This document shows, one piece after another, positions 1-34,228 of a stretch of DNA of 34,228 nucleotides; the stretch's first letter is position 1; each line of letters starts with the position of its first letter. The DNA lies in NCBI GenBank assembly GCA_025358575.1, contig JANYJA010000120.1, forward strand, positions 1-34,228, in the 5' to 3' direction. Made by a program: the position numbers and the translations under genes. This stretch comes from Terriglobia bacterium. Lineage in GTDB: Bacteria; Acidobacteriota; Terriglobia; Bryobacterales; Bryobacteraceae. The notes below the pieces were generated by a model. It saw only the letters and a list, made by a program, of their open reading frames with translations. It had not been told where the DNA came from and did no database searches.

Positions 1-1269
1 ATCGGGCTTGTACAGTGTGCGCAGCGAGCGGACCTCATTGATGGCTTGGACGAACTCTTTGCCGCCGGGCGCGAGAGTGACGCCGTCGGGCTCCACCATC
101 GTCTTGTGATAGAGTTCATCGCCGGCCAGCGGCTGACGATAGCGATAGACACAAACGAGGCGCGAGCCCAAGCCGAAAGCGCGCATGATCCACGCGTGAA
201 CGACACCGGGCTGTGGCCAGGGGTTGACGGGCGCCCAATTCACTTGACCGGGCTGCAGTTCCATAGGCCCTTCAATCCCGCTGCCGAGGTTCCGTAGGAA
301 GTCGTGCGTGAAGGAGACTTGCGCCGGATCGCCCATCCGGAAGCCCAGCTTTCCGCGAAAAAGCCCGCCGCTCACGGGATACATGGTGAAGCTCATGATG
401 TCGAGATCTTTTTCCGAGAGCGCGGGATTGATGAGCTCGTAATTCATCATGAAGTTGGTGGTGATCCACTGATTCTTGACGTTGCGGCGCAGCACGGCGG
501 TTTGGAAGCGAATGTAGTCGGCGGCTTCAGCGGCGAACCAGCGGTGCAGATCGAGCATGGAGTGGGGATTCACGCCGGCCACCAGGTCGTGCTGGTCGGG
601 CATGTCGATCTGGCCGAAGTCGTCATAGATTTGGGACCAGAAAGAGTTGCCCCAATCGACGTTGAGCCGGGCGACGGTGCCGTATTTTTCACGCAGCCAG
701 TCGCGGAATTTTTGCTGTGAGGGTGGCGCATAGGACATCCCCGCGCCGTAGTGGGAGAGCTCGTTGTCGAGCTGCCATCCCCAGACCACCGTGTTATTGC
801 CGTAATGTTCGGCCATCTTACCGACGATCTTTTCGACGTAAGAGCGGTAAACGGGCGAGCTCCAGTCGGCTTGTTCGCGCGAGCCGTGCTGCATGGTTGC
901 GCCATCGTTGCGAACCATCAGAATCTCCGGATGTTTCTTCGATAGCCATGCGGGCGGGGTCGCGCTGGGCGTGCAGAGGACCACTTTTAAACCATTTCGG
1001 CGCGCGAGCTCGATGGTTTTGTCGAGCCATCCAAATTCATACTGGCCTTCTTTGGGTTCCATGTAAGCCCAGGCGAATTCGGCGAGGTGGATGTACTCGA
1101 AGCCAAACTTCTTGATGTTCGAGATATCGCGCTCCCATTGCGATTCGGGCCACGCCTCGGGGTAGTAGTAGACGCCGATGGTCATCATCTGGTCGCGCGG
1201 GAACCACTGTTGCGGTTGCGCGGAGCACAGCGCGGCGCACGCCAGCAGGAGAGCAAGGAGAGTTTTCAT
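1..1269 (-). CDS. secreted GH42 beta-galactosidase, C-terminus cut by window edge
   Basis: An open frame of 423 codons starts at the ATG at 1267-1269 and runs off the left edge without a stop. The first 18 residues (MKTLLALLLACAALCSAQ) form a signal peptide, so the enzyme is probably periplasmic or exported. It then shows the glycoside hydrolase family 42 pattern: GVYYYPEAWP near residue 33, an HLAEFAW stretch, WGWQLDNELSHYG with the predicted acid/base Glu170, and MELQPGQVNW with the predicted nucleophile Glu337. GH42 enzymes release terminal beta-galactose, and some act on plant oligosaccharides. Only the TIM-barrel domain is visible; the trimerisation and C-terminal domains should lie beyond position 1. 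It sits 20 bp after rbsK on the same strand and is probably the distal gene of that operon. The family call is firm; the exact sugar specificity is inferred. Confidence 0.93.
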   Translation of the reverse strand, partial: MKTLLALLLACAALCSAQPQQWFPRDQMMTIGVYYYPEAWPESQWERDISNIKKFGFEYIHLAEFAWAYMEPKEGQYEFGWLDKTIELARRNGLKVVLCTPSATPPAWLSKKHPEILMVRNDGATMQHGSREQADWSSPVYRSYVEKIVGKMAEHYGNNTVVWGWQLDNELSHYGAGMSYAPPSQQKFRDWLREKYGTVARLNVDWGNSFWSQIYDDFGQIDMPDQHDLVAGVNPHSMLDLHRWFAAEAADYIRFQTAVLRRNVKNQWITTNFMMNYELINPALSEKDLDIMSFTMYPVSGGLFRGKLGFRMGDPAQVSFTHDFLRNLGSGIEGPMELQPGQVNWAPVNPWPQPGVVHAWIMRAFGLGSRLVCVYRYRQPLAGDELYHKTMVEPDGVTLAPGGKEFVQAINEVRSLRTLYKPD

Positions 1270-1289
1270 GAGAGGGACTGGTGGAGTGA

Positions 1290-2219
1290 TTATATAGCGG
1301 CAAGGAGTGTTTCTACTTCGTCGCGTGATGGGGCGGAAGCTTGGGCGCCGAGTCGCGTAACGGAAATCGCTGCCGCGGCATTCGCGAAAGGCAGCGCGTC
1401 GGATAACTTCTTGCCTTCAGCTAACGCGACCGCCAGTGCAGCGTTGAATGTGTCGCCCGCGGCGGTGGTGTCGATGGCCTTTACGGCGAACCCTGGGTAG
1501 TGGACGCCCTCCGCGAAGCATCCCGATTCCCCCAGTTTCAGAATCACGGTGCGAGGGCCGAGTTGACTCAACGCCTCGGCAAGGGCCGGGGCATCCTCAA
1601 TCGTCACGCGCGCTACGGGGCGGCCCAATAGAGTCAGCGCCTCGCCTTCATTGGGTGTGAGGATATCCACGCAGCGCAGAAGTTCGATTGAGAGTGGCTG
1701 GGCGGGGGCCGGGTCCAGGATCGTCGTCAGCCCTTCTTCTTTCGCTCGGCGCAACGCCGAAGCCACGGTTGCCAAGGCGGTTTCTAACTGGAAAAGCGCA
1801 ATTCGCGCGCCGCGGAATACCTTCCGCATGGCATCGACATCCTGCACCGCCAGATCCATGTTCGCGCCCGAAGCCACCACGATGGAGTTCTGGCCGTGCC
1901 CATCGACCCAAATTAGGGCGACCCCCGTGGCATTGGCGCGCGACACATGGACCGCGTTCACGTCGACTCCGGCCGCGGAGAGGCTAGCCTTCAGATGATC
2001 GCCGAAGACATCCTGACCGACACAACCGATCATCCGCACTGCGACGGACCGGCCTCCCAGCTTCCCCGCTGCGCAGGCCTGATTGGCGCCCTTGCCGCCC
2101 GGAATCATCTGGAATCCGTGGCCCAAAATCGTTTCGCCCGGCGCGGGTAGATGTTCCACCGACACCACGAAATCCATGTTCAGGCTGCCGACCACCACAA
2201 TTGCGCGTTGAGCGTCCAT
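1290..2219 (-). CDS. rbsK: ribokinase (PfkB family)
   Basis: This 309-residue protein phosphorylates D-ribose to ribose-5-phosphate. It has the N-terminal NMDFVV strand, the sugar-binding signature GGKGANQA at residues 41-48, and the second PfkB signature DTTAAGDTFNAALA with the predicted catalytic base Asp256. The length is normal for bacterial ribokinases. The open frame extends upstream to 2300, but that would overlap the preceding DUF507 gene by 70 bp and adds residues with no family similarity. The ATG at 2219, 11 bp after that gene's stop, is therefore the preferred start, although no strong Shine-Dalgarno sequence precedes it. Placement behind rdgB and DUF507 and before a GH42 gene suggests salvage of sugars together with nucleotide housekeeping. 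Another PfkB-type sugar specificity remains possible. Confidence 0.9.
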   Translation of the reverse strand: MDAQRAIVVVGSLNMDFVVSVEHLPAPGETILGHGFQMIPGGKGANQACAAGKLGGRSVAVRMIGCVGQDVFGDHLKASLSAAGVDVNAVHVSRANATGVALIWVDGHGQNSIVVASGANMDLAVQDVDAMRKVFRGARIALFQLETALATVASALRRAKEEGLTTILDPAPAQPLSIELLRCVDILTPNEGEALTLLGRPVARVTIEDAPALAEALSQLGPRTVILKLGESGCFAEGVHYPGFAVKAIDTTAAGDTFNAALAVALAEGKKLSDALPFANAAAAISVTRLGAQASAPSRDEVETLLAAI

Positions 2220-2230
2220 CTGCGAAGCGT

Positions 2231-2818
2231 TTAGCGCGAAAGGTCGATGCCGAGTTTCTTGAGTTCCTCGGCGTAATATCGTCGTTGCAGCAAGTCCCAC
2301 TCTTCGCTGCCTTCCGGAATATCTCGCTTGATGGTGCGGACCTTGTCGCGTGAGGACCGGTCCACCTTTTCTTCCGCGACTAGGAGATCCGTCATGGCCC
2401 GCACAATCACCAGGCGCACTTCGTTCTGATCTTTCTTGATCCGCAGGTCGCGCGACTTCTTCATTACTGCTACCAGCTTGTGTGAGATGTCGGAGATCTT
2501 GTCGCGCGAGAGCTTCATGTTGTCGCCAGTGTCCCGGCCCGACGCCCGCAGCACCTTGCGCTGCGAGATCAGCGCGTTTTTGGCGCGACGAAACATCTCC
2601 TGATAGCTGACGCCTTCGCGCCGCATGTACTCGCTGTATTCGCCGAGAATTTCGCGCACTTCATCGTTCAGCCGATCTTCCACCAGAAGTTCTTCGGTGA
2701 TGATCTCGCCAATCATTTCGGCGATTTTGTCTGGGACGTGCGTTTCAATGGTGGCGGGCGTCAGTTTGGCGACGATCTGGCGCGCGATGTAAGTGACTAG
2801 TTCCCTGGCAAGCAACAT
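2231..2818 (-). CDS. DUF507 family protein with two related halves
   Basis: This 195-residue cytoplasmic protein is rich in charged helices. The C-terminal stretch IPEGSEEWDLLQRRYYAEEL is characteristic of DUF507 (PF04368). The central MKLSRDKISDISHKLV resembles the usual N-terminus of that family, and the N-terminal half (MLLARELVTYIARQIV...) looks like a diverged second copy, so the protein reads as a tandem DUF507. The frame is open back to a TTG at 2884 directly abutting rdgB. The first 22 residues of that longer form look non-coding, so the ATG at 2818 is chosen. The function of the family is unknown. Its tight placement between rdgB and rbsK is what is seen; a role near RNA or nucleotide metabolism is only inference. 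Confidence 0.8.
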   Translation of the reverse strand: MLLARELVTYIARQIVAKLTPATIETHVPDKIAEMIGEIITEELLVEDRLNDEVREILGEYSEYMRREGVSYQEMFRRAKNALISQRKVLRASGRDTGDNMKLSRDKISDISHKLVAVMKKSRDLRIKKDQNEVRLVIVRAMTDLLVAEEKVDRSSRDKVRTIKRDIPEGSEEWDLLQRRYYAEELKKLGIDLSR

Positions 2819-2884
2819 CCGGTGAGTTTTTTCTCGCTTCTTTACGTCAAGGCCAGTGTAAGGCGCGGGGGGGACCAGGTGCAA

Positions 2885-3451
2885 CTACTGTCGTAGAAAT
2901 TCCATCAGTGCCCGCAGCGCCTTCCCGCGATGGCTAACCGCGAATTTCCGCTTCGGCGGCACTTCGGCCAAGGCGCATTCTAGCGGAGGGAAGTAAAACA
3001 AAGGGTCATACCCAAAGCCCCCCGCGCCCCGTGGGCTCCGCAGAATCTCGCCCTCCACCTCACCGCGAAACGTCTGCACTAGGCGAGCGTCTTCCACTAG
3101 CGCGATCACGCACACGAAGCGCGCTTGCCGGTTTTGTTGAAGCTCCAAATTCCGAAGCAGCAGCCGGTTGTTCTCTTCATCCGAAGCGCCTTCTCCGGCA
3201 TAGCGCGCCGAGTAGACGCCGGGCGCCCCCGCGAGCGCTTCTACTTCAAGGCCGGAATCGTCCGCGAACAGAAATCCGCTGGTAAACTGCCCGTAATACT
3301 CAGCTTTAATAATGGCGTTCTCTTGAAAAGTAAGACCGGTTTCATCGCAGGCGGCAATCCCGCCCAAACCCGGCAGTGGCTCAACGCACGCAGCGGCCAT
3401 CCGAAATTCTCTCAGCTTTCCCGCGTTTCCGGTCGCGCAATAAAGCGTCAC
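2885..3451 (-). CDS. rdgB: XTP/dITP pyrophosphatase (non-canonical purine NTPase, Ham1 family)
   Basis: This 188-residue enzyme hydrolyses XTP, ITP and dITP to monophosphates and so keeps deaminated purines out of DNA and RNA. Diagnostic motifs are the N-terminal [33 protein letters not shown] in the middle, GGFGYDPLF, and the C-terminal SHRGKAL. The length matches the family. The start is a GTG whose bases overlap the TGA stop of rph (GTGA at 3448-3451), which implies translational coupling. The rph-rdgB pair is a common bacterial arrangement and supports both calls. It is followed immediately by the DUF507 gene. Confidence 0.95.
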
Positions 3452-4167
3452 GGGATCGGGACGATGGTCTTTTGCAGTTCGACCAGCTCACGCACCCCGG
3501 CTCTGCCGAGTTCGATCAGCTGCGCCATTTGGATATCGTCAAACGCCTTCTGTTCGGCTGTTGCCTGCAGCTCGATGAATTTGCCGGCGCCGGTCATCAC
3601 GATATTCATGTCCACGTCGGCGCGGGAATCTTCCTCATAGCAGAGGTCGAGCAGTGATTCTCCGCGCAAAACGCCGACGCTGGTGGCCGCCACATAATCG
3701 CGCAGTGGAAGGCGTTTCAGTGTCTTAAATCGAACTAGCTTATGAAGCGCCATCGCCATCGCAACGAAGGCTCCGGTGACTGAAGCGGTGCGAGTTCCAC
3801 CATCGGCTTGTAACACGTCGCAGTCCAGCGTGATGGTGCGCTCGCCTAGCGATTCCAGGTCTACCACCGCGCGCAGCGAGCGCCCAATCAGGCGCTGAAT
3901 CTCGTGCGTCCGGCCAGAGGGTTTTCCTTTCGTAACTTCGCGAGGCGTTCTCTTGGCGGTGGCGCGGGGCAGCATGGAATATTCCGCCGTGACCCAGCCC
4001 TTGCCGCTGCCGCGCATGAATGGCGGAACGGTTTCTTCCACCGATGCGGCGCACAATACGCGCGTGTTTCCGACCACAATTAGTGCCGATCCTTCGGCTG
4101 TTTCCAAGTACTCCGTTTCAATTCTCACCGGCCGCATCTGCGTCGCCGATCTTCCGTCAACTCGCAT
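3448..4167 (-). CDS. rph: ribonuclease PH (3'-5' phosphorolytic exoribonuclease)
   Basis: This 239-residue enzyme trims the 3' ends of tRNA precursors by phosphorolysis and works as a ring of dimers. The sequence starts [14 protein letters not shown], followed by [29 protein letters not shown], the basic segment [15 protein letters not shown], and [16 protein letters not shown]. Near the C-terminus come acidic residues in [17 protein letters not shown], where the family binds the catalytic metal. The ATG at 4167 lies inside the last codons of the upstream 47-residue gene (11-bp overlap), and the stop overlaps rdgB. Both features indicate one transcript with coupled translation. Length and motifs are complete. 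Confidence 0.96.
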
Positions 4168-4300
4168 GTTTCATCACCAGGAACAGCAACACCATGACTG
4201 CGATCACGATGAGAATCACCATAACCACACACGGCAATCCAGCCCGCATCGGGGGCGCTGCCGCCTTCTTTCCTTTATTAATCGCTTTCAGTTTCGCCAT
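4157..4300 (-). CDS. 47-residue single-pass membrane protein
   Basis: A short open frame of 47 codons starts at the ATG at 4300, five bases after the stop of the PGI-like gene, and ends 11 bp inside rph. The first 20 residues are basic and contain seven Lys or Arg ([20 protein letters not shown]). They are followed by about 23 hydrophobic residues from [10 protein letters not shown] onward and a short tail ending KHAS. This is the layout of a small membrane protein with its N-terminus in the cytoplasm by the positive-inside rule. There is no strong Shine-Dalgarno sequence, so translation may be coupled to the gene before it. I do not recognise a family. The fit between its two neighbours, filling the gap with minimal overlap, is the main argument that it is real. 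Confidence 0.6.
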
Positions 4301-4305
4301 GAATT

Positions 4306-6141
4306 CTACAGTTGCTCTGCCGCTTCGGCAAAAAATTCGGCCAGCGTCGCCAGAGATTCCTCGCTTAAATCTTTAATCACCAGCGCGATCGCATGTCGCC
4401 CTTTGCGCTCCAGTGCCATTCGCGTCGCCAGGAACTGCGCCACGTGGTAATCCGGTTCGTATGCCGCCGCGGCAAAGTGCGCTTGTTTTTCTGAAAGGAT
4501 CACCGTCGAAAGGCACTTGCCATGGCCGATGATCATCTCGTGATACGAGTGATTCATGGCCGGCCCTTCGTAGATGTCCACGGGCATCTGCAAACGCGAT
4601 CGAAACACCAGGTCGGCCGCGCGATCCAGCAGTTTGCGTATGGCTTTGCCTTCATCGGTGTAGCGAAGGTCGCCAAAAAACGTGAGTTCGGCATATTCCA
4701 CTTGGCGACGGGGAATCAGCTCCTTGATCGCGTTGGCGTAATCGGTGGGCGTTCCAAAACTCACGCAGCCCTTCCAGCGCTTCCGGTGCGCCGTGAGAGC
4801 CTCCCATGCCGCCGTCTTATTCGTGCCGCCCTTTTCCTTCGCCTCGGCGTACACTTCCGCCGCGATCGTTTTGTATAATTCCACTCCCGGTTGTGTCACG
4901 AAGTTCATCTGCCGTAAGTAGGCGATGCCGAACACGACGTAATGCATGAACTGCATGTAAGCCGAAAGCATGCTTTGGCTCGGGAAAGTGAGAATCGCAA
5001 TAGGGTACCGGGCGTGTCGCAAACTGCTGATGGAGTCCGCTTCCTGATTCGGCTCGCCCTTGAGTTGAACGGCGAGAAAGACGCGGTCCTGCGCGCCATC
5101 GAGGGGCTTCCGGTAGTGCCGCAGCCGCACCTTCTCGCGAATGACCACTTTAATCCCTACGGCTTCGCTCTTGCCTAAGCTTTCCTCGACATCCTGTTTG
5201 GTCCAGAGTGCCGCCGAGGTCCAAGACTTCGGCAGTAACAGCGTCACTTTGTCGTGCCCGGTCTCGCCTTGCGCGTGCAGAAATGCCGCGAGCTTCCAGG
5301 CCGTGCCGATCTCTTCATCGCTCAGGACGGCGGCATCCATCCACTTGCGCAAGTCCACCCCGGCTAGTGCCAGCGGGTAGAGGCTGCCGCGCGTCAATGG
5401 CGCGCTGTGTCGGCCTGCCGTCGTGTTGTCGTTGTCTGCTTGAAGCGCGACGCGGGTGTATCCCTTGGGCCCGGCGAATTCATCCAGAATCGAACCGGGC
5501 AGCGTCATGTATAGAAAGTTCGTGCCGCTCTCAACTCCATTCTTCGCAAACAGCGCCGAGAGTTTCTCCAGATTCATCACTGGCTCATAGGACGTCATCC
5601 CCATGGCCATGCCGACGACTAAGGTGGAGCGCAGCACGTCCGGCAGCAGCAGCCCGGAGCGATGCTGCATGTCCTGAATGATCGCCTTCAGCTTGGCCGG
5701 ATCTGTGGAATCGAGCGAGTAAACGCGCGGGCCGCCCTTCAGCAGGCCGGCTTCGAAGTATGTGGTTTTGTCTTCGACGGAGCCGCCCATCCCCGCCCAG
5801 ATCAGAAAGCGCAGTTTCGAGCCATGCGCCTCTTCTAATTTTTTGCGCGCGGCATCCACTTCTTCTTGGATCTGCGCGGCCCACTCGGGATGCTCGGGCA
5901 CCTGCCAGCTTAAGTCGAATACCCCGTAGGAATTTTTGGTGACGCGACCGTCGGCATCAAGTTCCATGCCGAGCTGGATGAGCGGCTCGGCTTTGGCGTC
6001 AAGCTCGTCGAGCTTGCCTTGGCGCGCGCGGACGCATAGAGCCTTGAGACGGGGCAACACCGATTCGGCTTGAAATTTTTCGAAGTGCTGTTGCGAGGTT
6101 TCGCGCTTGGGATCGTTGAGAATGGATAGTGACAATGACAA
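4306..6141 (-). CDS. glucose-6-phosphate isomerase-like SIS-fold protein
   Basis: This protein of about 611 residues resembles the phosphoglucose-isomerase half of bacterial transaldolase/PGI fusions. Visible support includes LIWAGMGGSVEDKTT (first SIS domain sugar-phosphate loop), VYSLDSTDPAKLKAII, and NFVTQPGVELYK. The last matches the PGI signature DQxGVExxK, including the catalytic lysine. About 190 residues follow this motif (with HSYHEMIIGHGK), far more than in stand-alone PGI but similar to the fusion enzymes. The loop that normally reads S-x-S-G-T-T-x-E appears as VVGMAMGMTSYEP, so phosphate binding may differ. The start is uncertain. The frame is open to 6288, but the upstream part overlaps a divergent lipoprotein gene and looks non-coding; the TTG at 6141 is a compromise. 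It is the first gene of the rph operon. Confidence 0.75.
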   Translation of the reverse strand: MSLSLSILNDPKRETSQQHFEKFQAESVLPRLKALCVRARQGKLDELDAKAEPLIQLGMELDADGRVTKNSYGVFDLSWQVPEHPEWAAQIQEEVDAARKKLEEAHGSKLRFLIWAGMGGSVEDKTTYFEAGLLKGGPRVYSLDSTDPAKLKAIIQDMQHRSGLLLPDVLRSTLVVGMAMGMTSYEPVMNLEKLSALFAKNGVESGTNFLYMTLPGSILDEFAGPKGYTRVALQADNDNTTAGRHSAPLTRGSLYPLALAGVDLRKWMDAAVLSDEEIGTAWKLAAFLHAQGETGHDKVTLLLPKSWTSAALWTKQDVEESLGKSEAVGIKVVIREKVRLRHYRKPLDGAQDRVFLAVQLKGEPNQEADSISSLRHARYPIAILTFPSQSMLSAYMQFMHYVVFGIAYLRQMNFVTQPGVELYKTIAAEVYAEAKEKGGTNKTAAWEALTAHRKRWKGCVSFGTPTDYANAIKELIPRRQVEYAELTFFGDLRYTDEGKAIRKLLDRAADLVFRSRLQMPVDIYEGPAMNHSYHEMIIGHGKCLSTVILSEKQAHFAAAAYEPDYHVAQFLATRMALERKGRHAIALVIKDLSEESLATLAEFFAEAAEQL

Positions 6142-6512
6142 GGAGTTTCCGATGCCTTCCCATCTTACTGGTTCTAGGCGCGTGCGCGAGCCGGAACGCG
6201 GATACGCCGCCTCCCGTGCCTGATGGCGTCGCACCGCTTTGGCACTTGAAATCGATCGCGCGCTCGGGTTCGCTTCAAGGACATCCATTGTGGGTGGCGG
6301 AATATCGCGACGGCGGTTCTGCAGCGGTCAGTGTCACAATCCACGGGCTGCGCGCTTCGGCGGAAGGTTTGGATATGACGCAGAAGCTGCTCCCCTCGGC
6401 CAACACGGTTGCTTTCTACACTGAGCGATATTTTGCGGTGGTTCGTTGGAGCAATACGGACCGCGAGCCGTTAACCACACTGATTACGAAACTTGAGAAG
6501 GCGCTGAAATGA
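6135..6512 (+). CDS. small putative lipoprotein
   Basis: This protein of about 125 residues has a short N-terminal signal followed by the lipobox LGAC (Cys17 counting from this ATG) and then a Pro-rich linker (TPPPVPDG). That suggests a lipid-anchored periplasmic protein. The remaining 85 residues are a mixed alpha/beta domain with WVAEYRDG and TVAFYTERYFAVVRW; I do not recognise a family. A GTG two codons upstream (6129) is an equally possible start, and neither has a convincing Shine-Dalgarno site. The start region overlaps the likely start of the divergent PGI-like gene by a few bases, which is unusual and makes both starts uncertain. It is convergent with the SIMPL gene. Confidence 0.65.
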   Translation: MTRSFRCLPILLVLGACASRNADTPPPVPDGVAPLWHLKSIARSGSLQGHPLWVAEYRDGGSAAVSVTIHGLRASAEGLDMTQKLLPSANTVAFYTERYFAVVRWSNTDREPLTTLITKLEKALK

Positions 6513-6567
6513 TTCCCCAGCTTAGCGTTCGGCGCATTGCAATCACTCCCACTGCCGCCCGTCGCTC

Positions 6568-7335
6568 TTACTTATTCAAGTAATATTCCACTGTGGTGAC
6601 AACCCGCACCGTCTTCACTAGGCTGGTGTCGGCCCCGTTGACTCCGCCCTCGGCGTCACTCGTTTCACTGCCCTGATCTCCTGGCAAAATCGAGAAGAAT
6701 CCCTGGTTCGCTTGCCGGATCGCTCCCACCTTGCTGCCCGAATCCGATGCAAAGCGAGTCGCCGCCGCGCGCGCATTCCGCGTCGCTTCCGTAATCATGT
6801 CCGGTTTAATGGAATTCAAGCCGTTGAATTTGTAAGTCAACCCTTGCCCCGGATTGTTAGTCAACACGATTCCTTTCTGCAGTATCTGCATGGTCTGTTG
6901 AGCGGCCGCCGCGATTTGATGCACCCGCGAACTCCGCACCGTAATCTGCTGTTCGACAATATAACGGTGCGGCGCCCGATTGCCGCCCCCAAATTCATTG
7001 GCCTGGGTATCCGTGACGCGAATCACGCCCAACTCAATTTCAGAAGACTGAATGCCTTGCCGATCCAGAAACTGCAAAAGAGCTTTCCTGTCCGACTCGG
7101 TCTTTTCATACACGGCAGCCAGATCATCCCCAGCTTCCTTATAAATGAGCGGCCAGATGGCCAGGTCAGCCGCCACCCTGCGCTCAACCAGGCCTTTGAC
7201 CGTGACATAACGATCGTCGAGCCGGGTCGCTTTGATCTCGGCACCCAAAATCCACGCCCCGCCAATCAGTCCGAGCGCCAGCAGCGCCCCAATCAAGGCC
7301 CCATCCCGTCTAACTATTTCCTCTGTGTTAGTCAT
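6568..7335 (-). CDS. SIMPL domain-containing membrane-anchored protein (DUF541)
   Basis: This 255-residue protein has one N-terminal membrane segment (about residues 12-32, ALIGALLALGLIGGAWILG) followed by an extracytoplasmic SIMPL/DUF541 domain. The pattern begins with DRYVTVKGLVERRVAADLAIWPL. It continues through VTDTQANEFGGG and YIVEQQITVRSSRV and ends with ATRNARAAATRFASDSGSKV and VVTTVEYYL. SIMPL proteins occur in many Gram-negative periplasms and have no agreed biochemical activity; links to stress and signalling have been proposed for some. The gene is monocistronic here: convergent with the lipoprotein gene and divergent from the MEDS gene, with about 118 bp of shared upstream region. 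The family call is firm and the function is unknown. Confidence 0.88.
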   Translation of the reverse strand: MTNTEEIVRRDGALIGALLALGLIGGAWILGAEIKATRLDDRYVTVKGLVERRVAADLAIWPLIYKEAGDDLAAVYEKTESDRKALLQFLDRQGIQSSEIELGVIRVTDTQANEFGGGNRAPHRYIVEQQITVRSSRVHQIAAAAQQTMQILQKGIVLTNNPGQGLTYKFNGLNSIKPDMITEATRNARAAATRFASDSGSKVGAIRQANQGFFSILPGDQGSETSDAEGGVNGADTSLVKTVRVVTTVEYYLNK

Positions 7336-7453
7336 CGCATCCTAAAACCCGCTGTGCGCCCATTCTATCGCCGTACTCCCGATCGATGCAGTCCGTCGAA
7401 TCTTCTGCTTTACAATGAAAGAACCCCGTTTTTTGGCGGGCGGGAGGGCTGCC

Positions 7454-8245
7454 ATGGAATCCTGGAATCACGTCATCGAACAGGCCGAAGCGCATGACCA
7501 CTACGTGCAGTTTTACAAAGCCGATGAGCCGCTGCTCAATCGCAACGTCGGCCGCTATCTGTGGGAAGGTTTGCTGCGTGGCGACGCCCTTCTCATCATC
7601 GCTACCCCGCAACGCCAGGAGAGCCTGACCGCTCATCTGCGCCGGATGGGTGGCGACGTCACGGGTGCTCTCAACGAGGGCCAGCTCACCATTTTGGACG
7701 CGCAAGGCACACTCGATCTTTTCATGGTTGATGGCAGGCCGGACCGCACCCGCTTCGAAGAAATCATGAACGGTTCGCTCCGCTCGGCGGGCCCTCGCTC
7801 GCCCGGCGCCAAGGTCCGTGCATATGGCGAGATGGTCGGTCTCCTTTGGGAAGCTGAGATGTTTGACGCGGCCATCCAGCTCGAAGATTACTGGAACCAT
7901 ATGATTCACTCCAAAGGCCTGACTCTGTTTTGTGGTTACCCCATTGACGTGTTCGGCAAAGACATCGCCAGCAATCACCTGCAGGAGCTGATTCGGGCCC
8001 ACACTCATCTTCTCCCGGCGGGTTGCGAGGGGCACATGGACCAGGCCGTCGATAGGGCGATCGAGGATGTTCTCGGTCCCCAGGCCGAGACCCTGAGGCT
8101 CGACATCAACGCGCCGCGCACTGTTTCCATGCCGGGTCCCGAAGCGACCATCGGATGGCTACGCCAGAACCTTCCGGATGAGGCTGACGAAATTCTTTCG
8201 CGCGCGCGCAACTACTATCAGGCCAGTACCGCCACCGCCGCCTGA
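7454..8245 (+). CDS. MEDS-domain sensory protein
   Basis: This 263-residue soluble protein consists mainly of the MEDS domain (methanogen/methylotroph DcmR sensory domain). Support is HDHYVQFYKADEPLLNRNVG, then YLWEGLLRGDALLIIATPQRQ, then LTILDAQGTLDLFMVDGRPDR, and CGYPIDVFG near residue 165. This RecA-like module is found in regulators and next to histidine kinases, where it is thought to sense small molecules. The ATG at 7454 is chosen because GGGAGGG lies just upstream; the frame is open back to 7415. It is convergent with a hybrid histidine kinase and separated from it by 16 bp, which suggests but does not prove a shared pathway. It has no visible effector domain of its own. Confidence 0.82.
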   Translation: MESWNHVIEQAEAHDHYVQFYKADEPLLNRNVGRYLWEGLLRGDALLIIATPQRQESLTAHLRRMGGDVTGALNEGQLTILDAQGTLDLFMVDGRPDRTRFEEIMNGSLRSAGPRSPGAKVRAYGEMVGLLWEAEMFDAAIQLEDYWNHMIHSKGLTLFCGYPIDVFGKDIASNHLQELIRAHTHLLPAGCEGHMDQAVDRAIEDVLGPQAETLRLDINAPRTVSMPGPEATIGWLRQNLPDEADEILSRARNYYQASTATAA

Positions 8246-8261
8246 ATTGTGCCAGCCGCCT

Positions 8262-10640
8262 TCACCCTTTGCGCGACATTTTATGTACCTTTTCCGCCAG
8301 CTCCGAAGCTGTGTAAGGTTTATGTAGAAAGCCCGCCAGCCCTTTGCCGCTGAAACGCTCCACCGCTTCCGCCTCGTTATAGCCACTGCTCAGTATCACG
8401 GGCACATTCGCGTTGATCGACCGCATATGCCCAAAGGCTTGCTCGCCATTCATAATCGGCATGGTCATGTCCAGGATGACAACTGAAATCCGCTCGTGCA
8501 TCTCACGGAAACGCTCCACGCCCGTCCGCCCGTTGTCGGCCACCACAACCGTGTAGCCGGAGCGTTGCAGACTGAGAGTCGCCACTCGCAGGATCGAAGG
8601 CTCATCGTCGACCACCAGCACCGTGCCTTTCCCCAGAGGTCGAGTCGCCGGCGCCGGCGCCTCTGGAACTCGTTTTGCAACCGCCGTGGACGCGGGCAGA
8701 AAAACCTTGAAGGTCGTGCCCTCTCCCCGGATGCTGAATACTTTCAGCGCGCCCTTATGGCCCTTCACAATACCCAGCGCCGCGGCCAGTCCGAGCCCGC
8801 GCCCCGTAAACTTCGTCGTGAAGAACGGGTCGAAGATCTTCGTCACGGTTTCGTCGTCGATCCCACTGCCGTTGTCGGAGACGTTGATAATAACGTAATC
8901 TCCCGGCTCGATTTCGCCGGCGCCGAACTGCTCGTTAAACTCGGCGCCCACTGGCTGAGCCCGGGTTGTGACCAGCACTCTCCCTATCCCGTCCCCCGTT
9001 ATCGCCTCGGCCCCGTTAATGATCAAATTCATTACCAGTTGCTGCAGTTGAGCAACATCGGCTTCCACCATGGGAAGCGACTCCCCCAAATCGAGCCGGA
9101 GGATCACATTCTTGGGAATCGAACTCTTAATTAGCGCGCTGATCTGTCGCACCAGGGCCGAGATGTCGGTCGGTTCAACAAGAACCCGCCCCTTGCCCGA
9201 ATACGCCAGCATCTGTTTCGTAAGGTGAGCGGCGCGCTCGCTAGCTTCCATCGCGTTCTCCAGCGCTTCATGTAAAGTATCGTCGCCCGAAAGAGTATCC
9301 ATCACCAGACTGACGTTACCAAGAATTCCCGTCAGCAGGTTGTTGAAGTCGTGCGCGATCCCTCCGGCCAGCACTCCCAGGCTTTCCAGCTTCGCCGCTT
9401 GCCGCATCGAAGCCTCAAGGCGTTTGCGTTCCGTTATGTCCCGCAAAATTCCAACGAAAATACGATTTTTTCCCTGCCGGTATTCGCCGAACGACACCTC
9501 CAGCGGAATTTCATTCCCGTGCCGGTGCTGTCCCGTGAGAGGAATTGACTGCCCGGAAGCGAGGTGCCGATTCCCCGTCTCCATAATCTGTGTTAAGTTC
9601 TTGCCGCTCAATTCCGCGCTCGTGTATCCGAAGAGTTTCGCGGCGTTTGCATTGGCGAAGAGGATTGCGCCTTTCCCGTCGATTGTAACAATTCCGTCGG
9701 AAGCCGTTTCCGCCAGCGCCCTGTAGCTTTCTTCCCGCTCCGCCAATTGTTGTTGCGCCCGCGTCCGTTGGACGAACTCCCCGATCTGATAACCCAGTGA
9801 TGCGGCTATGCGGAGCAGATCCTCATCGACTACGCGGGCTTCATCGGCGAAAAATTCCACCACCCCCAGTACGTCTTCTCCCGCCATGATCGGGAACCCA
9901 AATGCCGAGCGCATGCCCCCATCCATCGCTCCTCGCGATCGCGGGAAGTCTTCGTCTCGCTGCAGGTCGGCGATCCAGTCGGCCTTGCCGCTGCGCCAAA
10001 TACGGCTGGCGAAAGCGGTGCCAACCGTGGGGTTCAGCGCGAGCTCCGGATTTTTCTCCCAGGACGCTTTGCAATCCAGCGCGTCCCGCTCGGGAATCCA
10101 AAGAAAGCCGGCGCACCATCCAAAATGCTCGCCGAGTGCTTTAAGCAACGCTGGAGATACATCTTCAAGGGATGACGCGGTCGAAAGTACCCACCCTAGG
10201 ACATGATGCGTCCGCAGCCTCTGTTCATAGCGGTTGCGCTCCGTCACGTCACGCGTGAAGCAGCGTGTGTGCAAAAAGTCCTCGTTATTCCAGCGAACGT
10301 TGGAACTGATTTGCACTTGGCGAATACTGCCGTTTTTTGTGCGGAGCCGTGCCTCGTAATTATGCAGCGTCTCTCTGTTTCCGAGCCGTTGGAGTATGTC
10401 TTCGATTACCGCGGCATCCGCGTGGAACTCGGCAATGTGATGACCTATATACTCATCCCGTTCGTACCCTAGCAAATCCAGTTCGCACCGATTGGCCCAG
10501 AGAATCAGGCCATCGGCTCCCACCCAGTGCAAACCGAGAGACGCATTTTCGATGAAGTCGGTAAGGTCTTCTTCGCGTTCGCGTAGTGCGGCGAGTTCCT
10601 TCTGCAGTCGCACAATCTCTGCATCGCGGTCGTCGCCCAT
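8262..10640 (-). CDS. hybrid sensor histidine kinase (PAS-GAF-PAS-HisKA-HATPase-receiver)
   Basis: This 792-residue cytoplasmic kinase has no membrane segment. Domains in order are: a short coiled N-terminus; PAS 1 (about 27-140, with FTRDVTERNRYE); a GAF-like domain (about 150-295, with MRSAFGFPIMAGEDVLGVVEFF); PAS 2 (about 303-405, ending ILRDITERKRLE); HisKA with phosphoacceptor His430 in GGIAHDFNN; and HATPase_c. The HATPase_c domain carries the N box (LIINGAEAI), the G1 box (VSDNGSGID), an F box (FDPFFTTK) and the G2 box (GRGLGLAAALG). A C-terminal receiver follows with VLVVDDE, phosphoacceptor Asp724 and the KP motif in FLHKPY. Signal input is likely soluble through PAS and GAF. No response regulator with an output domain is adjacent. 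It lies 23 bp downstream of the NHL-repeat gene on the same strand and may be co-transcribed. Confidence 0.95.
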   Translation of the reverse strand: MGDDRDAEIVRLQKELAALREREEDLTDFIENASLGLHWVGADGLILWANRCELDLLGYERDEYIGHHIAEFHADAAVIEDILQRLGNRETLHNYEARLRTKNGSIRQVQISSNVRWNNEDFLHTRCFTRDVTERNRYEQRLRTHHVLGWVLSTASSLEDVSPALLKALGEHFGWCAGFLWIPERDALDCKASWEKNPELALNPTVGTAFASRIWRSGKADWIADLQRDEDFPRSRGAMDGGMRSAFGFPIMAGEDVLGVVEFFADEARVVDEDLLRIAASLGYQIGEFVQRTRAQQQLAEREESYRALAETASDGIVTIDGKGAILFANANAAKLFGYTSAELSGKNLTQIMETGNRHLASGQSIPLTGQHRHGNEIPLEVSFGEYRQGKNRIFVGILRDITERKRLEASMRQAAKLESLGVLAGGIAHDFNNLLTGILGNVSLVMDTLSGDDTLHEALENAMEASERAAHLTKQMLAYSGKGRVLVEPTDISALVRQISALIKSSIPKNVILRLDLGESLPMVEADVAQLQQLVMNLIINGAEAITGDGIGRVLVTTRAQPVGAEFNEQFGAGEIEPGDYVIINVSDNGSGIDDETVTKIFDPFFTTKFTGRGLGLAAALGIVKGHKGALKVFSIRGEGTTFKVFLPASTAVAKRVPEAPAPATRPLGKGTVLVVDDEPSILRVATLSLQRSGYTVVVADNGRTGVERFREMHERISVVILDMTMPIMNGEQAFGHMRSINANVPVILSSGYNEAEAVERFSGKGLAGFLHKPYTASELAEKVHKMSRKG

Positions 10641-10663
10641 TACTCTTCAGTCTAAAGGATGAG

Positions 10664-12469
10664 CTATTGCACCGATACCTTCGCGGTGCTGCTGGCAACG
10701 CCGTTCGCGGTGACAATGATGTCCAGATTGCCCGAAGCCACCCCCGCCGGAACCTGCACGTTGATCTGAAACAATCCCGCAAATCCCGGAGCCAGACCGC
10801 TGAAGCTGACCGGCGATCCGATGCCGCCAATCGTCACCGTCGGCGTGAAACTGCTGATCGAAAGCGGCAAACCTGGGCTCTGAGCTCCGGTTGCGACGGG
10901 CGGGATGACAGGTCCCAGACCGGTCACGAATACCACGATCACTTCGCCTTTGGCGGCAGCATGGCTCGCGGTCACAACTGAGTTGTCGGCGCCATGCAGA
11001 ATGGCACCGGCATTTGCGCCGATCGTGAAGATTCCGGGTTGCGCCGGAAGCACCTGCGCCAGCACGGCGGCGTTCGATGCGGTTCCGTTGTTCACCACCA
11101 CCGGCACCCTCGTCTGTCCCGCAACCTCAAAAGGAATCTGTAGATTGATCTGCTCCTTGCCGCCGATGTTGATTACGTTGAAAAGTGGAGCCGCCACGCC
11201 ACCCACCGTTACACTCGTTCCGCCCATGCTCGTGGGTATCGGGAGGCTGGTGATCCCGACAATCCCATTGACGCCCGTGCTGAGGCCCGTCCCGAATATG
11301 GTCGCGATCCCGCCCGCGGTTACGCCCGAAACAAAGCTCGCGGCATTCGTGACGCTGGCCGAAGTCAAAAATGGCGTGCGCGTGAGCGTGACCTTGCGGA
11401 TTCGATTGTTGGCTGTGTCGGCCACGTAGAGGCCCCCGGAAAAATCCAGCGCTACGCCAAATTCACCGTTAAATTGGGCGCTGGTCGGCAGCCCGCCATC
11501 GCCCGAGAAGCCCGCAGTGCCGTTTCCGGCTATGGTCGTGATGATTCCGCTCGTATCAATGCGGCGAACACGGTGGTTGGCGTCATCATCGAAGTAAATG
11601 TTTCCCGCGGGATCGAGCACCAAGCCGCCGGGGAAGTTTAGCATCGCGCTCAGCGCGGGTCCGCCATCGCCCGAAAATCCGGGTGTTCCGATCCCCGCGA
11701 TGGTGGTTATGATGCCGGTGGCGATAGCCACTTTGCGCAGGCGATGGTTAAACTGATCGGAGAAATAGACGTTCCCCGCCGCGTCCAAGGCAACAGCGGT
11801 GGGATTGTTGAGGGACGCACCGATGGCCGGACCGCCGTCACCCGAATACGCGCCCGTGGCGGGAGTGCCCGCGCCGTTCCCCGCCAAAGTGCTGATGATT
11901 CCAGCGGCGTTTATCTTCCGGATGCGATGGTCGCTCTGGTCGGCGATATAAATGTTGCCGGATCCATCAATCACGGATCGCACCGGGTTATAGAAAGATG
12001 CGCTGGTTGCCAAGCCGCCGTCTCCGCCGAAGCCTTTGGCTCCCGTGCCCGCGATGGTGGTGATGGTGCCCGAGGTGTCTACTTTCCGGATGCGCTGGTT
12101 ACCGACATCGGCGATGTACACATTCCCGGCGGCATCTGTATCCACGCCGGTGGGCGCGTTAAGGGCGGCGCTAATGGCTGGCCCGCCATCGCCAGCAAAG
12201 CCGATAGTGCCGTTGCCCGCGATGGTGGTGATGATACCGGCCTTATCGACCTTGCGAATTCGATTGTTGCCTTGATCGACGATGAAGAGATTTCCGGCGC
12301 TGTCCACGCTGACAAATGGAGGGACGCTAAGGGCCGCCGCCGTAGCCTGGCCCCCGTCTCCTGAGAACCCTTGCGAGCCGTTGCCGGCGACGGTGGAAAT
12401 TGTGCCTGCTTCGAGCGAGAACGAGAATACGCAAAGCAGCAGTGAAATCGAGCGGAGCTTTAAAAACAT
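10664..12469 (-). CDS. secreted NHL-repeat protein with C-terminal Solibacter-type module
   Basis: This 601-residue exported protein has a signal peptide of about 21 residues (MFLKLRSISLLLCVFSFSLEA). About six NHL repeats of roughly 55 residues follow. Each carries I(I/S)T(I/V)AGNG..GF.GDGG, a LDAAGNVY or similar strand, and N(Q/N)RIRKV, and together they are predicted to form a beta-propeller. Residues from about 380 on hold the C-terminal module with VTNAASFVSGVTAGGIATIFG and VTGLGP...FSGLAPGFAGLFQINVQVP, the TIGR03437-type domain typical of Solibacter relatives. The same module ends the metallopeptidase-like protein at 21038-24019. It may act in surface attachment or carbohydrate binding; the true role is unknown. 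It lies upstream of the hybrid kinase on the same strand. Confidence 0.88.
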   Translation of the reverse strand: MFLKLRSISLLLCVFSFSLEAGTISTVAGNGSQGFSGDGGQATAAALSVPPFVSVDSAGNLFIVDQGNNRIRKVDKAGIITTIAGNGTIGFAGDGGPAISAALNAPTGVDTDAAGNVYIADVGNQRIRKVDTSGTITTIAGTGAKGFGGDGGLATSASFYNPVRSVIDGSGNIYIADQSDHRIRKINAAGIISTLAGNGAGTPATGAYSGDGGPAIGASLNNPTAVALDAAGNVYFSDQFNHRLRKVAIATGIITTIAGIGTPGFSGDGGPALSAMLNFPGGLVLDPAGNIYFDDDANHRVRRIDTSGIITTIAGNGTAGFSGDGGLPTSAQFNGEFGVALDFSGGLYVADTANNRIRKVTLTRTPFLTSASVTNAASFVSGVTAGGIATIFGTGLSTGVNGIVGITSLPIPTSMGGTSVTVGGVAAPLFNVINIGGKEQINLQIPFEVAGQTRVPVVVNNGTASNAAVLAQVLPAQPGIFTIGANAGAILHGADNSVVTASHAAAKGEVIVVFVTGLGPVIPPVATGAQSPGLPLSISSFTPTVTIGGIGSPVSFSGLAPGFAGLFQINVQVPAGVASGNLDIIVTANGVASSTAKVSVQ

Positions 12470-12522
12470 GCATTTATCCTATCAACGGCCCGCCACCTGC
12501 CGCGATTCGCGCTTTCAGTCGC

Positions 12523-12539
12523 TTGACGCGTTACGTCAA
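12523..12539. promoter_or_regulatory. palindrome between divergent genes, possible operator
   Basis: The sequence TTGACG-CGTTA-CGTCAA is a perfect 6-bp inverted repeat around a 5-bp centre. It lies in the 100-bp region between the divergent NHL-repeat gene and the membrane protein gene. Its left arm also resembles a -35 box for the rightward gene. A transcription factor binding site is a reasonable inference; no regulator can be named. Confidence 0.35.
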
Positions 12540-12569
12540 AAACCTTAGTGTCGATGGAGGGGTGAAGTC

Positions 12570-13247
12570 GTGATGTTGCTGCTGGCTCTCGGACTGATTT
12601 TGGCTGTGATGGCGAGCGCGGCCTGGACAGTGAGAGGCTCCGGAATGCCGCTAATCGTGGCTTTGGCGATCCTCGCCTTCGGAGTGATTTCTATTAACCC
12701 GCTAATCGAAGCCGTGGTGTTTGGCGTGATGCCGATTGGGGACGTGCCGACGATCATGGCAGGGCAGTTATTTCTAGCCGTGGTCGTGTCGTTGATCGCT
12801 GTTGCGGCCTGCGGGAAACTGCGGCACAGCAGCCAAAGTTCCACTGCTTGGCAACTGCCACTCACGAGACTCGGCCTGGCCGCCCTCTGTTATTGCGCTC
12901 TTTATTTGGCGGCGGGAACTTTGGTGTTGCCATTTGTCAAGGAGTTTTACGCCACTCGAACATTGCCGCCCATGGCGATGGTGATTGGTTTGCAACTGGT
13001 GCGAGGACCACTCTACGTCCTTTACGCGTGGCCATGGTTTCGCTTAGCCCCGCGCCATCCCGGGTTGGTGCTCGGGCTCGTCTATTCGGTGGTGGGCGGA
13101 GTGGCCCCGCTCCTATTGGACAATCCTTACATGCCTCAAGCCGTGCGGATGGCGCACATGGTTGAGGTTGGTGTCTCCAATTTTCTGTTCGGACTTGTGG
13201 TGGCGCGGTTGATTCGCCCGCGGCTTTCCAGGGCGAAAGAAACTTAA
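12570..13247 (+). CDS. multi-pass membrane protein of unknown function
   Basis: This 225-residue hydrophobic protein has about seven predicted membrane segments, for example near residues 2-18, 24-46, 57-78, 95-115, 125-145, 155-175 and 192-212. It ends in a basic cytoplasmic tail (RLIRPRLSRAKET). GGAGG at 12556-12560 lies nine bases before the GTG at 12570; an ATG follows directly at 12573 and could also be used. No catalytic or transport motif was recognised. It stands alone between a divergent NHL gene and the ArsR cassette, whose promoter region begins a few bases before its stop codon. Codon use looks like that of its neighbours. Confidence 0.72.
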   Translation: MMLLLALGLILAVMASAAWTVRGSGMPLIVALAILAFGVISINPLIEAVVFGVMPIGDVPTIMAGQLFLAVVVSLIAVAACGKLRHSSQSSTAWQLPLTRLGLAALCYCALYLAAGTLVLPFVKEFYATRTLPPMAMVIGLQLVRGPLYVLYAWPWFRLAPRHPGLVLGLVYSVVGGVAPLLLDNPYMPQAVRMAHMVEVGVSNFLFGLVVARLIRPRLSRAKET

Positions 13248-13305
13248 GTAAGGACTTGACAATTACCTCGCGCGCGGTAATACTTAAGCAAGTACTTAAC
13301 AATAA
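13242..13305. promoter_or_regulatory. promoter region with two 24-bp direct repeats, probable ArsR-type operator
   Basis: Two imperfect 24-bp copies begin at 13242 (ACTTAAGTAAGGACTTGAC...) and 13282 (ACTTAAGCAAGTACTTAAC...). They agree at 20 of 24 positions and are spaced 40 bp, close to four DNA helical turns. They contain the short palindromes ACTTAAGT and AAGTACTT. The first copy includes a TTGACA -35-like box (13256-13261), and a weak TAATAC -10-like box sits between the copies. The downstream operon encodes an ArsR regulator, so autoregulation through these repeats is the likely inference. Confidence 0.6.
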
Positions 13306-13331
13306 GTGGTTCGAAAGAAGGAAAACACACA

Positions 13332-13805
13332 ATGGACGAGCAAACCGTAATTCACAGCACATTCGTTATCGAGCGCAGTTTTCGCAACACGCCTCGGCAA
13401 GTATTCGCGGCGTTAGCGGACCCAGCTAAGAAGCGGCGCTGGTATGCCGACGGCGAAAGCCACGACGTCGAGGAATTCGAAATGGATTTTCGAGTCGGGG
13501 GCATTGAAAGAGTGAGTTATCGACTCAAGGCAGGCACGCCGTTTCCAGGGACCTCGCTGATGAACGATGCCAGTTATCGGGATATTGTGCCCGATCGCCG
13601 CGTGGTCATGACCTCCGCGATGACTTTCGGCGGCCGGCGCATCTCCGCGTCTCTGTCCACCTTTGAATTGTTGCCAACCGAAAAAGGGACCGACCTTATC
13701 TTCACGGAGCAGGCAGCGTTCTTTGAAGGCGCTGATGGTCCTCAGATGCGTGAAGCCGGATGGCGCCAATTGCTCGAACGGTTGTCGAATGAGCTTACCG
13801 GTTAG
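13332..13805 (+). CDS. SRPBCC (AHSA1-like, START-fold) protein
   Basis: This 157-residue soluble protein belongs to the AHSA1/CalC-type SRPBCC superfamily. It starts with a strand and helix of the type FVIERSFRNTPRQVFAALAD, continues with KKRRWYADG, and ends with GWRQLLERLSNELTG. The fold makes a deep hydrophobic cavity; no catalytic residues can be named. A purine-rich AAGAAGGAAAA stretch precedes the ATG. The stop codon TAG overlaps the GTG start of the ArsR gene by one base. Such ArsR-SRPBCC pairs are widespread and usually autoregulated, and the SRPBCC partner may bind a small hydrophobic ligand. That role is inference. Confidence 0.88.
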   Translation: MDEQTVIHSTFVIERSFRNTPRQVFAALADPAKKRRWYADGESHDVEEFEMDFRVGGIERVSYRLKAGTPFPGTSLMNDASYRDIVPDRRVVMTSAMTFGGRRISASLSTFELLPTEKGTDLIFTEQAAFFEGADGPQMREAGWRQLLERLSNELTG

Positions 13806-14137
13806 TGTCGAGTCAAAAAGTCAAGATCGACCGTGTCTTTCATGCCCTGGGCGATCCTACGCGCCGGGCGATCATCGAGAAGCTCAGCCAAGGCCCAATT
13901 TCGGTATCCCGGTTGGCAACGCCGCTGGACATGAGTCTGGCAGCGGTAGTTCAACATTTGCAGGTATTGGAGGAATGCGGGCTGGTGCGCACCGAAAAAC
14001 TCGGTCGGGTCCGAACGTGCGGCATCGATCCCGCGGGTCTTTCGGTTGCGGAGAAATGGATCGGCGAACGGCGGTCAATCTGGGAACGGCGGCTTGACCG
14101 GCTGGGTGATTTGCTCGGCGAGTCCGCTGAAAAGTGA
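13805..14137 (+). CDS. ArsR-family winged-helix transcriptional regulator
   Basis: This 110-residue DNA-binding protein begins VFHALGDPTRRAIIEKLSQGP, the typical first helices of the ArsR/SdpR group. The recognition helix segment MSLAAVVQHLQVLEECGLV and the wing (RTEKLGRVRTCGID) follow. No metal-binding Cys pair of the ELCVCDL type is present, so this is not a classical metal sensor. The GTG start overlaps the SRPBCC stop by one base (TAGTG), implying coupled translation. The likely targets are the direct repeats at 13242-13305 upstream of the operon. It is followed 16 bp later by the interrupted hydrolase gene. Confidence 0.9.
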   Translation: MSSQKVKIDRVFHALGDPTRRAIIEKLSQGPISVSRLATPLDMSLAAVVQHLQVLEECGLVRTEKLGRVRTCGIDPAGLSVAEKWIGERRSIWERRLDRLGDLLGESAEK

Positions 14138-14153
14138 AAGGAGGCGACGCAGT

Positions 14154-15008
14154 ATGATGCGGCTATTATCGATTTCTATTTTGTTGGCGGGCGCACTGAC
14201 CGCCGCCGACACCACGTACGACGGTTCGCGAGTCCACTACGAAAGCTACGGAACCGGCAAGGACGCTATCGTTTTCATCCATGGATGGACTTGCGACCTG
14301 ACTTTCTGGCGCGCTTAGGCTCCGGTCTACCAAAAGCACCGCGCTTTGCTGGTTGACCTGCCAGGTCACGGCCGCAGCGAGTCTCCAGAAGTCCCGTATA
14401 CGCAGGAGAGGTTTGCCCGCGCTGTTGAAGCGGCGATGCGCGACGCGGGTGTTGAGCATGTCATTCTCGTGGGACACAGCATGGGTGGCCCAGTCGCGCT
14501 CACCTTCCTGCGTTTGTTCCCGGCCAAGACCAAAGCGCTTGTCCTGGTGGATGCCTATGTCCCGAAGGCTCCAAAAGACGACGCGGAACGGGCGAAGCAA
14601 AAGGCCCAGATGGAGCCGTTCATTCATTCCTTCCGCGTGCCAGGTTATAAAGAAACAGCGCAAAAAATGATCGAGACGATGTTCTCCGATAGAACTACGC
14701 CGGCGCAACGCGAGGAGATCCGCTCTAAGATGCTGTCCACTCCGCGGCATGTGATGGCCTCGGCGATGGAGGGCATGTTCGCGCTTGACGCACCGAAGGC
14801 TGGGGAGACTTACACCTTGCCGGTGATGGTAACTATGGTGGCGAGACCCGAGCGCACGGGGTATGAAGCCCAGCTCCGCACCGTGTTCCCGAATCTCAAG
14901 TACGAAGAATGGCAAGGGTCGGGACATTTCCTGATGATGGAAAGTCCAGATCGCTTCAATCGCGCCCTGGAGGCGTTTGTCGCGGGAATTGGGAATCCGA
15001 AGGAGTGA
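14154..15008 (+). pseudogene. secreted alpha/beta hydrolase interrupted by an amber codon
   Basis: The frame starts at the ATG at 14154, nine bases after a perfect AAAGGAGG at 14137-14144. It encodes a signal peptide (MMRLLSISILLAGALTAAD) and the oxyanion-hole strand IVFIHGWTCDLTFWRA. A TAG then stands at 14316-14318, and the same frame continues without any other defect to 15008. The downstream part has LLVDLPGHGRS, the nucleophile elbow VGHSMGGP, a strand LVLVDAY and the catalytic-His segment GSGHFLMMESPDRFN. The total is about 284 residues, normal for the family. A single CAG to TAG change would explain the break. It could be a recent pseudogene, a sequence error or a read-through site. 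It is the third gene of the SRPBCC-ArsR cassette; a dienelactone- or peroxidase-like substrate cannot be specified. Confidence 0.82.
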
Positions 15009-15023
15009 TTTTCGCGGGCGTTC

Positions 15024-17642
15024 CTAAATCCATTTCTTCCGCAGCAGCCAGACTTTAAACGTTTGTGTCAGTCCCACGTAGGCGAGCAGCGTCGCCAACA
15101 GGATCGGCCAGTAAAGCGCGGGCAGTTGCGTGAAGCCCAGCGCTGGGGCCATCGGAGAGTATGGCAGCCACATCCCGAAACCCATGATGGATAGCGTCGT
15201 CAGCGTCAACGCGGGACTCGCCCGGCTTTGGATGAAAGGAATTTTATTGGTGCGGATGACGTGGATGATGAGCGTCTGCGTCATCAGCGATTCGACGAAC
15301 CAGCCGGTCTGAAATACAGGCGCGCGCGCGGGGTCCCAGCATTTGAAAACCCATAGCATTACAAAGAAAGTCGTGTAGTCGAAGATCGAACTGATGGGGC
15401 CGATGAAGAGAATGAACCGCTTGATCTCACCGATGTCCCATGGGCGCGGCCGGGCCACTTGCTCTTCGTCCACCGAATCGGTCGGGATCGGCACCTGCGA
15501 GAAGTCGTAAAGCAGGTTGTTGGTCAACACCTGGATTGGGGCCATGGGCAGGAACGGGAGAATGGCGCTCGCCCCCAGCACGCTGAACATGTTGCCGAAG
15601 TTAGAACTCGCCCCCATACGGATATACTTGAGAATGTTCGCGAAGACCTTGCGGCCCTCGGTCACGCCGCCTTCGAGCACCATGAGATCCTTCTCGAGCA
15701 AGATGAGATCGGCCGACTCCTTAGCGATATCGGTGGCCGTGTCGACCGAGATGCCGACGTCGGCTGCTCGCAACGCCGGGGCGTCGTTGATTCCATCGCC
15801 CATGAATCCGACGACATGACCTTTCCCGCGAAGGGCCCGGATGACGCGCTCCTTGTGGGCCGGAGAGAGGCGGGCAAAGAGCGTCGTTTTCTCGGCCGCC
15901 TCAGCCAGCTCGGGGTCGGACATTTTTTCCACGTCGGCGCCGATCAGCATCGGGTCGGGGAGAAGGCCCACGTCCTTACACACTTTGCGGCTGATGAGGG
16001 GGTTGTCTCCCGTCAGTATCTTCACCGCGACCCCATGCTGACGAAGCGCTTCTAGGGCGCTCGCGGCGGTATCCTTCGGGGGGTCGAGGAACGCGACATA
16101 GCCTCTGAGAACTAACTCGTGTTCGTCATTCTTCGCGCAGATTTGCTTTCCGGGAAGTTCCCTGGTTGCCACCGCCAAAACGCGGAAGCCGTCATTGCTG
16201 AGACTCTCGTACTCTTCTTTGAGACCGCCGATCAGAGCGGGGTCCATGGGGGAGAGTTTACCGTCAAGTTCAAACTGCGAGCAGTTGCGGAACACCTCCT
16301 CTGGAGCCCCTTTGGTCAGCAGGATCGAATTGCCTCCCGGATCTTCCACCAAAACAGACATCATCCGCCGGGTGAAGTCGAACGGAATTTCATCCATTTT
16401 TTTGTACTTGTCGATAGCCGCTTTTTCGTGGAAGTCCGGGCTGTCCAGAATAGCTCGGTCGAGCAGGTTCTTCAGGCCAGTCTGGAAATGGCTGATGAGG
16501 TAACCGTCGAGCAGCACGTCGTCGGTTTCGCGGCCCGCCACGTTGCAATGGCGCATGAGGACCACGCGATCTTCGGTGAGTGTCCCTGTCTTATCCGTGC
16601 ACAAGACATCCATGCCGCCGAAGTTTTGAATCGCATTGAGGCGCTTAACGATCACCTTGCGGCGGCTCATGGCGAGCGCGCCTTTGGAGAGGCAAACCGA
16701 GACGATCATCGGTAGCATCTCGGGCGTGAGACCCACGGCTACGGCCATGGCGAAGAAGAACGCGCCTTTCCAATCGTGTTTGGTGAAGCCGTTGATGAGG
16801 AAGACCATCGGCACCATTACGGCCATAAATCGCAGCATCAGCCACGTGAAGCGGTTCAGTCCCCGATCGAAACTGGTCGGCGCGCGTTCGCCCGTGATGG
16901 AACTGGCCATGCTGCCGAAATAGGTACGCGCGCCGGTGGTGACCACCACAGCCGTGGCCGTGCCGCTCTCGACGCTGGTTCCCATAAAGCAAATGTTCTT
17001 GAGTTCAGTAGGCGAGATCACCGTTGCGGGTTCTGGATCGTGGAACTTCTCGACCGGGAGCGACTCGCCGGTCAGACTTCCCTGGCTGACGAAAAGGTCT
17101 TTGGAAGTGAGCACCCGGATGTCGCCCGGAATCATATCGCCAGCGGACAGTTGGATCATGTCGCCGGGCACCAGGTCGCGCAGCGGGATCTCCGTCGCTT
17201 TACCTTCGCGAACGGCTGTGGCGGTCACGTGGATCATGGCCTTGAGCTTCGCCGCGGCGGCGTCCGCTCGGGCCTCCTGCCAGAAGCGAAGTCCCACGCT
17301 GAGCGCGACCATCATGGCCATTACGGTGCCGGCACGGGCATCACCGGAAGCGAAGGAAATGGCCGAGAGTGTTGCCAGCAGAATTACGAGCGGGTTGCGG
17401 ATGATCTTGAAGAGGCGGACAGGCCAGCCTTGCGGTTTCTCCTGCGCAACTTCGTTTGGACCGCCGGTGCGCGCGCGCTCTTCGGCCTCGGACTGCGTCA
17501 GTCCGGCGGGTGTAGTGCGCAAATCGCGCAGCAGTTCCGCGCCGTCTTTTCGGGCGGCGTCAAGCACCGCGGGAGACACCTGGATGGTCTTGTTGTGATT
17601 GGATTTCGGCGGTGAGGGAGCGGCCGCATCGGGTGCTGTCAT
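15024..17642 (-). CDS. magnesium-translocating P-type ATPase (P3B, MgtA/MgtB type)
   Basis: This 872-residue inner-membrane pump is predicted to import Mg2+ with ATP hydrolysis. A cytoplasmic N-terminus rich in Ala and Pro precedes a cation-ATPase N domain (TTPAGLTQSEAEERARTGGPNEV). The first pair of membrane helices lies near residues 80-120, followed by the actuator loop with GSLTGESLPV. The VGLTPEMLPMIVS helix and the phosphorylation motif CTDKTGTLTE with Asp350 come next, then KGAPEEV in the nucleotide domain and GFMGDGINDAPALRAADVG. Six C-terminal helices contain LTNNLLYDFSQVPIPTD, which is typical of MgtA/MgtB. The ATG is preceded by AAGGAA. It lies 117 bp downstream of oxyR on the same strand and is convergent with the hydrolase. 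No leader RNA was recognised. Confidence 0.93.
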   Translation of the reverse strand: MTAPDAAAPSPPKSNHNKTIQVSPAVLDAARKDGAELLRDLRTTPAGLTQSEAEERARTGGPNEVAQEKPQGWPVRLFKIIRNPLVILLATLSAISFASGDARAGTVMAMMVALSVGLRFWQEARADAAAAKLKAMIHVTATAVREGKATEIPLRDLVPGDMIQLSAGDMIPGDIRVLTSKDLFVSQGSLTGESLPVEKFHDPEPATVISPTELKNICFMGTSVESGTATAVVVTTGARTYFGSMASSITGERAPTSFDRGLNRFTWLMLRFMAVMVPMVFLINGFTKHDWKGAFFFAMAVAVGLTPEMLPMIVSVCLSKGALAMSRRKVIVKRLNAIQNFGGMDVLCTDKTGTLTEDRVVLMRHCNVAGRETDDVLLDGYLISHFQTGLKNLLDRAILDSPDFHEKAAIDKYKKMDEIPFDFTRRMMSVLVEDPGGNSILLTKGAPEEVFRNCSQFELDGKLSPMDPALIGGLKEEYESLSNDGFRVLAVATRELPGKQICAKNDEHELVLRGYVAFLDPPKDTAASALEALRQHGVAVKILTGDNPLISRKVCKDVGLLPDPMLIGADVEKMSDPELAEAAEKTTLFARLSPAHKERVIRALRGKGHVVGFMGDGINDAPALRAADVGISVDTATDIAKESADLILLEKDLMVLEGGVTEGRKVFANILKYIRMGASSNFGNMFSVLGASAILPFLPMAPIQVLTNNLLYDFSQVPIPTDSVDEEQVARPRPWDIGEIKRFILFIGPISSIFDYTTFFVMLWVFKCWDPARAPVFQTGWFVESLMTQTLIIHVIRTNKIPFIQSRASPALTLTTLSIMGFGMWLPYSPMAPALGFTQLPALYWPILLATLLAYVGLTQTFKVWLLRKKWI

Positions 17643-17759
17643 AGCTTCCTTGGCGCTTCGGTATGATAGCCCACCGGCATGACTGGGTGGCGGATGAAAT
17701 TCTGGCGCGGGGGAATCAGCGTGCGATCGGGTGTCCGGCTGGTTACGTTGAAGCCCTAG

Positions 17760-18698
17760 TTAACCCGCCGACTTTGAAATATCGCGCGCCCGCCGCTGTA
17801 CCGCCAAATCGCGGAGAAAGCGGATAAACGCTTCCATGGGCTTGGAAACAAAATGACGTTCCAGCCTGACGAAGCCAATACGGCGCCAAGCTCGCTGCTT
17901 GAGCGGTATGAGCCGGCAGCCCTGGGCATGGGGGCGGGCCATCTCCGGGACGATACTCAATCCGAAGCCTGAACCGATCAAGGAAAAAATACTCGCGAAT
18001 TGGTCGGCTTCGAATTGCGAGGTGAACTTCGCCTTTGCCCGTTTGCACAAGCTGAAGGTCTCGTCCCGAAGGCAATGGCCCTCTTTCAAGATCAGCAGCC
18101 TTTGATCGCCGATTTCCGCTAAATCGAGCCGTGTGACGGTTGCCAGCGGGTGGTCCTCTGGCACGGCAAGGTACAGCAACTCGCGAAATAGCTCGCTGCG
18201 GACTAAGCCCGGCTGGTCTACTGGAAGGCTTAGGATCGCGATATCGAGCACGCCATCTTGCACCTGTTCGATCAGCTCCGGTGTCGTGGCTTCACGCAGC
18301 AGCAAGTTCACGTCGGGATAATTGTCCACAAATTTCCGAAGAGAGGGGGCAATCAAGTAGGGCAGGATGGTGGGGATCGCGCCGACCCGCAAGTCGCCGG
18401 CGATTCCATCCCGGAGTGTTTCGAGAATCTGAGGAAGCGCGGCGGCGTCCTCAAGCAGCGCCCGGGCGCGCGGCAACAACGCCTCCCCAGCCGGCGTTAG
18501 CTCCACTCCTCGCGCGAGCCGGTCGAACAGCGAGCCCCCCAGGTTGTGTTCGAGCCGCTTGATCTGATCGGAAAGCGAGGGCTGCGCGACACTTAGTTCT
18601 TCAGCCGCGCGAGTGAAGCTTTTGGTGCGGGCGAGCGCACAGAAATATTGGAGCTGCCTTAAGTCGAGAGACCGCTCGCCGGCGGAAGGTCGTGGCAT
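17760..18698 (-). CDS. oxyR: OxyR-type LysR-family peroxide-sensing regulator
   Basis: This 312-residue LysR-type regulator has its winged helix-turn-helix at residues 12-70 (LRQLQYFCALARTKSFTRAA, then AQPSLSDQIKRLE) and a periplasmic-binding-protein-like effector domain from about 100. The decisive feature is EGHCLRDETFSLC: Cys209 and Cys218 have the same spacing and context as the redox pair Cys199/Cys208 of E. coli OxyR. The HTH positions also match OxyR. It is divergent from a decayed catalase gene with a matching operator in the 78-bp gap. OxyR normally activates catalase and peroxiredoxin genes; here the catalase target is broken, while a peroxiredoxin gene lies 2 kb away. The ATG at 18698 gives a short N-terminal extension of about ten residues. 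Confidence 0.92.
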   Translation of the reverse strand: MPRPSAGERSLDLRQLQYFCALARTKSFTRAAEELSVAQPSLSDQIKRLEHNLGGSLFDRLARGVELTPAGEALLPRARALLEDAAALPQILETLRDGIAGDLRVGAIPTILPYLIAPSLRKFVDNYPDVNLLLREATTPELIEQVQDGVLDIAILSLPVDQPGLVRSELFRELLYLAVPEDHPLATVTRLDLAEIGDQRLLILKEGHCLRDETFSLCKRAKAKFTSQFEADQFASIFSLIGSGFGLSIVPEMARPHAQGCRLIPLKQRAWRRIGFVRLERHFVSKPMEAFIRFLRDLAVQRRARDISKSAG

Positions 18699-18727
18699 AG
18701 GATATTCCTATTTGCATCATAGCGTCT

Positions 18728-18742
18728 ATAGTCTAGTTCTAT
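18728..18742. promoter_or_regulatory. OxyR half-operator in the oxyR-catalase intergenic region
   Basis: ATAG-TCTAGTT-CTAT fits the OxyR dimer motif ATAGnnnnnnnCTAT exactly. It lies 34 bp upstream of the catalase start and 29 bp upstream of oxyR. A degenerate second half may precede it (TCAT at 18717-18720, seven bases away). It fits autoregulation of oxyR and activation of the former catalase gene. Confidence 0.65.
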
Positions 18743-18776
18743 TAGCAGGGCGCGTATACGCTTCCCAGGGAAATTT

Positions 18777-19565
18777 ATGAAAAAATTTATTCTCGCCGCC
18801 GCCGCTCTCGCCACGACGCTGGCGTTCGGCCAGCAGCGCCCGCTGACCACCAACGGCGGCGTTCCCGAACGGCGGGAGAGAACGGACCGGTTTTGCTTGA
18901 AGATATCCACCTCACCGAAAAGCTTGCCTCGTTTGACCGCCAGCGTATTCCCGAGCGCGTTGTTCACGCGCGCGGCGCCGGTGCTTATGGGTACTCTGAA
19001 AGCGCGGGGGATTTCTCGGCGGTCAGCAGGGCGTCGTTTATGACCAAGCCTGGCAAGCGGAAGCCGGTCTTTGTGCGCTTCTCCGCCGTGGTTCACTCCG
19101 CGGGTTCGTGCGAAACGGCCCTGCGCGATCCGCGCGGATTCGCAACCAAGTTCTACACTGACGAGGGAAACTACGACATCGTCGGTAACAGGACCCCAAC
19201 CGCTTCTTCGATTTCTTTTCGCATGTCCCTGAGTCGACTCAGATGCTCACGTTCCTCTACTCCGATCTGGGTATTCCGGCCGATTACCGCGAGATGAATG
19301 GCTTCGCCGTCCACGCATTCAAATGGGTGAACAAACAGGGCGCCGTGAAGGATGTGAAGTACACATGGAAAACGCAGGAGGGCGTTCGCACTCTCACGTC
19401 GCAGGAATCTCAGCATATTCAGGGCGAGGACCCAGGCCACGCCACCGACCTTTATGCCAAAATCCGGGCCGGCAATTCCCCGCTTGGGATCTGTTTGTTC
19501 AGACAATTGAACCTTCCGATCTGGACAAATTCGATTTCAATCCGCTGGACGCTATCAAGACTGTC
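18777..19565 (+). pseudogene. decayed periplasmic monofunctional haem catalase
   Basis: The reading frame starts with a signal peptide ([20 protein letters not shown]) and LTTNGG, then breaks repeatedly. A shift near 18860-18890 restores the catalase sequence [20 protein letters not shown] and [14 protein letters not shown], which includes the distal His. The family sequence stops at NYDIVGN near 19189 and resumes as [19 protein letters not shown], so about 25-30 codons are missing. A one-base loss near 19475 shifts the frame again before FPAWDLFVQTIEPSDLDKF. The gene ends at FNPLDAIK, so the C-terminal third with the haem-ligand Tyr is absent. It cannot make an active catalase. The layout is that of an exported KatB-type catalase beside oxyR, followed by an ankyrin gene as in katB-ankB of Pseudomonas. 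Confidence 0.88.
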
Positions 19566-19976
19566 GTTATTTCGATTGGCGCTCACGCGGTGGAGTCACC
19601 CAACATTTTCGACGCGGCGCGCAACAACCAGTCGGCCGTGGTTAGCCAATTCCTGGACCACTAGGGAGACGCAAACCAGCGTGACAACCGCGGCACAGCC
19701 TTTTAATTTTGGCGGCCTACAACGGCCCGCTCGAAACCGTAGACTTGCTGCTCAAAAATGGGGCCGATCCTCAAATATAAGACGGCATGGGCACTGCGCT
19801 GATGCTGCGAGCTTCAAGGCTTTCGCCCAATCGTGCAGCGGCTGCTGGAAGGCGGCGCGAAGGTGGACCAGCGCAACGGCGTGGGCGCGACCGCGCTTAT
19901 GTTCGCCCGCCGCCTGGCGGAACAGCAAGGTAACGACGAGATGATTAAGCTGCTTGATAAACGCGCGACCCGATAA
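19566..19976 (+). pseudogene. decayed ankyrin-repeat protein (AnkB-like)
   Basis: The part after the catalase remnant begins with what looks like the tail of a signal peptide (VVISIGAHAVES). Broken ankyrin repeats follow: NIFDAARNNQSAVVSQFLDH, a TAG at 19662-19664, GDANQRDNRG, a shift, then LAAYNGPLETVDLLLKNGAD and an in-frame TAA. After another shift come IVQRLLEGGAKVDQRNGVGA and NDEMIKLLDKRATR, ending at the TAA at 19974-19976. At least two stops and two or three frameshifts are present. The fused junction with the catalase near 19565 suggests one deletion removed the catalase end and this gene's start. Ankyrin partners of exported catalases are known to support catalase activity; here both are dead. 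Confidence 0.8.
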
Positions 19977-19981
19977 CTCAT

Positions 19982-20575
19982 CTAAGTAGCCGAGTAAGTG
20001 GTCACGGTTTCGAATCCCAGCGCTTGCAGGAACCTGCGGATAGCGGTTTCCGCGTTCTGCTGGGCCTGCTTTAGAATGCCCATATCCAGGGCCGCTTGGC
20101 GCACGTCCGCGATGGCGGCTAACCGCGCTTTGTGCTCGAGCTCCGGATCGTAGGGCACCCAGGGCGTCCACCAAGTGATATGGCGGTCCCAGACCTTGGT
20201 GTATTTCTCGTCGAGAAAGGCTTCGGTGATGCGCGCGGCGGGGATGCGCACCTTCACCGACTTGCCGGATTTGATGACGTCGTACTGAGTGAGCCCGGAG
20301 AGGTCGACACCCGCCATCACGCGACCCTGCACCAGCAACAAAATGGATTCCGAGCCCATGGGGCGCTTGTCTTCAGTCATGCCAACGACCTTTTCGATCG
20401 TGTATCGCACGGTGATGAGTTCGCTAAGCGGCTGAACTTGCTTGACGATCGCGGGCGCGTCTATGGTGCGGTGCAGAAAACCGCCCGGGGGCGCGTAGTA
20501 ACGTTCGTAGGCGATTACTCCGATCATTACGACCAGCAGCGCGAATGTCGAAATGAACGCGAGTAATTTGGACAT
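19982..20575 (-). CDS. DUF4230 domain protein, membrane-anchored
   Basis: This 197-residue protein has one N-terminal membrane segment (about residues 4-23, LLAFISTFALLVVMIGVIAY) and an extracytoplasmic DUF4230 domain. The pattern is IVKQVQPLSELITVRYTIEK, LLVQGRVMAGVDLSGL, VRIPAARITEAFLDEKYTKV and a C-terminal helix with RQAALDMGILKQAQQNAE. The family has no known activity. The gene is third in a minus-strand run after the metallopeptidase-like and peroxiredoxin genes, 15 bp after the latter. Its stop is only six bases from the end of the convergent ankyrin pseudogene. Confidence 0.86.
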   Translation of the reverse strand: MSKLLAFISTFALLVVMIGVIAYERYYAPPGGFLHRTIDAPAIVKQVQPLSELITVRYTIEKVVGMTEDKRPMGSESILLLVQGRVMAGVDLSGLTQYDVIKSGKSVKVRIPAARITEAFLDEKYTKVWDRHITWWTPWVPYDPELEHKARLAAIADVRQAALDMGILKQAQQNAETAIRRFLQALGFETVTTYSAT

Positions 20576-20590
20576 TTGCCGCCCCTGCGG

Positions 20591-21031
20591 TCAGGCGGCG
20601 TGTGACAATACTTCTTCGACTTTGGGCTTGCCGCGCTGGCCGAAGCGGATCTTACCGTCGGGACCGATTAAGTAGACGGTGCGCTTCACGAAGAGTCCGT
20701 TGGCGTTATAGAGGGCGCCGACTTTCTGGCCGGCGTCGACCAGGAGCGGAAATGGGAGATGGTTCTTTTCGCGAAAGCCGGTGTGACTTTGGGCATCGCC
20801 AGGGTTGATGCCGAAGACCAGAATATTGCGCATCTTGGCCTGCTCCCAGCGGTCGCGAAATTCGTACAGTTGGGCGCGGCAGACCGGGGTGTTGTCGCCG
20901 GGGTAAAAGACCAGAACGACGTTCTTGCCCCGGAGCGCCGCGAGCGAGACGGTGTGTCCGGAGTCGTCTGGAAGCGAGAAATCCGGAGCTTGGGTGCCGG
21001 TTGGTAACGTGTCGGAGAATAGCCAGGACAT
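20591..21031 (-). CDS. peroxiredoxin (AhpC/TSA-BCP type), apparently 1-Cys
   Basis: This 146-residue thiol peroxidase has the thioredoxin fold: APDFSLPDDSGHTVSLAALR, then VVLVFYPGDNTPVCRAQL with the peroxidatic Cys51 in the PxxxTxxC context. FGINPGDAQSHTGF and KRTVYLIGPDGKIRFGQRG follow. Cys51 is the only cysteine, so the second Cys found five residues later in many BCP proteins is absent, and an external thiol must resolve it. It lacks a signal peptide and should be cytoplasmic. It begins six bases after the metallopeptidase-like gene and precedes the DUF4230 gene. Regulation by the nearby OxyR is possible but no operator was seen. Confidence 0.92.
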   Translation of the reverse strand: MSWLFSDTLPTGTQAPDFSLPDDSGHTVSLAALRGKNVVLVFYPGDNTPVCRAQLYEFRDRWEQAKMRNILVFGINPGDAQSHTGFREKNHLPFPLLVDAGQKVGALYNANGLFVKRTVYLIGPDGKIRFGQRGKPKVEEVLSHAA

Positions 21032-21037
21032 TTTGTC

Positions 21038-24019
21038 TTATTGCACCAGAATCTTCACGGTGTTGCTGGGGATGTCGTTCACGGTAACAAATATCGGCTG
21101 CGGGCCGGTCGGAGCATTTTGAGGGATCTGGGCGTCGATTTGATACAGGCCTTGATAACCGGGAGCCAGACCGCTAAAGCTGACCGGCGCAAGAATTCCG
21201 CCGACAGTTACTTTCGGAGTGACGGCGGTCGTCTGCCGAGTTGGATTGCCGCTGACCGGGCCGAGACCGGTGCAGTAGATCTCCACGAAACTGCCCCGGG
21301 CGGCGGGGACCGTGGCGGTGGTCTGGGTGGTTCCGGCGTTGAGGATGGCGCCAAAGCCGCTGCCTGCATCGAAGAAGATGCCCGGCGAAAAGGCGGACAC
21401 CGGGATCGAGACGGCGGCGGAAGTGCCGAGGGGAGTCTGGACCACAAGCGTGGCGGACGTGCCGGAAAGGCTGGTCGGGACCAGGAAGTTAATCTGGCCA
21501 TCGGAGGTATAGAGCAGCGGCACCGCGGAGTTGTTGAGCAGCAGTTGGACGCCGCTTAAAATTGTGGGCCAAGGAAACGGCGTTGCGCCCGTTGTGCCCC
21601 CGGCGAGATAAATGCCGTATAGCGTGGCGATGCCGCCTGGGGTGATACCCGCGCTGAAGGATGCGGCGTTGACGACGGCGGCGGCAGTGACTTTCGGCGC
21701 GCCGGTCGCGGAGGCGACCGTCGTGATAGTGCTTCCCGCGACACTAAACGTAAGGTGCGCGGGAGATGTCGGGCCGGGCGTCCACTGGAAACTGGCGCGC
21801 CCGTTAGCGTCCGTAGTCGCGGTCGCGGGGTGAACGCTGCCACCGCTGCTATCCGCGGCCTGGATGGAGACGCCGCTGTAGGCAAGATTGTTAATGTCGG
21901 TGACGCGAACGACGACGGGCTCCGGGAGGGTGGCGCCCGGAACGGCGTTTTGCTCATTGCCGGAGATTACGGAGAGACTCACGTTTCCCGGAGCTGCGAC
22001 CTGCACGCGCGCGTAACTGGTTTCGTAAGTTGCGTCGGAGGGCTGGGCCGTGAGGTCATCGACACCAGCCTGAAGCCCTTTGATCAGGAACGAGGCGCTC
22101 GAGGCACCGGCAGGAATATTGATGGTTGCGGGCACGCCAATCAATCCGCCGCCGCTCGCTAGTGTCACTGTTAAAGGGCTTGAGGCAGGCTGCTGGAGAT
22201 TGATCGAGGCCGCTCCGGACGATCCCGCAAGCACGCCGGCAGCAGGGGCGACGGATAAGCGCAGCACGCGGCGCAGCGTGGTGTCCGCCCAGGCGCGCTG
22301 GCCCGCGTAATTGCGATAAGCAGTTTCGAACTGCGTCCGGTAGTTGTCGATTTGTGCCAGTTCGTTGGCGGACGGATCTTTGCCCGCGCCACTGACCAGA
22401 ATGAACGCGAATCGGAAGCGGCGCTGGGCGACAGTAGCGTCGGGGGTGCGGCGGCCAACCACGGCAACCAAATCGCTAACCGTGATGTCACGACGATCGC
22501 CGCTAATAGTGACGTTCGATTGGGGCGCGCGTTCGTTGTAATTCTGGGTAGTGTTGTTGACCAGAAATGTCGGCGCGACTTCTTCAACCAGGCGGAAGCC
22601 CATCAGGTATTGATCGAGCGGGGCATACTGCTGGTAATCGTCCGTGGTTTTGAAGCGCGGAGCGGTCCCGGCGCCGTTGTCCGCAATGCGGTTCCCTTCG
22701 AGCAGCGACGCTTCCGAATTAAACAGGAAATTCCAGTGCGCCAGTTGGCGGCCCAGCATGGGCTGCGCCGTGGGGTCGTTTGGATCGAGGACACTGGCGT
22801 AGGCCAGGAAAAGGTGACCGGCTTCGTGAGCGAGCACGCCAATAGCGGACAAGCTGTTGCCGTTGAAGAGTTGATTCGGGTCGGTCGGAAACTGGCTCAG
22901 CGGTCCCATGTTCAGCAGAGATTGCAGCCGGGCCGCGGAACCGGTTTCCGACGAGGCATCGAACGGCTCCTGGCCAAATCCCGTGCCCATGCCACGCTGG
23001 GTTTCCTCATACGAAACGGCTCCGGAGCCGGCTTGAACGTCAAGATTGTTAAAGATGACCAGGTAATCGTAGGCATCGTCGTGGGTCTGGTAGAAGTGCT
23101 GAGAGACAAGCTGAATATCGACTTCGTTGGTGCTGCCGAAGGTCTCCGCTACCGTTCCGGAATACTCAGCCGACGGCGTGGTTGAGAAGTCGAGTACCAC
23201 CGTGTTGCCGAGCAATCGACCCGGGGAAATGCCGACCACGGCGCCAGTGGTATTGATTCCAGACCACGAGATCTCAATGTGACTATCTGGATAAAGGCGG
23301 AGCTGAAAAGTTTCCTTAAGCCCGGTTTTGGTGGAGGAAAACTCCGGGACGCCCGTCCAGTTGATAGTGAAGCGCGACGCCGTCGCGAGCACGGACACGC
23401 TGCTAAGTGCATCTGACGGATTGAGATCTGCGTAGAGCGGAGCGATTCTGGGGGGACCCGAGGACATGCGCCCCAGCGAGCGATCCAGCGAAGCGCTATC
23501 GCCCGCGCCGAAGGTGGCGTTGCCGTCTGAATTCACGAAGATTTGCGTGTAAACGGTGCCATAGAACGTGAAAGGGAAGGGAAGCGGGATAGCCCGGGAA
23601 TCGTCGTCGCCGAGGCCTGTTAGCGGCAACGCGCCGGAGACGGCGGAGGCATCGTAAGTGTCTACGGCTAGTTGGTACTTGTAGCTGCTCGCATTTACGT
23701 TCGTCGGGGTGAACGAGAGGGATTTGTGGTCAAGGTTAAAGTCATTTCGATGGGAGATCACACCGCCGGAATCGTCAATGATAGCGATGTTGCCTAAATC
23801 TCGATTAGTGTTGCGGGGCGCGAGCTGGCCTGCCTTCATGCCCTTTGAGGACGCCAGAGACCGCGCTTTTTCAGCCTGCCGATGCAGGAATCGCTCTTGG
23901 ATGCCGCGCACTCGGCTGGTGCCGCAGACTAACCGATCCTGTCGTGCCACCGAGGCGGGAGAGAAAAGGAACGTCAACGAAACGACCGTCGAAAGCGGTC
24001 GCGCGAAAAGGTACTTCAT
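21038..24019 (-). CDS. large secreted HExxH metallopeptidase-like protein with Solibacter-type C-terminal module
   Basis: This 993-residue exported protein starts with a signal peptide (MKYLFARPLSTVVSLTFLFS...). Residues about 120-290 form a beta-rich nidogen-like region (FTFYGTVYTQIFVNSDGNAT, then LRLYPDSHIEISWSG). Residues 396-410 hold the zinc-site motif VLAHEAGHLFLAYAS, and AHWNFLF plus YAPLDQYLMGF further on resemble conserved segments of secreted zinc peptidases. Residues about 680-770 look like an Ig-like (Big) domain with SGVSIQAADSSGGS. The last 210 residues are the TIGR03437-type module (NAASFSAGITPGGIATLYG and FSGLAPGYQGLYQIDAQIP). Peptidase activity is inferred from HEAGH; the third zinc ligand is not certain. 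It heads the run with peroxiredoxin and DUF4230. Confidence 0.85.
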   Translation of the reverse strand: MKYLFARPLSTVVSLTFLFSPASVARQDRLVCGTSRVRGIQERFLHRQAEKARSLASSKGMKAGQLAPRNTNRDLGNIAIIDDSGGVISHRNDFNLDHKSLSFTPTNVNASSYKYQLAVDTYDASAVSGALPLTGLGDDDSRAIPLPFPFTFYGTVYTQIFVNSDGNATFGAGDSASLDRSLGRMSSGPPRIAPLYADLNPSDALSSVSVLATASRFTINWTGVPEFSSTKTGLKETFQLRLYPDSHIEISWSGINTTGAVVGISPGRLLGNTVVLDFSTTPSAEYSGTVAETFGSTNEVDIQLVSQHFYQTHDDAYDYLVIFNNLDVQAGSGAVSYEETQRGMGTGFGQEPFDASSETGSAARLQSLLNMGPLSQFPTDPNQLFNGNSLSAIGVLAHEAGHLFLAYASVLDPNDPTAQPMLGRQLAHWNFLFNSEASLLEGNRIADNGAGTAPRFKTTDDYQQYAPLDQYLMGFRLVEEVAPTFLVNNTTQNYNERAPQSNVTISGDRRDITVSDLVAVVGRRTPDATVAQRRFRFAFILVSGAGKDPSANELAQIDNYRTQFETAYRNYAGQRAWADTTLRRVLRLSVAPAAGVLAGSSGAASINLQQPASSPLTVTLASGGGLIGVPATINIPAGASSASFLIKGLQAGVDDLTAQPSDATYETSYARVQVAAPGNVSLSVISGNEQNAVPGATLPEPVVVRVTDINNLAYSGVSIQAADSSGGSVHPATATTDANGRASFQWTPGPTSPAHLTFSVAGSTITTVASATGAPKVTAAAVVNAASFSAGITPGGIATLYGIYLAGGTTGATPFPWPTILSGVQLLLNNSAVPLLYTSDGQINFLVPTSLSGTSATLVVQTPLGTSAAVSIPVSAFSPGIFFDAGSGFGAILNAGTTQTTATVPAARGSFVEIYCTGLGPVSGNPTRQTTAVTPKVTVGGILAPVSFSGLAPGYQGLYQIDAQIPQNAPTGPQPIFVTVNDIPSNTVKILVQ

Positions 24020-24088
24020 GGGGAATTTTACTATTGTACCGTTACGTCCCTAAGTGGACTTGGCGGCTTATAAGACTCGATGGGATAG

Positions 24089-24352
24089 CTATTGAAGAAA
24101 GCCGACTGGTTCCAGGCAAAAGTGTGAATCGCTCGCACTCTGTATCAACGCAGCCGTCTTTTCCACGGCGTCGCGAAATCCCAGATCGTCGAGAGGAAAA
24201 CCGATCAACTCGCCATTCGAGCGGCGATACTCCACCACTCGATATCGCAGAGTTAAAGGATCGATTGCACCAGCCCGCAGCGCTTCACTTCGGATAGCAT
24301 CGATCTCGGGAATGGACTCTTCATGAGAGGTCATATAAGCATTGGTGCACAT
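24089..24352 (-). CDS. small hypothetical protein
   Basis: An open frame of 87 codons encodes an acidic, helix-rich protein with IPEIDAIRSEALRAGAID and RVVEYRRSNGELIGFPLDD. No signal peptide, membrane segment or recognised family is seen. Starts are possible at the ATG at 24352 or at a second ATG six codons later; neither has a clear ribosome binding site. It stands alone about 70 bp before the start of the large secreted protein and is divergent from the next small gene. It looks protein-like in composition but remains unproven. Confidence 0.5.
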   Translation of the reverse strand: MCTNAYMTSHEESIPEIDAIRSEALRAGAIDPLTLRYRVVEYRRSNGELIGFPLDDLGFRDAVEKTAALIQSASDSHFCLEPVGFLQ

Positions 24353-24500
24353 TTAGGGCCAAGAGTTTCATAGAAATTACTGATGGGGCCGAATAACGCC
24401 TTGTCATGTGGAAACCCGTACTTTCCGCCATTCGCGCACGAATGCATGCTGCTCGATGTTTGTTTCGAACTCTTGTGGCGAGTTTAGCGTCTAAAACAGT

Positions 24501-24749
24501 ATGGAGTTAGCACAAATGGAACACCCGGTTATGGCCATGGCGGACGAAGAATACCGGATGGCTTTTCACAATTTCTCCGAACAAGCACGCAAGGTCCAGG
24601 ATTTGTCGTCACGGCCGGACGTGAGCCAAGCTGCGCTAGATGCCGCTGTCATCGATTTGGAACATGCGCATTGCGTCTACAAGCAGCGTCGCGATGAGTT
24701 GGCTCAGTTCATGCTCCCGCCTCTCGTTTTTCGGGCCTCATCCTGCTAA
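24501..24749 (+). CDS. small hypothetical helical protein
   Basis: The frame encodes 82 residues, mostly predicted helix (EEYRMAFHNFSEQARKVQDL, then AALDAAVIDLEHAHCVYKQR), ending in PPLVFRASSC. No family is recognised. The ATG at 24501 lacks a strong ribosome binding site, and a second ATG at 24519 is possible. It ends nine bases before the DinB-family gene on the same strand, so the two are probably co-transcribed. The amphipathic helix pattern supports a real protein that oligomerises or binds a partner, but this is inference. Confidence 0.5.
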   Translation: MELAQMEHPVMAMADEEYRMAFHNFSEQARKVQDLSSRPDVSQAALDAAVIDLEHAHCVYKQRRDELAQFMLPPLVFRASSC

Positions 24750-24758
24750 CGTCGGGAT

Positions 24759-25238
24759 ATGAACCCGTATGCGTCCAACCTGGGATCGCGTGATCCGATT
24801 GAGGTAGTTGCGGAGACTCCGGGACATCTGAAGGAATTGGCTAAGAAGATTGGCGTGGAAGGCGTGGAACAGACGCCGGCTCCTGGTAAATGGAGCGCGC
24901 GAAAGATTCTATGCCACCTGGCCGACACGGAACTGGCGTTTGCGTTCCGTTTGAGGCAGGCATTAGCGGAAACCTCCCACGTTATTCAGCCGTTCGATCA
25001 GGATAACTGGGCCCGAATTTACGATGGCTTCGAGGTGAACGCTGCACTGGACTTGTTCGCCGCGGTTCGAAAATGGAACATGATTTTAATCCGCGCGGTC
25101 CCGCAAAGTACTTTCTCAAAATTAGTGATTCATCCTGAGCGGGGAGAAATGACGTTTCGAACGCTAGTCGAGACCATGGCCGGCCACGATCTAAATCATA
25201 TTCGGCAGTTAGAAGGAATGGTTCCGTTGAGCGCCTAG
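24759..25238 (+). CDS. DinB-family putative metalloenzyme
   Basis: This 159-residue four-helix-bundle protein of the DinB/YfiT superfamily carries three histidines at the family metal-binding positions: His53 in LCHLADTE and His143 and His147 in GHDLNHIRQLEG. The start MNPYASNLGSRDP and PGKWSARKILCHL are typical. Family members bind Zn or Ni, and some are thiol transferases using bacillithiol or mycothiol; the substrate here is unknown. The gene follows a small hypothetical gene by nine bases and is convergent with araD, with 19 bp between stops. Confidence 0.88.
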   Translation: MNPYASNLGSRDPIEVVAETPGHLKELAKKIGVEGVEQTPAPGKWSARKILCHLADTELAFAFRLRQALAETSHVIQPFDQDNWARIYDGFEVNAALDLFAAVRKWNMILIRAVPQSTFSKLVIHPERGEMTFRTLVETMAGHDLNHIRQLEGMVPLSA

Positions 25239-25257
25239 TTCAGTAGCGCACTGCCGT

Positions 25258-25950
25258 TCACTTCTGCCCGTAGTAGGCCTTGGCGCCATGCTTCCGAAAG
25301 TAGTGCTTATCCTGCACCGCTTGCGGTAGCTGTCCGCACCCTGGATTCAGCGTCGTCGCATAGTACGCCATCGTCGCAATCTCTTCGAGGATCACCGCAT
25401 GGTGCGCCGCATCCATCGCCGTCGCTCCCCAGCAAAAAGGCGCGTGCCCGATCACTAAAACGCCCGGCGCAGTGAGCGGATCCATTCCCGCGAACCGACG
25501 CACAACGGCGTGCCCCGTCGCGCGTTCATACCCTTCATCGATTTCTTCTGTCGTGAGATGCGCCGTCAGAGGCACCGGTCCATGGAAATAATCCGCATGT
25601 GTCGTGCCGAGGCATGGAATTTCACGCCCTGCCTGCGCCCACGCCGTCGCAAATAGCGAGTGTGTGTGAACCACTCCGCCAACGTTCGGAAACGCCTTAT
25701 AAATTTCGATATGCGTCGCCAGATCCGACGACGGACGCAGTGAGCCTTCTACTACCTTGCCCTCGACATCCGTGATCACCATGTCCGCCGGCGTCAAGCT
25801 CTCATATGGAACGCCGCTCGGTTTAATTGCGACCAGCCCCTGTTCCCGATCAATCCCGCTCGCATTCCCGAACGTGTATAAAACCAGTCCGCGGTTCACC
25901 ACTTCCAGATTCGCGGCAAGCACCTCGGTCCGCAGCTTTTCCAATTTCAC
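25258..25950 (-). CDS. araD: L-ribulose-5-phosphate 4-epimerase
   Basis: This 230-residue class II aldolase-like enzyme converts L-ribulose-5-phosphate to D-xylulose-5-phosphate, feeding the pentose phosphate pathway. The residues expected from E. coli AraD are present: GNASG near residue 28, Asp76 in RPSSDLATH, the zinc ligands His95 and His97 in VVHTHSLF, a third ligand His169 in VIGHAPF, the catalytic Asp120 in THADYFHG, and a C-terminal Tyr in KAYYGQK. The ATG overlaps the araB stop by four bases (ATGA at 25947-25950). It is the last gene of the pentose operon. Identification is firm from motifs and context. Confidence 0.96.
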   Translation of the reverse strand: MKLEKLRTEVLAANLEVVNRGLVLYTFGNASGIDREQGLVAIKPSGVPYESLTPADMVITDVEGKVVEGSLRPSSDLATHIEIYKAFPNVGGVVHTHSLFATAWAQAGREIPCLGTTHADYFHGPVPLTAHLTTEEIDEGYERATGHAVVRRFAGMDPLTAPGVLVIGHAPFCWGATAMDAAHHAVILEEIATMAYYATTLNPGCGQLPQAVQDKHYFRKHGAKAYYGQK

Positions 25951-27536
25951 CGCGTATCCTTCTGACGCGCGCGTTCCGCGATCCGGCGCAGTTGCGGTAG
26001 AACGTTCCCAATCGCCGCCGGCTCTGAATCCGGCGCGCCCAGTGCGAAGTACAGCTTTCGATAGTGCGCGTAAAGCTCTCCATACACCGCCGCGCTCGCC
26101 GCCTCCGGCTCAATGGTGCGATGCGGCGGGCAAAGCGCCGTCTGCGCGGCCTCCAGCGAATCGAAAGTCCCCGCTGCCATGAACGCGAAAATCGCCGAGC
26201 CTAAGCTGGTCACATCCCCGCCAGGCACTAGCACTGGCTTGTTCAGCACATTGGCGTAGACCTGATTCAGCACGTTGTTACGCTGCGGAATGCCGCCGCC
26301 ATTAATCACGCGCCGCACCGGAGCCCCGCCCTCTTCCATGCGATCCAGAATCACGCGCGTATGCAATGCGGTGCCTTCAATCGCCGCGAACAGCTCGTCG
26401 CGCGAAGTGTGCGTCAGGTTCCAGCCCAGCGTCACGCCGCCGAGTTCCGGATTCACCAACACCGTCCGGTCCCCGTTGTCCCACGTCAGCCGCAGCAGTC
26501 CAGTCTGCCCTGCGTGATATCGATCCAGCCCTTCCGAAAGTGCCGCAACACTTGTTCCCGCGCGCTTCGCAATCGCGTCGAAAATGTCCCCCGTCGCCGA
26601 AAGCCCCGCTTCGATTCCCGTCATCGCCGGATAAACCGACCCCGGCACCACGCCGCACACTCCCGCGATAAGCCGCACCGCATCGCTCATCCCGATGATG
26701 CACGTCGAAGTTCCAATCACGTTCACCACATCGCCCAGCCGGATCCCCGCGCCCACCGCGTCCCAGTGCGCATCGAACGCGCCCACCGGAATTGGAATGC
26801 CTTCACGCAGCCCCAGCCGCCGCGCCCACTCCGCGCTCAAACGACCGGCTAGCTGATCGGAAGTGGCATAGCGCCCTTGCAGTTTTTCGCGCACACCCGC
26901 GAACAACGGGTCCACGCCAACCAGAAACTCTTCGGACGGCCATCCGCCCCAGCGGGGATTCCACAGCCATTTGTGCCCCATCGCGCACACGCTGCGCATT
27001 GCATCCTGGGGCCGCTTCACGCCGCACAATGTCGCCGCGATCATGTCGCAATGCTCGAATGCCGACCCGAACCGCCCACGCTGTTCGGGATTATTTCGAA
27101 GCCAGTGCAGAAGCTTCGAAAATCCCCATTCGCTCGAATACACGCCCCCGCACCAATCGATCGCTTCCAGCTTCGATTCGTGCGCGGCTCGCGTAATCTC
27201 AGCCGCTTCCCGCCACGCGCGATGGTCGCACCATAAGTAATATTCCGATAACGGCTGCATCGCGCTGTCCACCGGAATCACGCTCGATCCGGTAGTGTCC
27301 AGCGCAATCGCCTCAATGTCGCGCCCTGCGACGCCACTGTTCGCCAAAGCCGCTGGTATTGCTGTTTGCAACGCCCTCAGATGATCGAAGTGGCTTTGCG
27401 TGGCTTGGTCGGGATCGTTCGGCGTGCGGTGCAGCGCATACTCCGCCGTCGCGGCTCCCAATCGCCCGCGCTCGTGATGGAATATGGAAACCCGAACGCT
27501 CAGCGTCCCGAAATCGACGCCCGCGACCAAGCCCAT
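25947..27536 (-). CDS. araB: ribulokinase (FGGY carbohydrate kinase)
   Basis: This 529-residue kinase phosphorylates L-ribulose using ATP. The N-terminal phosphate loop is GVDFGTLSVRVSIF. Further motifs are ALDTTGSSVIPVD, YYLWCDHRA, the catalytic region IPVGAFDAHWDAVGAGI, GTSTCIIGMSD and the C-terminal FGGY signature VINGGGIPQRNNVLNQVYAN. The length is normal for AraB. The start ATG overlaps the last base of the isomerase stop (TAATG), and the stop overlaps araD. Neighbouring araD and a ketose-forming isomerase support ribulose as substrate rather than xylulose or glycerol. Confidence 0.94.
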   Translation of the reverse strand: MGLVAGVDFGTLSVRVSIFHHERGRLGAATAEYALHRTPNDPDQATQSHFDHLRALQTAIPAALANSGVAGRDIEAIALDTTGSSVIPVDSAMQPLSEYYLWCDHRAWREAAEITRAAHESKLEAIDWCGGVYSSEWGFSKLLHWLRNNPEQRGRFGSAFEHCDMIAATLCGVKRPQDAMRSVCAMGHKWLWNPRWGGWPSEEFLVGVDPLFAGVREKLQGRYATSDQLAGRLSAEWARRLGLREGIPIPVGAFDAHWDAVGAGIRLGDVVNVIGTSTCIIGMSDAVRLIAGVCGVVPGSVYPAMTGIEAGLSATGDIFDAIAKRAGTSVAALSEGLDRYHAGQTGLLRLTWDNGDRTVLVNPELGGVTLGWNLTHTSRDELFAAIEGTALHTRVILDRMEEGGAPVRRVINGGGIPQRNNVLNQVYANVLNKPVLVPGGDVTSLGSAIFAFMAAGTFDSLEAAQTALCPPHRTIEPEAASAAVYGELYAHYRKLYFALGAPDSEPAAIGNVLPQLRRIAERARQKDTR

Positions 27537-28969
27537 TACACTTCGCCCTTAGCGTGCCACGTCACGTCCCAACCCAGATACTTCGTCGTCGCTTCGTGAA
27601 CGCTGCCCGCAATCCACGAAAGGTTTGCCGCCACGTGGTGCTCAAAGCCCTGCTCGCAGATATATCGCAGCAGGTCCTGCAATCGCGGTATGCGTACCAC
27701 CCCCGCGCCCCCGAACGTGTTCAGCGGATCGTTGGTGAACTCGCCCTCGCCCACATAGCCGCGAATCCTGCCCGCCCGGTCGTCAGTCGAAAAGCGCGCG
27801 TAGCTCATCGGGGCTGCTTTCACCTTGCCCACCACCGTTCCGAAAGTGTTCTCTTTGCCCACCGTGCCCGCGATAATCTGCTGAAAATCCATCTTCACGC
27901 TCTCGAAGAAATGCTTCGGAAGGTTGCTGCAGTGGAAGCAGACCGCTTTGTTCGGATCGTCGCCGTAGTTGTTATTCCAATCCAGCAGCGCGCTCGGAGT
28001 CTCCGATGCCAGCCGCAGCGCATGCATCCCCACCACCCCCGCAATGTCCACCTCGCACGCGCTCGAGAACAGATTGTTGCTCATCATGCTCATCACCGTG
28101 CAGGGCACCACGCCGAAAAATTCCTCCATCGACGTCCAGCATTGAATCGCCGTGATATCCAGCTCAGCCGTCTGCATCCACTGGTCGATCACCGCGCCCA
28201 GCTTCGCCATCTTCATCAGCGCGCCGCCCGGAATTCCCGCCGTCGACACATAGCTGTTGATCTGATCCAGCTTGCCCTTTGCCGCCGGATCGTCGTCCTT
28301 CATCCGATCGATGCGCCCGAACAGTTCCGAAAGATCCAGCGTGTCGATCGAGATGCCCGAACCCTCCAGCAGCTTCTCGCTATAACGCACGGTGTTGAAA
28401 GCCGTCGGCCGGGCACCCAGCGCGCCGATGCGCAGCCGGCCCAAGCCCTTCGCCACGCGGCAAACACCCAGAAACCAATTCAGATCCTTCTTGAACGCTT
28501 CGCTCTTCGGTGCCACTGTATGCAGCCCCGTGATCGAATACGGAATCCGGTATTGCTGCAGATTATTGCATGCCGACATCTTGCCGCAGAAGCTGTCCCG
28601 CCGGTCGCTAATGGTCATCAACCCCGGCGTGTCCGGCGTCGCTTGAATCAGCACCGGGACGCGCAAATCCGCCAGACGCAGCGTATCGGCAATTGCGCGC
28701 TCTTCGCCAAAATTCGGCAGCGTCACAACAATTCCGTCGATTTCATCCCGATGCGCCCTAAACAAATTCGCACATTTGTGCGCTTCTTCGCGCGTCTCCA
28801 CCGCCCCGTGCTTCGTCTCCGCCGGGTCCGGCGCAATCACGCGAACGCCCGCGCCTTCCAGCACCGCGATCATCTCTTCGCGCCCGCTCCTCGCCAGGTG
28901 ATCCGGAAAAAAACCGCGATTTCCCACGATCATCCCGAGCGTCATCTGCTTTTTCGTTGAACCGTTCAT
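27536..28969 (-). CDS. L-fucose/L-arabinose isomerase-fold sugar isomerase
   Basis: This 477-residue protein of the FucI/AraA fold interconverts an aldose and a ketose with a divalent metal. Motifs include GIVVTLPNFGEE near residue 100, IQCWTSMEEFFGVVPC, CEVDIAGVVGMHAL (probable metal-ligand Glu), LLDWNNNYGDDPNKAV (probable metal-ligand Asp) and CFHCSNLPKHF. These match the fucose-isomerase side rather than classical AraA. As araB and araD follow directly, it is probably the L-arabinose isomerase of this pathway by non-orthologous replacement. The frame is open to 29038, but the ATG at 28969 is preferred because its ATGA overlaps the stop of the upstream gene. The exact substrate is inferred from context. 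Confidence 0.85.
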   Translation of the reverse strand: MNGSTKKQMTLGMIVGNRGFFPDHLARSGREEMIAVLEGAGVRVIAPDPAETKHGAVETREEAHKCANLFRAHRDEIDGIVVTLPNFGEERAIADTLRLADLRVPVLIQATPDTPGLMTISDRRDSFCGKMSACNNLQQYRIPYSITGLHTVAPKSEAFKKDLNWFLGVCRVAKGLGRLRIGALGARPTAFNTVRYSEKLLEGSGISIDTLDLSELFGRIDRMKDDDPAAKGKLDQINSYVSTAGIPGGALMKMAKLGAVIDQWMQTAELDITAIQCWTSMEEFFGVVPCTVMSMMSNNLFSSACEVDIAGVVGMHALRLASETPSALLDWNNNYGDDPNKAVCFHCSNLPKHFFESVKMDFQQIIAGTVGKENTFGTVVGKVKAAPMSYARFSTDDRAGRIRGYVGEGEFTNDPLNTFGGAGVVRIPRLQDLLRYICEQGFEHHVAANLSWIAGSVHEATTKYLGWDVTWHAKGEV

Positions 28970-29184
28970 CGGCCCGCTCCGGGCCGGAAACGCAAACTCC
29001 AAAATAAGCCGAGCCCCAAAATCAGCAGTCCCCACCAAATTCCCGCATGAAGGCTGGCGAGCACCGTCGTCTGCGCGCTCGGCACCATGTATTCGTATAT
29101 TCCCGCGCCAAACGTCAGTAACCCGTAAGGCACCAATAGCAGTCCGATAAAAAACCAGATGGAAATCATTCCTGAGTGATGCAT
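28966..29184 (-). CDS. 72-residue two-TM membrane protein in the pentose operon
   Basis: This short protein has two predicted membrane helices (about residues 6-27, MISIWFFIGLLLVPYGLLTF, and 43-63, TVLASLHAGIWWGLLILGLG) with a basic tail LRFRPGAGR. TAAGGAGCCTATG links the symporter stop, an AAGGAG ribosome binding site and this ATG, so translation directly follows the symporter. Its stop overlaps the isomerase start by four bases. I do not recognise a family. Small two-TM partners of SSS transporters exist (DUF4212 type), but the sequence is not obviously that family. An accessory role for the symporter is inference. Confidence 0.78.
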   Translation of the reverse strand: MHHSGMISIWFFIGLLLVPYGLLTFGAGIYEYMVPSAQTTVLASLHAGIWWGLLILGLGLFWSLRFRPGAGR

Positions 29185-29191
29185 AGGCTCC

Positions 29192-30901
29192 TTACCAGAA
29201 AATCAGATTCAAAACTACAAACACAATCGCCACTAGACTGCCCCAGAAAATCGGCCGCTGCGTCAGTTTCAGGTCGCGTTCCGAGGGAATCTCCGTGCAT
29301 CCATATACCAAGCCTGTCAGTTCCGACTCCGGCTTGGGTTTCGTCATGTAGCTGACCGCCACCGTGACCACAACGCAAATCAGCCACGACCATAGCGCGC
29401 GATACATGTTCTCCGCCATGTCCCGCGCCTTCGGTGAGAGCGCAATAATGCTGATCGCCGATGGGTCAAGCTTCACCCACGCCCACATTCCGATTGACGA
29501 GAGCGTGCCCGCCAGCAGTCCCGACACCCCGCCCGCCGGCGTTGCGCGCTTCCACAGCATTCCCAAAATGACCGTCCCAAACAGCGGCGCGATGAAAAAA
29601 CTGAACAGCGCCTGCACGTAATCCATGATGCTCGCGAACTGCATCACCAGGTATGCCGTCCCGATGCTGACCAGCACTCCCAGCAATGTGCACCAGCGTC
29701 CGATCTTCACGTAATGCTCGTCCGGCGCTTGCGCCCGGAAAAACGCCCGGTAGATGTCATATGTCCACACCGTCGCAAACGCGCTTACGTTTCCCGCCAT
29801 GCCCGACATGAATCCCGCGATCAATGCGGTAATGCCAAGCCCCAGCAGCCCCGGTCCGCAGTATCGCGCCAGCATCAGTGGCAGCACTTCGTTGTAGCTG
29901 TGCGTGGTGGCGGTCGCCGCCGATTCCGCAACCAAATGCTCCGGCAGCACCGCGAGTCCCAGCAATCCCGGCAGGATCACGATAAACGGCACTAGCATCT
30001 TGAACGACGCGCCGATAATGGGTGCCATCTTCGCCGATCGCAAATCGCGCGCCGAGAGCACCCGCTGCACTACCAGGAAATCCGTGGTCCAGTATCCAAA
30101 CGAAATCACAAACCCAAGCCCCAGCACGATGCCAGTCCAGTGGATGCCCATCGGGTTATCCGAAAACGACCCCAGCGTGCGCCACAGATGCGTATAGTCG
30201 CCCGCAGCCGTGTTTTTCGCTATCCGCGCCACCATGCCATTCCAACCGCCGGTTTCAATCAGCCCGATGATCGGAATCAGCATCGCCCCCAGCCAGATCA
30301 TCACGAACTGCAGCACTTCGTTGAAAATCGCTGACAGCAGTCCGCCCAGCACCACGTAAGCCGCCACCGTAAGCGATGAAATCCAGATGCTGAAATGGAT
30401 GTCCCAGCCCAGCACAACCTTCATCACCAGTGCCATGGAGTACATGTTGATGCCGCTCATCAGCACCGTCATGAACGCGAATGAAATGGCCGACACCGCG
30501 CGCGAGCCTTCGCCGAACCGCAGTTTCAAATATCCCGGCACGGAATGCGTTTTCGAAATGTAATAAAACGGCATCATTACCAGCCCGAGAAACAGCATGG
30601 CCGGAATTGCGCCGATCCAGTACCAGTGCGCCGCCAGAATTCCGTACTGATAAGAGGCCGCCGCCCATCCCATCAGTTCGAGCGATCCCAAATTCGCCGC
30701 GACAAAGCTCAGGCCTGCAATCCACGCGGTCATATCGCGCCCTGCCAAAAAGAAGTCTTCGCCCGTCTTCGTGAAGCCCTTCAGGTAGAACCCAATGCCG
30801 ATCACCATTACAAAATAGAGAGCGATCACCACCACATCGACAAAGCTCAGGTGGAGCAGCCGCCCCGGTTCAGCGAGAAGAAAAGCTGGTAGCAAACTCA
30901 T
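29192..30901 (-). CDS. sodium:solute symporter (SSS family), probable pentose transporter
   Basis: This 569-residue membrane protein of the SLC5/SSS family has about 13-14 helices. Typical features are VIALYFVMVIGIGFYLKG, the GEDFFLAGRDMTAWIAGLS segment of the first repeat, WAAASYQYGI, HSVPGYLKLRFGEGSR, GGLLSAIFNEVLQF, FVISFGYWTTDFLVVQRVLS and GFMSGMAGNVSAF. These resemble sugar (SGLT-like) members and use Na+ to drive uptake. It is the first gene of the operon with the fucose-isomerase-type enzyme, araB and araD, so an L-arabinose or related pentose is the likely substrate. The ATG at 30901 has a weak ribosome binding site. Confidence 0.92.
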   Translation of the reverse strand: MSLLPAFLLAEPGRLLHLSFVDVVVIALYFVMVIGIGFYLKGFTKTGEDFFLAGRDMTAWIAGLSFVAANLGSLELMGWAAASYQYGILAAHWYWIGAIPAMLFLGLVMMPFYYISKTHSVPGYLKLRFGEGSRAVSAISFAFMTVLMSGINMYSMALVMKVVLGWDIHFSIWISSLTVAAYVVLGGLLSAIFNEVLQFVMIWLGAMLIPIIGLIETGGWNGMVARIAKNTAAGDYTHLWRTLGSFSDNPMGIHWTGIVLGLGFVISFGYWTTDFLVVQRVLSARDLRSAKMAPIIGASFKMLVPFIVILPGLLGLAVLPEHLVAESAATATTHSYNEVLPLMLARYCGPGLLGLGITALIAGFMSGMAGNVSAFATVWTYDIYRAFFRAQAPDEHYVKIGRWCTLLGVLVSIGTAYLVMQFASIMDYVQALFSFFIAPLFGTVILGMLWKRATPAGGVSGLLAGTLSSIGMWAWVKLDPSAISIIALSPKARDMAENMYRALWSWLICVVVTVAVSYMTKPKPESELTGLVYGCTEIPSERDLKLTQRPIFWGSLVAIVFVVLNLIFW

Positions 30902-30926
30902 AAATTTCGATAAGTACCCCTGAATC

Positions 30927-30942
30927 TTGCAAGCGGTATCAT
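30927..30942. promoter_or_regulatory. LacI-family operator candidate upstream of pentose operon
   Basis: TTGCAAGCGGTATCAT agrees with the general LacI/GalR-type operator TTGAAAGCGCTTTCAA at 12 of 16 positions, with the central CG on the expected axis. It lies 26 bp upstream of the symporter start. The regulator would be elsewhere, as none is encoded in this operon. The assignment is by pattern only. Confidence 0.4.
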
Positions 30943-31356
30943 GTGGATGCTACTGGACCCCCCCATCGAAGTCAAGTTAAGTTCGCTGTCACGCACCGCT
31001 CCGCCCGCGCCGCCGTTCAACGCGTTCACCCCAGTGCGTAAAGATCCCTAGATGCATCTCCCAAGGAGACACTGAGGAAGAGGCTCAATGCCATAAATGG
31101 CTGTCTGTTCGTGATAATGGAGGACCACATTAAGGCACCATCTTCCATGGCCCCCAACTTCGACCTGCCGCGCATTGAAGCTCAAAAGACCGTTAGCGTG
31201 ATGCCCCCGTATTTGGCATCTACTAGCGCGCCGGCGTGACGGCTTGGGATTGTCCCACCTTCCCGAAGATTGCGGGAGTGGGTCAGTTTGGCTGTCGGGC
31301 ATGGTCTCCCGTAACCTGACCTGCAGCACCTCTGATTGCACACTGCCCGTCCAGTA
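30943..31356. other. intergenic stretch without a convincing gene
   Basis: This 414-bp stretch lies between the pentose operon and the Tn3-type end. Short open frames exist on the minus strand (for example 31048-31341, 97 codons), but they lack ribosome binding sites and show no recognisable protein motif. The part next to the operon may hold its promoter. The rest may be decayed DNA beside the former transposon. Confidence 0.4.
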
Positions 31357-31394
31357 GGGGTCGCCTCACGAAACGGAATATAAAGTACGCTAAG
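31357..31394. repeat. 38-bp terminal inverted repeat of a Tn3-family (Tn21-type) transposon
   Basis: The sequence begins GGGGTCGCCTCAC and ends AAAGTACGCTAAG, exactly 38 bp. It agrees at about 33 positions with the terminal repeat I recall for the Tn21/Tn501 group, which starts GGGGTCGTCTCAG and ends AAAGCACGCTAAG. The transposase remnant reads toward it and its TAG stop overlaps its inner end, as in Tn21-type elements. The element therefore lay to the right of 31357. No opposite end was seen in the window. Confidence 0.8.
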
Positions 31395-31521
31395 CTTTTT
31401 GGAACGGTCGTAGCGGCCTGAATTTCCCTTCCTCAACCTTCCGATCTTTCCGCCAGACGTAATCCCCGGTCAGGTTGATATGCTCCCATCCCAGCGGGTA
31501 TTGGCTCAGAAGTCTCGGTCG
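31390..31521 (-). pseudogene. C-terminal remnant of a Tn3-family transposase
   Basis: On the minus strand the codons spell [20 protein letters not shown] followed by [19 protein letters not shown] and a TAG at 31390-31392. This is the highly conserved C-terminus of Tn3-family TnpA (the [16 protein letters not shown]...FRPLRP pattern). An in-frame TGA lies seven codons before the Leu-Ser-Gln, so only about 40 codons of a roughly 1000-residue transposase survive. The stop codon falls inside the 38-bp terminal repeat, the normal arrangement. The remnant is followed at once by DNA leading into the phosphatase gene, so a deletion or recombination joined the two. Confidence 0.85.
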
Positions 31522-31601
31522 TGCTCACGGAACACGCCCAGGCCGGATAGAGTGGATGTGCAGCTGTGCGTTTTCTCTGGCGCGCGGAAGCAGGAGATTT
31601 G

Positions 31602-32996
31602 ATGAGCACTCGCAGCATCTGGTATTCGCGATCCCACCGCTGGATTTACATTCCGCTTGGCCTTGGTGTGCTCCTGTCCTTGCTTCTGCTGGCAAACTCC
31701 GTTCGCGACTACATCTTTGTCTCTAGGCTGCTGGCGACGCAGCAAGTGCGACGCCAAATGAGAGAGGACATGGTCACCCTGGAGCAGCAGCTAAGGCGAT
31801 CCTGGAAGGCCGGCGATTCAAGAATGCAGCTTCTTCAGGAAGACGTAAAAGCGTCCCGAGGGCAGCCGCTCTGGATCAGTATCCGCAACTCAGAGGGCAG
31901 GGTTCTTGAGCAGGAAGGGGACAGCGGCCTGCATGTGTTTTCAAAAGAGGAAGAAAACGAGGGGCTCCGCAACCATGAAGCAGTTTACAGGGTAGTTGAG
32001 AGACGTGCCGGACGTGTTGTGGTGGAAGCCTTTGCGCTCCATCAGGGTGCCCCCGTGAACACAGGTCAGGCTGCATCGTCCCAGAGTATGGCTCACTCCC
32101 TTCTTGTGGTCGAGCTGGCTGTTCCTCTCACTGCAGGAGATCCCGCGCTGCTGCGTACCCAGCGCTGGAACCTCTTTATCGGCACTGCGGGAGCTTTGGC
32201 CCTTTTGAGCACTGTAATTCTGGCAGCGTTCAACGTTCGCTCCTACATCCGGGGGCGACTGCTGGAGCAACAGCTGGAAATCGCGAAAGAGGTCCAGGCA
32301 CGTCTCTTGCCCGTGGTGAACCAAAACCTCAGCGGCGTACGTGCCGCGGCGGCGTATCGGCCGGCGGAACAGGTAAGCGGTGACTTCTACGATTTGTTCA
32401 CGGCTGGGAACAAAGACGCCATCGTCATAGGAGACGTATCGGGGAAGGGCGTTCCCGCCGCGCTCCTGATGGGTGTGATTCATGGTGCCATTCGTTCCAG
32501 CAGTTGGACCGCATCCCGCGCTGAACATGAGATGGAGACGGCTAAGCTCAACCAATTGCTCTGCCAACATGCCGAGGGGAATCGCTACGCCACTATGTTC
32601 TGGTGTTATTACGAAAAAGCGACCCATACCCTCCACTTCATCAACGCCGGGCAAGCAGCACCTTTCCTCGTCACCCGTCGTCAGGAGGCGGTTGCTATCG
32701 TGCCCCTGAACAGTGGAGGGCCGGTGATCGGGCTTCTCCCAACAGCTCAGTATGAACAGGCAAGCACTCGGGTTGAACCCCATGATTTGCTCATCCTATG
32801 CTCTGACGGGCTGCTGGAAGCGACGCGCGCAGATGGGGAGGAGTATGGGGAGGACCGTTTGCGGAAGGTCGTTGCAGAAGCGAATAGACGTACACCTGAA
32901 GAGATTCGAACCGCAGTTCTGAACTCTGTCACAGGATTTCTTGGATCAGCCAAACTGCATGACGATCTGACTCTTGTTATCACTCAAATTTGCTGA
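31602..32996 (+). CDS. membrane-anchored SpoIIE-type PP2C serine phosphatase
   Basis: This 464-residue protein has a membrane helix at about residues 14-33, an extracytoplasmic domain of about 150 residues, a second helix at about 190-211, a short helical linker (LLEQQLEIAKEVQARLLPVV) and a cytoplasmic SpoIIE/RsbU-type PP2C domain. Metal-binding acidic residues are visible in QVSGDFYDLF, VIGDVSGKGVPAALLMG, LLILCSDGLLEAT and LHDDLTLVI. Such enzymes dephosphorylate anti-anti-sigma factors or similar switch proteins, here in response to a periplasmic signal. CAGGAGA ahead of the ATG at 31602 supports that start; the frame is open to 31566. No partner kinase or STAS protein is adjacent. It lies just inside a former Tn3-type element and may be cargo or a product of the rearrangement. 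Confidence 0.9.
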   Translation: MSTRSIWYSRSHRWIYIPLGLGVLLSLLLLANSVRDYIFVSRLLATQQVRRQMREDMVTLEQQLRRSWKAGDSRMQLLQEDVKASRGQPLWISIRNSEGRVLEQEGDSGLHVFSKEEENEGLRNHEAVYRVVERRAGRVVVEAFALHQGAPVNTGQAASSQSMAHSLLVVELAVPLTAGDPALLRTQRWNLFIGTAGALALLSTVILAAFNVRSYIRGRLLEQQLEIAKEVQARLLPVVNQNLSGVRAAAAYRPAEQVSGDFYDLFTAGNKDAIVIGDVSGKGVPAALLMGVIHGAIRSSSWTASRAEHEMETAKLNQLLCQHAEGNRYATMFWCYYEKATHTLHFINAGQAAPFLVTRRQEAVAIVPLNSGGPVIGLLPTAQYEQASTRVEPHDLLILCSDGLLEATRADGEEYGEDRLRKVVAEANRRTPEEIRTAVLNSVTGFLGSAKLHDDLTLVITQIC

Positions 32997-33026
32997 CTGC
33001 CACAAGTCGTTTTCAGCCCAGAGAAC

Positions 33027-33044
33027 TGTTGAACCGTTTCAACA
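33027..33044. terminator. small hairpin downstream of the phosphatase gene
   Basis: TGTTGAA-CCGT-TTCAACA is a perfect 7-bp inverted repeat with a 4-base loop, 30 bp after the phosphatase stop. No T-run follows, so it is at best a weak terminator; it could also be an operator. Confidence 0.3.
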
Positions 33045-33090
33045 AAGTACAATCGCTCCAGATGAGCGCATTTGTGGCCTACTACCGGTG

Positions 33091-33245
33091 TTAAATGCAG
33101 AATTGTTTGCGAATAACGGTCGGTCGTGCAGAATTCAATGCGAACAGAGCATACTCTTCGCCACTTGCCAGATTCGCCACCAGCTTCTTTAACCGCTGGT
33201 TCTCGTCTTCCAGTTCTTTCAGCCGCTGCGCGTCGTTTCTATCCA
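33091..33245 (-). pseudogene. remnant of IS3-family OrfA (transposase leucine zipper part)
   Basis: On the minus strand the codons give NDAQRLKELEDENQRLKKLV followed by ANLA, the leucine-zipper end of IS3-family OrfA proteins (pattern RLKELEEENRRLKKLVADL). The similarity ends soon after and the frame continues with unrelated residues to a stop at 33091. The helix-turn-helix part that should precede it is missing, as is OrfB. No terminal inverted repeats were recognised. It marks old insertion sequence activity in this part of the window. Confidence 0.6.
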
Positions 33246-33275
33246 GTAGGCGATGCCCTCTGAGCAGGTTGCAAG

Positions 33276-33400
33276 CGGTGGGTGTAACGCCCTCCGTGGG
33301 CAAAACGCATACGGAGGACGTATGGCCCGTGGCGTCGGTGGGCGTAAATCCCATCGTCTCCGTGGGCGAAAGACCCGATAGACCGTGGGTCTAACGACCA
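33276..33400. repeat. cluster of five short GTGGG-core repeats
   Basis: Units of about 18-24 bp start with C(C/G)GTGGG at 33276, 33294, 33336, 33360 and 33383, each followed within a few bases by an A-rich centre and usually a C-run (for example GTGGGCGAAAGACCC and GTGGGTCTAACGACCAC). A partial unit lies at 33327. The individual units can form small hairpins. Spacing is irregular (18, 42, 24 and 23 bp), so it is not a CRISPR array. Its origin is unknown. Confidence 0.5.
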
Positions 33401-34111
33401 CGCCTTTAGACAACCTTCCAGACATGTACATTAGACAAACGTCGTCGTCATCATATTCCCTCCGCCTCTGACTAGAAAAAACAACGGAAAGACGACGACG
33501 ATTACACACCAGCGCCCACCGACATGACACAATGCAGATAAATTGACCTCACCCCAGTTCCCTTCCCTACGGCAGCGACGAATCCTTGCTTCTTTACAAG
33601 AGGGCGACAAGATTTGGTAGGTGGCCGGAAAAGACTACTTTTCTCAATTCAACTCCAAGACGGCCCATAATGTTCAAGTTTTGGCAGATGACATCCTAAA
33701 GCTTGAGGCAGGCAGTTACATCCATCGCATTAGCCATTCTCCGGCAGAGCAAGATTAGACTACTTTGATCTGGATTGTGGCAAACTCGCTCCTGCCCGTC
33801 TCCCTCCGGGGCGTGCGACTTCAACGCAGAAAACCCAGGCGCGAAAGAAAGTCGGCTGAAACGACTTGCCTGAGGCGGCCGACGTACTTTCCATCTTGCT
33901 TGGAAAATTAATAGTCGTTCCAAATCAATAGCTTACAATTCTCAAAGCCGACATGCGAGAGATGATACCTCACAAGTTTTCGGCGTGAGACTTTTTTTAC
34001 TTGCTTTCCCCAGAATGATCTCAGTAGCATGGGAAAACATAAAATTCATAGGCGCCTCCTCGGCACCCTCACATACGTCTTCTAACCCATTCCGTTACGA
34101 CGAACTGACCA
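33401..34111. other. AT-richer stretch without a convincing gene
   Basis: About 700 bp follow the repeat cluster with visibly lower GC than the left part of the window and no protein-like frame of useful length. It contains an inverted repeat pair CGTCGTCGTC / GACGACGACG (33440-33449 and 33491-33500) and a second imperfect inverted repeat at 33843-33891 (arms of 14 bases, 11 paired, 21-base loop). It is probably decayed accessory DNA. Confidence 0.4.
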
Positions 34112-34228
34112 CTACCTGCGGCATCCGGGACAGTCGCTGCTCCACCACCCGGACATACTGAAGGAGCCATCGACACCCGTGAAATTGTTCACGCCCGTGA
34201 ACGAGACGTGCTCGTTGACGTACTCGTT
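34112..34228 (-). CDS. C-terminal end of an unidentified open frame, cut by right edge
   Basis: A minus-strand frame is open from the right edge to a TAG at 34112-34114, giving 38 codons. It shows short internal peptide repeats (NEYV/NEHV and FTGVN/FTGVD) followed by GSFSMSGWWSSDCPGCRR. The repeats explain the short palindromes seen here, such as GTTCACG-CC-CGTGAAC at 34187-34202. No family is recognised from so little sequence, and it may not be a gene. Confidence 0.25.
   Translation of the reverse strand, partial: NEYVNEHVSFTGVNNFTGVDGSFSMSGWWSSDCPGCRR

Follow-up and report, generated by a model that had tools for sequence, protein, structure and literature searches.

Upstream of adjacent genes for an SRPBCC-domain protein and an ArsR-family regulator, the DNA analysed here (34,228 nucleotides, referred to in full as the window) carries two similar sequences, and the question is whether they are the sites through which the ArsR protein controls its own cassette. 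An earlier note on this DNA had described them as 24-bp direct repeats with 20 matches beginning 40 bp apart, and our recount of 13242-13265 against 13282-13305 gave the same figures (20/24 positions identical, 40 bp start to start). Taken from the window alone the repeat is only suggestive: when 40 versions of the window were simulated with an order-1 Markov model, 2 of them contained a pair of at least 20/24 within 100 bp, which is borderline. A promoter scan identified TTGACA and AATACT as the sole promoter-like pair in 13100-15100 (1 against 0.7 ± 0.9 expected). The TTGACA box lies under the first copy, as had been claimed, but the second copy is not just downstream of the -10 box, since its palindrome starts inside it (Table 1). 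There are indeed two like copies, but each is a palindromic site of its own, with a half-site consensus of about TACTTAAGT inverted around an N4 spacer, and the likeness between two palindromes mimics a direct repeat. We rejected the direct-repeat reading because each copy is palindromic and because positions 5 and 18 of the second site, O2, covary (mutual information 0.384, 0/1000 permutations; given the relatedness of the sequences, not a probability in the strict sense).

Table 1. Features of the cassette region, in coordinates of the window
Feature	Position	Strand	Basis or remark
Upstream ORF, 225 aa	12570..13247	+	stop TAA 13245-13247 falls within O1
Predicted operator O1, palindromic, AACTTAAGT-AAGG-ACTTGACAA	13241..13262	+	right half includes the -35 box
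-35 box TTGACA	13256..13261	+	promoter scan
-10 box AATACT	13279..13284	+	promoter scan; spacer of 17 bp to the -35 box
Predicted operator O2, palindromic, TACTTAAGC-AAGT-ACTTAACAA	13281..13302	+	starts within the -10 box
SRPBCC/AHSA1 gene, 157 aa	13332..13805	+	PF08327, E 2e-16
ArsR-family regulator gene, 110 aa	13805..14137	+	PF01022, PF12840, NF033788
Alpha/beta hydrolase frame, broken by TAG	14154..15008	+	Pfam match; TAG 14316-14318

The regulator has an ArsR-type winged helix domain (PF01022, E 1.7e-11; PF12840, E 1.9e-11; NF033788, 73.5 bits against a cut-off of 55), and the order of helices in its predicted model agrees with that fold. Its gene adjoins the SRPBCC/AHSA1 gene as in the ArsR-COG3832 module, the GTG start of arsR overlapping the SRPBCC stop codon by one base. 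The metal motifs of metalloregulators are a Cys pair in alpha3 and an Asp/His set in alpha5. Reading the window ArsR by eye we found no metal-binding motif, with Cys58 and Cys72 as the only cysteines and no His in the C-terminal helix; the usual metal-site cysteines are thus missing, as had been claimed, although the protein does have two others. This excludes the metal-sensing type, not membership of the ArsR/SmtB family. Since Cys72 is kept in 64/64 homologues with paired sites, a thiol-reactive signal is one option for the inducer, and an organic ligand is possible. In the predicted model Cys72 sits in the second strand of the wing. The hydrolase, which had been counted as a member of the cassette, fared less well. 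Its frame is interrupted by a TAG that is either a real nonsense codon or an assembly error, and the alignments of three relatives (L141-L143) read through this place. Among 11 other hydrolase loci examined, only L144 has a neighbouring ArsR gene, and in L039 and L044 the ArsR gene is adjoined by a different, distant hydrolase. We therefore rejected the hydrolase as a conserved member, and it is probably not a working one, because the frame is broken and few cassettes contain it. The hydrolase frame has a signal-peptide-like start, and the ORF upstream of the promoter had no match in Pfam or NCBIfam.

The earlier note had expected the repeats to recur in homologous cassettes. An order-level search covered 257 genomes, of which 126 had an ArsR match at E<=1e-15, and a scan of the genome contigs gave at least 66 loci. 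The sample comprised 96 loci (L002, L005-L099); one, whose start lay beyond the contig, was skipped, and after removal of 9 duplicates 86 distinct upstream regions remained. Using the site consensus TASTTAAGT-N4-ACTTRACTA and calling a pair when two sites each matched at least 12/18 specified bases, we found the pair in 65/86 promoters against 1/688 shuffled regions (0/688 with a pair at 38-43 bp), a count that is not blind, as the consensus was drawn by eye from the same loci. The pair was present in 37/44 SRPBCC-first and 27/33 ArsR-first cassettes and in 1/9 unclassified ones. Its spacing was 40 bp in 36 cases, 39 bp in 16, 41 bp in 8, 35 bp in 2, and 38, 43 and 66 bp in one each, so that 60/65 pairs fell at 39-41 bp. 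The 64 pairs at 35-43 bp come from Acidobacteriota, Actinomycetota, Myxococcota, Planctomycetota and Pseudomonadota, 24 of them from the window's own family. The idea of a functionless resemblance that arose by chance, for which the pairs of equal quality in the simulated windows might speak, is refuted by this comparison and by the match between regulator and site described below, within what sequence can show; next to no probability remains for it.

Four further loci carry the pair further upstream, ahead of an extra first gene (DUF3738 in L031; RibD_C in L039, L044 and L045), and L087 reaches a weaker pair criterion only. In L039 (1382-3321) and L044 (1235-3318) the operator pair is followed by genes for RibD_C, an alpha/beta hydrolase and ArsR, and no match to SRPBCC was found; judged by gene content, the cargo of these two loci is swapped while regulator and operators are retained. 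The locus scored at 66 bp, L025, also has a 40-bp pair, and over 120-1815 it carries two divergent ArsR-SRPBCC cassettes back to back, their ArsR proteins 54% and 70% identical to that of the window and each cassette apparently with its own operator type.

These comparisons support the claim made for the repeats: very probably the cassette's own ArsR uses them as operators. We consider it highly likely that they make up a self-repressing promoter, in which ArsR dimers on two 22-bp palindromes cover both core boxes. The winged-helix dimer would bind one palindrome at the -35 box and a second at the -10 box and the start region, keeping RNA polymerase off both core elements, until a signal releases ArsR and SRPBCC and ArsR are made together. 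The palindromes, their position in the promoter, their conservation with the ArsR subfamily and the agreement of residue 46 with base 5 are observed; from them we infer that ArsR binds and represses and that both sites are occupied, along with the presence of an inducer and its nature. Autorepression is favoured because sites that lie on both core boxes are in keeping with repression. Against it, the window copies are imperfect palindromes (half-site symmetry at 5/9 positions in O1 and 6/9 in O2; the L155-type and L176 sites are more symmetric), a twin layout also occurs in L152, one of 20 distant paralogues, and 16/86 loci showed no pair within the upstream DNA examined. Several of these have one clear site, a single strong site being present in L029, L050, L093 and L094; one site is likewise seen in the held-out loci L175, L176 (a repeat of L050) and L189-L191. 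Because several loci show one clear site, two sites are not essential to the system. A further point against autorepression is that the ArsR-family autorepressor Rv2034, in the available parts of the report on it, also acts positively on some promoters (PMC3338718). It is nevertheless very improbable that ArsR acts from these sites as an activator of the cassette or that another regulator binds them, since the sites lie where repression is expected, match the ArsR recognition helix, and accompany the ArsR subfamily through changes of gene order, of phylum and, in a few loci, of cargo. Equally slight is the probability of a toxin-antitoxin-like module with ArsR as antitoxin and autoregulator and SRPBCC as toxin; this was raised as a possibility in a paper which, in the parts seen, itself favours antibiotic resistance (PMC2701414), and the replaceable cargo of L039 and L044 speaks against it. 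We thus retained autorepression by ArsR as the preferred reading.

The spacing near four helical turns had been taken to place both copies on one face of the DNA, where ArsR dimers would bind cooperatively, and the narrow range of spacings agrees with that proposal. However, with 10.5 bp to the turn, 40 bp makes 3.8 turns, and the spacing follows the promoter. The -35 hexamer lay within the right half of O1 in all 64 pairs (TTGACA 34, TTGACT 22, TTGACC 5, TTGAGT 2, TTTACA 1) and O2 began inside the -10 hexamer across the paired set. Operator spacing equalled promoter spacer plus 23 in 64/64 pairs with the boxes at fixed places, a link built into this layout, for which the exceptions are the informative cases. 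Spacing and spacer were 40/17 in 36 of the 64, 39/16 in 16 and 41/18 in 8, the spacer thus being 16-18 in 60/64. In L056 and L061, both Kutzneria with sites 35 bp apart, a promoter spacer of 17 bp is restored by a TTGACT 5 bp further left; in L040 (43 bp) a spacer of 17 is restored with TTTAAT, and L055 (38 bp) has a spacer of 15. A Pro46/Gln50 sister clade (10 loci, 47-53% identical) showed two clear sites in 8/10 loci, 35 bp apart in 7 and 36 bp in 1, and none clear in L206 and L208. Its best promoter spacer, in a scan that allowed 14-20 and preferred 17 on ties, was 17 in 7/10 loci, 18 in 2/10 and 16 in 1/10. Sites about 35 bp apart are separated by 3.3 turns, half a turn off the common layout. 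Because such layouts keep promoter spacers of 16-18, promoter geometry rather than helical phase seems to set the operator spacing; we rejected helical phasing as the main constraint, and same-face cooperativity as the explanation is unlikely. The natural variation between 40 and 35 bp offers a ready test of helical cooperativity against promoter geometry as the source of operator spacing. All ArsR-first cassettes with a pair (27/27) have an ATG or GTG in frame within O2, exactly 7 nt past the -10 hexamer, and because of this position the arsR mRNA of these cassettes is predicted to be leaderless.

The sites also vary together with the regulator. The recognition helix is predicted at residues 45-57 (protein-only model, mean pLDDT 88.6), with residue 46 in second place. 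Among the 64 paired loci, G at position 5 of the left half of O1 or O2 went with Thr46 in 11/11 cases, and the remaining 53/53 had Ala46. A held-out set of 40 further loci contained 23 pairs, of which 5 repeated loci of the first set and 18 were scored; the 17 without a pair were 10 loci of the Pro46 clade and 7 with one or no clear site. Thr46 occurred with G in 10/10 and Ala46 with a base other than G in 7/8, a strict total of 17/18, the exception being L196 with G in the left half of O1 and another base in O2. When the majority base at position 5 was taken over all 143 distinct loci, of which 26 without a clear site by our rule were dropped, 117/117 scorable loci obeyed (G with Thr46 in 32/32, another base without Thr46 in 85/85). 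Within the Lys50 subfamily alone, Thr46 was found with G in 10/10 loci, and Pro, Asn or Ala with another base in 9/9. Asn46 with C was seen in few loci (L153, L156, L167), and residues 49/50 agree with positions 7-9 only as a contrast between clades. A quick tree from which the columns of the recognition helix were left out puts the changes at 5 or more for each trait and at 5 for the joint state; only one independent contrast falls on well-supported branches, so a sign test cannot reach significance. That residue 46 causally sets base 5 we infer only, because well-supported independent switches are few. Taken jointly, the following reading appears to us somewhat more probable than its failure in any part: the ArsRs of SRPBCC cassettes would have a readable code in which residue 46 sets base pair 5 (Thr-G, Asn-C, Ala/Pro mostly T) in two subfamilies about 40% identical and residues 49/50 go with pairs 7-9, while the Gln50 subfamily would embed two operators in the -35 and the -10 box of a single promoter, with O1 sliding against the -35 box (about 40 or about 35 bp) at a constant promoter spacer of 16-18 bp. 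From the residue-46 rule it can be predicted how exchanging a single amino acid would alter DNA specificity.

Part of this arrangement has been described. Rv2034 of Mycobacterium tuberculosis was reported in 2012 as an ArsR autorepressor in an operon with the polyketide_cyc2/SRPBCC-type Rv2035, and its footprint contains CCGTAAGT-N4-ACTTACGG, a 20-bp palindrome (PMC3338718). As far as the available parts of that report go, the system shares with ours the ArsR/SRPBCC-type operon and, with sites of the window type, the AAGT-N4-ACTT core and its spacer; O1 has the core AAGT-AAGG-ACTT and O2 the core AAGC-AAGT-ACTT, one base off. It differs in having one site in its promoter and in its outer half-site letters, CCG against TACT/TAGT here; this comparison rests on operator and operon, not on a protein alignment. 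The two-gene ArsR-COG3832 module was described in 2009 with expansions in Solibacter and others, with the same gene pair and likewise without metal-binding motifs, and the parts of that account that were seen contain neither operators nor promoter layout (PMC2701414). The best PDB sequence match of the window ArsR was the ArsR-family structure 3f6o (E 7.7e-28, profile 4.6e-37), whose recognition helix has Pro46/Met49/Lys50 as in L096 and L097, the site of which is TACTTAACC-N4. The literature searched, with subscription papers mostly outside it, mentioned neither twin operators embedded in a promoter nor a residue-46/base-5 rule. The gene pair, the absence of metal motifs and the Rv2034 type of operator are thus already known, and the twin operators and the residue-46 rule, of which we found no report, are apparently new. 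For this widespread module, promoter, operators and specificity residue become predictable from sequence.

The twin layout is not private to the Gln50 subfamily, a view we rejected on the evidence of L152. The Gln50-type consensus gave a pair in 0/20 regions around ArsR paralogues of the same taxonomic family (39-47% identical). By the paralogues' own consensus, TASTNAACC-N4-GGTTNASTA, with both sites at >=11/16 (1/230 in shuffles), 14/20 had a single palindrome, L152 carried its own type of twin sites at 41 bp, and L162 had two palindromes 22 bp apart. In the Lys50-type paralogues L157, L159, L161 and L166 two palindromes, 16 bp apart, overlap close to the start codon. We rejected a larger regulon within the window's own genome, as ACTTAAG-N5-ACTTRAC with up to 2 mismatches gave 11 matches against 64 for the reversed control; the only exact matches were the two window sites. 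In the taxonomic family, with 237 genomes scanned, 51 matches to the promoter pattern were found in 50 genomes, against 8 for the reversed control (summed over rows). Of these 51, 30 loci were examined; 26 had SRPBCC downstream (in L113 after a DUF3738 gene), and no ArsR/SRPBCC match was found in the other four, L118, L122, L126 and L139. In L118 an O1-like site and one half of an O2 precede a MacB/FtsX-type gene, and L122, L126 and L139 have the promoter only, without palindromes. Near locus position 1500 of L122 and L126, this palindrome-free pattern precedes a gene starting M-KIIGIDLGTTNSVV, with the appearance of DnaK.
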